Shown here one piece after another: positions 1 through 64,000 of a stretch of 64,000 nt of DNA. Location: contig NZ_BBIT01000013.1 in NCBI RefSeq assembly GCF_000730625.1, positions 186,001 through 250,000 of the forward strand, in the 5' to 3' direction. This DNA comes from Pseudomonas oryzihabitans NBRC 102199 (lineage in GTDB: Bacteria > Pseudomonadota > Gammaproteobacteria > Pseudomonadales > Pseudomonadaceae). A model generated the notes under the pieces. That model worked only from the letters and a program-made list of their open reading frames with translations. It was not told the origin of the DNA and ran no database searches. The translations under genes were made by a program, and so were the position numbers. The first letter of the stretch is position 1. Every line of letters starts with the position of its first letter.

Positions 1-790
1 GGCGGGTCAGGCCGAACAGCCGGTAGTACTCGCCTTCGCTGGGCAAGAGGCCGCCCTGCATGCGCTCGCGTTGCAGGCGCAGCATGATCACCACGTCCAC
101 GCCGTCCAGGCCCTCGGCCAGGTCGGTGAAGGTGCGTACGCCATAGAGTTCTTCGAGGCCGACCGGCAGCAGGGTGCGCGGGGCGATCACGCGGATGTCG
201 CGGCAACCCAGGGTGCGCAGCGCCAGCATGTCGGAGCGGGCGACCCGCGAATGCAGGATGTCGCCGACTATGGCCACCGACAGGTTGGCGAAATCGCCCT
301 TGTGGCGGCGAATGGTCAGCATGTCGAGCATGCCCTGGGTGGGGTGCGCATGGCGGCCGTCGCCGCCGTTGATGATGGCCACATCGGGACAGACGTGTTC
401 GGCGATGAAGTGGGCGGCGCCGGAGTCGGCGTGGCGCACCACGAACATGTCGGCAGCCATGGCTTCCAGATTGCGCAGGGTGTCGAACAGCGTCTCGCCC
501 TTGCTGGTGGAGGAGGTGGAGACGTTGAGGGTGATGACGTCCGCCGACAGCCGCTTGGCCGCCAGTTCGAAGGTGGTGCGGGTGCGGGTCGAATTTTCGA
601 AGAAGACGTTGCACACGGTCTTGCCGCGCAGCAACGGCACCTTTTTCACCGCCCGGGCACCGACCTCGAGAAAGGAGTCGGCGGTGTCGAGCAATTCGGT
701 GAGGAGTTCGGCGGGCAGGTCGTCGAGTGACAGGAAGTGGCGCAATTGGCCCTGGGCGTTGAGTTGCAGCGAACGCGTAGCGTCGGTCAT
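1..790 (-). CDS. pyrB: Aspartate carbamoyltransferase catalytic subunit (partial, 3' end beyond window)
   Basis: Condenses carbamoyl phosphate with aspartate to N-carbamoylaspartate, the committed step of pyrimidine synthesis, in the cytoplasm. About 263 N-terminal residues are visible, starting [10 protein letters not shown] at 790. The carbamoyl-phosphate loop [13 protein letters not shown] lies near residues 64-76, the [10 protein letters not shown] motif is present, and the usual length is about 330 residues, so the C-terminal aspartate domain lies outside. The gene starts 15 bases after the pyrR stop and should be co-transcribed with pyrR, ruvX and algH. In other pseudomonads pyrB is followed by an inactive dihydroorotase homologue (pyrC') with which it forms a complex; that gene would be beyond the left edge. 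The annotation is secure; only the missing end is uncertain. Confidence 0.97.
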
Positions 791-805
791 GGCGGCAGAT
801 CCAGG

Positions 806-1315
806 TCAGGCGGCGGGGACGTCGCGGTATTCGAGGGCGAGCGGCGAGGGGCCGGTCAGCTTGACGCGCTGGGTGGGGGCCAGGGTCAGGGTGGCGCCCA
901 CCACGTCAGGCTGGATCGGCAATTCGCGGGCATTGACGTCCAGCAGGCAGACCAGGGTCACACTGGCGGGACGGCCATAGTCGAAGAGTTCGTTGAGCGC
1001 CGCACGCACGGTGCGGCCACTCATCAGCACGTCGTCCACCAGCACCAGGTGGCGCCCGTCGATCTCGAACGGTAGGGCCGAGGGGCGCACCTGGGGGTGC
1101 AGGCCCTTCTGAGTGAAGTCGTCGCGGTAGAAGGAGACGTCCAGGCTGCCCAGCGGGGTGTCCAGGCCGAGTTCGGCCAGCAGGGCCTCGGCGACCCAGA
1201 GGCCGCCGGTATGGATGCCGACGAAGCCGGGGTCGGTGATGCCACGACGATTCAGCGACAGGCGCAGGTCGGCGGCCAGCCGCGGCAGGAGCTCGGCGGG
1301 AGAGGGCAGATGCAT
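806..1315 (-). CDS. pyrR: PyrR bifunctional pyrimidine regulator / uracil phosphoribosyltransferase
   Basis: A 169-residue type I phosphoribosyltransferase. The PRPP-binding loop [17 protein letters not shown] sits around residues 91-107, with the two acidic residues and the SGRT turn expected. In Bacillus PyrR is an RNA-binding attenuation protein. In pseudomonads the homologue lies beside pyrB and a regulatory role has been proposed, while residual UPRTase activity is possible. The start ATG at 1315 lies 2 bases after the ruvX stop, and the stop is 15 bases before pyrB, which implies translation from one message. I see no obvious attenuator hairpin between pyrR and pyrB, because the gap is too short. 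Confidence 0.95.
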
Positions 1316-1317
1316 GG

Positions 1318-1770
1318 CTACTCCGATTGCGGGCGCGCGGCCCGTTCCAGTTGTTGGGTCAGCCAGCCTTCCAGGAGAAGGGCGGCGGCAAGGGCATCCA
1401 CCGGGCGCTCGCGATAGCCGTCGCGCTGACCGCCCTGCAGGCGCTCGCCCTTGGCGGCATAGGTGGTGAGGCGCTCGTCATGGGTATGCACGGGCAAGCC
1501 GTAGCGGCCGTGCAGGCGGCGTGCGAAGCGTTCGGCGCGCTCGCTCATCTCGCTGGAGGTGCCGTCCATGTTCAGCGGCAGGCCGACCACCAGGGCGGTG
1601 GGCCGCCACTCGTCCAGCAGCCGCTGGATCTGCTGCCAGTCGGGTACGCCGTTCTGCGCCTTGAGGGTGAGCAGTTCGCGGGCCTGACCGGTCACGGCCT
1701 GGCCGACGGCGACGCCGATCTGCCGGGTGCCGTAGTCGAAGCCCAGGTAGAGCCCGCTGGGCGCGCTCAT
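1318..1770 (-). CDS. ruvX: Holliday junction resolvase-like / pre-16S rRNA nuclease RuvX (YqgF)
   Basis: A 150-residue RNase H-fold protein. The motifs are complete: [13 protein letters not shown] at the N-terminus (first catalytic Asp), [16 protein letters not shown] in the middle, DERLTTYAA, and [13 protein letters not shown] near the end (last acidic residue). The family acts in 16S rRNA 5'-end maturation in E. coli and has been proposed to process branched DNA. The start codon overlaps the algH stop in an ATGA arrangement, so the two are translationally coupled. Length is normal for the family. Confidence 0.95.
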
Positions 1771-2336
1771 GCGTGGCCCGCCTGGCGCGAGAGCAGGCGC
1801 AGGTCGACCCCCAGCAGGGCGGCGGCCGCGCCGAGGCGCTGCTCGCTCGGCGTCTCGAACAGCAGGGCGCTGGTGGCCGGGGTGGTGAGCCAGAGATTGG
1901 CGGCGAGTTCTTCTTCCAGTTGGCCGGGCCCCCAGCCGCTGTAGCCCAGGGTGATCAGGTGGCGGCTCGGACCGGTGCCGTCGGAGAGGGCGAAGAGCAC
2001 GTCCGGCGAGGTGGTCAGGCTCAGTTCTTCGAGTTCCAGGGTGTTCTGGAACACCGGGCCGGCGTCATGCAGGACGAAGCCGCGATCGGTCTGCACCGGA
2101 CCGCCGGCATAGAGCGCCACTCGGGTGTCTTCCGGGGTGGCCGGTATGTCCGGACGCAGCTGTTCGAGCAGGTCGTCCAGGTGCAGGCCATTGGGCCGGT
2201 TGATCACCAGGCCCATGGCGCCGTCCGGGCCATGGTCGACGAGGTAGATCACCGTCTCGGCGAAATTGGGATCGTCCATCTGCGGCATGGCGATCAGGAG
2301 CTGGTGCTGTAGGGTGGTGCTGGAGGTCGGCTTCAT
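1767..2336 (-). CDS. algH: YqgE/AlgH family protein
   Basis: A 189-residue cytoplasmic protein beginning MKPTSSTTLQHQLLIAMPQM. The DPNFAETVIYLVDH and GAMGLVINRP segments identify the YqgE/AlgH (UPF0301) family. In P. aeruginosa AlgH has been linked to regulation of alginate and virulence factors, but its biochemical function is not established. I chose the ATG at 2336 over a TTG three codons upstream because family members begin at the equivalent MK. The stop overlaps the ruvX start by 4 bases, and the tonB stop lies 55 bases upstream. Confidence 0.93.
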   Translation of the reverse strand: MKPTSSTTLQHQLLIAMPQMDDPNFAETVIYLVDHGPDGAMGLVINRPNGLHLDDLLEQLRPDIPATPEDTRVALYAGGPVQTDRGFVLHDAGPVFQNTLELEELSLTTSPDVLFALSDGTGPSRHLITLGYSGWGPGQLEEELAANLWLTTPATSALLFETPSEQRLGAAAALLGVDLRLLSRQAGHA

Positions 2337-2391
2337 GACCGGCAAGTTTCCCGGTTGCGCGGTCCGGCTTCAAGTCCAACGGCGTCCCGGG

Positions 2392-3345
2392 CTATTGACT
2401 GGACAGGCGGTCGCCACGCTCGAAGCGCCAGGTGCGGATGATCTCCAGGCGGTCGATGTCGGCCAGGTCGCCGCTGAAGGGGGCGAAGGGCGCCGCCAGC
2501 CGGACGATGCGCAGCGCCGCCTGATCGAGTACCTGGCGCCCCGAGGACTCCAGCACCTGGACCTCGTAGAGCGAGCCGTCCTTGTTGATGGACACCAGCA
2601 GGCGCAGGCTGCCGTAGAGGCGGTCGCGCTTGGCCTGTTCGGGGTAGTTGAGATTGCCGATGCGCTCGATCTTGCGCCGCCATTCTTCCTTGTAGCGGGC
2701 GCCCTTGTCCTTTTGCGTCGAGGCGGCGTTGATCCGCCAGATCTTCGGCCGCTTGGCGTATTGCTGGCGCTCTTCGGCGAGCTGGGCCTCCAGACTGGCG
2801 AGTTCGGCGGCCTGGCTGTCGGACTCGGGACTCGGCGCATCGCGCTGCTCCCGTTCGGGCGTCTCGCGACTGGGTTCGGCCTTGGTCGGCCGCGCGGCGC
2901 GGGTGGTCACCGCCGCCTTGGGTGCCTGGGCGCGATCCGCTGCGGGCGGGCGGGCTGGGTGCGCGGCCTGGCGGATCTCGCTGTCGTGGAAGGGCGCCTG
3001 CACCGGGGTGCTCGGGGCCGCCGCCTTGTCCAGGGTGCCGCTGCCCTGCTGGTTCTCCTGGGCGAGGAAGTCGGCCTGCTTGGGCGCCTCGTCACTCTTG
3101 AAGCTGGCCAGCGTCACCTCCAGGGTGCGGCTGATCTGGGTGGGCTCGGGCAGCGAAAAGCCGACGCCGAGAATCAGCACGACGTGCAGCAGGGTCGCGA
3201 TGAGCAGCGTGAAGCCCAGGCGGTCGGCGGGACGAACCTGGCTGGCGGGGGAGGAGGCGGTGCTGGGCATTGACTGGGTCGGCAAGGGCAGAGGACGCGC
3301 GGCAGGGCTGGCGCCAGTCTGCGGATTGTGTCCGCGGTTGTCCAT
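2392..3345 (-). CDS. tonB: TonB family energy transducer (TonB3-like)
   Basis: A 317-residue inner-membrane anchored protein. One transmembrane helix (about residues 44-64, LLIATLLHVVLILGVGF) follows an unusually long, Ser/Pro-rich cytoplasmic N-terminus. A charged, Pro/Ala-rich periplasmic spacer comes next, then a C-terminal TonB domain (YGSLRLLVSINKDGSLYEVQ...). It lies between gshB and algH, as does PA0406 (TonB3) of P. aeruginosa, which is reported to be needed for normal twitching and pilus assembly. That fits its position beside the Pil-Chp genes. No exbB/exbD is nearby, so it must use partners encoded elsewhere or act differently from iron-uptake TonB proteins. Confidence 0.88.
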   Translation of the reverse strand: MDNRGHNPQTGASPAARPLPLPTQSMPSTASSPASQVRPADRLGFTLLIATLLHVVLILGVGFSLPEPTQISRTLEVTLASFKSDEAPKQADFLAQENQQGSGTLDKAAAPSTPVQAPFHDSEIRQAAHPARPPAADRAQAPKAAVTTRAARPTKAEPSRETPEREQRDAPSPESDSQAAELASLEAQLAEERQQYAKRPKIWRINAASTQKDKGARYKEEWRRKIERIGNLNYPEQAKRDRLYGSLRLLVSINKDGSLYEVQVLESSGRQVLDQAALRIVRLAAPFAPFSGDLADIDRLEIIRTWRFERGDRLSSQ

Positions 3346-3373
3346 GCCGCCACCGGCGGCACGGACCCTCGCC

Positions 3374-4324
3374 TCAGCCCGCGCGTTGCTGCGCGATCAC
3401 CTCCATGAGGCGCTCGGCGATGCGGGTGTCATAGGCCGCATCGATCTCGCGGATGCAGGTCGGACTGGTGACGTTGATCTCGGTGAGGTGCTCGCCGATC
3501 ACGTCCAGGCCGACAAAGAGCAGGCCGCGCTTGCGCAGTTCCGGGCCCACCGTGGCGGCGATTTCGCGATCCCGCGCCGACAGCGGCTGGGCGACGCCCC
3601 GGCCACCGGCGGCCAGGTTGCCGCGGGTCTCGCCCTGGGCCGGAATGCGCGCCAGGCAATAGTCCACGGGTTGACCGTCGATCATCAGGATGCGCTTGTC
3701 ACCGTCCTTGATGCCTGGCAGGTAGCGCTGGGCGATGATCTGCTGGGTGCCGTGGGCGGTCAGGGTCTCGAGGATCACCGAGAGGTTGGGATCGCCTTCG
3801 CGGTGGCGGAACACCGAGCTGCCGCCCATGCCGTCCAGCGGCTTGAGGATGACGTCGCCATGGGTGCGGGCGAATTCGCGGATGATGTCGGCGCGGCGGC
3901 TGACCAGGGTCGGCGGCGCCAGCTCGGGAAACAGGGTGGCAAAGAACTTCTCGTTGCAGTCGCGCAGGCTGGCCGGGCGATTCACCACCAGGGTGCCGCC
4001 ACGCTCGGCCTGCTCCAGCAGGTAGGTGGCATAGACGAATTCGTTGTCGAAGGGCGGATCCTTGCGCATCAGGATCACGTCCAGCTCGCGCAGGGGCAGG
4101 TCGACGTCCTCGCCAAAGGCGAACCAGCGCTCCGGATCCTGGAACACGTCCAGCTGTCGGCCGCGACCGCGGGCTTCGCCATCGACCTGGTACAGGTCCT
4201 GCATCTCGAAATAGTGCAGGGTCCAGCCGCGCGCCTTGGCCGCCCACAGCATGGCCATGGAGCTATCCTTCTTATAGGAGATGCGTTCGATGGGATCCAT
4301 GACGATCCCCAGGCGGATACTCAT
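3374..4324 (-). CDS. gshB: Glutathione synthetase
   Basis: ATP-grasp ligase that joins gamma-glutamylcysteine and glycine to glutathione in the cytoplasm. It has 316 residues, the normal length, beginning MSIRLGIVMDPIERI. Landmarks are RKDPPFDNEFVYATYLLE, the VNRPASLRDCNEKFF segment, ILKPLDGMGGSSVF (ATP-binding loop) and the C-terminal GLDVIGEHLTEINVTSPT with metal-binding Glu and Asn. An in-frame extension upstream was rejected because family members start at this ATG. It is divergent from pilG with a 220-base gap and heads the minus-strand run to pyrB. Confidence 0.96.
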   Translation of the reverse strand: MSIRLGIVMDPIERISYKKDSSMAMLWAAKARGWTLHYFEMQDLYQVDGEARGRGRQLDVFQDPERWFAFGEDVDLPLRELDVILMRKDPPFDNEFVYATYLLEQAERGGTLVVNRPASLRDCNEKFFATLFPELAPPTLVSRRADIIREFARTHGDVILKPLDGMGGSSVFRHREGDPNLSVILETLTAHGTQQIIAQRYLPGIKDGDKRILMIDGQPVDYCLARIPAQGETRGNLAAGGRGVAQPLSARDREIAATVGPELRKRGLLFVGLDVIGEHLTEINVTSPTCIREIDAAYDTRIAERLMEVIAQQRAG

Positions 4325-4544
4325 TGACGCTAGACCTCGGTTGTACGTGGGCAAGGCGTCAGAATAGCCCTTCGATCCCCTCCAGTGCCAATGCTTGCGC
4401 GATCGTCGTGGCGGGCGGGCCGGTGGTCCGCCACCAGGGGATCTGCGTGGTACGTCACGGTATTGTGTGCTACAAAGAGGCGCCGCCAAAGTGCCCGGAT
4501 CGACATCATTCACGTTTCATCGACGATGAGCTGGTAGCTTGAAC

Positions 4545-4952
4545 ATGGAACAGTATTCGGAAGGGCTGAAGGTCATGGTGATCGACGACTCGAAGACGAT
4601 TCGTCGGACCGCCGAGACCCTGCTCAAGAAAGTTGGCTGCGAGGTCATCACCGCCATCGATGGATTCGATGCGCTCGCCAAGATCGCCGATAGTCACCCC
4701 CACATCATCTTCGTGGACATCATGATGCCGCGACTGGATGGCTATCAGACCTGCGCGCTGATCAAGAACAACAGCGCCTTCCGCGCGACGCCCGTCATCA
4801 TGCTGTCCTCCCGTGACGGGCTCTTCGACAAGGCCAAGGGCCGCATCGTCGGCTCTGACCAGTACCTCACCAAACCCTTCAGCAAAGAAGAGCTGATCGG
4901 TGCGATCAAGACCCACGTCCCCAGTTTCACTCCGCTCGAACAAGCGTCCTGA
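4545..4952 (+). CDS. pilG: Twitching motility response regulator PilG
   Basis: A 135-residue single-domain CheY-like receiver. The acidic pair (VMVIDDSK), the phospho-acceptor Asp in IIFVDIMMPRLDGY, and the KPFSKEEL lysine loop are all present. In P. aeruginosa PilG is phosphorylated by ChpA, interacts with FimL/FimV at the pole, promotes type IV pilus extension and supports CyaB-dependent cAMP production. I chose the ATG at 4545 over a TTG two codons upstream by comparison with PilG proteins, which begin MEQ. It is the first gene of the pilGHIJK-chpABC cluster. Confidence 0.96.
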   Translation: MEQYSEGLKVMVIDDSKTIRRTAETLLKKVGCEVITAIDGFDALAKIADSHPHIIFVDIMMPRLDGYQTCALIKNNSAFRATPVIMLSSRDGLFDKAKGRIVGSDQYLTKPFSKEELIGAIKTHVPSFTPLEQAS

Positions 4953-4992
4953 GTGTCCTGAGGCGGGCGATTCAATCTAGTAGGAAATTTTC

Positions 4993-5358
4993 ATGGCTCG
5001 AATTCTGATCGTCGACGACTCTCCCACCGAGATGTACAAGCTCACAGCCATGCTGGAAAAGCATGGGCATCAGGTGCTCAAGGCCGAGAACGGTGCCGAC
5101 GGCGTCGCCCTGGCCCGCCAGGAGAAGCCGGATGCGGTGCTGATGGATATCGTCATGCCCGGCCTCAATGGCTTCCAGGCCACCCGGCAGCTGACCAAGG
5201 ATGCCGAGACCAGCCACATCCCGGTGGTCATCGTCACCACCAAGGACCAGGAAACCGACAAGGTCTGGGGCAAGCGCCAGGGCGCCAAGGACTACCTCAC
5301 CAAGCCCATTGACGAAGACACCCTGCTGCGCACCCTGGCGGGTGTCCTGCAAGGCTGA
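4993..5358 (+). CDS. pilH: Twitching motility response regulator PilH
   Basis: A 121-residue single-domain receiver (MARILIVDDSPTEMYKLTAML) with the phospho-acceptor in DAVLMDIVMPGLNGFQ and the lysine loop YLTKPIDED. PilH is the second CheY-like output of the Chp system and is thought to draw phosphate away from PilG or promote retraction and reversal. It lies 40 bases after pilG with a GGAAA-type ribosome site just upstream, and 49 bases before pilI. Confidence 0.96.
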   Translation: MARILIVDDSPTEMYKLTAMLEKHGHQVLKAENGADGVALARQEKPDAVLMDIVMPGLNGFQATRQLTKDAETSHIPVVIVTTKDQETDKVWGKRQGAKDYLTKPIDEDTLLRTLAGVLQG

Positions 5359-5407
5359 GGTCTTTCGTCCGTTTCTCGCGGCAGCGCCCCACTGGGCAGG
5401 GAATCCT

Positions 5408-5944
5408 ATGAGCGACGCCACCACGCCCTACGAACTCTTGCGCCTGATCGATCTGCGCTGCCGCGAGCGGGCGGCCGGCCTGCCGGCGCAGCAGGAAAAC
5501 CAGCGCAGCTGGAGCGGTATCGGCTTTCGCCTCGGTGAATTGCGCTTCGTGATTCCCATGGGCGAGGTCAGCGAGATCCTGCCGGAGCCGCGCTTCACCG
5601 CGCTGCCCGGCGTCAAGCCGTGGCTCAAGGGCGTGGCCAACGTGCGTGGTCGCCTGCTGCCGATCGCCGACCTGGGGCAATTCCTCGGCGTGAAGATCCA
5701 GGCCCTGCGCAAACAGCGGCGCATCCTGATCGTCGACCATGGCGACCTCTTCGTCGGGTTGGCGGTTGACGAAGTCCTGGGGATGCAGCATTTCGACATT
5801 GAGGCCTATCGCGAGCACGCCGACAGCGTGCCGGCGGGCCTGCACTTCTTTCTGGAAGGTGTCTTCCAACGCGACGTGCCCTGGCTGGTCTGCAGCCCGC
5901 GCGCCTTGGTCGAGCATCCCGAGTTCATGGACGTCGCGGCCTAG
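5408..5944 (+). CDS. pilI: CheW-like coupling protein PilI
   Basis: A 178-residue protein with one CheW fold ([33 protein letters not shown]-type core, and the [10 protein letters not shown] strand). It couples the PilJ receptor to the ChpA kinase in the polar array. The start ATG at 5408 gives the usual length. The following 161 bases before pilJ contain no gene and no recognisable terminator, so read-through into pilJ is expected. Confidence 0.95.
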
Positions 5945-6105
5945 CGGGTCGGAGGTCCGGACGCTGCAAGGCGGATCGGGGTCGGGATGGCAGGAGCCGT
6001 CGCCGACGGGTGGGGGTAGGGCGACGAGCACCGGCTTCAAGCAAACCGGTCCGGCGTCCGACAAGGATAGAACTAAAGGAACCAAGGTCCAGGCGGGGGC
6101 CGCTG

Positions 6106-8136
6106 ATGAACAAACTCAATACCGGGAAACTCAACGCGTGGGTCGCGGGCATGTTCGTGGTGCTGATCGTCGCGATCGTGCTGCTGTTCGCCAACTTCGC
6201 GTACCTGGGCACCCAGACCAACTACGATAACCAGTATCAGGGCCAGGCCACCGAGCTGCGCATCCTCTCGCAGCAGCTGGCCAAGAGTGCCAGTGAGGCC
6301 GCGACCGGCAAGGCCGACGCCTTCAAGGACCTGCGCCAGGCCCGTGCCGAATTCGAGCGCCGCCTGAACATCCTGCGCAGCGGCGATCCGCAGACCGGCC
6401 TGCCGGCGTCGCCGGCGATCCTCCGCCCGCGTCTGGACACCCTGGAGTCCCAGTGGGAGGCCCAGCGCAAGCAGGTCGACACCATGCTCGGCAGCGAGCA
6501 GACCGTACTGTCCCTGCACCAGCTGTCCGGCGCCCTGGCCGACACCATCCCCCAGCTGCAGGTCGAGAACGAAGAGATCGTCGACATCCTGATCGAGCGC
6601 GGCGCGCCCGCCAGTCAGGTGGTGGTGGCCCAGCGGCAGGCGCTGCTCGCCGAGCGGATCCTCGGCGCCATCAACAAGATCCTCACCGGCGACGAAGCCG
6701 CCGTGCAGGCGGCCGACAGTTTTGGTCGCGACGCCAGCCTGTTCGGCCGGGTGCTCAAGGCCATGCGCGAAGGCAATGCCTCCATGGGCATCGCCAAGAT
6801 CACCGATCCCGAGGCGGTCGGCCGCCTCAACGAAGCCAACAAGCTGTTCGAATTCGTCTCCGGCAACGTCGACGAGATCCTCGCGACCTCGCCCGAACTG
6901 CTGCAGATCCGGTCCGCCGTGGGTCTGATCTACCGCGGTTCCCAGGCGCTGCTCGGTTCCGCCTCGGACCTGAGCGCCGGCTACGCGTCGCTGGCCCAGA
7001 GCCGCAAGATCAACACCGTGGGCAGCTACCTGCTGGTGTTCATCGCCCTCGGCGCCATCCTCTGCATCGGCTACATCCTGGTGCGCGACACCCGCCGCCG
7101 CCTGGCCGAGACCGACGAGAAGAACCAGCGCAACCAGACCGCCATTCTGCGTCTGCTGGACGAGATCGCCGACCTCGCCGACGGTGACCTGACCGTGCAG
7201 GCCACGGTGACCGAAGACTTCACCGGCGCCATCGCCGACTCCATCAACTACTCCATCGACCAGCTGCGCGAACTGGTGGAAACCATCAACCAGACCGCCG
7301 TCCAGGTGGCCGCCGCCGCCCAGGAATCCCAGGACACCGCCACCGTGCTGGCCGAGGCCTCGGAACACCAGGCCCAGGAAATCGCCGGTGCCTCCGCGGC
7401 GATCAACGAGATGGCCGTGTCCATCGACCAGGTATCCACCAACGCCTCCGAATCCACCGCGGTGGCGGAGCGCTCCGTAGCCATCGCCAACAAGGGCAAC
7501 CAGGTGGTGCACAACACCATCATCGGCATGGACAGCATTCGCGAGCAGATCCAGGACACCGCCAAGCGGATCAAGCGCCTGGGCGAATCGTCCCAGGAGA
7601 TCGGCGACATCGTCGGCCTGATCAACGACATCGCCGACCAGACCAACATCCTGGCCCTGAACGCCGCCATCCAGGCCTCCATGGCCGGTGACGCCGGCCG
7701 CGGCTTCGCCGTGGTCGCCGACGAGGTCCAGCGCCTCGCCGAACGTTCCTCCGGCGCCACCAAGCAGATCGAGGCCCTGGTCAAGGCGATCCAGACCGAC
7801 ACCAACGAAGCGGTCATCTCCATGGAGCAGACCACCTCGGAAGTGGTGCGCGGGGCCGCCCTGGCCCAGGACGCCGGTGTGGCCCTGGAAGAGATCGAGA
7901 AGGTATCCCAGAGCCTCGCCGGGCTGATCCAGAACATCTCCAATGCCGCGCGCCAGCAGTCTTCGTCCGCCAGCCACATCTCCAGCACCATGAACGTGAT
8001 TCAGGAGATCACCTCGCAGACCTCGGCCGGCACCACCGCCACCGCGCGCAGCATCGGCGAGCTGGCCAAGCTGGCCAGCGAGATGCGGCGTTCGGTCTCG
8101 GGCTTCAATCTGCCGAACGAGCAGCCGCTGGGCTGA
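6106..8136 (+). CDS. pilJ: Methyl-accepting chemotaxis protein PilJ
   Basis: A 676-residue inner-membrane receptor of the Pil-Chp system. A first membrane helix lies around residues 13-33 and a second around 308-327 ([19 protein letters not shown]). Between them is a helical periplasmic region with two PilJ-type sensor modules, followed by HAMP and a long coiled-coil signalling domain. The signalling tip has the PilJ-specific form [20 protein letters not shown], with Gln where most chemoreceptors have Glu. PilJ senses surface contact, probably through PilA and retracted pili. The ATG at 6106 gives a protein matching PilJ; a longer upstream reading lacks family support. Confidence 0.96.
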
Positions 8137-8176
8137 CCGCAGCGGCCGCATCGCGGTGTGGCGAGGGGGAGATGGG

Positions 8177-9046
8177 GTGAGGGAGTCGAGTTGGGCGTTG
8201 CGCCGTGCTCCCGAGCTGCCGGATGCGGACTTCGAGCGTTGGCGACAGCTGCTCGAGATGCGCGCCGGCATGGTACTGGACGATCGCCAGCGCAGCTTTC
8301 TGCAGATCCAGCTGGCCGCGCGCATGCGCGAACTGGAGATCGCGGATTACGACAGCTACTACCAGGTCGTCTGCGCGGGCATCGGCGGGCGCATCGAATG
8401 GGTCCGGCTGCTCGATCGGCTGACCATCCAGGCCACCCGTTTCTTCCGCCATCCACCGTCCTTCGCGCTGCTGGAAGCCTATGTGAGTGAATTCGCCCGG
8501 ACCACCGAGGGCAACGGTCTGACCCTGTGGAGTCTGGGGTGCGCCAGTGGAGAGGAAGCGTTTTCGATGGCCATCAGTACCGCCGAAGCTCTGGCCCGGC
8601 AGCCACGCCCCCTGACGTTCGCCCTGACCGGTACCGACATCAGCAGCGAAGCCCTGCGCCAGGCGCGGCAGGGGACCTACAGCCTGCAGCGGCTGGCTGG
8701 GGTGCCGGCCAGCCTGCGCGAGCGCTATTTCCGCACCCATGCGGACGGCAGTTTCGAGATCACCGCGGGCCTGGCGGAGCGACTGTGCTTCGCCCGGCTC
8801 AATGTGCTGGAACTGGGGCAGGCCCCCTTGCAGGGGCTCAATGTCATTTTTTGTCAGAACTTGCTGATTTATTTCCGCCGCTGGCTGCGTCGAGACCTGC
8901 TCAACCAGCTGGTCCAGCGGCTTGCACCGGGTGGGCTCTTGGTCCTGGGTGTCGGTGAGGTGAGCAATTGGAGCCACCCGCAACTGGTACCCGTCGATCA
9001 TCCCGAAGTCCTGGCGTTCACCCGCCAGGTAAGCCCCCCGGCATGA
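8177..9046 (+). CDS. pilK: CheR-type methyltransferase PilK
   Basis: A 289-residue SAM-dependent protein-glutamate methyltransferase expected to methylate PilJ. The SAM-binding motif LWSLGCASGEEAFSMAI and the later ALTGTDISSEAL strand are clear, and the RFFRHPPSF segment is the CheR-specific N-terminal junction. I chose the GTG at 8177 because a strong purine-rich ribosome site (GAGGGGGAGA) lies just in front of it. A GTG seven codons earlier has no such site. The stop lies 11 bases before the chpA start. Confidence 0.92.
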   Translation: MRESSWALRRAPELPDADFERWRQLLEMRAGMVLDDRQRSFLQIQLAARMRELEIADYDSYYQVVCAGIGGRIEWVRLLDRLTIQATRFFRHPPSFALLEAYVSEFARTTEGNGLTLWSLGCASGEEAFSMAISTAEALARQPRPLTFALTGTDISSEALRQARQGTYSLQRLAGVPASLRERYFRTHADGSFEITAGLAERLCFARLNVLELGQAPLQGLNVIFCQNLLIYFRRWLRRDLLNQLVQRLAPGGLLVLGVGEVSNWSHPQLVPVDHPEVLAFTRQVSPPA

Positions 9047-9057
9047 CAGGAGCCGAG

Positions 9058-12000
9058 ATGATCGATCGACACGACTACGTAGCCCTCGAGTGGGTCAAGG
9101 GAGAGATCGCCGAAACCTTGCAGCAGGCCCGCAAGGCGCTCGAGGCGTTCGTCGACAACCCGCACGACCGTAGCCGCCTGGGTTTCTGCCGGACCTATGT
9201 GCACCAGGTCTACGGCACCCTGCAGATGGTGGAGTTCTATGGCGCCGCGCTGCTCGCCGAAGAGATGGAGCTGCTGCTGCAGGCCCTTCACGAAGAGCGG
9301 GTGAACAGCTCGGACGAGGCGCTGGAAGTCCTGATGCAGGCCATCCTGCAGGTGCCGCCCTATCTGGACCGGGTTCTCGAGGCCCGCCGCGATCTGCCAC
9401 TGGCCATCCTGCCGCTGCTCAACGACCTGCGCTCGGCGCGCGGGGAAAAGCTGCTCTCGGAAACCAGCCTGTTCTCGCCGGATCTGTCCGCCACGCCGCT
9501 GTCGCTGAGCGATGCCGAACTGGCAGACCGCGCGGCGCCGGACTGGCTGCCACGCCTGCGCAAGCTGCGCCAGGCGCTGCAGGGCGCCCAGGTCGGACTG
9601 TTCCGCGACCGCGACGTCCAGTTGCACCTGGATTATCTGCTGCGGGTCTTCGAGCGGCTGGATCAGCTCTGCGCCGGCTCGCCCTTTGGCGCCCTCTGGC
9701 CGGTGGCGGCGGGTCTGACCGAGCTGTTGCAGGCCGGCGAGCTGGACAACAGCAGCTCGATCCGCGGTCTGCTCCGGCAACTGGATCGTGAACTCAAGCG
9801 CCTCATCAGCGATGGGGTGACCACCCTCAACCAGCCGGCGCCGGCCGATCTGCTGAAGAATCTGCTGTTCTACCTGGCCAAGGCGCCGGTGCAGAGTCCG
9901 CGCATCGCCGCGCTCAAGGCGCACTATCGTCTCGACGAGGCCCTGCCGGATGCCGAGCTGGTGGGCTTCGAGCGTTCGCGCATCGTCGGCCCGGATCGCG
10001 AAGCCATGCGCTCGGTGGTGACCGCACTGTGCGAAGAGCTGGTACAGATCAAGGACAGCCTGGACCTGTTCGTACGCAGCGATCGCCAGCAGCCTGCCAG
10101 CCTGCGCGGCCTCCTGGCGCCGCTCAAGCAGATCGCCGATACCCTGGCGGTGCTGGGCTTCGGGCAGCCGCGCAAGGTGGTGCTGGAGCAGCACGAAGCC
10201 GTGGCCGAACTGGCCGAGGGCGTGCACGAGGCCAGCGACGCCGCCCTGATGGATATCGCCGGGGCACTGCTCTATGTCGAAGCCACCCTGGCCGGCATGG
10301 TCAGTGGCAACGAGGTCAGCGATGCCGAGGAGAGCCGGCTGCCCACCACCGACATCGATCAGCTGCATCGGGTGGTGGTGCGCGAGGCGCGCAACGGTCT
10401 GGAGCAATCCAAGGACGCAATCATCGAGTTCATCGCCTCCCAGTGGAATCATGTCCACCTGGAGTCGGTGCCCCTGCTGCTGACCCAGGTCCGTGGCGGC
10501 CTGGCGATGATTCCCCTGGAACGGGCCGCGGCCCAGGTCCAGGCGGCCAACGACTACATCTGCCAGCAGCTGTTGGGCAAGCAGGCCGTGCCCGACTGGC
10601 AGAGTCTGGACACCCTGGCCGACGCCATCACCAGCGTCGAGTACTACCTGGAGCGCCTGGCGGAAGACCCGTCCACGCCCCACGACATGATTCTCGACAT
10701 CGCCGACGAAAGCCTCATCGCTCTCGGCTATCCGCCCAGGGCGGCCGGCGAAGGCGAGGCGGCGGCCGCGCCCCTGGCCTCCGGCGAGGTCGAGCCGCCG
10801 GCTCAGGAGCTGCCCGAAGAATTGCCATCGCCGGCGGAGCCGGTGGCCGAAGAGGCGCTGGAACCTACCGCCCTGCCGGTCGAGGAGCCTGCGGACGCCG
10901 ACGAAGAATTCCTGATCGAATTCGAGCCTGCCGCAGCGCAGGAGCCTCCAACCTCCGCGACCCAGGCCGACGAGCAGGACGCGGCCGCGGTGAGCGATGA
11001 AGCGCCGCAGGCCGAGGCCGAGCCGGAGGGTGCAGAGCCCGAGGAGTTGCTGGCCGGCATCGAGCTGGACAGCCTGCCGCCGCCGACCCCCGATGCCGAG
11101 GCGATCGCCGAGGTGCTGGCGACGCCGGTCAACCCCATCAATCCTCCGGCGGCGCAGGTGCCGCAGGCGCTGCTGCCGCCCGCGGCCGATGCCGAGCCGG
11201 TCGAGGAGGAGCTGCGCGAGGTCTTTATCGAAGAGGCCGGCGAGGTCCAGGCCGAACTGGAGCGCTGGCTGCCGACCTGGCAGGCCGAGCCCGAGCAGCG
11301 CACCGCGCTGAGTGAATTGCGGCGCAACTTCCACACCCTCAAGGGCAGTGGCCGCATGGTCCAGGCGCTGGTCATCGGCGAACTGGCCTGGGCGCTGGAG
11401 AATCTGTTCAATCGCCGGCTGGATCACAGCGTCGCGCACAGCGCTGCCGTGCAGACGGTGGTCGAGCAGACCTGCGCGCTGCTGCCGGAGCTGGTCGCGG
11501 AATACGCCGAGGATCGTCAACGGCAACGTGACGACGTCGACTGGCTGGCCCACGCGGCCCACGCGCTGGCCCGCAACGAAGCCCTGCCCGAGCGAGCGCC
11601 GGCCGGTAGCGCGGCCCCGTCCGCGGCAGCTGCGTTGCCCGTGGCAGAACTCGTCGAATCCGCGATTCCTGCACCTGCCGCCGCCGAGGCCGATACCCAG
11701 CTGCTGGATATCTTCCGCACCGAAGCCCAGGCGCACTTGGAAACCGTGCGCCGTTTCCTCGAGTCGGCCGACGCCGGCAGTGCCCAGCCGGTCTCCGACA
11801 ATCTCCTGCGCGCCCTGCACACCCTCAAGGGCAGTGCCCATATGGCGGGCAGTTCGCCGATGGCCGAACTGGCGTCGGCGCTGGAGCGGCTGGCCAAGGA
11901 ATACAAGCTCGCCCATGTCGCCTTCGCCGAACCCGAGTGCGGCTTGCTCGCCCAGGGCGCCGAGTTGCTGGAGCAGCGACTGGCCGAACTCGACGAAGGG

Positions 12001-15000
12001 TCGCTGGCGACCCCGCTGGCGGGTGCGGCGGAAGTTATCGCGCGCTGCGAAGGGCTGCTGGAGGAGCTGAATCCCCAGCTGCCGATCCCCGCGGCGCCGC
12101 TGCCAGAGCAGCGTGACGTCCTGCGCCTGACCGATTTCCTGATGCCGGCCATGGATCTGCTGCTGGAAGCCGACGAGCGCCTGCATGCCTGGCGCACCGA
12201 CGGTGATCTGGCTGCCTGCCCGGATCTGCTGGCCGAACGCCTGAACACCTTTGCCGACGGGGCCGCCCGGGTCGGGTTGGCCGATGTCGAGCAACTGGCC
12301 GAAGCCCTGCAGGTGGTCTATGCCGCCGCGGCGAGCGGTTCGCTGCCCGCCGATGCGGCCTTCTTCCGCGAGGCGGAAGAGGCCCAGGAAGCCCTAATCA
12401 GCATGCTCAATCAGCTGGCCGGTGGCATGCGGGCGACGCCCAGCGAGGAACGCATCCAGGGCCTGCGCGGCCTGCTGGCCGGCATTCTCGCCGGGTTGCC
12501 CATGGCGGACACCAGCCTGCTGGCCGAGCCCGAACCCGAAGAGCTCTTCGATCCGGCAACGGCCACGCCGGTGGCACCTGAGCTGGCGCTGGACGTCGAA
12601 CTGCCAGCCGAAGCCGAAGCCGAAGCCGAAGCCGAAGCCGAAGCCGAAGCCGAAGCCGAAGCCGAAGCCGAAGCCGAAGCCGAAGCCGAAGCCGAGCCTG
12701 ACCTCGAGCTGCCGGAAGAGCCGCAAGAGCCGCAGCCGCTGGTAGCGGACAGCGAGCCGGTGGCGGTCGAGCCCGAGGCTGCCGAGCCCGTCGATCCGGA
12801 AATGCAGCTGATCTTCCTTGAAGAGGCCCAGGATCTGCTGGACAGCGCCGACCGGGCGCTGAAACGCTGGCTGGTGGAGCCGCAGCAGCGCTTCCACCTC
12901 GGCACCCTGCAGCGCGATCTGCATACCCTCAAGGGCGGCGCCCACCTCGCCGGGGTGGCGCCGGTCGCGCACCTGGCCACGGAGCTGGACGCCATCTACG
13001 AAGGCCTGCTCGACGGCCGTCTCGCCGGCGGTGCCGAACTGGCCCAGCCCCTGCGCGATGCCCATGGCTGCCTGGCGGCGCAACTCGAAGAGCTGGCGGC
13101 GGGGGAGCCGGTCAGCGAGCATGCCGACCAGGTCGAGCGCCTGCAGCGGATTCGTAGCGGTCATCTCGATGACCTGCCGGCGCTGGACGACAGCGGATCG
13201 GCCCCGGGCGAGCCCGCGCTCGGCGAATCGCTCGCGGACCACCCGGCGGACGCCGAGTCCGCGCTCCTGGAGCCGGTGCCCATGGCGGCCGCGCCGGCGG
13301 CGGCGGAAGGTCCCGACGCCGAGTTGCTGGCCATCTACATCGAAGAGAGTCGCGACCTGCTCGACAGCATGGCGACCTCGCTGCGCGCCTGGGAAGCCGA
13401 GCCGCACAACAGTCTCGAACTGGAATCCCTGCTGCGCGACCTGCACACCCTCAAGGGCGGTGCGCGGCTGGCCGAGGTGGATGCCATCGGCGATCTCGCC
13501 CATGCCCTGGAGGCCTTCTACGAAGGACTGGCGCGCGGACGGATCAAGCCCGGCGCGGACCTGGGCGACCTGCTGCAGCGCTGCCATGACCGCCTGCACG
13601 AGCAACTCGAAGCCCTGGCCCGGGGCGAGACCCCGGTCCCGGCCGCCGATCTCATCGCGGCCTTGCGCGACTACCGCGGCGAGCCACTGGCGACCGGCGT
13701 GACCGCCGCGGCCGTGGTGGCGGCACCGGTCTTCGATGCCGACACCGATGCGGAAATCCTCGAGATCTTCATCGAGGAAGCCCAGGACCTGCTGGTCAGC
13801 ATGGACGAGGCCCTGGCGGACTGGTCGGCCGCGCCAGATGTGGCGGTGGACGAATTGCTGCGCTGCCTGCATACCCTCAAGGGTGGCGCGCGCCTGGCCG
13901 GTCTGCACGGCCTGGGCGAGCAGGCCCATGAACTGGAACAGCAACTGGCGGAATTGCGCTCGCTCGCCGTGGGGCTGAGCGAGGGCGACCGTGAACGGGT
14001 ACGCGCCCTGGCGACCCAGGGCGTCGACGGGCTGCAACTGGCGGTCGCCCAGCTGTCGCTGCCGGCCGCCGCCCAGGCGAATGCGGCGGCCGAGCCGGTC
14101 GAGACGGCCGAGGCCGAACCGGACGTCGTGCGCGAGGCTGAGCAGCCACCGGTCGCGGACGTCGCCGAGGAGGAAGCGCCTGCCGACCCTGACGTCGAGC
14201 CCGCCGTCGAGGGCCTGCCTGTTGCCCTGCCTGAGCAAGACAGCGCGGCGGCCCCCGTCATGGTCGCGGCCGAGACACCCGCGGCCCCAGTGGCGCCACT
14301 GCCCTTCGTGCAACGCCTGCAGCAGGTCCGCCAGCAGGCGGCGCAGCGGCGTTCGTCCCAGGAGCTGGTGCGGGTACCGGCCGCGCTGCTGGAGCAGCTG
14401 GTCAACTTGGCCGGCGAGACCTCGATCTTCCGCGGTCGCGTCGAACAGCAGGTCAGCGACATCGGCACCACCCTAGGCGAGATGGAAGCCACCATCGAGC
14501 GGGTGCGCGATCAGCTGCGCCGGCTGGATACCGAGACCCAGGCGCAGATCATCAGTCGTCACCACGAAGACGTGGATCGCGCCGGCTACGAGGATTTCGA
14601 CCCCCTGGAGCTGGATCGCTATTCCCAGCTGCAGCAGCTGTCCCGCGCCCTGTTCGAATCGGCGTCCGACCTCCTGGATCTGAAGAACACCCTGGGCCAG
14701 CGCAATCGCGATGCCGAGACCCTGCTGCTGCAACAGGCGCGGGTCAACACCGAGCTGCAGGAAAGCCTCATGCAGACGCGCATGGTGCCTTTCGAGCGCA
14801 TGGTGCCGCGCCTGCACCGGGTGGTACGCCAGGTCAGCGCCGAACTGGACAAGCCGATCGAGCTCAGGGTCGGCAACGCCGAAGGCGAGCTGGACCGCAC
14901 GGTGCTCGAGCGGATCATTCCGCCGCTGGAGCACATGCTGCGCAACGCCATCGACCATGGCGTCGAGGACGCCGCCGGACGCCAGCGCGCCGGCAAGCCG

Positions 15001-16191
15001 GCCGAAGGCGTGATCAGCCTGGATCTGCGCCGCGAAGGTGGCGACATCATCCTGACCCTGGCCGACGACGGCCGTGGCATCGACCTGGCCGCGGTGCGCC
15101 GCAAGGCCATCGAGCGCGGCCTGATGGCGGAAGACGCGCAGCTCGCCGATGAGGAGCTGCTGCAATTCATCCTCGAATCGGGCTTCTCCACCGCGCCGAC
15201 CGTCACCCAGATCTCCGGGCGGGGGGTGGGCATGGACGTGGTGCATCAGGAGGTGAAGCAGCTCGGCGGCAACATGGACATCCACAGCGTGGCGGGCGAG
15301 GGGACGCGCTTCACCATCCGCCTGCCGTTCACCGTGTCGGTGAACCGCGCGCTCATGGTGCATGCCGGCGACGACCTCTATGCCGTGCCGCTCAACACCA
15401 TCGAAGGCATCGTGCGGGTGACCGCGGCCGATCTCGAACGCTATTACCGTCCGGGAGCGGGCACCTTCGAATACGGCGGCCAGCACTATGACCTGCGCTA
15501 TTTGGGGCACCTGCTTGGCAACGGCCAGCAGCCCAAGCTGAGCGGCCAGAGTCTGCCGCTGCCGGTGGTGCTGGTGCGCGCCGCCGAATACGCGGTGGCG
15601 GTACAGGTGGATGCGGTGGCCGGTTCGCGGGAGATCGTGGTGAAGAGCCTGGGTCCGCAATTCGCCGGGGTGCCGGGTCTGTCTGGTGCCACCCTGCTGG
15701 GGGACGGGCGCGTGGTGGTGATTCTCGACCTGCTGGCGATGATCCGCAGTCAGCGCGCCAGTGGCGAAGAGCTGGCGCGGCTGGCGCAGGGTCCGGCCAC
15801 CGTGGCCGAGGTCACCCGACCGGCGCTGGTCATGGTGGTCGACGATTCGGTCACCGTGCGCAAGGTCACCAGCCGCCTGCTGGAACGCCACGGCATGGAG
15901 GTCTTCACCGCCAAGGACGGGGTGGACGCCATCGCCCAGTTGCAGGAGCGGCAGCCGGACATCCTGCTGCTGGACATCGAGATGCCGCGCATGGACGGCT
16001 TCGAGGTGGCGACCCTGGTCCGCCACGATGCGCGCCTCAAGGACCTGCCGATCGTGATGATCACCTCCCGTACCGGGGAAAAACACCGCGAGCGGGCGCT
16101 GAGCCTGGGCGTGAACGAATACCTGGGCAAGCCCTACCAGGAGAGCGAACTCCTGGCCCACATCCATCGGTTGGTCAGGGAACATGACTGA
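9058..16191 (+). CDS. chpA: Hybrid histidine kinase ChpA with multiple Hpt domains
   Basis: CheA-type kinase of the twitching system, 2377 residues (P. aeruginosa ChpA is near 2470). Six Hpt histidines can be placed: a divergent one at His49 (HQVYGTL) and five HTLKG-type sites at His759, 921, 1289, 1463 and 1605. Two histidine-less Hpt-like segments lie around Thr476 and Thr1064, matching the known Thr/Ser phosphotransfer-like domains. Acidic Ala/Glu/Pro linkers separate them. Dimerisation, ATPase (N-box MLRNAIDHGVED near 1960, DDGRGID near 2003), CheW-like (about 2095-2230) and receiver (2257-2377, phospho-acceptor Asp2306) domains follow. The start at 9058 has AGGAG ahead and matches the ChpA N-terminus (RHDYVALEWVKGEIAETL). 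The linker at residues 1184-1213 is a pure Ala-Glu repeat. Confidence 0.97.
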   Translation: MIDRHDYVALEWVKGEIAETLQQARKALEAFVDNPHDRSRLGFCRTYVHQVYGTLQMVEFYGAALLAEEMELLLQALHEERVNSSDEALEVLMQAILQVPPYLDRVLEARRDLPLAILPLLNDLRSARGEKLLSETSLFSPDLSATPLSLSDAELADRAAPDWLPRLRKLRQALQGAQVGLFRDRDVQLHLDYLLRVFERLDQLCAGSPFGALWPVAAGLTELLQAGELDNSSSIRGLLRQLDRELKRLISDGVTTLNQPAPADLLKNLLFYLAKAPVQSPRIAALKAHYRLDEALPDAELVGFERSRIVGPDREAMRSVVTALCEELVQIKDSLDLFVRSDRQQPASLRGLLAPLKQIADTLAVLGFGQPRKVVLEQHEAVAELAEGVHEASDAALMDIAGALLYVEATLAGMVSGNEVSDAEESRLPTTDIDQLHRVVVREARNGLEQSKDAIIEFIASQWNHVHLESVPLLLTQVRGGLAMIPLERAAAQVQAANDYICQQLLGKQAVPDWQSLDTLADAITSVEYYLERLAEDPSTPHDMILDIADESLIALGYPPRAAGEGEAAAAPLASGEVEPPAQELPEELPSPAEPVAEEALEPTALPVEEPADADEEFLIEFEPAAAQEPPTSATQADEQDAAAVSDEAPQAEAEPEGAEPEELLAGIELDSLPPPTPDAEAIAEVLATPVNPINPPAAQVPQALLPPAADAEPVEEELREVFIEEAGEVQAELERWLPTWQAEPEQRTALSELRRNFHTLKGSGRMVQALVIGELAWALENLFNRRLDHSVAHSAAVQTVVEQTCALLPELVAEYAEDRQRQRDDVDWLAHAAHALARNEALPERAPAGSAAPSAAAALPVAELVESAIPAPAAAEADTQLLDIFRTEAQAHLETVRRFLESADAGSAQPVSDNLLRALHTLKGSAHMAGSSPMAELASALERLAKEYKLAHVAFAEPECGLLAQGAELLEQRLAELDEGSLATPLAGAAEVIARCEGLLEELNPQLPIPAAPLPEQRDVLRLTDFLMPAMDLLLEADERLHAWRTDGDLAACPDLLAERLNTFADGAARVGLADVEQLAEALQVVYAAAASGSLPADAAFFREAEEAQEALISMLNQLAGGMRATPSEERIQGLRGLLAGILAGLPMADTSLLAEPEPEELFDPATATPVAPELALDVELPAEAEAEAEAEAEAEAEAEAEAEAEAEAEAEPDLELPEEPQEPQPLVADSEPVAVEPEAAEPVDPEMQLIFLEEAQDLLDSADRALKRWLVEPQQRFHLGTLQRDLHTLKGGAHLAGVAPVAHLATELDAIYEGLLDGRLAGGAELAQPLRDAHGCLAAQLEELAAGEPVSEHADQVERLQRIRSGHLDDLPALDDSGSAPGEPALGESLADHPADAESALLEPVPMAAAPAAAEGPDAELLAIYIEESRDLLDSMATSLRAWEAEPHNSLELESLLRDLHTLKGGARLAEVDAIGDLAHALEAFYEGLARGRIKPGADLGDLLQRCHDRLHEQLEALARGETPVPAADLIAALRDYRGEPLATGVTAAAVVAAPVFDADTDAEILEIFIEEAQDLLVSMDEALADWSAAPDVAVDELLRCLHTLKGGARLAGLHGLGEQAHELEQQLAELRSLAVGLSEGDRERVRALATQGVDGLQLAVAQLSLPAAAQANAAAEPVETAEAEPDVVREAEQPPVADVAEEEAPADPDVEPAVEGLPVALPEQDSAAAPVMVAAETPAAPVAPLPFVQRLQQVRQQAAQRRSSQELVRVPAALLEQLVNLAGETSIFRGRVEQQVSDIGTTLGEMEATIERVRDQLRRLDTETQAQIISRHHEDVDRAGYEDFDPLELDRYSQLQQLSRALFESASDLLDLKNTLGQRNRDAETLLLQQARVNTELQESLMQTRMVPFERMVPRLHRVVRQVSAELDKPIELRVGNAEGELDRTVLERIIPPLEHMLRNAIDHGVEDAAGRQRAGKPAEGVISLDLRREGGDIILTLADDGRGIDLAAVRRKAIERGLMAEDAQLADEELLQFILESGFSTAPTVTQISGRGVGMDVVHQEVKQLGGNMDIHSVAGEGTRFTIRLPFTVSVNRALMVHAGDDLYAVPLNTIEGIVRVTAADLERYYRPGAGTFEYGGQHYDLRYLGHLLGNGQQPKLSGQSLPLPVVLVRAAEYAVAVQVDAVAGSREIVVKSLGPQFAGVPGLSGATLLGDGRVVVILDLLAMIRSQRASGEELARLAQGPATVAEVTRPALVMVVDDSVTVRKVTSRLLERHGMEVFTAKDGVDAIAQLQERQPDILLLDIEMPRMDGFEVATLVRHDARLKDLPIVMITSRTGEKHRERALSLGVNEYLGKPYQESELLAHIHRLVREHD
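12607..12696 (+). repeat. In-frame hexanucleotide microsatellite in chpA
   Basis: Fourteen perfect tandem copies of GCCGAA (12607-12690) plus a fifteenth copy with one change (GCCGAG). It encodes fifteen Ala-Glu dipeptides (residues 1184-1213) in the linker before the Hpt domain with His1289. The unit is six bases, so slippage would change linker length by two residues per unit without breaking the frame. Confidence 0.98.
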
Positions 16192-17203
16192 GATGCACAC
16201 CGCCCGCGTCGCCATCCTGGCCGACAGTCCGCTGCAGCGTCACGTACTGCAGCAGGTGCTGGCCGACAATGGCTATCACGTCGTCCTCAACAGTGATCCG
16301 GAGCGCTTCGACGAAGCGGCCTGGCCCTCGGTCGCGACCGACCTGTGGCTGATCGACCTGAGCCAGACCGAGGAATCACCGCTGGTGGACGCGCTGCTGG
16401 AGGGGGCCGAGGTGCCCATCCTGTTCGGCGAAGGCCAGGCGCCGGAGCGCTTCACCGACCCCTTCACCCAGTGGGAGAAGCGCCTGATCGGCAAGCTCAA
16501 GCGGCTGATCGGCGATCCGGTGGCGGCGGTCGGTCCGGCCCTGGAGACCTTGCTGCAAGACCAGCCGCGACCGCCGCGCCTGACCCTGCCGGAACCCCTG
16601 GCCAACCTGCCGCTGCCCGCCGGCGATCCGGCTCCCGAGGTCTGGTTGCTGGCGGCCTCCCTGGGCGGTCCGGCGGCGGTGAAGGCCTTTCTCGACGCCT
16701 TGCCGGGCGGTCTGCCGGTCGGTTTCCTCTATGCGCAGCACATCGGTGACGGCTTTGCCGCCAACCTGCTGCGCGCGGTCGGCCGGCACAGTCAGTGGCA
16801 CATCCAGGGCGTGCGCCCGGGTGAGCCGGTGCGCTGTGGCGAGGTGGTGGTGGTGCCTACCCAGCAGGAGCTCACCTTCCGGGCCAACGGCGCCCTGGAC
16901 ATCGTCGAGCGCGCCTGGCCCGAGCCCCATACGCCGTCGATCAGCCAGATGATGCTCAACCTGGCGCAGCACTTCGGCGCCCGCTGCGGGGTCATCGTGT
17001 TCAGCGGCATGGGCAACGACGGCACCGCCTCGGCGCCCTATGTGCGGCGGCGCGGTGGCACGCTCTGGACCCAGTCGGCGAGCACCTGCATCGCCCCGAG
17101 CATGCCGGAAAGCCTGCGCGAATCGGGTCTCGCGACCCTTACCGCCGATCCCCGCGGCCTGGCCGAAGCCCTGGTGGCGCGCCTGGCCGAGCAGCAAAGC
17201 TGA
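16184..17203 (+). CDS. chpB: CheB-type methylesterase ChpB
   Basis: A 339-residue protein-glutamate methylesterase expected to demethylate PilJ. The C-terminal catalytic domain shows the Ser-His-Asp triad in AASLGGPAAVKAF, YAQHIGDGF and FSGMGNDGT. The N-terminal part (about 1-130) looks like a degenerate receiver (VAILADSPLQRHVLQQVL ... LWLIDLS) that lacks the usual acidic pair and lysine loop, as is typical for ChpB. The first ATG overlaps the end of chpA by 8 bases; another ATG lies 9 bases downstream and cannot be excluded. Confidence 0.94.
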   Translation: MTEMHTARVAILADSPLQRHVLQQVLADNGYHVVLNSDPERFDEAAWPSVATDLWLIDLSQTEESPLVDALLEGAEVPILFGEGQAPERFTDPFTQWEKRLIGKLKRLIGDPVAAVGPALETLLQDQPRPPRLTLPEPLANLPLPAGDPAPEVWLLAASLGGPAAVKAFLDALPGGLPVGFLYAQHIGDGFAANLLRAVGRHSQWHIQGVRPGEPVRCGEVVVVPTQQELTFRANGALDIVERAWPEPHTPSISQMMLNLAQHFGARCGVIVFSGMGNDGTASAPYVRRRGGTLWTQSASTCIAPSMPESLRESGLATLTADPRGLAEALVARLAEQQS

Positions 17204-17214
17204 AGGAATCTCCC

Positions 17215-17682
17215 ATGTCGACCGCCGCGCCCGCCGAACACCTGACCGGTCTGCTGCTGACCCTGGCCGATCGCACCCTGCTGCTGCCCAACGCGGCGGT
17301 GGCCGAGCTGGTGCCCTGTCGCGAGATCCGGCCACTGCCGGTGCAACCCGACTGGTGCCTGGGCCAGGTGGCCTGGCGCGACCTGCGTCTGCCGCTGATC
17401 AGTTTCGAGGCGCTGTCCAGCGGCAGCGCCGCGCAATTCGATGGCGACCGCCATGCGCGGGTGGCCATCCTCAACGCCCTGGGCGGGCGTGAGCGGGTGC
17501 GCTTCCTGGCCCTGCTGATCCGCAGCATTCCGCGCTCGTTGCGCATCACCCCCGAGCTGGTCGCCGCCGAGGTGCCCCTGGCCGCCCTGGAACTGGGCGC
17601 CGTGGCCTACGAAGGCGGCACGGCGCGCATTCCCGATCTGATCGGGGTGGAAGAGCGCCTCGCCGCCGCCGGCGTCTTCTAG
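17215..17682 (+). CDS. chpC: CheW-like protein ChpC
   Basis: A 155-residue CheW-fold protein (LLLPNAAVAELVPC ... WCLGQVAWRDLRLPLISFE), the second coupling protein of the Pil-Chp cluster. In P. aeruginosa ChpC links additional receptors to ChpA. The start at 17215 has a GAAGGAA ribosome site 8 bases upstream. Its TAG stop shares the CTAG at 17679-17682 with the stop of the convergent HAD gene. The usual downstream genes chpD (AraC family) and chpE (LysE family) are not here. Confidence 0.92.
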   Translation: MSTAAPAEHLTGLLLTLADRTLLLPNAAVAELVPCREIRPLPVQPDWCLGQVAWRDLRLPLISFEALSSGSAAQFDGDRHARVAILNALGGRERVRFLALLIRSIPRSLRITPELVAAEVPLAALELGAVAYEGGTARIPDLIGVEERLAAAGVF

Positions 17683-18338
17683 TCCTTCCGGGTCAGGCGC
17701 AGGGCGCCGTCTTCATCACGGCTGATGCCGACGCCGCGGTAGTCGGCCAGGGTCGGCAGCCCCAGGTCCAGCGGCTGGCGATGGGTCGCGGTGATGGCCA
17801 CCGCATCGGCGCCGGCGGCCTTGGCCGCGGCAAAGCCGGCGTGGGCATCCTCGAACACCAGGCAGTCGCCGATCGCCACCCCCAGCTTGCGCGCACCCGC
17901 CAGGAAGCAGTCCGGCGCGGGCTTGCCCTGGGTGACGTCTTCGGCGCAGATCATCACCGGCGGCAGGGCCATGCCGGCCGCGGCGAGCCGCACTTCGGCC
18001 AGCCGGCGCGAAGCCGAGGTGACCAGCGCCCAGCTGCCGGCCGGCAGGCTGGCGAGAAAGGCCGCGGCGCCGGGGATTTCCTGGATATCGGCGACGTCGG
18101 CGATCTCCAGTTCGGTGATGGCGCGGGTCTCGGCGTCGATGTCCGCGCCCGCCGGGGCGAAGCGCTTGACCGTCTCCACCGCCCGCACCCCGTGCATCAC
18201 GGCGAGGACGTCCGCCGGATCGAGGCCATGGCCGAGGGCCCAGGTGCTCCAGGCGCGTTCGGCGGAGGCCACGCTGGTGAGCAGGGTGCCGTCCATGTCG
18301 AACAGGAAGGCGGCGTAGGGGCGAGAGGGCAGGGTCAT
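17679..18338 (-). CDS. HAD-superfamily sugar phosphatase (YfbT/HxpA-like)
   Basis: A 219-residue HAD subclass IA phosphatase. Motif I is FLFDMDGTLLTS with both aspartates, motif II is the threonine/serine in LVTSASRR, motif III is the lysine in TQGKPAPDCF, and motif IV is LVFEDAHAGFAAA. The helical cap (about residues 20-85) resembles phosphatases acting on small sugar phosphates or 2-deoxyglucose-6-phosphate, but the substrate is not readable. The ATG at 18338 has GGAG six bases upstream and was preferred to a TTG four codons earlier. It lies 66 bases after rsmE on the same strand and may be the last gene of a bioA-rsmE-HAD unit. Confidence 0.87.
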   Translation of the reverse strand: MTLPSRPYAAFLFDMDGTLLTSVASAERAWSTWALGHGLDPADVLAVMHGVRAVETVKRFAPAGADIDAETRAITELEIADVADIQEIPGAAAFLASLPAGSWALVTSASRRLAEVRLAAAGMALPPVMICAEDVTQGKPAPDCFLAGARKLGVAIGDCLVFEDAHAGFAAAKAAGADAVAITATHRQPLDLGLPTLADYRGVGISRDEDGALRLTRKD

Positions 18339-18404
18339 CCGGGGCTCCAAAACTATCCGTGGGGAAAGGGACGGACCGCCGCGGGGCAGCGGTCCGGGGG
18401 CAGG

Positions 18405-19133
18405 TCAGGGGGTCTGGAAATCACCCCAGAGTTGCTGGGCCACGCTCAGGGCCACCACCGGCGCGGTCTCGGTGCGCAGCACCCGCGGCCCCAGGCGGGC
18501 CGGCTGGAAGCCGGCGGCGCGGGCGGCCGTGACTTCGGTCTCGCTCAGGCCGCCTTCCGGCCCGATCAGCAGGGCCAGGCGAGTGGGGCGGGCATGGCTT
18601 TCCAGGGGCTCGGCCACCGGGTGCAGGACCAGCTTGAGATCGGCGTCCAGCCCGGCCTGCCAGTCGGCCAGCAACTGCGGTGGATGGATCAGCGGCACCG
18701 TGGAGCGACCGCACTGTTCGCAGGCGCTGATGGCGACCTGGCGCCAGTGCTGCAGGCGCTTGTCGGCGCGTTCGTCCTTGAGGCGCACCTCACAGCGTTC
18801 GCTGACCAGTGGGGTGATCTCGGCCACCCCCAGCTCGGTGGCCTTCTGGATCGCCCAGTCCATGCGCTCGCCGCGGGACAGGCCCTGGCCGAGGTGGATC
18901 CGCAATGGCGAATCGGGTTGGCCGGGCAGTTCCTCGGTGAGCTCGACGCTGAGAGTCTTCTTGCCCACCTCGGCGACCTGGCCGAGGTATTCGCGGCCGC
19001 TGCCGTCGAACAGTTGCACGGCATCCCCCGGCGCCAGGCGCAGCACGCGGCCCAGGTAGTGGGCCTGGGCCTCGGGCAGGTCGAGACGGCCGAGGGCCAG
19101 GGGCAGGTCGAGGTGGCAGCGGGTGAGACGCAT
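18405..19133 (-). CDS. rsmE: 16S rRNA (uracil1498-N3)-methyltransferase RsmE
   Basis: A 242-residue SPOUT-class methyltransferase that makes m3U1498 in 16S rRNA. The N-terminal PUA-like part begins MRLTRCHLDLPLALG. The C-terminal knot carries LLIGPEGGLSETEV and LGPRVLRTETAPV, the SAM-binding loops of the family. It starts 13 bases after bioA ends. Both gene order and length match the corresponding P. aeruginosa locus. Confidence 0.95.
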   Translation of the reverse strand: MRLTRCHLDLPLALGRLDLPEAQAHYLGRVLRLAPGDAVQLFDGSGREYLGQVAEVGKKTLSVELTEELPGQPDSPLRIHLGQGLSRGERMDWAIQKATELGVAEITPLVSERCEVRLKDERADKRLQHWRQVAISACEQCGRSTVPLIHPPQLLADWQAGLDADLKLVLHPVAEPLESHARPTRLALLIGPEGGLSETEVTAARAAGFQPARLGPRVLRTETAPVVALSVAQQLWGDFQTP

Positions 19134-19146
19134 GGCGGACTCCAGA

Positions 19147-20547
19147 TCAGCCGGGATCGCGGTGGTTGGGGTGCAGGTCGCTCAGGGCGACGCTGACCGA
19201 GGTGCGGGTGGCGAGGTCGATGCCTTCGCTCGCCACCTCGGCGAGGAAGTCGATCTGCTCGGGGGTGATCACATAGGGCGGCAGGAAGTAGACCACGTTG
19301 CCCAGCGGCCGCAACAGGGCACCGCGGGAGAGGGCGTGCTGGTAGACGGCCAGGCCGCGGCGCTCCTGCCAGGGGTAGGGCGTGCGGCGGGCCTTGTCGG
19401 CGGTCATCTCGATGGCCAGGGCCATGCCGGTCTGGCGCACCTCGCCGACCTGGGGATGCTCGGCCAGGTGCGCGGTGGCCTCGGCCATGCGCCGGGCCAG
19501 GGGCTTGTTGGCTTCGATGACGTCGTCCTGGGCGAAGATGTCCAGGGTCGCCAGGGCGGCGGCGCAGGCCAGCGGATTGCCGGTGTAGCTGTGGGAATGC
19601 AGGAAGGCGCGCAGGGTGTGGTAGTCGTCGTAGAAGGCCTGGTAGACCGCATCGGTGGTCAGGCAGGCGGCCAGCGGCAGGTAGCCGCCGGTCAGGGCCT
19701 TGGACAGGCAGAGGAAATCCGGACGGATACCGGCCTGTTCGCAGGCGAACATCGTCCCGGTGCGACCGAAGCCCACGGCGATCTCGTCGTGGATCAGGTG
19801 CACGCCATAACGATCGCAGGCCTCGCGCAGGAGGCGCAGATAGACCGGGTGGTACATGCGCATGCCGGTGGCGCCCTGGATCAGCGGCTCGACGATGACC
19901 GCGGCGACGCTGGCGTGGTGCTCGGCCAAGGTGCGCTCCATGTGCACGAACATCTGCCGCGAATGCTCTTCCCAGTCCATGCCTTCGGGGCGCAGGTAGC
20001 AATCGGGGCTGGGCACCTTGAGGGTGTCCAGCAAGAGCCCCTGGTAGGTCTCGGTGAACAGCGCCACGTCGCCCACCGACATGGCCGCCACCGTCTCGCC
20101 GTGGTAGCTGTTGGTCAGGGTGACGAAGCGGCGCTTGTCCGGCTGGCCCACGTTGCGCCAGTAGTGGTAGCTCATCTTCAAGGCCACCTCGATGCACGAG
20201 GAGCCGTTGTCGGCATAGAACACCCGGTCGAGACCGGCCGGGGTCAGGGCGACCAGGCGCTCGGACAGCTCGATCACCGGCTGGTGACTGAAGCCGGCGA
20301 GGATGACGTGCTCCAGCTGGTCGACCTGGGCCTTGATGCGGTCGTTGATGCGCGGATTGGCGTGGCCGAAGACATTGACCCACCAGGAACTGACGGCGTC
20401 TAGGTAGCGCTTGCCGTCGAAGTCTTCCAGCCAGACGCCCTCGCCGCGGCGGATCGGGATCACCGGCAGCTGCTCGTGATCCTTCATCTGGGTGCAGGGG
20501 TGCCAGAGCACCTCCAGGTCACGGCGCATCCAGTCGTGATTGGTCAT
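19147..20547 (-). CDS. bioA: Adenosylmethionine-8-amino-7-oxononanoate aminotransferase (biotin synthesis)
   Basis: PLP-dependent aminotransferase that makes 7,8-diaminopelargonate from KAPA using SAM as amino donor. It has 466 residues, slightly above the E. coli length. Features include WWVNVFGHANPRIN, the cofactor segment DNGSSCIEVALKMSYHYW, HDEIAVGFGRTG and the PLP-lysine region LSKALTGGYLPLAA. The ATG at 20547 has AGGAG 8 bases upstream; an upstream in-frame start would add 15 residues without support. Other biotin genes are not in the window. It is divergent from the amine oxidase gene, with 174 bases between. Confidence 0.94.
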   Translation of the reverse strand: MTNHDWMRRDLEVLWHPCTQMKDHEQLPVIPIRRGEGVWLEDFDGKRYLDAVSSWWVNVFGHANPRINDRIKAQVDQLEHVILAGFSHQPVIELSERLVALTPAGLDRVFYADNGSSCIEVALKMSYHYWRNVGQPDKRRFVTLTNSYHGETVAAMSVGDVALFTETYQGLLLDTLKVPSPDCYLRPEGMDWEEHSRQMFVHMERTLAEHHASVAAVIVEPLIQGATGMRMYHPVYLRLLREACDRYGVHLIHDEIAVGFGRTGTMFACEQAGIRPDFLCLSKALTGGYLPLAACLTTDAVYQAFYDDYHTLRAFLHSHSYTGNPLACAAALATLDIFAQDDVIEANKPLARRMAEATAHLAEHPQVGEVRQTGMALAIEMTADKARRTPYPWQERRGLAVYQHALSRGALLRPLGNVVYFLPPYVITPEQIDFLAEVASEGIDLATRTSVSVALSDLHPNHRDPG

Positions 20548-20721
20548 TGGCGGTCTCCTGGCGACGGGCCCGGCGATAAAAAGGGGGCGCAAGCCTAAGC
20601 CAGGGCGCGCGACGGGAGCAAGGCGCGGGCCGATTGCCGGTCGTGGCGCCGTCTGGTTGCCCCGGGGCCGCTGGCGTATGCTGCGCCACCGCCGTTTCCC
20701 GGTCCCAGGAGTCTAGAAAAG

Positions 20722-22299
20722 ATGTCGTCGCGTTGGACAGGTTTTACCGTCTGCTTGGCAGCCGGCGTATTCGCTACCAGCCTGAGCGCAGGCGCTGCCG
20801 AGAAGGCCCATAAAGAGTCGCACAAGGCGCCGGAAAAGGCTGCCGCGGCGCCCGTCGCGCCCAGTGGTCCCTCGGTGATCGTGGTCGGTGCCGGCATGGC
20901 CGGTCTGGCCTCGGCCTATGAACTGCAGCAGGCCGGCTGGAACGTGACCCTGCTGGAAGCCGGCGCGCGCGTCGGCGGTCGCTCCGGTCTCGCCTCCAGC
21001 GAATGGATCGGCGACACCAAGGCCCAGCCGGTGCTCAACCACTACCTGGACACCTTCAAGCTCAAGACCGTGGACGCGCCGTCCTTCGTGCGCACCCCGG
21101 GCTATCTGATCGACGGCCAGTACTATTCCCAGGACGACCTGGTGCAGAAGATGCCGGCCGTGGCCGATGCCCTGAAGCGCGTCGACAAGTCCCTGGACGA
21201 CCTGGCCGCCGCCATCAGCGATCCGCTGCAGCCGACCGCCACCCCGACCCTGCACGCCCTCGACCAGATCAACGCCGCCACCTGGCTGGACAAGCAGAAT
21301 CTGCCGCCGGTGGCCCGCCAACTGATCAACCAGCGCATCCGCGTGCGCTATGACGAGCCCTCGCGGCTGTCGCTGCTCTATCTGGCCCAGCAGACCCGCG
21401 TCTATCGCGGCGTCGAGGACAAGGACCTGCGCGCCTCGCGCCTGCCCGGCGGCAGCGACGTCCTGGCCCAGGCCTTCGTCAAGCAGATCAAGACGATCAA
21501 GACCGACAGCAAGGTGTCGAGCATCGTCCAGGATCCGAGCGGCGTGACGGTCAAGGCCGGCGCCAATGGCTACAAGGCCGACTACGTGGTGATGGCGGTG
21601 CCGCTGCGCGCCCTCGGCCAGGTGCAGATGACCCCGGCGCTGGACGCCACCCAGCAGGCCGCCATCAAGGGCACCACCTACGGCTGGCGCGACCAGATCC
21701 TGCTCAAGTTCAAGACCCCGGTATGGGACAGCAAGTCGCGCATGAGCGGCGAGATCTACAGCGACCAGGGGCTGGGCATGCTGTGGGTGGAACCGGACGT
21801 CAAGGGCGGCGCCAATGTGCTGGTCAACCTGGCCGGCGACAGCGCGCGCCTGGTGCAGGCCTTCGGCGACAAGCAGATGGTCGATCAGGTGCTGATCCGC
21901 TTCCACGCCCTCTATCCCAAGGCGCGCGGTGCCTTCTCCGGCTACGAAGTCCGTCGCTACAGCCGCGATCCGGGCGTGGGCGGTGCCTATCTGGCCTATG
22001 GTCCGGGCCAGATCACCCGTTACTGGCGGCTGTGGGAAAAGCCCACCGGCCGGGTGATCTTTGCCGGCGAGCACACCGATCCGCTGCATCCGGGCACCCT
22101 GGAAGGGGCCCTGGCCAGCGGTCAGCGCGCCGCCGGCCAGGTCCGCGACCTCAAGGCCGGCAAGGCCGTGGTGCCGGTCGTCGCCAGCGCCAAGGCCCAG
22201 GCTCAGCCGGCTGCCGCGCCCAAGCCCGCCGACGCCGCGCCGGCCAAGGACAGTGGCGAGCACGGCTTCTTCTGGAAGCTGTTCCACTGGTCGTTCTGA
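20722..22299 (+). CDS. Exported flavin-containing amine oxidase family protein
   Basis: A 525-residue FAD-dependent oxidoreductase of the monoamine/polyamine oxidase family. An N-terminal signal peptide (about residues 1-26, hydrophobic core CLAAGVFATSLSAGAA) is followed by a Lys/Ala-rich linker and the dinucleotide-binding motif VVGAGMAGLASAYELQQAG with ARVGGRSG. The C-terminal FAD motif VIFAGEHTDPLHPGTLEGAL is complete. A Pro/Ala-rich segment and a final hydrophobic-aromatic tail (FFWKLFHWSF) end the protein. It has the genomic position of PA0421. The substrate, probably an amine in the periplasm, cannot be read from the sequence. Confidence 0.88.
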   Translation: MSSRWTGFTVCLAAGVFATSLSAGAAEKAHKESHKAPEKAAAAPVAPSGPSVIVVGAGMAGLASAYELQQAGWNVTLLEAGARVGGRSGLASSEWIGDTKAQPVLNHYLDTFKLKTVDAPSFVRTPGYLIDGQYYSQDDLVQKMPAVADALKRVDKSLDDLAAAISDPLQPTATPTLHALDQINAATWLDKQNLPPVARQLINQRIRVRYDEPSRLSLLYLAQQTRVYRGVEDKDLRASRLPGGSDVLAQAFVKQIKTIKTDSKVSSIVQDPSGVTVKAGANGYKADYVVMAVPLRALGQVQMTPALDATQQAAIKGTTYGWRDQILLKFKTPVWDSKSRMSGEIYSDQGLGMLWVEPDVKGGANVLVNLAGDSARLVQAFGDKQMVDQVLIRFHALYPKARGAFSGYEVRRYSRDPGVGGAYLAYGPGQITRYWRLWEKPTGRVIFAGEHTDPLHPGTLEGALASGQRAAGQVRDLKAGKAVVPVVASAKAQAQPAAAPKPADAAPAKDSGEHGFFWKLFHWSF

Positions 22300-22472
22300 T
22301 CCCGACCCGCGCCCGGAGGCTGCCCCTGCGCAGCCTCCCGGCCGCAGCGGACGGGGCCTCCATGCGCCGTCCGATCCATCGATTCCTTCGATATTGATTC
22401 GACACTTTTTCCGCTTTCCATCGATACGTTTGCGGCTAGGCTTAGGCAAAGCTTTTTCAGGAGAGAAAAGCG

Positions 22473-23027
22473 ATGCACTGGCGCAACGATGGCCTTCGCT
22501 ACGGTCTGGTAAGTCTGGTTCTGCATTGGGTCATGGCCCTGGCGATCGTCGCCATGTTCGCCTCCGGCCTGTGGATGCGCACCCTGGACTACTACGACAC
22601 CTGGTACCACACCGCCCCCGAACTGCATAAGAGCGCCGGCATCCTCCTGCTGATCGCCCTGGTGCTGCGCCTGCTCTGGCGCCTGGTCAGTCCGCCGCCG
22701 CCGGTGGAGGGCAGCCCCCTGGTGCGCCGCGCCGCCGGGGCCGGGCACTTCCTGCTCTATGCCTTGATGCTCAGCGTCATGGTGGCCGGCTATCTGATCT
22801 CCACCGCCGATGGTGTGGCCATCGATGTCTTCGGCTGGTTCAAGGTGCCGGCGACCCTGAGCGGCCTGCCGGACCAGGCCGATACCGCTGGCAAGATCCA
22901 CCTCTGGTTCGCCTGGACGCTGATCGTCCTGGCCGGCCTGCATGTGCTGGCCGCGCTCAAGCACCATTTCGTCGACCGCGACGGCACCCTGGTGCGCATG
23001 CTCGGCCGGGTCCATACCCCTTCCTGA
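22473..23027 (+). CDS. Cytochrome b561 family protein
   Basis: A 184-residue inner-membrane protein with four predicted helices (about residues 11-31, 50-68, 88-108 and 145-166). Histidines suitable for haem ligation are at [18 protein letters not shown], the HFLLYALML helix and the [21 protein letters not shown] helix. Families of this type carry electrons from the quinone pool. The gene for a YceI-like periplasmic protein follows 35 bases later, a pairing common in proteobacteria that suggests an electron-transfer or quinone/lipid-binding partnership. The start has a strong AGGAGAG site. Confidence 0.9.
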
Positions 23028-23062
23028 TGTTCGCTTCCCACCACCACATGGAGCTCCATCCA

Positions 23063-23641
23063 ATGCTGAAGAAAACCGTTGCCGCCCTGGCCCTGGGTAC
23101 CGCTCTGCTGGGCGCCGGCCAGGCCATGGCCGCCGATTACAAGATCGACAAGCAGGGCCAGCACGCCTTCATCCAGTTCCGCATCCAGCACCTGGGCTAC
23201 AGCTGGCTGTACGGCACCTTCAAGGACTTCGACGGCAACTTCAGCTTCGATGCCAAGGATCCGTCCGCCGACAAGATCAAGGTGACCATCAACACCGACA
23301 GCGTCGACACCAACCACGCCGAGCGTGACAAGCACCTGCGCAGTGCCGACTTCCTCAACGTCGCCGCCCATCCCCAAGCCAGCTTCGAATCCACCAAGGT
23401 CACCCCCACCGGCGACGGCACCGCCGACGTCACCGGCAACCTGACCCTGAACGGCGTGACCAAGCCGGTCACCATCAAGGCCCACTTCATGGGCGAGGGC
23501 AAGGATCCGTGGGGCGGCTACCGCGCCGGCTTCGAGGGCACCACCACCCTCAAACTCAAGGATTTCAACATCCAGAAGGACCTCGGTCCGAAGTCCCAGG
23601 AAGTGGAATTCATGCTGTCCTTCGAAGGCGTGCGCCAGTAA
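23063..23641 (+). CDS. YceI-family periplasmic lipid-binding protein (PasP-like)
   Basis: A 192-residue secreted protein with a clean signal peptide ([20 protein letters not shown], cleavage after AMA) and a YceI lipocalin-like beta-barrel ([20 protein letters not shown] ... [18 protein letters not shown]). Members bind isoprenoid lipids. By position it corresponds to PA0423 (PasP), once described as a secreted protease of P. aeruginosa, though the family fold has no evident protease site. The ATG at 23063 was chosen because it starts the signal peptide and has GGAG upstream. A terminator follows at 23669. Confidence 0.92.
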
Positions 23642-23668
23642 CGGGACGCCCTCAGGTTGTAACCAAAG

Positions 23669-23693
23669 ATGCCGGATTCGTCCGGCATTTTTA
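23669..23693 (+). terminator. Rho-independent terminator after the yceI-like gene
   Basis: Perfect 8-bp stem (ATGCCGGA / TCCGGCAT) with a TTCG tetraloop followed by a run of five T. It ends the cytochrome b561-YceI transcript and insulates it from the efflux operon. Confidence 0.9.
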
Positions 23694-23868
23694 TGCCTGG
23701 TCGTTTTTGGCGACGAGGCGGGCGCCAGAGGAATCCCCCGGCAGAACTCGCCTTCAGCCTGATGGTCTGCTACCGAGGTCGGTCGTCTGGGCCTGATGTC
23801 GTAGGAATAACCGTTTTCACGAGGCGCCGGAGCCGCCGGCGAGATACCCGAGCATGGCGCTTGGGTTA
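23694..23868. other. Gene-free stretch where a mexR/ttgR gene would be expected
   Basis: Part of the 346-base gap between the yceI-like gene and mexA. Neither strand holds a reading frame resembling a MarR (MexR) or TetR (TtgR) regulator. Only a 12-codon minus-strand frame is present near 23820-23860. In P. aeruginosa and P. putida a divergent repressor gene lies here. Confidence 0.75.
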
Positions 23869-23898
23869 TTTACAAACAGTCGTGAACGTAAGTATATT
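23869..23898 (+). promoter_or_regulatory. mexA promoter overlapped by a TtgR-type operator
   Basis: A -35-like TTTACA (23869-23874) and a -10-like TATATT (23893-23898), 18 bases apart, flank and overlap a palindrome at 23870-23891 of the form TTAC-N3-CA-N4-TG-N3-GTAA. From memory, the P. putida ttgABC operator that binds the TetR-family repressor TtgR has almost the same half-sites (TATTTACAAACA and GTAAGTATATT) with the same overlap of promoter elements. The mexA start is 89 bases downstream. The operator assignment rests on this remembered similarity. Confidence 0.75.
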
Positions 23899-23987
23899 TG
23901 TCTGATAATAATTCCTATGCTCGAGCCGGTGCGGATCCACAAGGCGCGCTGCGCATGCTCATTTCCCCGCTTTCAAGGACTTTTGAT

Positions 23988-25184
23988 ATGCAGATCAAGC
24001 CGGCGCATGCCTTTTTCGCCCCCGCCCTGCTGGCCGTGGCCCTGGCCCTAGGCGCCTGCGGCAAGCAGGACAACAAGGACCAGCAGCAGCAACAGCAGCA
24101 GAAGCCCGCGGAGGTCGGGGTGGTGACGATGCAACCCCGCACCGTGACCCTCACCGACGAACTGCCTGGGCGCACCTCGGCCTTCCGCATCGCCGAGGTC
24201 CGTCCCCAGGTCAGCGGCATCCTGCTCAAGCGCTACTTCACCGAGGGCGCCGACGTGAAGGCCGGCACCCAGCTCTATCAGATCGATCCGCGCACCTACG
24301 AAGCCAACGTCAACTCGGCCAAGGCCTCGCTGGCCCAGGCCCAGGCGACCCTGGCCTCCAACCGGCTCAAGGCCCAGCGCTATGGCGCCCTGGTCAAGGA
24401 GCAGGCGATCAGCAAGCAGGAAGCCGACGACGCCCTGTCCATGCAGCGGCAGAACGAAGCCCAGGTGGAATCGGCGAGAGCCGCCCTGCGCAACGCCGAG
24501 ATCAACCTGGCCTACACCAAGGTCGCCGCGCCGATTTCCGGCCGCATCGGTCGCTCGATGATGACCGAAGGCGCCCTGGTCACCGCCGACCAGACCACCG
24601 CCCTGACTAGCATCACCCAGCTCGATCCCATCTATGTCGACGTGACCCAGTCCGCCACCGACCTGCTGCGCCTGCGCCGTGAACTGGACAGCGGTCAGCT
24701 GCAGCGCGTGCAGGGCGAGAACGCCGCCGAGGTCAAGCTGATGCTGGAAGACGGCAGCGCCTACAGCCGTCCCGGCAAGCTCAAGTTCGCCGAGGTCTCG
24801 GTGGATCAGGGCACCGGCTCGGTGACCATCCGTGCCGAATTCCCCAACCCCGACAAGCTGCTGCTGCCCGGCATGTTCGTGCGTGCCCAGCTGCAGTCCG
24901 GCGTTCGCCAGAATGCCCTGCTGGTGCCGCAACAGGGCGTGACCCGCGACATCAAGGGCCAGCCCACCGCCATGGTGGTCAACGGCGAAGGCAAGGTCGA
25001 GCAGCGAATCCTCAAGACCGAGCGTACCGTGGGCTCCGACTGGCTGGTCACCGACGGCCTGAAGGCGGGTGACAAGGTCATCACCGAGGGCCTGCAGAAG
25101 ATCAAGCCGGGCGCCACCGTCACCACCAAGCCGGCGAGCAACATCGCCTCCGCCGAGCAGAAGCCGGCGGGTCAGGCTCAGTAA
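23988..25184 (+). CDS. mexA: RND efflux periplasmic adaptor lipoprotein (MexA/TtgA type)
   Basis: A 398-residue membrane-fusion protein. The signal ends in the lipobox LALGAC, so it is anchored to the inner membrane by a lipidated Cys. A glutamine tract follows, then the barrel-sandwich (RPQVSGILLKRYFTEGADVKAG), the alpha-helical hairpin (about residues 95-165), the beta-barrel and a membrane-proximal domain. It bridges MexB and OprM in a tripartite pump for hydrophobic drugs. The ATG at 23988, preceded by AAGGA, begins the signal peptide; an earlier in-frame start was rejected. mexB follows after 12 bases. Confidence 0.94.
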   Translation: MQIKPAHAFFAPALLAVALALGACGKQDNKDQQQQQQQKPAEVGVVTMQPRTVTLTDELPGRTSAFRIAEVRPQVSGILLKRYFTEGADVKAGTQLYQIDPRTYEANVNSAKASLAQAQATLASNRLKAQRYGALVKEQAISKQEADDALSMQRQNEAQVESARAALRNAEINLAYTKVAAPISGRIGRSMMTEGALVTADQTTALTSITQLDPIYVDVTQSATDLLRLRRELDSGQLQRVQGENAAEVKLMLEDGSAYSRPGKLKFAEVSVDQGTGSVTIRAEFPNPDKLLLPGMFVRAQLQSGVRQNALLVPQQGVTRDIKGQPTAMVVNGEGKVEQRILKTERTVGSDWLVTDGLKAGDKVITEGLQKIKPGATVTTKPASNIASAEQKPAGQAQ

Positions 25185-25196
25185 GGGGAGCGCCCG

Positions 25197-28100
25197 ATGT
25201 CCAAGTTCTTCATCGACCGGCCCATCTTCGCCTGGGTGATCGCCCTGGTGATCATGCTCGCCGGTATCCTGTCGATCCTCAATCTGCCGATCAACCAGTA
25301 CCCGAACATCGCCGCCCCGGCGGTCTCGATCCAGGTGAGCTACCCGGGCGCCTCGGCGCAGACGGTGCAGGACACCGTGGTCCAGGTCATCGAGCAGCAG
25401 ATGAACGGGATCGACAACCTCAGGTACATCTCCTCGGAGTCCAACTCCGATGGCAGCATGACCATCATCGTGACCTTCAACCAGGGCACCAACTCCGACA
25501 TCGCCCAGGTCCAGGTGCAGAACAAGCTGCAGCTGGCGACGCCGCTGCTGCCGCAGGAAGTGCAGCAGCAGGGCATGCGCGTGGCCAAGTACCAGCGCAA
25601 CTTCATGATGGTGGTGGGCCTGGTCTCCATGGACGGCTCCCTGACCAAGGAAGACCTGTCCAACTACATCGTTTCCAACATGCGCGATCCCATCGCGCGG
25701 ACCAGCGGTGTGGGTGACTTCCAGGTGTTCGGTGCCCAGTACGCCATGCGCATCTGGCTCGATCCGCAGAAGCTGGTGAAGTACCAGCTGACGCCGGTCG
25801 ACGTCAGCAGCGCCATCCAAAGCCAGAACGTGCAGATCGCCTCCGGTCAGCTCGGCGGCCTGCCGGCGGTGCCGGGGCAACAGCTCAACGCCACCATCAT
25901 CGGCAAGACCCGCCTGACCAGCGTCGAGGAATTCGGCAAGATCTTCCTCAAGGTCGATCAGAGCGGCGCCCAGGTGCGCCTGCGCGACGTGGCACGGGTG
26001 GAGCTGGGGGGCGAGAACTATTCCATCGACGCTCAGTTCGACGGCAAGCCGGCCTCCGGCATGGCCCTGCGTCTGGCCACCGGGGCCAACGCCCTGGACA
26101 CCGCCAAGGCGGTCCGCGCCACCATCGAGCGGCTCAAGCCGTTCATGCCGCCGGGCATGGAAGTGGTCTATCCCTATGACACCACCCCGGTGGTGACCGC
26201 CTCCATCCACGAGGTGGTCAAGACCCTGGGCGAGGCGATCCTGCTGGTGTTCCTGGTGATGTTCCTGTTCCTGCAGAACTTCCGGGCCACCCTGATCCCC
26301 ACCATCGCCGTACCCGTGGTTCTGCTGGGCACCTTCGCGGTGCTGCTGGCCGCCGGTTTCACCATCAACATCCTGACCATGTTCGGCATGGTACTCGCCA
26401 TCGGCCTGCTGGTGGACGATGCCATCGTGGTGGTGGAAAACGTCGAGCGGGTGATGGCCGAGGAGGGGCTCTCGCCCAAGGAGGCGACGCGCAAGTCCAT
26501 GGGCCAGATCCAGGGCGCCCTGGTCGGTATCGCCATGGTGCTGTCGGCGGTGTTCGTGCCCATGGCCTTCTTTGGCGGCTCCACCGGGGTGATCTATCGC
26601 CAGTTCTCCATCACCATCGTTTCCTCGATGGTGCTCTCGGTGCTGGTGGCCCTGATCCTGACCCCGGCGCTGTGCGCCACCCTGCTCAAGCCGGTCAAGC
26701 AGGGGCACCACGAGAAGCGCGGTTTCTTCGGCTGGTTCAACCGCAAGTTCGAGAGCGGTCAGCACCGCTACGAGCGCAGCGTGGCCGCGGTGATCCGCCA
26801 CAAGGTGCCCTTCCTGCTGCTGTACCTGCTGATCGTCGGCGTCATGGTGTTCCTGTTCACCCGCATCCAATCGTCCTTCCTGCCGGAAGAGGACCAGGGC
26901 GTGATCTTCGCCCAGGTCACCACGCCGCCGGGCTCCAGTGCCGAGCGGACGCAGAAGGTGCTCGACACCATGCGCGAGATGATGATGAAGAACGACTCGA
27001 GCGCGGTCAGCTCGATGTTCACCGTCAACGGCTTCAACTTCGCCGGTCGCGGCCAGAGTTCGGGTCTGGCGTTCATCCAGCTCAAGCCCTGGGAAGAGCG
27101 CCCGGACGCCAAGGACGGGGCCAGTGCCGTGGCCGGTCGCGCCATGGGCTACCTGTCGGGCATCAAGGACGCCATCGTCTACGCCATCGTGCCGCCGGCG
27201 GTGCTGGAGCTGGGTAACGCCACCGGCTTCGACTTCTATCTGCAGGACCAGGGCGGCATCGGCCACGAGGCGCTCATGGCCGCGCGCAACCAACTGCTCG
27301 GCATGGCCGCGCAGAATCCAAAGCTGATGCAGACCCGTCCCAACGGCCTCAACGACGAGCCGCAATTCAAGCTCATCGTCGACGACGAGAAGGTGCGCGC
27401 CCTGGGGCTGTCGCAGAGCGACGTCAACCAGACGCTGTCCATCGGCTGGGCGTCCAGCTACGTCAACGACTTCATCGACCGCGGTCGGGTGAAGAAGGTG
27501 TATCTGCAGGGCGAAGCCAGCGCGCGGATGAATCCCGAGGACTTCAACAAGTGGTACGTGCGCAACAGCGCGGGCGAGATGGTGCCGGTGTCGGCCTTCG
27601 CCCGCGGCGAGTGGATCTACGGCTCGCCCAAGCTGGAGCGCTACAACGGCATCTCCTCGCTGGAGATCCTCGGTTCCGCGGCGCCCGGCTACAGCACCGG
27701 TGACGCCATGGCCGAGATCGAGCGCATGGCCAAGGACCTGCCGCAGGGCGTGGGTATCGCCTGGACCGGTCTGTCCTACGAGGAGCGCCTGTCGGGCTCC
27801 CAGGCGCCGGCGCTCTACGCCCTGTCGCTGCTGGTGGTGTTCCTCTGCCTCGCGGCGCTGTACGAGAGCTGGTCGATCCCGATCGCGGTCATCCTGGTGG
27901 TGCCGCTGGGGGTGGTGGGGGCCTTGCTGGCCACCTACTTCCGTGGCCTGGCCAACGACGTCTTCTTCCAGGTCGGTCTGTTGACGACCATCGGTCTGGC
28001 AGCGAAGAACGCCATCCTGATCGTGGAATTCGCCAAGGAGCTGCACGAGGGCGGCAAGAACATCGTCGATGCGGCGGTGGAAGCCTCGCGCATGCGTCTG

Positions 28101-28334
28101 CGGCCCATCATCATGACCTCCATGGCCTTCATCCTGGGCGTGGTGCCCCTGGCGATCTCCTCGGGCGCGAGCTCCGGCAGTCAGCACGCCGTGGGTACCG
28201 GCGTGATCGGCGGCATGCTCACCGCCACGATACTGGCGATCTTCTGGATTCCCATGTTCTACGTGGTGGTCAGCAGCCTGTTCAAGGACAAGGCCACCAA
28301 GGACCAGGAAGCCCATGGCAAGGAAGGACACTGA
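25197..28334 (+). CDS. mexB: RND efflux inner-membrane transporter (MexB/TtgB type)
   Basis: A 1045-residue HAE1-family proton/drug antiporter, the usual length. It begins [20 protein letters not shown] and has twelve predicted membrane helices with two large periplasmic loops. The proton-relay aspartates Asp407 and Asp408 lie in [18 protein letters not shown] at the same numbers as in MexB. The FGG loop motif is present ([10 protein letters not shown]). The position after rsmE-bioA and the yceI-like gene matches mexAB-oprM of P. aeruginosa, so I use that name, though TtgB is equally close. A GGGGAG site precedes the start. Confidence 0.95.
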
Positions 28335-28335
28335 T

Positions 28336-29838
28336 ATGAAGAAGTCTGTCTTGGCGGTGGTCGTGGGCATGCTGGCCGTCTCCGGCTGCAGCCTGATCCC
28401 CGACTACCAGCGACCCAACGCGCCGGTGGAGAATGCCTGGCCCCATGGCCAGGCCTACGATGCGCTGACGGTCAACCGCGACCAGCAGGCGGCCGACATC
28501 GGCTGGCGCGATTTCTATCGCGATCCGGCCCTGCAGCAACTGATCCAGCTGTCACTGGACAACAACCGCGACCTGCGCCAGGCCGCGCTGAACGTGCGCC
28601 TCTACCAGGCGCAGTACCGCGTGCAGCGCGCCGAGCTGTTTCCCGACATCAGTGTCAGCGGCACCGGGACCCGTACCCGCCAGCCGGAAGACCTGAGCCA
28701 GGTCTCCGCCATCCGCGAACTGCTCGCCGGCAACAGCGCCAACGGCGCGGGTGGCGGTGGCGGCGGCAGCATCAGCAGCCAGTACAGCGTGACCCTGGGC
28801 TTCACCTCCTATGAGCTGGACCTCTTCGGTCGCCTGCGCAGCCTCAGCGAGCAGGCGCTGCTCAACTACTTCGCCACCAGCGAAGGACGTCGCAGCACCC
28901 AGATCTCGCTGGTCTCGGAAGTGGCCAACGCCTACTACGCCTGGCTCACCGACCAGCGCATGCTGCAACTGACCCGCGAGACCCTGGACGCCTATCAGCG
29001 CTCCTACGACCTGACCCGTCAGACCGTGGAGAACGGCGTGGCCAGCGGCCTGGACCTGCGCCAGTCGCGCACCGCCCTGGAAGGGGCGCGGGCGAATCTG
29101 GCGCAATACACCCGCCAGGTGGCCCAGGATCGCAACGCCCTGGCCTTGCTGCTGGGCACCTCGATCCCGGCCGACCTGCCGCAGGGCAAGGGCCTGGACG
29201 GCAAGGACCTGCTCGCCGACCTGCCGGCCAACCTGCCGTCGGATCTCCTGCAGAAGCGCCCGGACATCCTCCAGTCCGAGCTGCAGCTGCGCGCCGCCAA
29301 CGCCAACATCGGCGCGGCGCGGGCGGCCTTCTTCCCGCGCATCAGCCTGACCGCCCAGGGTGGCACGGCCAGTCGCGATCTGAATGGCCTGTTCGACGCC
29401 GGCTCCGGCTACTGGACCTTCTCGCCGAGCATCAACATCCCGATCTTCACGGCCGGCAGCCTCAAGGCCAGCCTGGATGCGGCCAGGATCCAGAAGGACA
29501 TCAACGTCGCCACCTACGAGAAGTCGATCCAGACCGCCTTCCGCGAAGTGGCCGATGCCCTCGCGGCGAAGGGCACCTACGACGACCAGTTGCAGGCCCA
29601 GCAGGACCTGGTGCAGGCCAGCCAGGAGTACTACGACCTGGCCAACCTGCGCTATCGCCAGGGCATCGACAACTACCTCACGGTGCTCGACGCCCAGCGC
29701 TCGCTGTATAGCGCCCAGCAGCAGCTGATCACCGATCGACTCAACCAGCTCAACAGCGAGGTCACCCTGTACAAGGCCCTCGGCGGTGGCTGGCTGGAGC
29801 GTAGCCAGACGCGACCGCCGCTGGCGGCCAAGCCCTGA
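28336..29838 (+). CDS. oprM: Outer-membrane efflux channel lipoprotein (OprM/TtgC type)
   Basis: A 500-residue outer-membrane factor. The signal peptide ends in the lipobox AVSGC, giving a lipidated Cys18. Two OEP repeats are visible (about 60-270 and 285-480), with the paired helical segments ending in [17 protein letters not shown] and [21 protein letters not shown] Gly-rich loop lies near residues 138-146. The ATG at 28336 follows the mexB stop by one base. An earlier in-frame ATG inside mexB would place residues before the signal peptide and was rejected. A terminator follows at 29854. Confidence 0.94.
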
Positions 29839-29853
29839 TCCTGCTCCAGCAAG

Positions 29854-29880
29854 ACGCCGGCCTCGTGCCGGCGTTCTTCT
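29854..29880 (+). terminator. Terminator of the mexAB-oprM operon
   Basis: 8-bp GC-rich stem (ACGCCGGC / GCCGGCGT) with a five-base loop, followed by TCTTCT. The T-run is imperfect. Confidence 0.75.
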
Positions 29881-29956
29881 GTCCGGGGTGCCCGTCTATC
29901 GACGCCGCTGGGGGGCTGGGTATACTGCCCCCTGTCCCTTTCTCTGGAGTCTCTGC

Positions 29957-30544
29957 ATGCGCTATCGCCTGTTGCTCGGCCTGCTCGCCGCCACTGGTCT
30001 GACCCTGGCCGGCTGCGCCAGCAGCCCCCAGCAATTGAGTCCACAACCCCAGATCACCGCGCCCATCGCCCCGGTCGGCCAGGGCCAGCCGGTCTCGGTC
30101 CGGGTGGTCGACGGTCGCTCCTCCTTTACCCTCGGCACCCGTGGCGGTCTCTATCCCGACACCAGCGTGGTGGTGGTGCAGACCCAGGACGTGATTCCCA
30201 AGCTGCAGGCCGAAGCCGAGAAGGCGGTCCGCCAGATGGGCTTCACCCCGTCGCCCAATGCCGGCCCCGGCGCGCCCCAGCTGACCCTGACCCTGGCCGA
30301 GCTGAACTACCAGTCGCCCAAGGAACTGTACGTCACCGCCTCCGACGTCGCCGCGGCCTTCCAGGTCGACGTGCGCAACAGCCAGCGCGGCTACCGCGGC
30401 CGCTACGGCGCCAGCCTCAACCAGCGTTTCGGCATGGCGCCCAACGCCGAGGCCAACACCAAGCTGGTCAGCGATGTGCTGAGCGATGCCCTGACCCGGG
30501 TATTCAAGGATCCGACCGTGGTCCAGGTGCTCAGCGGTCGCTGA
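29957..30544 (+). CDS. YajG family outer-membrane lipoprotein
   Basis: A 195-residue lipoprotein with signal MRYRLLLGLLAATGLTLAGC, the lipobox LAGC giving Cys20. The body (VRVVDGRSSFTLGTRGG ... VIPKLQAEAEKAVRQMGF) is the YajG fold found throughout gammaproteobacteria, whose molecular role is unknown. It has its own promoter-like TATACT (about 29923) and a GGAG ribosome site, and ends at a strong bidirectional terminator, so it is probably a single-gene transcript. Confidence 0.9.
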   Translation: MRYRLLLGLLAATGLTLAGCASSPQQLSPQPQITAPIAPVGQGQPVSVRVVDGRSSFTLGTRGGLYPDTSVVVVQTQDVIPKLQAEAEKAVRQMGFTPSPNAGPGAPQLTLTLAELNYQSPKELYVTASDVAAAFQVDVRNSQRGYRGRYGASLNQRFGMAPNAEANTKLVSDVLSDALTRVFKDPTVVQVLSGR

Positions 30545-30560
30545 AAACCCGACGCCCACG

Positions 30561-30588
30561 AAAAAGCCCGGCCAGTGCCGGGCTTTTT
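30561..30588. terminator. Bidirectional terminator between yajG-like and acyltransferase genes
   Basis: Perfect 12-bp stem with A5 on the left and T5 on the right (AAAAAGCCCGGC / GCCGGGCTTTTT) and a CAGT loop. It works for both convergent genes. Confidence 0.95.
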
Positions 30589-30604
30589 CATGGGTCGCCG
30601 ACCG

Positions 30605-31765
30605 CTATTCCAGGCCGGCCAGCACGCGGTACTTGTTGAGCACCGGCTGGGCGTACTGGCGCACCAGCTGCGCCCGGTATTCCGCCGGGCACTCGGCCAG
30701 GCGCTTTTCCCACTCGCCGCGGGCGACCGCGATCTCCTCGGCGGGAAACAGGGCGTCCACCGCGGGCACGGCCAGCTCCGGATCGCGACCCTCCCAGGCG
30801 GCATAGGCCAGGTAGCTGGCCGGGAACAGCCGGTAGTTGCCGAGGATCTGCCGGTCCATTTCCTGGGCCAGCGCCTTGGCATCCTCGAACTCACCCGTGA
30901 CCGGCTCGCCAAAGGCCACGTGCACCCGGCCCTTGTAGCCGGTGATGCCCAGGGCGATGCTGACGTCGTCCTCGCCCGGTGCCTTGGTATAGCCGCCGGT
31001 GGTGGCGCGGATGTGCAGTTCGCGGGCCTTGGCCTGGTCGCAGGGATCGAATTCGTAGCTGATGGATACCGGCACGATGTTCAGCGCCTTGACCAGCTCG
31101 GCGAAGGGGGCGTCCTTGCAGCTCATGTGGAACATCTTGAGGATGGCCGAATCGGTACGGTCGTCGCCATCCTTGGCCCGGCCCTCGGCCTGGGCGATCC
31201 AGATGGACTGGCCGTCCTGGCGGATCGAGTGATTGATGTAGGCGGACAGATTCTGGTACGCCGCCAGCTTCTCGCGCCGACCGCTGATGGAGCGGTGCAC
31301 GATGAAGCTCTTGTTCAGCCGCATCAGGTCGCTGACGAAGGGCTTCTGCAGGAGGTTGTCGCCGATGGCGATGCGCGGCGTTGGCAGGCCGGCGTGGTAG
31401 ACGGCATAGTTGACGAAGGCCGGGTCCATCACGATGTCGCGGTGGTTGGCCAGGAACAGATAGGCCCGGCCGCTGCGCAGCTGGTCGATACCGGAGTAGG
31501 TGACGCCGTCCGAGGCCTTTTCGATGGCGCGATCCACATAGGGTTCGAGCTTGTCCTGCAGCGCGGCGACGCTCTGGATGCCGCCCAGTTCCTGGCGCAG
31601 GCGGGTGCGCAACAGGGGCCGCACCACCCAGCCGAGGCCCTTGGACAGGCGCGGGAAACGGTAGCCGGCGAGGATGGCGATGAAGTGGTCGTCGTCGATC
31701 AGGCGGGCCAGAACCCCGGGGACTTCCGCGTCGTTATAGGGTCGAATGGCTTCGAACTCGCCCAT
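30605..31765 (-). CDS. 1-acyl-sn-glycerol-3-phosphate acyltransferase family protein
   Basis: A 386-residue PlsC-superfamily acyltransferase. Block I (LANHRDIVMDP, the HX4D catalytic motif with His and Asp) lies near residues 106-116, and block III is EGRAKDGDDRTD. It is longer than ordinary PlsC (about 245) and lacks an obvious membrane helix, so it belongs to a separate long family found in pseudomonads and relatives. Substrate and product (phosphatidate or another acylated lipid) are inferred only from the superfamily. The ATG at 31765 gives the shortest complete form; upstream codons lack family character. Confidence 0.82.
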   Translation of the reverse strand: MGEFEAIRPYNDAEVPGVLARLIDDDHFIAILAGYRFPRLSKGLGWVVRPLLRTRLRQELGGIQSVAALQDKLEPYVDRAIEKASDGVTYSGIDQLRSGRAYLFLANHRDIVMDPAFVNYAVYHAGLPTPRIAIGDNLLQKPFVSDLMRLNKSFIVHRSISGRREKLAAYQNLSAYINHSIRQDGQSIWIAQAEGRAKDGDDRTDSAILKMFHMSCKDAPFAELVKALNIVPVSISYEFDPCDQAKARELHIRATTGGYTKAPGEDDVSIALGITGYKGRVHVAFGEPVTGEFEDAKALAQEMDRQILGNYRLFPASYLAYAAWEGRDPELAVPAVDALFPAEEIAVARGEWEKRLAECPAEYRAQLVRQYAQPVLNKYRVLAGLE

Positions 31766-31872
31766 GGTGTTCTCTTGTAGAAATTCCGGCGGCCATAGTA
31801 GTGGGCGTGGCGCCAGATGCAAGCGCCAGGGGCCGGATGGGCGGCAGGTTGGCGGTCAAGGAGTGCAGGCAG

Positions 31873-32055
31873 ATGCTGGAAAGCCAGGAATACGATTGCC
31901 CTTATTGCGGCGAACCGGGCGAGGTGGTGCTCGACCTCAGCGGCGGTGATCAGGACTACTACGAAGACTGCGAAGTCTGCTGCCGGCCGATCCGCTTCGG
32001 CCTGCACACCGATGGCGAGGACTGGAATCTCGAGGTTCGTCGGGAGGACGACTGA
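31873..32055 (+). CDS. CPXCG motif-containing cysteine-rich small protein
   Basis: A 60-residue acidic protein with two Cys pairs, CPYCG near the start and CEVCC in the middle (CEVC-C), arranged like a small zinc ribbon. This is a conserved family of unknown function. The ATG at 31873 was chosen because the family begins just before the first CPxCG; upstream in-frame codons are rich in Arg/Ala and look non-coding. Its stop overlaps the next gene (TGATG), which implies coupled translation. Confidence 0.85.
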   Translation: MLESQEYDCPYCGEPGEVVLDLSGGDQDYYEDCEVCCRPIRFGLHTDGEDWNLEVRREDD

Positions 32056-32315
32056 TGCGTCGCATCTACGAGCCGGGTTCGCTGCACGAGGGTGAATTGC
32101 TCCTGGCGGTGCTGGCCAGCGAGGGCATCAGCGGCTTTCTCGCCGGGCGCCATCTGCTCGGGGGCATCGGCGACCTGCCGGCGGCAGGGCTGCTCGGCCT
32201 GCTGGTCGAGGATGAGGAGGCCCTCCGCGCGCAGGCGCTGATCGCCGCGTACAATGCCGCCACGCCCCTGCCGGGAGAGGATCCTTCCCCCGAGCAGGGC
32301 ATCCTCGTCTGCTAG
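32055..32315 (+). CDS. DUF2007 domain protein (putative signal-transducing protein)
   Basis: An 86-residue protein (MRRIYEPGSLHEGELLLAVL) with the DUF2007 features: an N-terminal strand-helix where a gene product such as a PII-like fold is expected, LLGGIGDLPAAGLLGLLVEDEEA, and a helix with ALIAAYNAA. Function unknown. It starts within the stop of the CPXCG gene and should be made together with it, so the pair may act together. A long imperfect palindrome follows immediately. Confidence 0.83.
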   Translation: MRRIYEPGSLHEGELLLAVLASEGISGFLAGRHLLGGIGDLPAAGLLGLLVEDEEALRAQALIAAYNAATPLPGEDPSPEQGILVC

Positions 32316-32456
32316 GTTCTAGACGAAAAGTGCCTACGCATCGGTGATGCTTCGTTGAAAAACGCTTCGGAATGCTCATTTACCACTTGTAAACTCCGCT
32401 TCCTCAGCATTTTTCGCCTCGCCTGACCTTCGCTCGGCGACTTTTCGTAAAGAACC
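32315..32456. repeat. 142-bp imperfect palindrome (probable dispersed intergenic element)
   Basis: The ends are near-perfect inverted arms of about 20 bases (GGTTCTAGACGAAAAGTGCC at the left, complementary to 32436-32456). An inner hairpin pairs GAAAAA...TTTAC with GTAAA...TTTTTC around 32375-32425. No frame inside looks coding. Similar sequences are, to my memory, scattered through pseudomonad genomes, but only one copy is in this window. It fills the gap between the DUF2007 and SRAP genes. Confidence 0.75.
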
Positions 32457-32469
32457 TAAAAAGGTTTTC

Positions 32470-33087
32470 ATGTCCGGACGCTACGCCCTGTTCCGCTGGC
32501 CCGCCGAATTCGCCGCCCTGGCGGGATTCCCCGAAAAGCATGCGCCGCGCTGGAACATCTCCCCCCATCAGCAGGTGCTGCTGCAGCGGCGGACCGCTGA
32601 GGGCGAGCGGGTCGACAGCGGTCGCTGGGGACTGACTCCGCCCTGGCTCACCGATCTTTCCCGCACCCCCACCCACGCCCGCGCCGAAAGCCTGGCCACC
32701 CAGCCGATGTTTCGCGAGCCCTTTCGCCTGCGGCGTTGCCTGCTGCCCGCCAACGGCTTCTACGAATGGCGCGGCAATCATCGCAAGCGGCCCTACTGGA
32801 TGCTCAATGGCGAACCCCTGGCCTGGTTCGCCGCGCTCTGGGAGGCCTATCCGGCCGGGGACCAGCTCTGGCTGTCGGTGGCCATGGTCACCCAGGCCGC
32901 CGGCCCGCTGCGGCGGCCGATCCTGCTGGATGAAGCGGGGCGTGCCCTCTGGCAGGATCCGGACAGCCCGCCTGAAGCCCTGCAGGCGCTGTTGGCCACG
33001 GGCGGCATGCCGCTGCGCGAGCGGGTGCTGGCCGATATCGTCAACCGACCCGAGGTGGACGGGCCGGAGTGTCTGACCCCGCTGTAG
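32470..33087 (+). CDS. SRAP (HMCES/YedK) family protein lacking the catalytic cysteine
   Basis: A 205-residue protein of the SOS-response-associated peptidase fold. Family members such as E. coli YedK use Cys2 to crosslink abasic sites in single-stranded DNA, with Asn75, Glu105 and His160 assisting. Here the protein starts MSGRYALF, so residue 2 is Ser. The INARVET segment has become THARAES (Asn to His). NGFYEWRGN keeps the Glu. The histidine before RRP is lost (AGPLRRPILL). The overall framework (WGLTPPW, FREPFRLRRCLLPANGFYEW) is intact, so the fold is kept while the chemistry must differ. The start at 32470 has an AAAAGG site. Divergent SRAP proteins like this seem common in pseudomonads. 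Confidence 0.85.
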   Translation: MSGRYALFRWPAEFAALAGFPEKHAPRWNISPHQQVLLQRRTAEGERVDSGRWGLTPPWLTDLSRTPTHARAESLATQPMFREPFRLRRCLLPANGFYEWRGNHRKRPYWMLNGEPLAWFAALWEAYPAGDQLWLSVAMVTQAAGPLRRPILLDEAGRALWQDPDSPPEALQALLATGGMPLRERVLADIVNRPEVDGPECLTPL

Positions 33088-33093
33088 ACGCGG

Positions 33094-33131
33094 CCCTCAC
33101 CCCTGCCTCTCCCAGGAGGGAGAGGGGGTGG
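33094..33131. repeat. Dispersed GC-rich palindrome, copy 1
   Basis: CCCTCACCCC leader followed by an inverted repeat CCTCTCCC / GGGAGAGG. It sits between the convergent SRAP and chemoreceptor genes. This copy is slightly degenerate compared with the other three. Confidence 0.85.
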
Positions 33132-33153
33132 CTTGGCACTTGAGGGGAGGGGG

Positions 33154-35283
33154 CTAGACCCGGAACCGTCCCGCCAGCTGGCGTTGCTGTTCGGCCAGTT
33201 CGCGCAGTTGCTGGCCGGCGCGGGAGGCGCTGTCGGCTTCGCCGTGGACCGCCTGGGCGCTCTGGCCGATATTGACCACGTTGCGATTGATGTCCTCGGC
33301 CACCGCGCTCTGTTCTTCCGCGGCGCTGGCGATCTGCAGATTCATGCTGGTGATCTCGCCCACCGCCGCCAGGATGGTGTCCAGGGCCTGGCGGGTGGCC
33401 TCGGTCTGGGCGACCTGGGTGCTGGTCTGGGCGCCGCTGGCCTGCATCACCGTCACCGCCTCGCGGGTGCCCTGCTGCAGGCGCTGGATCATCTCCTGGA
33501 TCTCGCCGGTGGCGACCTGGGTCTTTTGCGCCAGGTTGCGCACCTCGTCGGCCACCACGGCGAAGCCGCGGCCCTGCTCGCCGGCCCGCGCCGCCTCGAT
33601 GGCGGCGTTGAGCGCCAGCAGATTGGTCTGCTCGGCGATGCCGTTGATGGTGGTGAGGATGGAGCCGATGTTCTCGCTGTCCTCGGCGACCCGGCGGACC
33701 TGCTCCACCGCGCGCTCGATCTCCCGGGCGAGGGCGGCGCTGCTGGCGACGTTCTGCTGTACCAGCCGCTGGCCTTCGTTGACCGCGCCGTCCGCCTCGG
33801 TGGCGGCCCGCGCCGCGCGACCGGCATTGCCGGCCACGTCCTGGGCGGTGGCGGTCATCTCCTGCATGGCGGTGGCCAACTGGTCGATCTCCTGCAACTG
33901 GCGCTGCACGCCGTCGCGGGTGCGCTGGGCGATATGGGAGGTGTGCTCGGCGGCCGAGGCCACCTCGCCCACCGAGCGGATCAGCTGGCCGATGAGGCCC
34001 TGCAGCGAGGCCAGGAAGCGATTGAAGCCGCCGGCCATGGCGCCGACCTCGTCGCGGCGCTCGGTGGCGAGGCGCTGGGTGAGGTCACCGTCGCCCTGGC
34101 CGATGGCGTCGAGCATGGTCACCATCTGCCGCAGTGGCCGGGCGATGCGCAGGCTGATCAGCCAGAGTACCAGCAGACCGGCGCCGGCGACCGCCAGGCC
34201 CACCAGCAGCATGCCGACCACGTCCTGGTGGCGCTGGCTGCCAAGGGTGTCCTTGAGGCTGTAGAGGTCGGCCAGCACGGCTTCGCGGGGGAGTTCGATG
34301 ATCAGCGTCCAGACCTGGTGGTTGTCGCCGGCGAAGCGCAGCGGCAGATAGACCTGGTAGCGCTCGGTTTTGGCGTCGAAGCGACGGGTGACGCCTTCGC
34401 CGAGGTCCTTGAGGCCGGTCAGGGTCGCGCCCAGCACCGGTTCGGCCGGTTTGCCCAGCTGGCTGGCATCGGCGGTGTAGGCGACCAGGGTGCCGCGCCC
34501 GGCCACCAGGGCCATGCGGCCCACGCCGCCATAGAGGCGGCCATTGGCCTTGACCAGCTGGCGCTGGATGAAGTCCAGCGGCACGTCGGCACCGACCACG
34601 CCCTTGAAGGCGTCGCCGACTAGGATCGGCACGTTGAAGGAGGCGATCAGCACCTGCTGCTCGTTGACCGTGTCGGGCATGGGGTCGAGCACGCAGGTGG
34701 TGCGATTTTCCCGCGGGCAGAGGTAGTACTCGCCTTCGCGCACGCCCGAGGGCAGCTGGGTCTGGCTTTCCACGGTCGGGCCGATCGGTTCCACCGTCAC
34801 ATCGCCGTCGAGGGTCTTGTGCCACCAGGGGGTGAAGCGCCCATGCTCGTCGTAGCCGGCCGCGGCATCACCGCGATGGCGGTCGTCCTGGCCGTCGATG
34901 GCATTGGGTTCCCAGACGGTATAGAGACTGAGCAGGCCGGACTGGCGCTGCAGACTCCGGCCCAGCAGGCGGACCAGACTCTGGCGATCCAGCTCGACCT
35001 GCTGGTCGCCCGGACTGGCCATGGCCACGTTGAGTTGCGCCAGCTGACTGGCCAGTTGCAGGGGGACGTCCAGCTGGCGTTGCAGCTGGTTGCCCACGGC
35101 CTCGGCCTCGGCCGTGAGCCGGGCTTCGGCGGCCGTGGCGGCCAGGGCCTCGGTATGGCTGTCGACCAGGGCGCGGGTGCGCTGACCGGCGAACAGGGTG
35201 TAGGCGATCAGGGCAGCGACCACCGCCAGGATGCAGGCGCCGGCCAGCAGGGTGATGGAGGTGCGGATGGAGCGGGAATTCAT
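33154..35283 (-). CDS. Methyl-accepting chemotaxis protein with dCache-type sensor
   Basis: A 709-residue chemoreceptor. The first membrane helix is about residues 10-30 and the second about 357-378 ([20 protein letters not shown]). The 325-residue periplasmic region fits a double Cache domain ([14 protein letters not shown] ..., [20 protein letters not shown] ..., [17 protein letters not shown]). HAMP and the signalling domain follow, with the standard tip [25 protein letters not shown] Cys pair ([10 protein letters not shown]) lies in the first Cache half. The ligand is not readable. It is a single gene flanked by intergenic regions and is separate from the pilJ system. No C-terminal pentapeptide tether is seen. 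Confidence 0.92.
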
Positions 35284-35444
35284 GGGGGACTCCGGGGCGT
35301 TCGATACCGGGAGCTATCGGCGCAGATGTCTGTCCATTGAGGCCTCCGGTCGCCTGGCAGGAGAGCGTTGCCGGGCATTACCGGACGTTGCCGGGTCTGA
35401 CGCCCCTCTCTAGACTGTATCCGCCTCGATACCTGGAGATTCCC

Positions 35445-36266
35445 ATGCGCCGTATCCTTCCCCTCGCAGGCCTGTCCCTGAGCCTGCTGCTGGTCGCCTG
35501 CCAGACCGTCAATACCACCTCCGGTGGTGCGGTCGGGGTGCAGCGCAAGCAGTACATGTTCAGCATGCTGTCCGAGCAGCAGGTCAACCAGATGTACGCC
35601 CAGTCCTATGCCAAGACGGTCAGCGAGGCCAAGTCCGCCGGCAAGCTGGCCAACGACACGGCCGACGGCAAGCGCGTGGCCGCCATCGCCAAGCGGCTGA
35701 TCCCGCAGACCGCGGCCTTCCGTCCGGACGCGGTGAACTGGGATTGGCAGGTCAACTTGGTGCAGAGCGACGAACTCAACGCCAACTGCGGCCCGGGCGG
35801 CAAGATCTTCGTCTACAGCGGCCTCATCGATCAGCTCAAGCTGACCGACGACGAACTGGCGGCGGTGATGGGCCACGAGATCGCCCACGCCCTGCGCGAG
35901 CACAGCCGCGAGCAGATGTCGCGGGCCTATGCCATCCAGATGGGCGAGAACCTCGGCGGCGCCCTGCTGGGCGTCGGCCAGGGCGGCATGCAGCTGGCCG
36001 ACCAGGTGTCCCAGGTGGCCCTGACCCTGCCATTCAGCCGCGGCAACGAGAACGAAGCCGACCTGATCGGCCTGGAGCTCTCGGCGCGCGCCGGCTACAA
36101 CCCCAATGCCGCCATCACCCTCTGGCAGAAGATGGCCCAGGCCAGCCAGGGCAAGCAGCCGGCGGAATTCCTCAGCACCCACCCCTCCGACGCCAACCGC
36201 ACCAAGGCGCTGCAGGCGGCGATTCCCAAGGTGATGCCGCTGTACGAGGCGGCGAAGAAGGGTTGA
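35445..36266 (+). CDS. M48 family metalloprotease lipoprotein (LoiP/YcaL-like)
   Basis: A 273-residue lipoprotein. The signal MRRILPLAGLSLSLLLVAC ends in a lipobox giving Cys19. The zinc site is VMGHEIAHALREHS (His144, Glu145, His148), with the third ligand in NENEADLIGLELSARAGY. This is the short single-domain M48 type without TPR repeats, involved in outer-membrane protein quality control in E. coli. The ATG at 35445 starts the signal and has TGGAG upstream; a longer frame upstream was rejected. Divergent from the chemoreceptor gene. Confidence 0.92.
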   Translation: MRRILPLAGLSLSLLLVACQTVNTTSGGAVGVQRKQYMFSMLSEQQVNQMYAQSYAKTVSEAKSAGKLANDTADGKRVAAIAKRLIPQTAAFRPDAVNWDWQVNLVQSDELNANCGPGGKIFVYSGLIDQLKLTDDELAAVMGHEIAHALREHSREQMSRAYAIQMGENLGGALLGVGQGGMQLADQVSQVALTLPFSRGNENEADLIGLELSARAGYNPNAAITLWQKMAQASQGKQPAEFLSTHPSDANRTKALQAAIPKVMPLYEAAKKG

Positions 36267-36291
36267 GGGTTTGGGTTGGGTGAGAGGGTTT

Positions 36292-36330
36292 CCCTCACCC
36301 CAGCCCTCTCCCAGGGGGAGAGGGGGCGGG
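36292..36330. repeat. Dispersed GC-rich palindrome, copy 2
   Basis: CCCTCACCCC leader plus the perfect inverted repeat CCCTCTCCC-AGG-GGGAGAGGG, between the convergent M48 and rsmC genes. A preceding GGGTGAG...CTCACCC pairing (36279-36299) extends the structure. Confidence 0.92.
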
Positions 36331-36338
36331 TAGGCGCC

Positions 36339-36369
36339 GTAGGCTGGGTTGAGTGCAGCGAAGCCCGGC
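36339..36369. repeat. Second repeat type (GTAGGCTGGGTTGAG...GAAGCCCGGC)
   Basis: A 31-base imperfect hairpin (GCTGGGTT paired with AGCCCGGC) of a sequence type that recurs in many proteobacterial intergenic regions, to my memory. Only one copy is visible here, next to palindrome copy 2. Confidence 0.6.
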
Positions 36370-36383
36370 AGGGCTCAGCGTCG

Positions 36384-37385
36384 CTACCGCCGCCGGGCGC
36401 TGTAGACCTTGAAGCCTTCGCGCTCGGCCAGGGTGCGGCAATTGCCGAAGGCGGCCTCGATCAGCGGCGGATAGCGCAGGAAGCTGTTGGCCACCAGGCG
36501 CAATTCGCCGCCGGGGCGCAGATGGCGCACCGCCTCGGCCAGCAGGGTCTCGGTGGTGCGGTAGTCGGTCTTCACGCCGCTGTGGAAGGGCGGATTGCTG
36601 ACGATGGCGGCAAGACCGCTGGGCGCCGCGGCGATGCCGTCACCGGCGATCACGGTTCCGGCCAGGCCATTGGCCGCCAGGGTCTGGCGACTGCTGGCCA
36701 CGGCGAAGGCGTCCACGTCGAGCAGGTGCAGGGTGCTGGCGGGATAGCGGCGGGCCAGGGCGGCGCCGACCACGCCGGCGCCACAACCGAAGTCCAGTAC
36801 CGCCCCCTCGGGCAGGCCGTCGAGGTGTTCCAGCAGCAGCGCCGTGCCCACGTCCAGCCGGCCATGGCTGAACACACCCGGCAGGCTGAGAATCTCCAGA
36901 CTCATCCCCGCCCGCTCCAGCCGATGGCGTTGCAGCCAGGCGTCCGGCTGCGGATCGGCCGAGGTGCTAGGGTCCTGCACCACCCACAGTTGGCAATGGC
37001 GGGCGCTGTCGAGCTTGCTGGCCTGGCCCAGGACGCCCAGCTGGCGCGCCGCGCGTTCGATCCCGGCCTTCTTTTCCCCGACCAGAAACAGACTACCCGC
37101 GGCCGGCAGGCGCTGGCTCAGGGCGGTGAGCAGGAAGTCGGTGGCCTCGCGGGACTTGGGCAGGAACAGCACGGCAGCGGTGAAGTCGCCCGCCGGGGGC
37201 TCGATCCCCAGGCTGACGCGACCCGGATAGCGCCGCATCAGTTGTTCGGCCTCGCCCGCATGCCAACTCCAGCCGCTGGCCGCGGGCAGGGCGCCCAGCA
37301 GCTCATCGGCCGGCAAGCCGGCCAGCAGCAAGGCGCCGCCAAAGCGCTCGGGGTGACGGAGGAGGACTTCGCTGCGCGGATCCAT
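36384..37385 (-). CDS. rsmC: 16S rRNA (guanine1207-N2)-methyltransferase RsmC
   Basis: A 333-residue two-domain methyltransferase. The N-terminal half is a degenerate, non-SAM-binding Rossmann domain ([17 protein letters not shown]). The C-terminal half has the SAM motif [15 protein letters not shown] and the N6/N2-type catalytic motif [10 protein letters not shown]. It methylates G1207 in the 30S subunit. The ATG at 37385 matches the family start ([15 protein letters not shown]). The 2-hydroxyacid dehydrogenase gene ends 29 bases upstream on the same strand. Confidence 0.94.
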
Positions 37386-37414
37386 GGGGCTACCTGGCGA
37401 AAAAAGCGCGAACT

Positions 37415-38374
37415 TTAGCAGACCACCCGCTGCGGCGTGCCGGCGAAATGACCCTCGGCATTGGCGGCGAGCTGGCCAATGATCCGCTGGCGCGCCTCGC
37501 GACTGCCCCAGGCGTTGTGCGGGGTGACGATCAGTCGTGGAATGTCGCCGGCCAGCAGCGGATTGCCGTCGCGCGGCGGCTCGACGCTGAGCACGTCGGT
37601 GGCGGCGCCGGCCAGGTGGCCGCGTCTCAGGCAGTCGGCCAGGGCCTGTTCGTCGACGATGCCGCCGCGGGCGGTGTTGACCAGGAAGGCCGTGGGTTTC
37701 ATCGCCGCCAGTTCCGCCGTACCGATCAGGCCGCGGGTCTGCTCGGTCAGCGGGCAGTGCATCGTCAGGGCATCCACCTGGGGCAGCAGCTCGGCCAGCG
37801 GCAGGCTGCCCGGGCGGGCGGGCCGACCGGGCAACTGGCCCACCAGGGTCTGCATGCCGAAGGCTTCGGCCAGCCGCTTGACCGCGCTGCCCAGTTCGCC
37901 GAGGCCGAGCAGGCCCAGGGTCTTGCCCTCCAGCTCGACGATGGGGTGATCGAGCAGGCAGAACTGGCTGGCGCTCTGCCAGCGCCCGGCGCGGATGTCC
38001 GCCTGGTAGTCCGGCAACCGGGTGGCCAGGGCCAGCAGCAGCGCCAGGGTGTGCTGGGCGACCGAGGCGGTGCCGTAGCCCTGGCAGTTGCAGACGCGCA
38101 CGCCCTGGGCGCGCGCGGCCTCCAGGTCGATGTTGTTGGTGCCGGTGGCGCTGACCAGGATCAGCTTCAACTCGGGGCAGGCGGCCAGGATGGCGGCGTC
38201 CAGCACCACCTTGTTGACGAGGGCGACCTGGGCGCCGGCCAGGCGCGCCGCGACCTCCTCCGGGGCGCTCGCCGGATGGAGTTCCAGTTCGTCGAACACC
38301 GCGCGCAAGGGCGCCGGGTCCAGATCGCCCAGGTCGAGAGAGGCATAGTCGAGGAACACGGCGCGAACGGGCAT
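37415..38374 (-). CDS. D-isomer specific 2-hydroxyacid dehydrogenase (glycerate dehydrogenase-like)
   Basis: A 319-residue NAD-dependent dehydrogenase. The nucleotide-binding motif is [20 protein letters not shown]. The catalytic Arg lies in [11 protein letters not shown], the Glu in [10 protein letters not shown], and the His in [14 protein letters not shown]. Overall it resembles HprA-type hydroxypyruvate/glycerate dehydrogenases, which interconvert D-glycerate and hydroxypyruvate. Trp in NAWGS instead of the usual IAW(A/G)S is ordinary for this group. It probably forms a two-gene unit with rsmC. Exact substrate uncertain. Confidence 0.87.
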
Positions 38375-38468
38375 GACGACTCCAGCGGACAGGGAAGGGA
38401 GGTCCGAGCCTAGCAGCCGCGGGTCGTCCAGGAAAACCGCCCGGGCGCGGCTGGAGTATGCTGAGGGG

Positions 38469-39056
38469 ATGAATTATCTCGCGCACCTGCACCTGGGCGG
38501 CCCCGGCCGCGAAGATCGCCTCGGCAGTCTCTACGGCGATTTCGTCAAGGGCTCGGCGGACCTCTGGCCGGCCGGGATTGCCGCCGGCATCCGGCTGCAC
38601 CGGCGCATCGACGTCTATACCGACGACCATCCCCTGGTGATCCGGGCCAAGACCCGGTTGCCCGCGGCGCGGCGGCGGGTGGCCGGACTGCTGGTGGATG
38701 TCTTCTTCGATCACTGCCTGGCGCGCCTCTGGCACGACTATGCCGAGCAGCCGCTGCCGGATTTCGTCGCGGACTGCTATCAGACCCTGCTGGAGGAGCC
38801 GGAGCTGCCGCCACGGCTGGCCCGCATCGCGCCCCTGATGGCGCGCCAGGATTGGCTGGGCAGCTACCGGGACTTCGCCGTGCTGGAGCGGGTGGTGGAG
38901 GGCATGGCGCGGCGGCTGTCACGCCCGGAGCTGCTGGCCGGGGCCTTCGCCGAACTGGACGCCGCCTACGACGGCCTGCTGGCAGACTTTCGCGACTTCT
39001 ATCCGCAGTTGCAGGCCTTTGCCGCCGCCCAGCGGGCGGCGCGGGATTCCAGCTGA
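38469..39056 (+). CDS. acpH: Acyl carrier protein phosphodiesterase AcpH
   Basis: A 195-residue HD-like metal-dependent hydrolase that removes 4'-phosphopantetheine from acyl carrier protein. The N-terminal motif [13 protein letters not shown] and [11 protein letters not shown], the [13 protein letters not shown] segment and [13 protein letters not shown] carry the conserved His/Asp residues. The final 58 bases overlap the 3' end of the convergent olsA gene. GAGGGG lies directly before the start. It is divergent from the dehydrogenase gene (94-base gap). Confidence 0.91.
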
Positions 39057-39796
39057 ATCCCGAGGCGGCCGGCGATGGCCGCCTGGCAGCGACCCGCCAG
39101 TACCTGGCGCGCCTGGCCCTGAGGCAGCACCGCGGGCAGCAACTCGATCCTCAGGGTGGTCCCGCCGTTGTCCAGCAGCCGCAGCAGATGACTCACCAGG
39201 TCGTCGTCGCCGATGAAGGCCGCGTCCCGATCCGGCTCGCCGTGGCGCCAGTAGCTCAGGGCCACGGGTTGCAGCGGGGTGCCGGTGGCGATGGCCGGAC
39301 TCAGCAGCCGGCCATGAAAGGTCCGCAGCACGCTGCCGTCGGTGGTGGTGCCCTCGGGAAAGAGCGCCAGTGACAGGCCCTGGGTCAGGCGCGTGGTCAA
39401 GGCCTCGCCCAGGGCGTCGCCGCGTTCGGCACCGCGGCGGATGAACAGGGTGCCGGCCTGGCGCGTCAGCCAGCCGGCGAAGGGCCAGTCCGCCACCTCC
39501 GCCTTGGACAAGAAGCCCAGCGGCCGCAGGCTGCCGAGGGCGACGATGTCCAGCCAGGACACATGATTGGCCAGCCACAGATGGGTGCCGTGCGGCACCT
39601 CGCCCCGGACCTCCAGGCGCAGGCGCAGCGCCCGGACCAGCAGCTGGAAGAAGCGCCGTGTCAGCCGTTGCCGCAGCCCCAGGCAGGGCCGCCGACCGAG
39701 CCTTACCGCCAGCGCCACCGTCAGGGCGAACAGCGCCCCGAGCAGCAGCGTGGCCAGCACCGGCAACAGCCGCAGGGCGAGGCGCAGTCGCCTCAT
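38999..39796 (-). CDS. olsA: Lyso-ornithine lipid O-acyltransferase OlsA
   Basis: A 265-residue PlsC-type membrane acyltransferase that adds the second fatty acid to lyso-ornithine lipid. There is an N-terminal membrane helix (about residues 9-33), the catalytic [12 protein letters not shown] (HX4D) motif, [10 protein letters not shown] and [11 protein letters not shown]. Its ATG overlaps the olsB stop by 4 bases (ATGA), so the two are translationally coupled. The C-terminal 58 bases of coding overlap acpH on the opposite strand. The function follows from pairing with olsB; alone it could be read as a generic PlsC. Confidence 0.88.
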
Positions 39797-40521
39797 ACCG
39801 CGGCCTTGAAGTGGCGGGCATAGCGTGGGCAGAGGTCTTCGCGCTTGAGCAGGATGAAGACGTCGGCCACGCCGAATTCCGGATCCCAGCAGGGCGCGCC
39901 GCAGACCTGGGCGCCCAGGCGCAGGTAGGCCTTGAGCAGGGGCGGCAGCTGCACCACCAGATTGTCGGGCACGGCGACGAAGGGCAGCGGGCGCCGCGGC
40001 GTGGCGCGGATCGCCGGGATGCGTTCGTCCCGCGCGGCTTGGCGCAGCAGGGCGGCGGCCTGCAGACCGCCATCGGCCATGGGCACGCTGGCGCAGCCCA
40101 TGAGGTAGCGGTAGTCGCCGCAGGCCATGATCTCGGCCAGTTCCGCCCACAGCAGGGCGATGGCCGCGCCGGTGCGATGCCCGGGCGCCACGCAGGTGCG
40201 GCCGATTTCCAGCAGCGGACCCTGCAGGCCGTCCAGGCCTTCCAGCTGGAATTCGCTTTCGCTGTAGAGACTGCCCAGGCGCTCGCGGCGGCGTCCGTCG
40301 AGCAGTCGCGTGGTGGCGATCAGCTCGCCGCTGCGCAGGTCGCGCACCCCCAGGTGCAGGCAGTGGACGTCGTAGGCGTCCTGGTCGAGGTTGTCGGCGA
40401 AATGCACGCCGTAGGTGCTGCCGAAGACCGCGGCCCGCAGGCGCTGGGCAGCGCGGATATCCGCGGCGGTCGACAGGCGTTCGGCGCGCAGCGCGGGCGG
40501 TGCGGACACTGGAATCGGCAT
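39793..40521 (-). CDS. olsB: L-ornithine N-alpha-acyltransferase OlsB
   Basis: A 242-residue GNAT-like acyltransferase that transfers a 3-hydroxyacyl group from ACP to the alpha-amine of ornithine, the first step of ornithine lipid synthesis. Motifs include [45 protein letters not shown] and [12 protein letters not shown], all typical of the autoinducer-synthase-like OlsB fold. The ATG at 40521 has GGAG 9-10 bases upstream. In P. aeruginosa olsBA are induced by phosphate limitation, and a candidate Pho box is present upstream here. Confidence 0.91.
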
Positions 40522-40551
40522 GGCAGGGCTCCGGCAGTGGGTATGCAGCAA

Positions 40552-40585
40552 ACCCTAGGTAGCCGGGATGACAGCCCCGTGAAGC
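40552..40585 (-). promoter_or_regulatory. Candidate Pho box and promoter of olsBA
   Basis: On the minus strand, GCTTCAC-GGGG-CTGTCAT (40585 down to 40568) resembles two Pho half-sites 11 bases apart. The second is a perfect CTGTCAT and the first keeps only the TCA core. TAGGGT (40557-40552) lies ten bases further, where the -10 of a PhoB-dependent promoter is expected. The start codon is 30 bases beyond it. Confidence 0.45.
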
Positions 40586-40746
40586 GGCCGTGGCGATCTC
40601 GTGACGAGCGGTCGGGCACCTTTGCAGGGGCGCCCTCCAGATGCCTGCGGGCGCCAGGGGACTGACCGAACGCATTCGCAATTGCTAGGTTGGACGCGTA
40701 GACTGATGCGTCAATCCTATTTTTTCCCAGCATGAAGGTTCTGGCC

Positions 40747-41232
40747 ATGCAGATCGCGGCGAACACGGCAGTATCCATCGACTACACCCTGACCAACGAC
40801 GCCGGCGAAGTCATCGACAGCTCCGCTGGTGGTGCTCCGCTGGTGTACCTGCAAGGCGCGGGCAACATCATTCCCGGCCTCGAGCGCGCCCTGTCCGGCA
40901 AGCAGGCCGGCGACGAGCTGAAGGTGGCCATCGAGCCGGAAGACGCCTACGGCGAATACACCCCCGAACTGGTTGCCACCCTGGGCAAGGAAATGTTCGA
41001 AGGCGTGGACGAGCTGGAAGTGGGCATGCAGTTCCACGCCTCCGGCCCGGACGGCGCCATGCAGATCGTCACCGTGCGTGACATCGACGGCGACCAGGTC
41101 ACCGTCGACGGCAACCACCCCCTGGCCGGCCAGCGTCTGAATTTCGACGTCAAGGTGGTCAACGTGCGTGCGGCCAGCGACGAAGAAATCGCCCACGGCC
41201 ACATCCATGGCGAGGGTGGTCACCAGCACTAA
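40747..41232 (+). CDS. slyD: FKBP-type peptidyl-prolyl isomerase SlyD
   Basis: A 161-residue prolyl isomerase/chaperone. The FKBP core is split by an insert-in-flap domain (AYGEYTPELVATLGKEMF ... HASGPDGAMQIVTV). The C-terminus is short and His-rich (HGHIHGEGGHQH), compatible with nickel binding, though much shorter than the E. coli tail. The ATG at 40747 was preferred to one five codons upstream because the upstream codons supply the GAAGG ribosome site and family members start at M(L/Q)IAAN. Confidence 0.92.
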   Translation: MQIAANTAVSIDYTLTNDAGEVIDSSAGGAPLVYLQGAGNIIPGLERALSGKQAGDELKVAIEPEDAYGEYTPELVATLGKEMFEGVDELEVGMQFHASGPDGAMQIVTVRDIDGDQVTVDGNHPLAGQRLNFDVKVVNVRAASDEEIAHGHIHGEGGHQH

Positions 41233-41250
41233 GCCTGGCCTCAGGCTCCC

Positions 41251-41294
41251 GCGACGCCCGTGTCCGGCTCTGCCGGCGCGGGCGTTGTCGTTTG
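41251..41294 (+). terminator. Possible terminator after slyD
   Basis: ACGCCCG (41254-41260) pairs with CGGGCGT (41279-41285) around an inner CCGG...CCGG hairpin, followed by TGTCGTTTG. The T-run is weak. Confidence 0.4.
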
Positions 41295-41313
41295 TGGCGT
41301 CCGTGCGGCGTGG

Positions 41314-41352
41314 CCCTCACCCCAACCCTCTCCCAGGGGGAGAGGGGCTGGT
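41314..41352. repeat. Dispersed GC-rich palindrome, copy 3
   Basis: CCCTCACCCC leader plus CCCTCTCCC-AGG-GGGAGAGGG, between the convergent slyD and cysZ genes. Confidence 0.92.
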
Positions 41353-41413
41353 TGGATGATGTGGCCTAGGGTAGATGACGGCGCAGCCTCATCCACGGAG
41401 GCACGATGGCCGC

Positions 41414-41439
41414 GTGGAAAACGCTGCGCGGTTTTCCAC
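41414..41439. repeat. Hairpin element at the cysZ 3' end
   Basis: Perfect 9-bp inverted repeat GTGGAAAAC / GTTTTCCAC with an 8-base GC-rich loop, ending just before the cysZ stop codon. Sequences of the type GTAGGGTGGAAAACC...GTTTTCCAC recur in pseudomonad intergenic regions, to my memory. It may serve as the cysZ terminator. Confidence 0.65.
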
Positions 41440-41440
41440 C

Positions 41441-42211
41441 CTACCGGGCCAGGCTGCCTTGGGGACGCACCATCAGGGCCTTGTCGCCCCCTTCACGTAC
41501 CCAGAACAGCGTCGCCCCGGCCACGGCGGCGGGCATGAACAGGGCGTTCAGGCCGGGTACCAGCAGCGCCAGGTAGGTCACCCCGCCAAAGCCCAGGCAG
41601 CGCAGGCGGCGGGTGCGCAGCCAGGCGAGCATGGCGCGGAAATCCAGCTTGTGGTTGTCGGCGGGAAAGTCGATGTACTGCACCGCCATCATCCAGACGC
41701 CGAACAGGATCCACAGCGGCGCGGCGATCAGGTTGAGGCCGGGGATGAAGGTCAGCACCAGCAGGCCCAGGGCGCGCGGCAGGTAGTAGCCCAGCTTGCG
41801 CAGTTCGCGCTGCAGGGTGCGCGGCACCATGGTGACCAGTTCGGTGAGGTTGAACGGCGGGAAGTCGTCCTGGCCGCGCACCATGACCTCGACCTTTTCC
41901 GCCAGAAAGCCGTTGAAGGGCGCCGCCACCAGGTTGGCCAGCATCGTGAAGGTAAAGAAGATGATCGCCAGCAGCAGGAGCACGAACAGCGGCCAGAGCA
42001 GCCATTCGACGAAGCTCGCCCAGGCCGGCAGGCTCGGCATCAGCTGCTCCAGCCAGCCCTCGAAGCCGCGCACGGCAAAGGTGAGGATGGCGGCGTAGAG
42101 CAGCAGGTTGATGGTCAGCGGGATGACCACGAAGCGGCGCATGCCGGGGCGGGTCACCAGGCGCAGCCCTTCGGCGAAGTAGGCGGAGCCGGACAGCGGA
42201 GCGACAGCCAT
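41441..42211 (-). CDS. cysZ: Sulfate transporter CysZ
   Basis: A 256-residue inner-membrane protein of the EI24/CysZ family, a sulfate permease supplying cysteine synthesis. Hydrophobic helices lie at about 28-50, 70-95, 145-175 and 210-240. Conserved segments are [34 protein letters not shown] and [19 protein letters not shown]. The ATG at 42211 has AGGAA 5-6 bases upstream. It is divergent from trxB with a 299-base gap. The stop lies in the hairpin element at 41414. Confidence 0.92.
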
Positions 42212-42339
42212 GAAGATTCCTGACAGGTGGCGGGAGGCACAGCTTACCTCAGGGCTCCCTGGCCGAAGCGGTCGACATAGGCGCGCCCTATGGTCTGGAT
42301 TTAGAATGGTCGCTTCTGTGGAGGGGCGGCACCCGTTAG

Positions 42340-43485
<1,146 letters not shown>

Positions 43486-43508
43486 GGCCTGATCGACGCC
43501 TGACAAAG

Positions 43509-43537
43509 AAAAACCCCGGCACTGGCCGGGGTTTTTC
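43509..43537 (+). terminator. Terminator after trxB
   Basis: Perfect 12-bp stem AAAAACCCCGGC / GCCGGGGTTTTT with a four-base loop. Confidence 0.95.
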
Positions 43538-43603
43538 GTTTCCGGGGTCTTCCGGCAGGCGGCAAGGTCTGGCCTGGCTGCCTTGACGACCCCTCTCAAA
43601 ATG

Positions 43604-43640
43604 CAAAGAGCCCCGGCCATTTGTCGGGGCTCTTTGTTTT
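43604..43640. terminator. Bidirectional terminator for glyA
   Basis: CAAAGAGCCCCG / CGGGGCTCTTTG stem (12 bp) with a nine-base loop, followed by TTTT on the plus strand. Read on the minus strand it is followed by ATTTTGAG and would end glyA. Confidence 0.85.
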
Positions 43641-43647
43641 GGGGGTT

Positions 43648-43683
43648 CCCTCACCCCGGCCCTCTCCCAGGGGGAGAGGGGGA
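43648..43683. repeat. Dispersed GC-rich palindrome, copy 4
   Basis: CCCTCACCCC leader plus CCCTCTCCC-AGG-GGGAGAGGG, between the convergent trxB and glyA genes and next to two ordinary terminators. Confidence 0.92.
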
Positions 43684-43694
43684 AGGCGTGCCTC

Positions 43695-44948
43695 TTACTT
43701 GCCGTAGACTGGCAGGCGAGCGCAGACGGCCTTGACCTTTTCACGGACGGCGTCGATCACCGATTCGTCGCCCATGTTGCCAAGGATGTCGCAGATCCAG
43801 CCGGCCAGTTCGCGGCACTCGGCTTCCTGGAAGCCACGGGTGGTGACGGCCGGGGTGCCGATGCGCAGACCGGAGGTGACGAAGGGCGAGCGCGGATCGT
43901 TCGGCACCGAGTTCTTGTTCACGGTGATGAAGGCGCGACCCAGGGCGGCGTCCGCGTCCTTGCCGGTGATTTCCTGCTTGATCAGGCTGAGCAGGAACAG
44001 GTGGTTGTCGGTGCCGCCGGAGACGACGTCGAAGCCACGCTCGATGAACACGCCGGCCATGGCCTGGGCGTTCTTGATCACCTGCTGCTGGTAGGTCTTG
44101 AACTCGGGCTGCAGGGCTTCCTTGAAGCACACCGCCTTGCCGGCGATGACGTGCATCAGCGGACCGCCCTGGGCACCGGGGAAGACCGCCGAGTTGAGCT
44201 TCTTCTCGATGGCTTCGTTGGCCTTGGCCAGGATCAGGCCGCCACGCGGGCCGCGCAGGGTCTTGTGGGTGGTGCTGGTGACCACGTCGGCGAAGGGGAC
44301 CGGGTTGGGGTAGACGCCGGCGGCGACCAGCCCGGCGAAGTGGGCCATGTCGACGAACAGGTAGGCACCCACGGCATCGGCGATGGCACGGAAGCGGGCG
44401 AAGTCCAGCACCTGGGAGTAGGCGGAGTAGCCGGCGACGATGACCTTGGGCTTGTGTTCCTGGGCCAGGCGCTCGACCTCGGCGTAGTCGATCAGGCCCT
44501 GCTCGTCGATGCCGTACTGCACGGCGTTGTACAGCTTGCCGGAAGAGGACACGGTGGCGCCGTGGGTCAGGTGACCGCCGTGAGCCAGGCTCATGCCGAG
44601 GATGGTGTCACCGGCTTCGATCAGCGCGAGGTAGACGGCCGAGTTGGCCTGGGAGCCGGAGTGCGGCTGGACGTTGGCGTAGTCGGCGCCGAACAGCTGC
44701 TTGGCGCGGTCGATGGCCAGTTGCTCGACCACGTCGACGTATTCGCAGCCGCCATAGTAGCGCTTGTGGGGATAGCCTTCGGCGTACTTGTTGGTCAGCA
44801 CGCTGCCCTGGGCTTCCATGACCGCCGGGCTGGTGTAGTTTTCCGAAGCGATCAGCTCGATGTGATCTTCCTGACGCTGGGCTTCCTGCTGCATGGCGGC
44901 ATACAGGTCGGCGTCGAAGCGGGCGAGGGTGGTTTCACGGCTGAACAT
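43695..44948 (-). CDS. glyA: Serine hydroxymethyltransferase
   Basis: PLP enzyme interconverting serine and glycine with transfer of a one-carbon unit to tetrahydrofolate. It has 417 residues. Signatures are [51 protein letters not shown], and the PLP-lysine segment [16 protein letters not shown]. The ATG at 44948 matches family N-termini (MFSRE); upstream frame extension was rejected. In P. aeruginosa a glyA paralogue also neighbours morA, so the pairing is conserved. Confidence 0.97.
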
Positions 44949-44980
44949 GGCGGCAGGGTCCCCTGAGGCATGGCGAAGAG

Positions 44981-44998
44981 CGAGCCCGATCGGGCTCG
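44981..44998. repeat. Perfect 18-bp palindrome between glyA and morA
   Basis: CGAGCCCGATCGGGCTCG reads the same on both strands. It lies 33 bases upstream of the glyA start and 74 bases after the morA stop. It could be a morA terminator stem (no T-run follows) or an operator for glyA. Confidence 0.6.
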
Positions 44999-45071
44999 TG
45001 AGGGGCAGTATTCTACCCCATCGCGGGAACTCTGAGGTATGAGCGCCGGTCATGCGGTGGCGCCATCGGTC

Positions 45072-48000
45072 TCATGTCAGGACCGGAAACAGCCCCTGGT
45101 GCTCCAGCCGTTCGCGCAGCAGATCCGGCGGCAGCGGACGGTCGAAGAGGAAGCCCTGCACCTCGTCGCAGCCATGCAGGCGCAGGAATTCCAGTTGCGC
45201 CGGTTCCTCGACGCCCTCGGCGATCACCGAGAGATTGAGGCTGTGGGCCATGGCGATGATGGCCCGGGCGATCTGCGCATCCTGCTCGCCGTGGGGCAGG
45301 CCGTCGACGAAGCTGCGGTCGATCTTGAGGATGTCGATGGGGAACTGCTTGAGGTAGTTGAGCGAGGAATAGCCGGTGCCGAAGTCGTCCACCGCGATGC
45401 ACAGGCCCAGGCTCTTGAGTTCGCCGAGCAGTTGCAGGGCCTCGCCGACGTCGCGCATCAGGATGCTCTCGGTCAGTTCCAGCTCCAGGCAGGCCGGCGC
45501 CAGGCCGGTCTCGGCAAGGATCGCGGCGATGCGCTGGCCGAGCTGGCCGTCGCTGAATTGCCGCGCGGAGAGATTCACCGAGACCTTGGGAATGCGCACC
45601 CTGGCCGCGTGCCACTCGCGCATCTGCCGGCAGGCCTCGCGAATCACCCAGTCCCCGACCTGGACCACCAGGCCGATCTCTTCGAGCACCGGGATGAATT
45701 CCGCCGGCGAGACGTGGCCGCGCACCGGATGCTCCCAGCGCAGCAGGGCCTCGACCCCGGTCAGGCGCCGGTTGTCGCAGCGGTACTGCGGCTGGTAGTG
45801 CAGGCGGAATTCACCCTGCAGCAGGGCGTGCCGCAGATCGGCTTCCAGTTCCAGGCGTTCCAGGGCGCGGGCGTTCATCTCGGCCTGGTAGAACTGGAAG
45901 TTGTTCTTGCCCATCTCCTTGGCGTGGTACATGGCGGTGTCGGCGTTCTTCATCAGCTGGCTGAGCTCATGGCCGTCCTGCGGCGAGAGGGCGATGCCGA
46001 TGCTGGCGGAGACGAAGAATTCGCGGCCTTCGAGCACGAAGGCCTCGGACAGCTGGGTGAGGATCTGCTCGCCGACGCGGATCGCCTGGGCCAGGGCCAC
46101 CTCGCGGGTTTCCAGGCCCGACAGCAGCAGGGTGAATTCGTCGCCGCCCATGCGCGCCACGCTGTCCTCGGTGCCCACGCAGGCGGTCAGGCGCATGGCC
46201 ACCTCCTTGAGCAGGCGGTCACCGGCGGCGTGGCCGAGGCTGTCGTTGATCGGCTTGAAGCGGTCGAGGTCGAGGAACATCAGCACCACCCAGCTGCCGT
46301 TGTGGCGACTCTGCTGCAGGGCGTTGTGCAGGCGGTCCTGGAACAGGGTGCGGTTGGGCAGCAGGGTCAGGGCGTCGTAGTAGGCGAGGCGATGGATGCG
46401 TCTTTCGCTGGCCTTGCGCTCGCTGATGTCGACGAAGAAGCAGACATAGCTCATCAGGTCGCCGTCGTCGTCGCGGATGGCGGTGATGCCGACCCAGGAG
46501 GGGTAGGGCTCGTTGTCCTGGCGTCGCTGCCAGAGTTCGCCTTCCCAGCTCTCCTGGGTGCGCAGCTGCTGCATCACGTGCTGCAGCTGGTTGGCTTCCT
46601 GCTTGTCCGCGCAGAGCATCATCGGCTGCTGGTCGAACACCTCTTCGGGGCTGAAGCCGGTGATGCGGGTGAAGGTGCGGTTGACCCGCACGATGTAGCC
46701 GGCCGGGTCGGTGACCAGGATGGCGCCGGCGGAGTGGTCGAAGACCGTGGCCGCCATGCGCATGTCCTTTTCCGTGCGGCGCTGGGCGGAGATGTCGCGG
46801 CAGATGCCGAGCAGGCCGGCGAAGCGCTCGTGGTCGTCCCACAGCGGTTTGAGCCGCAGCTCGATCTGCAGGGTGTGACCCTGGGCGTGCAGGCAATCCA
46901 GCAGCAGGGGCGCGAAGTGTTCCCGGCGCAGCTCGGCCAGGGCGCGCGGATCGTCGAGGCTGCGCAACAGCCGCTGCAGGGTGCGGCGGAATTCCTGCAG
47001 CTGGCGCGAATGCACCACCAGCTCGGCCAGGGTGCGCTGTTGCAGCTCGGCGACGGGATAGCCGAGCAATTCCTCGACCGAGGGGCTGAGGTAGTTGAGC
47101 ACCAGCTGGGCGTCGGTGGTGAAGATGACGTCGCTGATGCTTTCCGCCAGCTGCCGGTAGCGATTCTCGCTCTCGCGCAGGCGCTCGCTGGCGCGCACCA
47201 TGTCGGTGACGTCCAGGGCCAGCCCCACCACGCTCGCCGCGCTGCCGTCCGCCGCACTGGCGAGGCGTTGCTCGCGCACGTCGAACCAGCGCCAGCCGCC
47301 GTTGCGGTGCTGCCAGCGCAGGAGGCTGCTGCTGGGCTGGTCGGACAGCGTCGGCCGCATGCTGACCACCCGCTCGTGCAGCTCGACGTCGTCCGGGTGC
47401 AGGCGCGCGCGACCCAGGCTGGCGAAGGCCTCCGGCGGATAGCCGAGCTTGAGCGCCAGCGAATGACTCTCGTAGGTCAGCTCGCCACTGGCCACGTCGT
47501 AGGTGTAGAGGGTGTCGGGGATGGCGCTGATCAGATTCGACCAGAAGCTGTCGCGCTCGAGCAGGCGCAATTCGCCGAGCTTGCGCTGGGTGATGTCGGT
47601 GAGGCTGAGCAGGGTGGCATCGAGGTGTTGGGGATCGGCCGGCAGGTGCATGGTCAGCCAGAGATGGCGCTCGCCCTCGGCGGTGTCGATGCAGGTCTCG
47701 AGTTCCAGCACCTGCTGGCCGGAGAGCAGACCGGCCAGCAGGCGGTAGCGCTTGCCGCCGAGCTGCACGCGGGAGTCACCCACCAGCCGCGCCCAGGCCT
47801 GGTCCAGGTGGCCGATGCCGAGCATTTCCAGGGCGCGCTGGTTGATCTCGGTGATGCGCACCTGACGGCCCAGGGCATCCAGGGCCTCGGGCTGGCGGGC
47901 GAACAGCTCCGCCAGTTGCTCGGGACGTTCCAGGCCCAGGGCGTGCATGTGGGGATGAACGGCGCTCAGATCGACCACGCAGATGCCGGTGTGCACCCCG

Positions 48001-49265
48001 TTGAAGATGCTTTCGTAGCGCTGCCGGGTGGTCTGGATGGTCTCCAGGTTGCGCTGCTGCTCGGTGACGTCGCGCAGTACCCAGACGAAGCCGTCCTGGG
48101 TCTGGGTGCGATCGCGCAAGACGCGGGCGCTGGGCTGGCTGGCCGCCAGGGCATGGCAGCTGACCGCGAAGCGCCGCGGCTGGCCTTCCACCACCAGGGT
48201 GACCAGGGCACCGCCGTCACGTTCGGCGGGCGTCAGGGCCACCACCTCGGGCAACAGACTGGCGAGGAAGAACTGCTGGGCGTCATCGGCGGCGATGCCC
48301 AGCAGGCGGGCGGCGGTGGCGTTGACATGGACCAGGCGACCGTCGGCCTGGGTCATGCAGACGGCTTCCTCGATGCCGTTGAGGGCGATGCCGGCCAGGC
48401 GCAGGCCGCGTCGCGAGGCGAGGGTCAGGGCGCGCAGGCCACGTTCTTCGCGCAGCAGCAGGTAGAGCAGGATGACCGCCACCAGGCCGGACAGGCCGAA
48501 CAGCGCCAGGCGGCCGAAGGAGGCCCCTAGCAGGGTGGTGCCCATGTCTTCGGCGGGATGGCTGCCCACCACCTGCCAGTTGCTGTAGGCCAGCTCCTGG
48601 CGTACTTCATCGCGGCTGTCCGCCGCCGGGGTCGCCCCGCCGCGGAACAGCAGGGTGCCCTGGGCGCGATCTTCCAGGCGCCAGTCGAGGCCGGACGGGA
48701 CCCGGGTCGGCCGCCACAGGGGTTCGAGCAGGGGGGCGCTGGTCAGCACCCACCAGCCCCGCTGCTCCTCGCGGTCGCCGGCCAGCAGCACATAGAGGGG
48801 CGCCGCCGCGGCCTCGGCATTGTAGCCGTAGCGGAAGTCGGCCTGGCCGGCGCGCGCGATCAGTTGCTGGATGAAGGCGGCGTCCGGCGTATCGCCCAGG
48901 CGGGCGGCGCGCAGAGTGGCGTTGGCCGGCAGCCAGCGCACCTGTTGCAGCCCGGGAAAGAAGTCCTGGAGGCCGAGCAGCAGGTTGGGAGCCAGCGGCA
49001 GGGTAGGGTCCAGCGACCAGCGCAGGGTGCTACGCACCGCCTGGGCCTTGAGCGCCAGGCCGAATTCGACGGTGTTGGCCAGTTGCTGGGTCAGGCTGTC
49101 CAGCTGTTCGCGCCGCAGGGCCTCGCGCTCGGCCACGCTGGCGAAGGCCTGCCAGAACATCAGGGCCAGCATGGCCACCAGCGAAAGGACGAGCAGGCCG
49201 CGGGTGAGGCGTCGCGAGGCGGGGGCGAGCGGCGCTTCCGGCAGCGAGGAGGGCGGGCTGTTCAC
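45072..49265 (-). CDS. morA: Dual GGDEF/EAL motility regulator MorA
   Basis: A 1397-residue inner-membrane cyclic-di-GMP enzyme. One membrane helix near residues 23-43 and another near 262-282 frame a periplasmic sensor region. About four or five PAS modules with PAC ends (WVLRDVTEQQ, LLSLTDITQRK, GLALDVTDMV, GICRDISAQR, CFFVDISERK) precede a GGDEF domain (intact GGDEF at 1040-1044) and an EAL domain (intact EAL at 1172-1174, with NLSARQF, LELTESIL, DDFGTGYSSL and ILKIDRSFV). No RxxD inhibitory site precedes GGDEF (the residues there are GTED). Both activities look possible. In P. aeruginosa MorA tunes flagellar timing and biofilm formation and is next to glyA. It is divergent from ettA. Confidence 0.93.
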   Translation of the reverse strand: MNSPPSSLPEAPLAPASRRLTRGLLVLSLVAMLALMFWQAFASVAEREALRREQLDSLTQQLANTVEFGLALKAQAVRSTLRWSLDPTLPLAPNLLLGLQDFFPGLQQVRWLPANATLRAARLGDTPDAAFIQQLIARAGQADFRYGYNAEAAAAPLYVLLAGDREEQRGWWVLTSAPLLEPLWRPTRVPSGLDWRLEDRAQGTLLFRGGATPAADSRDEVRQELAYSNWQVVGSHPAEDMGTTLLGASFGRLALFGLSGLVAVILLYLLLREERGLRALTLASRRGLRLAGIALNGIEEAVCMTQADGRLVHVNATAARLLGIAADDAQQFFLASLLPEVVALTPAERDGGALVTLVVEGQPRRFAVSCHALAASQPSARVLRDRTQTQDGFVWVLRDVTEQQRNLETIQTTRQRYESIFNGVHTGICVVDLSAVHPHMHALGLERPEQLAELFARQPEALDALGRQVRITEINQRALEMLGIGHLDQAWARLVGDSRVQLGGKRYRLLAGLLSGQQVLELETCIDTAEGERHLWLTMHLPADPQHLDATLLSLTDITQRKLGELRLLERDSFWSNLISAIPDTLYTYDVASGELTYESHSLALKLGYPPEAFASLGRARLHPDDVELHERVVSMRPTLSDQPSSSLLRWQHRNGGWRWFDVREQRLASAADGSAASVVGLALDVTDMVRASERLRESENRYRQLAESISDVIFTTDAQLVLNYLSPSVEELLGYPVAELQQRTLAELVVHSRQLQEFRRTLQRLLRSLDDPRALAELRREHFAPLLLDCLHAQGHTLQIELRLKPLWDDHERFAGLLGICRDISAQRRTEKDMRMAATVFDHSAGAILVTDPAGYIVRVNRTFTRITGFSPEEVFDQQPMMLCADKQEANQLQHVMQQLRTQESWEGELWQRRQDNEPYPSWVGITAIRDDDGDLMSYVCFFVDISERKASERRIHRLAYYDALTLLPNRTLFQDRLHNALQQSRHNGSWVVLMFLDLDRFKPINDSLGHAAGDRLLKEVAMRLTACVGTEDSVARMGGDEFTLLLSGLETREVALAQAIRVGEQILTQLSEAFVLEGREFFVSASIGIALSPQDGHELSQLMKNADTAMYHAKEMGKNNFQFYQAEMNARALERLELEADLRHALLQGEFRLHYQPQYRCDNRRLTGVEALLRWEHPVRGHVSPAEFIPVLEEIGLVVQVGDWVIREACRQMREWHAARVRIPKVSVNLSARQFSDGQLGQRIAAILAETGLAPACLELELTESILMRDVGEALQLLGELKSLGLCIAVDDFGTGYSSLNYLKQFPIDILKIDRSFVDGLPHGEQDAQIARAIIAMAHSLNLSVIAEGVEEPAQLEFLRLHGCDEVQGFLFDRPLPPDLLRERLEHQGLFPVLT

Positions 49266-49476
49266 GACGGACTGCGTTCCTGCAGAGGCGATGGCCGTTC
49301 GGCTGCGCCCGATTCCGCGGGGCAGGGATGGCCTATGATAAGGGACCGGACGGTGTCTCCGCCGGTTTTTTCCGCGTGATCAGCGCCGGCGCTTTCGTCG
49401 CGCGGGGTTTCGACAGCGTTCGCTGCTGACGCCATACTGTGTCCCCTGTTTTTCATTCCGGTCCCAAGGTCCCACC

Positions 49477-52010
<2,534 letters not shown>

Positions 52011-52014
52011 CCCC

Positions 52015-52692
52015 ATGAGCCTGAGCGCGGCGGACTGGGCGGCGATCCGCCTGACCCTGGAACTGGCCAGCGTGACCACCCTGCTGCTCCTGGTGCTGGG
52101 TACGCCCCTCGCCTGGTGGCTGGCGCGCACCCGCTCCCGGCTCAAGGGACCGGTCGGCGCCCTGGTGGCCCTGCCGCTGGTGCTGCCGCCCACGGTGATC
52201 GGCTTCTACCTGCTGCTGGCCATGGGGCCGGAGGGCTGGGTAGGGCAATTGACCGAGGCGCTGGGGCTGGGGCGGTTGCCCTTCACCTTCGCCGGGCTGG
52301 TGGTGGGTTCGCTGTGCTATTCGCTGCCCTTCGTGGTGCAGCCGCTGCAGAACGCCTTCGAGGCCATCGGTCCGCGCCCGCTGGAAGCGGCGGCGACCCT
52401 CAGAGCCGGTCCCCTGGATACCTTCTTCCACGTGGTGCTGCCGCTGGCGCGGCCGGGCTTCGTCACCGCCGCCATCCTCGGCTTTGCCCATACCGTGGGC
52501 GAATTCGGCGTGGTACTGATGATCGGCGGCAACATTCCCGGGCGCACCCAGGTGGTCTCCACCCAGATCTTCAATCATGTGGAAGCCATGGAGTATCCCC
52601 AGGCGCACCTGCTGGCCGGGGGCATGCTGGCCTTCTCCTTCGTGATCCTGCTGCTGCTCTATGGGCGCCGTGGGCGGTCGGCCTGGACATGA
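52015..52692 (+). CDS. modB: Molybdate ABC transporter permease ModB
   Basis: A 225-residue inner-membrane permease with five predicted helices and the EAA loop ([25 protein letters not shown]). [16 protein letters not shown] is typical of ModB. It starts 4 bases after modA and its stop overlaps the modC start (ATGA). It pairs with ModC to import molybdate. Confidence 0.95.
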
Positions 52693-53765
52693 GTCTCGCT
52701 GCGCGCTTCGAATTGCGGCATGCCGACTTCGTGCTGGACGTGGACCTCGCCCTGCCCGGCAGGGGCGTCACCGCGCTGTTCGGTCCCTCGGGTTCGGGCA
52801 AGACCAGTTGCCTGAGGTGCGTGGCCGGACTCGAGCCCGCCGCCCGTGGCCGCCTGGTGGTGGCGGAAGAGACCTGGCAGGACAGCGACCGCGGCCTGTT
52901 CCTGCCGCCGCACCGACGCGCCCTGGGCTACGTCTTCCAGGACGCCAATCTGTTCGAGCACCTGGACGTGCGCCGCAACCTGCTGTTCGGCTGGAGGCGG
53001 GTGGCGCCCGCCGCGCGCCGGCTGGAACTGGAGCAGGTCGTCGAGTTGCTGGGCATCGAAGGACTGCTCGCGCGGATGCCGGCGCGCCTGTCCGGCGGCG
53101 AACGCCAGCGGGTCGGCATCGCCCGAGCGCTGCTGACCAGTCCGCGGCTGCTGCTGATGGACGAACCCCTGGCGGCGCTGGACGCCGAGCGCAAGGCCGA
53201 GATCCTGCCCTACCTGGAACGCCTGACCCGGGAGCTGGCGCTGCCGATCCTCTATGTCAGCCATGCCCCCGATGAGGTGGCGCGGCTGGCCGATCACCTG
53301 GTGCTGCTGGAGCGGGGGCGGGTGCTGGCCAGTGGGCCGACCACCGAGGTACTGGCGCGCCTCGACCTGCCCATCGCCCTGGCCGACGACGCCGGGGTGG
53401 TGCTGGAAGGGCGGGTGCTCGGCCATGACCCGGACTACGGGCTGCTCAGCCTGGGCCTGTCGGGCGAGCAGCGCGTGCTGCTGGCCCATGCCCCGCTGCC
53501 GCCCGGGCAGGCGCTGCGCATCAAGGTGCTGGCGCGGGATGTCAGCCTCAGCCTGGAACGCCAGCACAGCAGCATCCTCAATGTGCTGCCGGCCACCGTC
53601 GCCGAGATCGCCCCGACCCGTTCGCCGGCCCAGGTGCTCTTGCGCCTGGACCTGGGCGGCACGGCGCTGCTGGCGCGGATCACCCGCTATTCGCTGGAGC
53701 GGCTGGCGTTGCAGCCGGGGAGTCGAGTGTGGGCGCAGCTCAAGTCGGTGGCGGTGCTAGCCTGA
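52689..53765 (+). CDS. modC: Molybdate ABC transporter ATPase ModC
   Basis: A 358-residue ATPase. Walker A is [11 protein letters not shown], the signature [16 protein letters not shown], and Walker [13 protein letters not shown]. The C-terminal third is a TOBE/Mop domain ([19 protein letters not shown] ... [14 protein letters not shown]) that can bind oxyanions and modulate uptake. Coupled to modB by a 4-base overlap. The last 9 bases overlap the end of the convergent LysR gene. Confidence 0.95.
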
Positions 53766-54683
53766 ACCTGGGGTTGGCCCGAGCCGCTCCAGCAGAAAGT
53801 CCACCAGCGCCCTGACCGCCGCCGGCAACTGGCGATCCGGCGGATAGAGCAGCCAGGCGGTGCCCTGGTAGGGGCCGAGGTATTGCCAGTCGGATAGCAC
53901 CCGCCGCAGGCGGCCGTCGGCCAGACCGGCTTCGGCGGCGAAGGCCGGCAGGCAGGCGATGCCCAGGTCGGCGAGGGTGGCTTCCAGGCGCACGCCGCTG
54001 TGGTTGCAGGCCAGGCGGCCCCGCACCGTCACGCTTTCCACCCGGTCGCCGCGGCGCAGTTGCCAGCGCTGGTCGCCCGGGGTTTCGCCCAGGTAGAGAC
54101 AATCGTGCTCGGCCAGCGCCTGGGGCTGCTGCGGCGTGCCGCGGCGCCCGAGATAGGCCGGGCTGGCGCAGAGCACGAAGTCCATCTCGCGCAATGGCCG
54201 GGCGACGAAGCCGGCGGGTGGCTGCTCGGTGATGCGCACCAGCAGATCCTGATCGTCGGCGATGGGGTCCAGCGGACGATCGTCCAGGCGCAGTTGCAGA
54301 TCCACCTCGGGATAGCGCTGGAAGAAGTCCGGCAACAGCGGAGATATCAGCCGGTAGCCGACCGCCTTGGGAACGGCAAGGCGCACCTGGCCGCGGGGCT
54401 CCTCGCGATGCTGCAGACCGCTGTCCAGCGCCGCGCCGGCGGCGGTCAGCAGCTGGCGGCAGTGGCCGAGCACCTCGCGGCCGGCCTCGCTCAGGCGCAG
54501 CTGACGGGTGGTGCGTTGCAGCAGGCGTACGCCCAGCTCCCGTTCCAGGCGGGCGACCTGGCGGCTGATCGCCGAGGGGGTGGCGTCCAGCAGCCGGGCG
54601 GCGGCGGTGAAGCTGCCGGTCTCCACCACCTTGGCGAAGGCGACCAGGCAGGGCAGCAGGGGGAGGGCGCGCACGAGATCCAT
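53757..54683 (-). CDS. LysR-family regulator next to an EamA exporter
   Basis: A 308-residue LysR-type transcription factor. The winged helix-turn-helix covers about residues 10-68 ([36 protein letters not shown]). The effector domain begins near 95 ([23 protein letters not shown]) and resembles the CrgA/DsdC-unrelated short-chain group acting on nearby transporters. The ATG at 54683 gives the standard start; a TTG 20 codons upstream would run through a palindrome. It diverges from the EamA gene, which it probably regulates. Effector unknown. Confidence 0.88.
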
Positions 54684-54694
54684 GCCAAGTCCGT

Positions 54695-54732
54695 GGGAAG
54701 CAATGAGGTCGAAAAGATTGGCATTGCTTCCC
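54695..54732. promoter_or_regulatory. 38-bp inverted repeat between LysR and EamA genes
   Basis: Perfect 11-bp arms GGGAAGCAATG / CATTGCTTCCC separated by 16 bases, starting 12 bases before the LysR start codon. The location and size suit an operator bound by the LysR protein, controlling itself and the divergent exporter. No experimental support is available. Confidence 0.6.
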
Positions 54733-54821
54733 TGGCGGAACAAGAGCTGTGCACGCGAACAGGCTTATCGCGCGTACCGCGGGACGGGCACACTGGCGGC
54801 CTGATCCAGGGAGAAGCCGTC

Positions 54822-55739
54822 ATGTCGCCACGCCCCACCTTCGGCCTCGCCGAAGGCCTGTTGCTCGCCACCGCCCTGGTCTGGGGAACCAGCTACGCCG
54901 TGGTCAAGGACGCCGTGGTGCTCTATCCGGTGCTCGGCTATCTGGCGCTGCGCTTCTGTCTCACCGCAGCGCTGCTGCTACCCACCCTGAGGGGCGAGGG
55001 CCGGCGGGCCTGGCGACCCGGGGTGCCGACCGGTCTGCTGCTATTGGCGATCTTTCTCGCCGAGACCTATGGCGTGGCCCTGACCAGCGCCAGCAACGCC
55101 GCCTTTCTCATCAGCCTGTGCGTGGCCCTGACGCCCTTCGCCGAATGGTGGCTGCTCGGTCAGCGCCCCGAGGCCCGTGCCCTGGGCGCCGCGGCCCTGG
55201 CGGTGGCGGGCGCCGGGTTGCTGACCCGTGGGGTGACCCTGAGCTTCAACCTGGGTGATGGCCTGATCCTGCTGGCGGCGCTGTTGCGCGCGGTCAATGT
55301 CTGCGTCGTGCGCCGGCGTCTGCAGCGGGCCAGTGCCCCGGTGCCGGCCCTGGCGCTGACCGCGGTGCAGACCGGAGTGGTCGGCCTGGCCTGCCTGCTG
55401 CTGTTCGCCCTCGGCCCGGGCCTGGCGCCGCTGCCCGTACAGCCAGGCTTCTGGCTGGCCACCGGCTACCTGGTGCTGTTCTGCACCCTGGGCGCCTTTC
55501 TCGCCCAGAACTTTGCGCTGGGCCGCACTAGCGCCACCCGCGTCGCCCTGCTGATGGGCGCCGAGCCGCTGTTCGGCGCACTGTTCGCCAGCGTCTGGCT
55601 GGACGAGCGCCTGGGCCTCTGGGGCTGGCTGGGCGGCCTGCTGATCGTCGTCGCCTCGCTGTGGGGGACCTTGCCGCGGCGGGCGCCGGACTATTCGGAA
55701 CCAGCTATTCGAACACGATCCGCGGGAAGTAGAAGCTGA
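54822..55739 (+). CDS. EamA/DMT family permease
   Basis: A 305-residue inner-membrane transporter with ten predicted helices in two five-helix EamA repeats (first LLLATALVWGTSYAVVKDAV..., second FWLATGYLVLFCTLGAFLAQNF...). The family exports amino acids and metabolites. The ATG at 54822 has AGGGAGA upstream. The final 35 bases overlap the convergent acetamidase gene, and the C-terminal tail (PRRAPDYSEPAIRTRSAGSRS) is polar. The LysR partner suggests induced export of an unknown substrate. Confidence 0.88.
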   Translation: MSPRPTFGLAEGLLLATALVWGTSYAVVKDAVVLYPVLGYLALRFCLTAALLLPTLRGEGRRAWRPGVPTGLLLLAIFLAETYGVALTSASNAAFLISLCVALTPFAEWWLLGQRPEARALGAAALAVAGAGLLTRGVTLSFNLGDGLILLAALLRAVNVCVVRRRLQRASAPVPALALTAVQTGVVGLACLLLFALGPGLAPLPVQPGFWLATGYLVLFCTLGAFLAQNFALGRTSATRVALLMGAEPLFGALFASVWLDERLGLWGWLGGLLIVVASLWGTLPRRAPDYSEPAIRTRSAGSRS

Positions 55740-56637
55740 CTACCCAGTTGGGTACGTCGACGATCTCGCTGATGCGCAGGTCGCCACACACCGAGCAGAG
55801 CAGATAGGCCTGTTCCGCCCGCAGGTTGCGGGTCTGCCCGAGCCAGTCGATGGCGCCGCTGACAGCCATGCGCGCCGCGGCCAGCAGGTCCGGTCCGACG
55901 CCGATGAAGACCTCGTAGCCGGCGCCGTCCAGGTGGCGGGTGACCGGCCCCGGGGTGCTGAAGCGCGGCATGGCCAGGGGTTGCCCCTTGATCAGCTCGA
56001 AGGTGGCGGTGACCGCCATGGCGGTCTCGATGGCGGTGCCGCAGACCTCGCCATCGCCCTGGGCGGCATGGGTGTCGCCAATGGAAAACAGCGCCCCGGC
56101 GACCTCCACCGGCAGGTAGAGGCTGGTGCCGGCTGCCAGGTCGCGGATATCCAGATTGCCGCCCACCCGTCGCGGTGGCACCACCGAGTGCAGACCCGGC
56201 GCCGCGGGCGCCACCCCCAGGGTGCCGGCGAAGGGCTTGAGCGGGACCCGCGCCAGCTCGCCGAAGGCGGCCGGCGTCTGACCGCTGCGGTCGTACTGCC
56301 AGAGTTGCAGCACCGGGTCCGGAAACTGGTCGGCGAGCAGGCCGAAGCCGGGGATGTTAGCGGTCCAGCCAAAGCCGCTGGGGGTGAAACTGTCCAGCGT
56401 CACCTTGAGCACGTCGCCCGGCTCGGCACCCTCGATCCACAGCGGACCGCAGACCGGATTGACCCGCTCGAAGGGCAGGGTGGCGATGTCGGCGGCGCTG
56501 GAGTGGCCGTGGAAGTGGCCGTCTGCCGCGTCGCGGCAGGCAAAGCTGACCGTTTCGCCCGGCGCGACCTCCAGCGCCGGGGGGAGGCTGTGGTCCCAGC
56601 CGCAATGGCAGTGCTGGCTGTGCAGGGTCTTGATCAT
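55705..56637 (-). CDS. Acetamidase/formamidase family protein
   Basis: A 310-residue member of the FmdA/AmdA family, which hydrolyses short amides to ammonia and the acid. Landmarks are a His/Cys-rich N-terminus (HSQHCHCGWDHSLPP), FGWTANIPGFGLLADQF, GVAPAAPGLHSVVPPRRVGGN, the SIGDTHAAQGDGEVCGTAIET metal/catalytic segment and YLLCSVCGDLRISEIVDVPN. It lies 26 bases downstream of an APC permease on the same strand, so uptake of a nitrogen compound followed by amide hydrolysis is likely. The substrate is not identified. Confidence 0.88.
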   Translation of the reverse strand: MIKTLHSQHCHCGWDHSLPPALEVAPGETVSFACRDAADGHFHGHSSAADIATLPFERVNPVCGPLWIEGAEPGDVLKVTLDSFTPSGFGWTANIPGFGLLADQFPDPVLQLWQYDRSGQTPAAFGELARVPLKPFAGTLGVAPAAPGLHSVVPPRRVGGNLDIRDLAAGTSLYLPVEVAGALFSIGDTHAAQGDGEVCGTAIETAMAVTATFELIKGQPLAMPRFSTPGPVTRHLDGAGYEVFIGVGPDLLAAARMAVSGAIDWLGQTRNLRAEQAYLLCSVCGDLRISEIVDVPNWVVSFYFPRIVFE

Positions 56638-56663
56638 CTGAAGCCTCCGCGGCGGGTCTGTGC

Positions 56664-58046
56664 CTAATGGACGGCGTCGTTGGCCTTGAATTCCGTGGTC
56701 CGGCCGCTGAGCCTGAGGAAGGCCAGCACGGCCAGGCCCAGCACCATCCAGCAGCTGCCACCGACCTTGGCGTAGACGTCGGCGTTGAACAGTACATAGG
56801 CGAGGATGATGAAGCCGATCAGCGGGACCAGCGCATGGAGCAGCGGGCGACCGGCGCCGCGGTGGTGCCAGGCCACTGCCACATGCAGGAGCAGGAAGGC
56901 GGTCAGCGCACCGAAGTTGCACATGGAGGCGAGCAGATTGATCTGGCCGACAAAGAACAGCCCCAGTACCAGGCTCAGGGCCGCCACCAGCAGGATGGCG
57001 CGTTGGGGCACGCGCGTGACCGGATGGATCTGGCGCAGGAACTGCGGCAGCTGGCGATCCCGGGCCATGGCGAACAGCAGGCGCGAGGTGGCAGCCTGGG
57101 CCACCAGGGCGTTGGCGATGGCGGCGCCGATGGCCACCGCCAAGGCGATCACCACCTGCAGCCAGGGACCGGCAATCAGCCGACCGATCTCGTAGAAGGC
57201 GTTGTTGGAGGCGTCGGCGTCAGGGTACTGGATCAGATTGGGTTGCAGCAGGGCGGCCAGCCAGGTCTGCACCATGAACAGCGCCGCCACCAGGGTCAGG
57301 GCCAGCAGGGTGGCGCGACCCACCACGCGGCTGCCGCCGCGGGTTTCCTCGGAAAGGGTGGAGATGGCGTCGAAGCCGAGAAAGGACAGCACCGCCACCG
57401 ACAGGGCGCTGAAGATCAGCGGCAGGGAGAATTCCTGAGGGTTGTACAGCGGCTTCAGGCTCCACTCGGCGCCGTTCACGCCGCGGCTGATGGCCAGCGA
57501 CGCCAGCACCACGAACACCAGCAGCACCGCCAGCTGACCGTAGAGGAACAGCCGGTTGGCGCGGGCGGTGGTCTCGATGCCGCGCAGGTTGACCAGGGTG
57601 TTGAGGCCGACGAAGAAGAGGATCCACAGCGGCTGGGGAAGCGCCGGGATGACGTTGGCCATGGCGTTGGCGCCGATCACATAGAGCAGGGTGGGCACCA
57701 GCAGGTAGTCGAGCAGGATGGCCCAGCCGGCGAGAAAGCCCAGGGCCGGGTGCAGGCCGCGGCCGACATAGGCATAGACCGAACCGGCCACCGGGAAGGC
57801 GCGCGACATCTGCTGGTAGCTGACCGCGGTGAACAGCATGGCGACGAAGCCGATCAGGTAGGTGAGGGGCACCATGCCATGGCTGGCATCGAACACCCCG
57901 CCAAAGATGGAAAAGGGCGCGATGGGCACCATGAACACCAGGCCGTAGATCAGCAGGTCCTTCAACCCGAGCTGGCGCCTGAGTTCCTGGGTGTAGCCGA
58001 AGCGGGCGAGGTCGGCGGCGTCGCCGGACGGAGCGTGCTGAGTCAT
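56664..58046 (-). CDS. APC superfamily amino acid/amine permease
   Basis: A 460-residue inner-membrane permease with twelve predicted helices. GLVFMVPIAPFSIFGGVFDASHG is the helix-1 substrate motif. SFLGFDAISTLSEETRGGSR is the helix-6/7 family motif shared with putrescine and amino acid permeases (PuuP-like). The start at 58046 has GAGGAA six bases upstream. It is the first gene of a two-gene unit with the acetamidase, diverging from the LuxR-type regulator. Confidence 0.9.
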   Translation of the reverse strand: MTQHAPSGDAADLARFGYTQELRRQLGLKDLLIYGLVFMVPIAPFSIFGGVFDASHGMVPLTYLIGFVAMLFTAVSYQQMSRAFPVAGSVYAYVGRGLHPALGFLAGWAILLDYLLVPTLLYVIGANAMANVIPALPQPLWILFFVGLNTLVNLRGIETTARANRLFLYGQLAVLLVFVVLASLAISRGVNGAEWSLKPLYNPQEFSLPLIFSALSVAVLSFLGFDAISTLSEETRGGSRVVGRATLLALTLVAALFMVQTWLAALLQPNLIQYPDADASNNAFYEIGRLIAGPWLQVVIALAVAIGAAIANALVAQAATSRLLFAMARDRQLPQFLRQIHPVTRVPQRAILLVAALSLVLGLFFVGQINLLASMCNFGALTAFLLLHVAVAWHHRGAGRPLLHALVPLIGFIILAYVLFNADVYAKVGGSCWMVLGLAVLAFLRLSGRTTEFKANDAVH

Positions 58047-58084
58047 GGGGGCTTCCTCGAAGGGGCGGGGTAGGCTCGACTCTA

Positions 58085-58104
58085 GGCCAGGGTGGGCCCT
58101 GGCC
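58085..58104. promoter_or_regulatory. 20-bp palindrome in the permease-luxR gap
   Basis: Perfect inverted repeat GGCCAGGG-TGGG-CCCTGGCC. It is 39 bases before the permease start and 97 bases before the luxR start. Lux boxes are also about 20 bp palindromes, but the sequence does not match the classic lux box. A smaller CAGCA-G-TGCTG palindrome lies at 58129-58139. Confidence 0.45.
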
Positions 58105-58200
58105 CCATCCACAAAAGTGCTAGGTTTGCAGCAGTGCTGTCGCGACTGGCAGAACCTTTGCTTCGCGTTCCCCATCGCGACCCAGGGGAGGAGCTCCAAG

Positions 58201-58965
58201 ATGCATGCCGATCTGCTCACCGTCAGCAGCCGCCTCGCCGGACTGCCCACGCTCGACGCCTGTCTGGATGCCGTCCAGGCCAGTGCCGACCACCTGGGGT
58301 GCAAGGCGCTGATCTACGACTATGCCCCGGTGCCCCTCAGTCACGAGGGCGTGCTCATCACCCCCTCGGTATCCAAGGTGCGCAACTCCCCGGCGGACAT
58401 GCAGGCCTTCTGGTGCGAGCGCGGCTACTACCAGATCGACCCGGTGCAGCAGTGCGCCAGTCGGCGCGCGGCGCCCTTCGTCTGGTCGTTTCGCAGCGAA
58501 ACCCGCAGCGCCCTGCGCGAGTACCTGGGTGACAGTCATCGGCCGGTCACCTGCTATGTGCGTGACAGCGGCCTGGCCACCGGGGTGACGGTGCCGCTGC
58601 ACCTGCCGGGCGGTGCCTTCGCCACCCTGACCGGCATCCTCGATGCCGATGCGCGGGACGCCGAGGCCGCCGGCGAAGCCTGCCTGGGCGCCTTCCTGGT
58701 GCTGGCCCATGCCTTCCAGGCCCGGGCCGACGAACTGCTCGCGCCGGCCGAACGCCGCTGCGGCCAGGTCCGCCTGACGCCACGCGAGCGCGAATGCCTG
58801 CAGTACTCGGCCAAGGGCCTGACCGCCAAGCGCATCGCCGCGACCCTCAACCGCTCCACCGCCACGGTCAACCTGCACCTCAACTCCGCCGCCCGCAAAC
58901 TGGGCGCGCGCAACCGGGTCGAGGCGGTGGTGCGGGGCTTGCACTATCGCCTGGTCGAGGTCTGA
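58201..58965 (+). CDS. LuxR-family regulator with autoinducer-binding-like domain (solo)
   Basis: A 254-residue transcription factor. The N-terminal half aligns with the acyl-homoserine-lactone binding fold: FWCERGYYQIDPVQQ carries the Trp, Tyr, Asp and Pro positions equivalent to TraR W57/Y61/D70/P71, PFVWSF the second Trp, and GLATGVTVPL the Gly. The C-terminal LuxR helix-turn-helix is LTPRERECLQYSAKGLTAKRIAATL plus TVNLHLNSAARKLG. No luxI-type synthase is nearby. The ATG at 58201 has GGAGGAG upstream. It is divergent from the APC permease gene, a probable target. Confidence 0.9.
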   Translation: MHADLLTVSSRLAGLPTLDACLDAVQASADHLGCKALIYDYAPVPLSHEGVLITPSVSKVRNSPADMQAFWCERGYYQIDPVQQCASRRAAPFVWSFRSETRSALREYLGDSHRPVTCYVRDSGLATGVTVPLHLPGGAFATLTGILDADARDAEAAGEACLGAFLVLAHAFQARADELLAPAERRCGQVRLTPRERECLQYSAKGLTAKRIAATLNRSTATVNLHLNSAARKLGARNRVEAVVRGLHYRLVEV

Positions 58966-59053
58966 GCGACTTGGCCGGATCCGTGGGGTGATCGACCTTG
59001 TGACACCCGCGCTGCGGCCCGACACTGGGGCCTCATCTGCCTAGGAGTGTCCC

Positions 59054-59524
59054 ATGAGCGCCGCCCGTCCTCCCGTCCCGCCCTTCACCCTCGAATCCGC
59101 CCGGCAAAAGGTCCGCGCCGCCGAAGACGGCTGGAACAGCCGCGATCCGGCCAAGGTGGCCCTGGCCTATACCGCCGACAGCCGCTGGCGCAATCGCAGC
59201 GATTTTCTCCAGGGTCGCGCCGCCATCGAGGCCTTTCTCACCCGCAAGTGGCAGCGCGAGCACGAGTACCGGCTGATCAAGGAACTCTGGGCCCATGACG
59301 GCGCGCGTATCGCCGTGCGCTTCGCCTACGAATGGCGGGACGAAGACGGCCAGTGGTACCGCGCCTACGGCAACGAGAACTGGCACTTCGACGACCAGGG
59401 CCTGATGGCCGAGCGCCACGCCAGCATCAACGACCTGCCGATCACCGAAGCCGAGCGGCTGTTTCATTGGCCCCAGGGGCGGCGTCCGGATGACCATCCC
59501 GGCCTGAGCGACCTGGGTCTCTAA
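59054..59524 (+). CDS. DUF1348 (NTF2-like, SnoaL-fold) protein
   Basis: A 156-residue protein with an NTF2-like fold: [69 protein letters not shown]. It is cytoplasmic with no signal. The family is annotated DUF1348 and no function is known. It lies 88 bases after luxR and 72 bases before the second LysR gene; whether it shares a transcript with either is unclear. Confidence 0.86.
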
Positions 59525-59555
59525 CCTGAGGCAGGTGGCTACCCCGGGCGCGCCG

Positions 59556-59572
59556 GGTCCTGTACAAGGACC
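59556..59572. repeat. Small inverted repeat before the second LysR gene
   Basis: GGTCCT-GTACA-AGGACC, 25 bases upstream of the LysR start. Possible operator or weak terminator after the DUF1348 gene. Confidence 0.4.
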
Positions 59573-59596
59573 TCTGGCCGCCTGGACCCCAAGACG

Positions 59597-60502
59597 ATGC
59601 ACTACCGCAACCTGCTCCGCCGCCTCGACCTGGTCTCGCTGCAGCTGCTGCTGGCGGTGCACGAGGAGGGCACCCTGACCCGCGCCGCCGAGCGCGAGAT
59701 GATCGCCCTGTCCGCCGCCAGCAAGCGACTGCACGACCTGGAGCGCTCGCTCGACATCGAACTCTTCGAGCGCAACGCCAAGGGCACCACCCTCACCCCG
59801 GTCGGCGAGACGCTGCTGCATTACGCCAAGCGCATCCTCGCCGACGTCGAGCGCATCAGCATCGATGTCGGCGAACACCTGCAGGGCGTGCGCGGCTACG
59901 TGCGAATGATGGCCAACATCTCCGCCATCATCGAATTCCTCCCCGAGGACCTGCAGGCCTTCACCGTCGGCCATCCCCAGGTCAAGGTCAGCCTGGACGA
60001 ACGACCCAGCGCCGGGGTGGTGAAGGGGGTGCTGGAAGGCGCCGCCGACCTGGGCATCTGTTCCTCGGACACCGACACCCGCGGCCTGCTGGCCGTGCCC
60101 TACCGGCAGGACACCCTAGTGGTGGTGATGCGTCCGGATCATCGCCTGGCCGCACGCCCGCGGCTGGCCTTCGCCGAGACCCTGGACGACGACCACGTCG
60201 GCCTGCACGCCGACAGCTTCATCAACCTGCGCACCAAGGCGGCCGCACGCAGTCACGGCAAGGCCCTGCGCCTGCGCATCCATGTGCCCGGCTTCGATGC
60301 CGTGTGCCGCATGGTGCAGGCGGGCTTCGGCCTGGGCGTGCTGCCGCTGCAGGCCTTCGAGCTCATCGGGCGACCGCTCGGACTGATCGCGGCGGCGCTG
60401 GATGACGACTGGTCCCAGCGCAGCCTGGCGCTGGTGGTGCGCGACGTCGAGTCGCTGTCGCCGGTCAGCCGGCTGCTCTACGACCACCTGCTGGACGTGT
60501 GA
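59597..60502 (+). CDS. LysR-family regulator of the CoA-transferase/lyase operon
   Basis: A 301-residue LysR-type factor. The helix-turn-helix covers about residues 8-65 (LQLLLAVHEEGTLTRAAEREMIALSAASKRLHDLE). The effector domain begins near 97 (VRGYVRMMANISAIIEFLPEDLQAF), a form typical of LysR proteins beside CaiB/acyl-CoA genes. It is upstream of and parallel to the operon it most likely controls, separated by 110 bases containing a 25-bp palindrome. The effector is probably the operon's substrate or its CoA ester, by inference. Confidence 0.9.
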   Translation: MHYRNLLRRLDLVSLQLLLAVHEEGTLTRAAEREMIALSAASKRLHDLERSLDIELFERNAKGTTLTPVGETLLHYAKRILADVERISIDVGEHLQGVRGYVRMMANISAIIEFLPEDLQAFTVGHPQVKVSLDERPSAGVVKGVLEGAADLGICSSDTDTRGLLAVPYRQDTLVVVMRPDHRLAARPRLAFAETLDDDHVGLHADSFINLRTKAAARSHGKALRLRIHVPGFDAVCRMVQAGFGLGVLPLQAFELIGRPLGLIAAALDDDWSQRSLALVVRDVESLSPVSRLLYDHLLDV

Positions 60503-60505
60503 ATC

Positions 60506-60530
60506 GGGTCTTCGCGATCTGCGAAGACCC
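60506..60530. promoter_or_regulatory. 25-bp perfect inverted repeat after the LysR gene
   Basis: GGGTCTTCGC / GCGAAGACCC, 10-bp arms with a 5-base spacer, four bases after the LysR stop and 83 bases before the CoA-transferase start. No T-run follows, so an operator is at least as likely as a terminator. Confidence 0.55.
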
Positions 60531-60612
60531 CTTGCCGAAAGACGTTAACCACCGACTGCACTATTGTCCTAGCATCGGCCTCATTCCAATAACAAAGAGA
60601 GGCTAGCCCGCC

Positions 60613-61803
60613 ATGACGGCTCTCACCGGACTCCGTGTCATCGAGATCGGCACGCTCATTGCCGCCCCCTTCGCCGCTCGGCTGATGGCCGAATTCGGCG
60701 CCGAGGTGATCAAGATCGAAGCCCTGGACAAGGGCGATCCCCTGCGCAAGTGGCGCAAGCTGCACGAGGGCACCTCGCTGTGGTGGTACCTGCAGTCGCG
60801 CAACAAGAAGTCCCTCGCCCTGAATCTGCGTTCCGCCGAAGGCGTGGCCCTGGTCAAGCAGCTGGTCGAGGGCGCCGACGTGCTCATCGAGAACCTGCGC
60901 CCGGGCGCCCTGGAAAAGCTCGGCCTCGGCTGGGACGTCCTGCACGCCCTCAATCCCAAGCTCACCCTGGTGCGCATCTCCGGCTACGGCCAGACCGGCC
61001 CCTATCGTGATAGACCCGGCTTCGGTGCCATCGGCGAGGCCATGGGCGGCATCCGCTACACCACCGGTACCCCGGGCGTGCCGCCGGCGCGGGTCGGGGT
61101 CAGCCTCGGCGATTCCCTGGCCTCCATGCACGCGGTGATCGGCGCCCTGATGTCGGTGCTGCGGGTCAAGACCGGCCAGGGCGACGGCCAGGTGGTCGAT
61201 GTCTCCCTGGTCGAGAGCGTGTTCAACGTCATGGAAAGCCTGGTGCCCGAATACTCCATGCTCGGCCATGTGCGCGAGCGCACCGGCGGGGCATTGCCGG
61301 GTATCGCGCCGTCCAACACCTATCCCACCGGCGATGGCGGTTTCGTGGTGATCGCCGGCAACAGCGATCCCATCTATGTCCGGCTGATGCAGGCCATCGG
61401 CCGTCCCGATCTGGCCGAGCGCCCGGACCTTGCGCAGAACGATGGGCGTGCCCGCCACTGCGAGCTGATCGACGAGGCCATCGCCGCCTGGACCGGCAGT
61501 CGCGGCATCGACGAGGTGCTGGAGATCCTCGAAGGCGCCGAGGTCCCGGCCGGCCGCATCTATTCGGCCGCCGACATCGTCGCCGATCCCCATTACCAGG
61601 CGCGGGAGATGCTGCTGGACACCACGCTGCCCGACGGCGCGACCCTGAAGATGCCGGGCATCGTGCCCAAGCTGTCGGCCACTCCGGGCCAGGTCAACTG
61701 GCAGGGTCCGACCCTCGGTCAGCACACCGACGGCCTGCTGGCCGAACTGGGGCTGAGCGAAGCGGACATCCAGCGACTCAGGCAGGGCGGGGTGGTGCAA
61801 TGA
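60613..61803 (+). CDS. CaiB/BaiF (type III) CoA-transferase
   Basis: A 396-residue family III CoA-transferase that moves CoA between carboxylic acids. It begins LRVIEIGTLIAAPFAARLMAEFGAEVIKIE. The catalytic Asp is Asp167 in LGDSLASMHAVIGAL, and the conserved AVEG-like IENLRPGALEKLGLG and RISGYGQTGPY segments are present. Its stop overlaps the lyase start (ATGA), so the two are coupled. Together they could activate a hydroxylated branched dicarboxylate and cleave it. Donor and acceptor acids cannot be read from the sequence. Confidence 0.91.
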   Translation: MTALTGLRVIEIGTLIAAPFAARLMAEFGAEVIKIEALDKGDPLRKWRKLHEGTSLWWYLQSRNKKSLALNLRSAEGVALVKQLVEGADVLIENLRPGALEKLGLGWDVLHALNPKLTLVRISGYGQTGPYRDRPGFGAIGEAMGGIRYTTGTPGVPPARVGVSLGDSLASMHAVIGALMSVLRVKTGQGDGQVVDVSLVESVFNVMESLVPEYSMLGHVRERTGGALPGIAPSNTYPTGDGGFVVIAGNSDPIYVRLMQAIGRPDLAERPDLAQNDGRARHCELIDEAIAAWTGSRGIDEVLEILEGAEVPAGRIYSAADIVADPHYQAREMLLDTTLPDGATLKMPGIVPKLSATPGQVNWQGPTLGQHTDGLLAELGLSEADIQRLRQGGVVQ

Positions 61804-62726
61804 GTACCGAACGCCTGATCGTCCAGGAAGTCGCCCCCCGCGATGGCTTGCAGATCGAGCCGAGCTGGGTGGAAACCACCGACAAGATCGCTCTGATCGA
61901 CGAGCTTTCGGCGCTGGGTTTCTCGCGGATCGAAGCCGGTTCCTTCGTCTCGCCCAAGGCGGTACCCATGCTGCGCGACGGCGAGGCGGTGTTCCAGGGC
62001 ATCGCCCGCCGGCCCGGGGTGACCTACGTCGCCCTGGTGCCCAATCTCAAGGGCGCCCAGCGTGCCCTGGCGGCCGGCGCCGACGAGCTGAACCTGGTGC
62101 TCTCCGCCAGCCAGACCCACAACCGCGCCAACATGCGCATGAGTTGCGAGCAGTCCCTCGCCAGCTTCGCCGAGGTGGTGCAGCTGGCCAAGGGGCAGGC
62201 GGTCTCGCTCAACGGCACGGTGGCTACCACCTTCGGCTGCCCCTTCGAGGGGCGCATCGACGAAGGCTGGGTGTTCGAGCTGGTGCAGCGCTATCTGGCG
62301 CTGGGCATGACCGGCATCACCCTCGCCGACACCACCGGCATGGCCAATCCGCGGCAGGTCGCGCGGATCGTCCGCCAGGTGCTGGAACTGATCCCGGCGT
62401 CCGCCCTGACCCTGCATTTCCACAACACCCGCGGCCTCGGCCTGTGCAACGTGCTGGCGGCTTATGAAGCCGGCGCGCGCCGCTTCGACGCCGCCCTCGG
62501 CGGACTCGGCGGCTGCCCCTTCGCGCCCGGTGCGTCCGGCAACATCTGCACCGAGGACCTGGTGAATCTCTGCGTGGAAACCGGAGTGGAGACCGGAATC
62601 GACCTGGAGCGGCTGATCGCGCTGTCGCGCACCCTGCCGGCGCTGCTCGGCCACGACACCCCCGGTCAGCTGGCCAAGGCCGGTCGCAACTGCGATCTGC
62701 ATCCGCCGCCCGCCGCCACTGGCTGA
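61800..62726 (+). CDS. Hydroxymethylglutaryl-CoA lyase family enzyme
   Basis: A 308-residue DRE-TIM barrel lyase that splits 3-hydroxy-3-methylglutaryl-CoA or a related ester. The catalytic Arg14-Asp15 lie in EVAPRDGLQ, the metal-binding histidines His206 and His208 in LHFHNTRG, and the active-site Cys in GLGGCPFAPGASGN. The metal motif reads HFHNTRG rather than the HxHDTYG of leucine-pathway LiuE/HMGCL. No liu genes are nearby. A citramalyl-CoA-type or dedicated HMG (meglutol) role is therefore possible. Coupled to the CoA-transferase by a 4-base overlap. Confidence 0.88.
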   Translation: MSTERLIVQEVAPRDGLQIEPSWVETTDKIALIDELSALGFSRIEAGSFVSPKAVPMLRDGEAVFQGIARRPGVTYVALVPNLKGAQRALAAGADELNLVLSASQTHNRANMRMSCEQSLASFAEVVQLAKGQAVSLNGTVATTFGCPFEGRIDEGWVFELVQRYLALGMTGITLADTTGMANPRQVARIVRQVLELIPASALTLHFHNTRGLGLCNVLAAYEAGARRFDAALGGLGGCPFAPGASGNICTEDLVNLCVETGVETGIDLERLIALSRTLPALLGHDTPGQLAKAGRNCDLHPPPAATG

Positions 62727-62803
62727 GCCGCCCCCGTTTTCATTCGTTCGCCCTGACTACAACAACAAAGGAGCGCCAGCCTGGCCGCTCCCGGGAGACC
62801 GCT

Positions 62804-64000
62804 ATGTCCTCATCCGCAACCTCCTCCGCCCTGGCGGCCACCGAACAGGCCATCGTCCGCAAGGTCGCCTGGCGGCTCATGCCGCTGATCATGGTCTGCT
62901 ACCTGTTCGCCTTCTTCGACCGCATCAACATCAGCTTCGCCAAGTTCCAGCTGCAGGCGGACCTGTCGCTGAGCAACACCGCCTATGGCCTGGGCGCGGG
63001 ACTCTTCGTGGTGGGCTATGTGCTGTTCGAGGTACCCAGCAACATGATGCTGTACAAGGTCGGCGCCCGGCGCTGGATCGCCCGCATCATGATCTCCTGG
63101 GGCATCGCCACGGCGCTGATGATGTTCGTCACCGCCGAATGGCAGTTCTATGTGCTGCGCTTCCTGATCGGCGCCATGGAAGCCGGCTTCGCGCCGGGCA
63201 TCCTCTACTACCTGACGCTGTGGTTTCCGCAGAGCTATCGCGGCCGCATCACCTCGACGCTGTTTCTCGCCTCGGCCTTTGCCGGACTGATCGGCGCCCC
63301 GGTCTCGGGGGTGATCCTCGGGCAGATGGACGGCCTGCTCGGCATGCGCGGCTGGCACTGGCTGTTCCTGGTCGGTGGCATCCCCTGCGTGCTGCTCGGC
63401 GTGCTGGTGTTGCGCCTGCTGCATGACCGCATCGCCGATGCGCCCTGGCTCAACGCCGACGAGAAGACCTTCCTGGCCAGCCGCATCGCCCGCCATGAAA
63501 ACAACAGCCACGGCTCGCTGCTGGCGGCGATCCGGCTGCCGGGCTTCCTGCTGCTCGCGGTGATCTACTTCCTGATCCAGGTCGCCTCCTATGGCCTCAA
63601 CTTCTGGGCGCCGCAGCTGATCCGCAGCGCCGGTACCGAGAGCCCCACGCTCATCGGCCTGCTGACCGCCGTGCCCTACGTCTTCGGCGCCATCACCATG
63701 GTGGTGGTGGGACGGCTGTCGGACGCCAGCGGCGAGCGGCGCAAGTTCGTCTGCGGCCTGGTGATCGCCGGCGCCCTGGGGTTCTTCAGCGCAGGACTCT
63801 TCGCCGACCACACCCTCTTCCTGATCCTGTCCCTGGCCCTGATGGGCGCCGGCATCATCGCCGCCATCCCGACCTTCTGGTCGCTGCCGCCGAAACTGCT
63901 GGCCGGCGCCGGCGCAGGCGCCGCGGGGGGCATCGCCCTGATCAACACCCTGGGGCAGGTCGGCGGTATCGTCAGTCCGGTGATGGTGGGCTACATCAAG
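62804..64000 (+). CDS. MFS transporter, anion:cation symporter family (partial, 3' end beyond window)
   Basis: The first 399 residues of a roughly 430-residue major facilitator permease. It begins with a cytoplasmic tail, then RLMPLIMVCYLFAFFDRINISFAKF, the first-helix motif of the ACS family that imports organic acids (phthalate, tartrate, galactarate relatives). RFLIGAMEAGFAPGILYYLTLWFP is the family signature. About eleven helices are visible. It lies 77 bases after the lyase with GGGAGA before the ATG at 62804 and probably imports the acid handled by the two upstream enzymes. Confidence 0.92.
   Translation, partial: MSSSATSSALAATEQAIVRKVAWRLMPLIMVCYLFAFFDRINISFAKFQLQADLSLSNTAYGLGAGLFVVGYVLFEVPSNMMLYKVGARRWIARIMISWGIATALMMFVTAEWQFYVLRFLIGAMEAGFAPGILYYLTLWFPQSYRGRITSTLFLASAFAGLIGAPVSGVILGQMDGLLGMRGWHWLFLVGGIPCVLLGVLVLRLLHDRIADAPWLNADEKTFLASRIARHENNSHGSLLAAIRLPGFLLLAVIYFLIQVASYGLNFWAPQLIRSAGTESPTLIGLLTAVPYVFGAITMVVVGRLSDASGERRKFVCGLVIAGALGFFSAGLFADHTLFLILSLALMGAGIIAAIPTFWSLPPKLLAGAGAGAAGGIALINTLGQVGGIVSPVMVGYIK

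Follow-up and report, generated by a model that had tools for sequence, protein, structure and literature searches.

An SRAP-fold protein of Pseudomonas oryzihabitans with Ser2 belongs to a Pseudomonadaceae-wide group with a remodelled active site

What does an SRAP protein do when it has kept the fold of the family and only one of the four residues that define its chemistry? When the domain was named in 2013, Cys2 was said to be absolutely conserved, and Asn, Glu and His to be conserved (PMC3765255), and a 2022 study of YedK again termed Cys2 invariant (PMC9436759). The question is raised by a gene near the middle of a 64,000-nucleotide stretch of Pseudomonas oryzihabitans NBRC 102199 (contig NZ_BBIT01000013.1, positions 186,001-250,000, forward strand), which we call the window:

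32470..33087, + strand: atypical SRAP gene, 205 amino acids, protein beginning MSGRYALFRW (open reading frame; Pfam PF02586; AlphaFold2 model)

An earlier sequence-only reading had proposed that this protein has an SRAP fold from which Cys2, Asn and His are gone and Glu is retained, that it cannot be a canonical YedK and may bind DNA without crosslinking or have another role, and that a long palindrome lies upstream. In the literature searched, no report on this gene in Pseudomonas was found.

The assignment to the superfamily stands on two lines of evidence that agree, as that reading had supposed. The Pfam profile PF02586 matches with an E-value of 1.3e-35 and 123.3 bits, against a curated cut-off of 27.1, and the structures of YedK and HMCES are also matched at the sequence level. 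An AlphaFold2 model, for which 22 relatives were supplied, reaches a pLDDT of 90 and aligns over its full length to HMCES and YedK (Z 22-24 over 191-203 residues), the matched structures including 8d2m, the Schiff-base complex of YedK C2A; by profile and predicted fold, then, the protein is a member of the SRAP superfamily. A wrongly called start can be dismissed: the frame opens with ATG and holds no other in-frame start back to the preceding stop. PADLOC returned no match at the locus that would make it a defence system, and no close plasmid match was found that would point to a mobile origin. There is one 63% match in an unannotated 14.7-kb record labelled ‘Bacteriophage sp.’, which may be misassigned bacterial DNA.

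Alignment to YedK of E. coli locates the residues in question; the counts over 224 loci refer to the orthologous group described further on. The residues of the YedK reference sequence agree with the PDB chain segments matched here.

32473..32475, + strand: codon of Ser2, at YedK Cys2 (YedK alignment)
32674..32676, + strand: codon of His69, at YedK Asn75 (YedK alignment)
32764..32766, + strand: codon of Glu99, at YedK Glu105, the retained catalytic residue (YedK alignment; Glu in 224 of 224 loci)
32890..32919, + strand: shortened loop TQAAGPLRRP, whose YedK counterpart is TAAADQGLVDIHDRRP with His160 (no residue at the His160 position in any of the 224 loci)

The four residues of a canonical crosslinker are thus reduced to one, Glu105, with Cys2, Asn75 and His160 all missing, exactly the losses first described from the sequence. 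Around them the protein is conservative: Arg162, Arg163 and Pro164 of YedK are Arg148, Arg149 and Pro150 here, with His160 falling in a gap, and Arg4, Arg77 and Trp106 are also kept. The DNA-channel set of Arg4, Arg77, Trp106 and Arg162, for which contact with DNA is known from YedK, is present in all 224 loci. Because Ser replaces Cys2, a thiazolidine crosslink of the YedK type through residue 2 is impossible, and to that extent the protein is indeed no canonical YedK. Like YedK and the SRAP domain of HMCES, it has the whole fold, a small residue after Met1, and Arg4, Arg77, Glu105, Trp106 and Arg162; unlike them, the group to which it belongs has Ser, Thr or Cys at residue 2, His or Gln in place of Asn75 and a deleted His160 loop, the 205-residue protein being 20-25% identical to them.

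Neither a sequencing error nor a change peculiar to one strain can account for Ser2, which is found in every genome of the genus and in other genera as well. All 13 genomes of the genus (the P. oryzihabitans group, whose named members with the gene include P. oryzihabitans, P. rhizoryzae, P. duriflava and P. asuensis) carry the 205-residue Ser2 gene, and its pairwise dN/dS within the genus is about 0.11; it is therefore under purifying selection. A whole-genome search of the source genome found two SRAP genes, the one in the window and a canonical paralogue on contig 33 (G000:C33) that reads MCGRFA...INAR...WYEW...IHDRRP. Among the 13 genomes, two (G010 and G012) lack this canonical copy and a third, G009, seems to carry a broken one. 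In one member of the genus there is another divergent match to SRAP, which contains an internal TAG (L020, G003:C2:183443-184081).

The gene also keeps its company. Its upstream neighbours in the window are as follows, the last of them lying between DUF2007 and SRAP:

30605..31822, - strand: acyltransferase-domain gene, divergent neighbour (Pfam PF01553; synteny)
31873..32055, + strand: CPXCG cysteine-rich protein, start inferred, longest open reading frame from 31801 (Pfam PF14255; synteny)
32055..32315, + strand: DUF2007 gene, immediate upstream neighbour (Pfam PF09413; synteny)
32313..32458, no strand assigned: dispersed MITE-like inverted-repeat element, 146 bp (repeat matches; empty sites)

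The order acyltransferase (divergent), CPXCG, DUF2007 and SRAP is conserved and is followed by a chemoreceptor and/or an M48 peptidase gene. DUF2007 and SRAP are 13-80 bp apart in most genomes and likely share an operon. Control by LexA was considered and rejected: the pattern CTGT-N8-ACAG is absent near the operon, and across the window its matches are fewer than expected by chance.

The palindrome noticed earlier is real, with arms at 32313-32331 and 32440-32458 that are 89% complementary, yet it is irrelevant to the SRAP gene. About 40 matches to the element occur in the genome, roughly 14 of them near full length, and it sits between DUF2007 and SRAP in only some strains of the genus. In the sibling strains L167, L168, L186 and L019 it is missing and DUF2007 is followed directly by AAGGTTTTC-ATG. 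Because the same spot is empty in these siblings, the palindrome is no part of the SRAP gene, and a regulatory role as a component of that gene is rejected; it is what remains of a mobile element and has no bearing on what the protein does. In this particular genome the element may nevertheless alter SRAP expression.

How far does the altered active site extend? Strong matches (more than 200 bits) to a profile built from the genus proteins occur in 16 of the 19 sampled genera of Pseudomonadaceae and make up an orthologous group at one syntenic locus; of the remaining three, one (g5) has a weaker relative only, one (g12) a canonical-type match only, and one (g19) no match. Beyond the family, the order and class yielded no match above 156 bits, and the four best class-level loci, when read directly, were canonical MCGR proteins. 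Active-site residues were counted over 224 loci (183 distinct proteins), with residue 2 counted in 223 as one locus is cut off there. The Asn75 position holds His in 191 loci, Gln in 33 and Asn in none; the His160 position is empty throughout, its loop deleted; and Arg4, Pro40, Trp67, Arg77, Glu105, Trp106, Arg162, Arg163 and Pro164 are identical in all 224. Residue 2 is Cys in 135 loci, Ser in 76 and Thr in 12, and nothing else; the tree requires at least nine changes at residue 2 and seven at residue 75.

The earlier description of the losses was therefore right as to which residues are missing and incomplete as to their history: the loss of Asn and His is of far older date and common to the whole Pseudomonadaceae group, including members that retain Cys2. 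Within a Pseudomonadaceae SRAP group that has been inherited vertically and has a remodelled active site, the window gene represents the P. oryzihabitans group. Fourteen sampled genomes from five genera yielded no SRAP besides the Ser2 protein, and these cells are therefore apparently without an SRAP of the thiazolidine type.

Such a distribution bears directly on the idea that canonical YedK has made the gene redundant and left it a relaxed paralogue in decay, as the loss of several active-site residues and the canonical copy in the source genome might suggest. The low dN/dS, the conserved order of the locus, and the presence of the gene in every one of the 13 genomes of the genus and in 16 of the 19 genera all run against it, and where copies are missing or broken (G010, G012, G009) it is the canonical ones that are affected. 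Purifying selection and conservation largely refute decay, which we regard as scarcely credible.

The residue counts hold one further pattern: Ser2 and Thr2 are seen only with His69, whereas Cys2 is seen with either His or Gln. A Pagel-type model in which the two residues depend on one another beats the independent model (LR 27.5, p ~2e-5, resting on six or seven changes on one tree), while an independent-pairs test of the same two residues was not significant, there being too few independent changes, so that the dependence of residue 2 on the state of residue 69 is suggestive. One way to read the pattern is as a novel catalytic set of the SRAP fold, Ser/Thr(Cys)-His-Glu at residues 2, 69 and 99, in which His69 would activate the hydroxyl of Ser2 or Thr2; the protein would then act on DNA-linked or other substrates as a hydrolase or transferase and would not crosslink AP sites. 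Activation by His69 would explain why Ser2 and Thr2 occur only with His69 and why Cys2 tolerates Gln69; we nonetheless consider this reading very unlikely.

Published work on YedK mutants offers another way to understand a protein of this kind. In YedK an imine arises through the alpha-amine of residue 2, and for C2A and C2S it has been trapped with borohydride; without the Cys2 thiol no stable crosslink is made and the enzyme becomes an AP lyase that cuts DNA by beta-elimination (PMC9436759). Glu105 is essential for the lyase, C2A/E105Q being 25-fold slower, whereas C2A/H160Q is slowed only 2.5-fold with imine formation unchanged (PMC9436759). His160 aids ring opening at internal AP sites and mutating it has only a mild effect at 3'-PUA ends, while N75A has a modest effect on internal AP sites and crosslinks 3'-PUA ends poorly (PMC9436759). 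The natural Ser2 protein resembles the C2A and C2S mutants, of which 8d2m holds C2A, in having Glu and no Cys2 thiol, and for those mutants both an imine and, in the thiol-less enzyme, AP lyase activity are on record (PMC9436759); unlike them, the natural protein is missing both Asn75 and His160, which the mutants keep.

The reading that we prefer, and hold tentatively, is that the Ser2 amine and Glu99 would form a reversible Schiff base with abasic DNA that ends in cleavage or turnover and leaves no stable crosslink. Met1 would be removed, as expected before Ser, freeing the alpha-amine of Ser2; Glu99 would activate this amine, which, in single-stranded DNA, would attack the C1' aldehyde at either an abasic site or a 3'-unsaturated-aldehyde end; and the Schiff base would resolve by beta-elimination (AP lyase) or by hydrolysis, with no closure to a stable thiazolidine. 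We favour this chemistry because Glu99 is invariant, residue 2 is limited to Cys, Ser and Thr, and YedK C2A and C2S behave in this manner, and because YedK mutants without Cys2 are Glu105-dependent AP lyases that hardly need His160. For the Ser2 and Thr2 members it is the most likely chemistry, extrapolated from published mutants of a YedK only 20-25% identical to them. Further support comes from the full-length SRAP fold, from the low dN/dS and the at least nine changes at residue 2 given above, from the genomes with the Ser2 protein as sole SRAP, from the invariance across the 224 loci of the positions that face AP-DNA in YedK (Arg4, Pro40, Trp67, Arg77, Trp106, Arg162), from the fact that Cys, Ser and Thr at residue 2 all permit removal of Met, and from the natural residue set, to which the mutants come close, without the Cys2 thiol and His160 and with Glu kept.

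Several points count against it. Activity on internal AP sites may be low without His160, and no LexA-box-like site lies near the operon. A lyase function cannot extend to the whole group because Cys2 is kept in more than half of the sampled loci, and the Cys2 members may still crosslink, perhaps slowly. Glu is also lost, with most DNA-facing residues kept, in the g5 relatives (L276, L277) and in the unlinked relatives of family f37.

These relatives lie outside the group. The g5 proteins and those of family f8 (L259-L262) are syntenic, lying near the same acyltransferase gene, and DUF2007 adjoins the SRAP relative in L276 and in L259-L262; both lack His160. The g5 proteins differ in having Ser2, Ser75, Leu or Ile at 105 and Ser or Gly at 160, with Gln for Arg77 in L277 in addition, and the f8 proteins in keeping Cys2 and Asn75 with Asp at 105. 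Family f37 of the order (L263-L270, L272) consists of SRAP-fold proteins beginning MAGRLY or MTGRLH, with Ala or Thr at residue 2, Cys75, Leu, Ile or Val at 105 and His160 missing; none of the four catalytic residues is left, and Arg4, Arg77, Trp106 and Arg162 are kept. At L316 an f37-type gene has as neighbours a TetR-like gene and one for a pitrilysin-like protease, both identified by eye. A separate set of Pseudomonadaceae SRAP proteins of the MCGRYVSP type (L042, L043, L044, L045, L047, L049, L052) has Phe for Asn75.

Relatives of this kind lend weight to the main rival of the Schiff-base reading, namely that the protein is a pseudo-SRAP that binds abasic sites or single-stranded DNA non-covalently, shielding lesions or signalling with its DUF2007 and CPXCG neighbours. 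L263-L272 (apart from L271, which is canonical) and L276 are without all four catalytic residues and still have Arg4, Arg77, Trp106 and Arg162, and in the group itself the DNA-facing residues are invariant despite the loss of Asn, His and often Cys. A mere binder, however, would need neither a Glu105 present in 224 of 224 loci nor a residue 2 that in this group is never Ala or Gly, and we judge this explanation somewhat unlikely.

A further alternative keeps the crosslinking and narrows it: the Cys2 members would form thiazolidines slowly or for a specialised purpose, mainly at 3'-PUA ends where His160 matters little, and the Ser2 and Thr2 members would provide a transient cap through a weaker adduct, oxazolidine-type or imine. 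The persistence of Cys2 in 135 of 223 loci and the mild effect of His160 mutations on 3'-PUA ends in YedK (PMC9436759) fit this proposal, while the poor crosslinking of the same ends by N75A, in a group where Asn75 is always replaced, and the impossibility of a stable thiazolidine with Ser do not; we think it unlikely.

Whichever chemistry applies, the departure from the canonical SRAP active site is real and conserved. A near-universal group of the Pseudomonadaceae breaks three of the four published residue rules for SRAP proteins (PMC3765255, PMC9436759), and residue 2 switches repeatedly among Cys, Ser and Thr; together these facts show that the fold is kept for something other than stable crosslinking. 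Several pseudomonad genera have yielded no SRAP but a Ser2-type protein. The annotation ‘SOS response-associated peptidase’ in pseudomonads need not imply YedK activity. If the Ser2 members are natural AP lyases, one scaffold would either protect or cut abasic DNA according to a single atom of residue 2, and the Ser/Thr2 branch of the pseudomonads may cut damaged DNA instead of shielding it.
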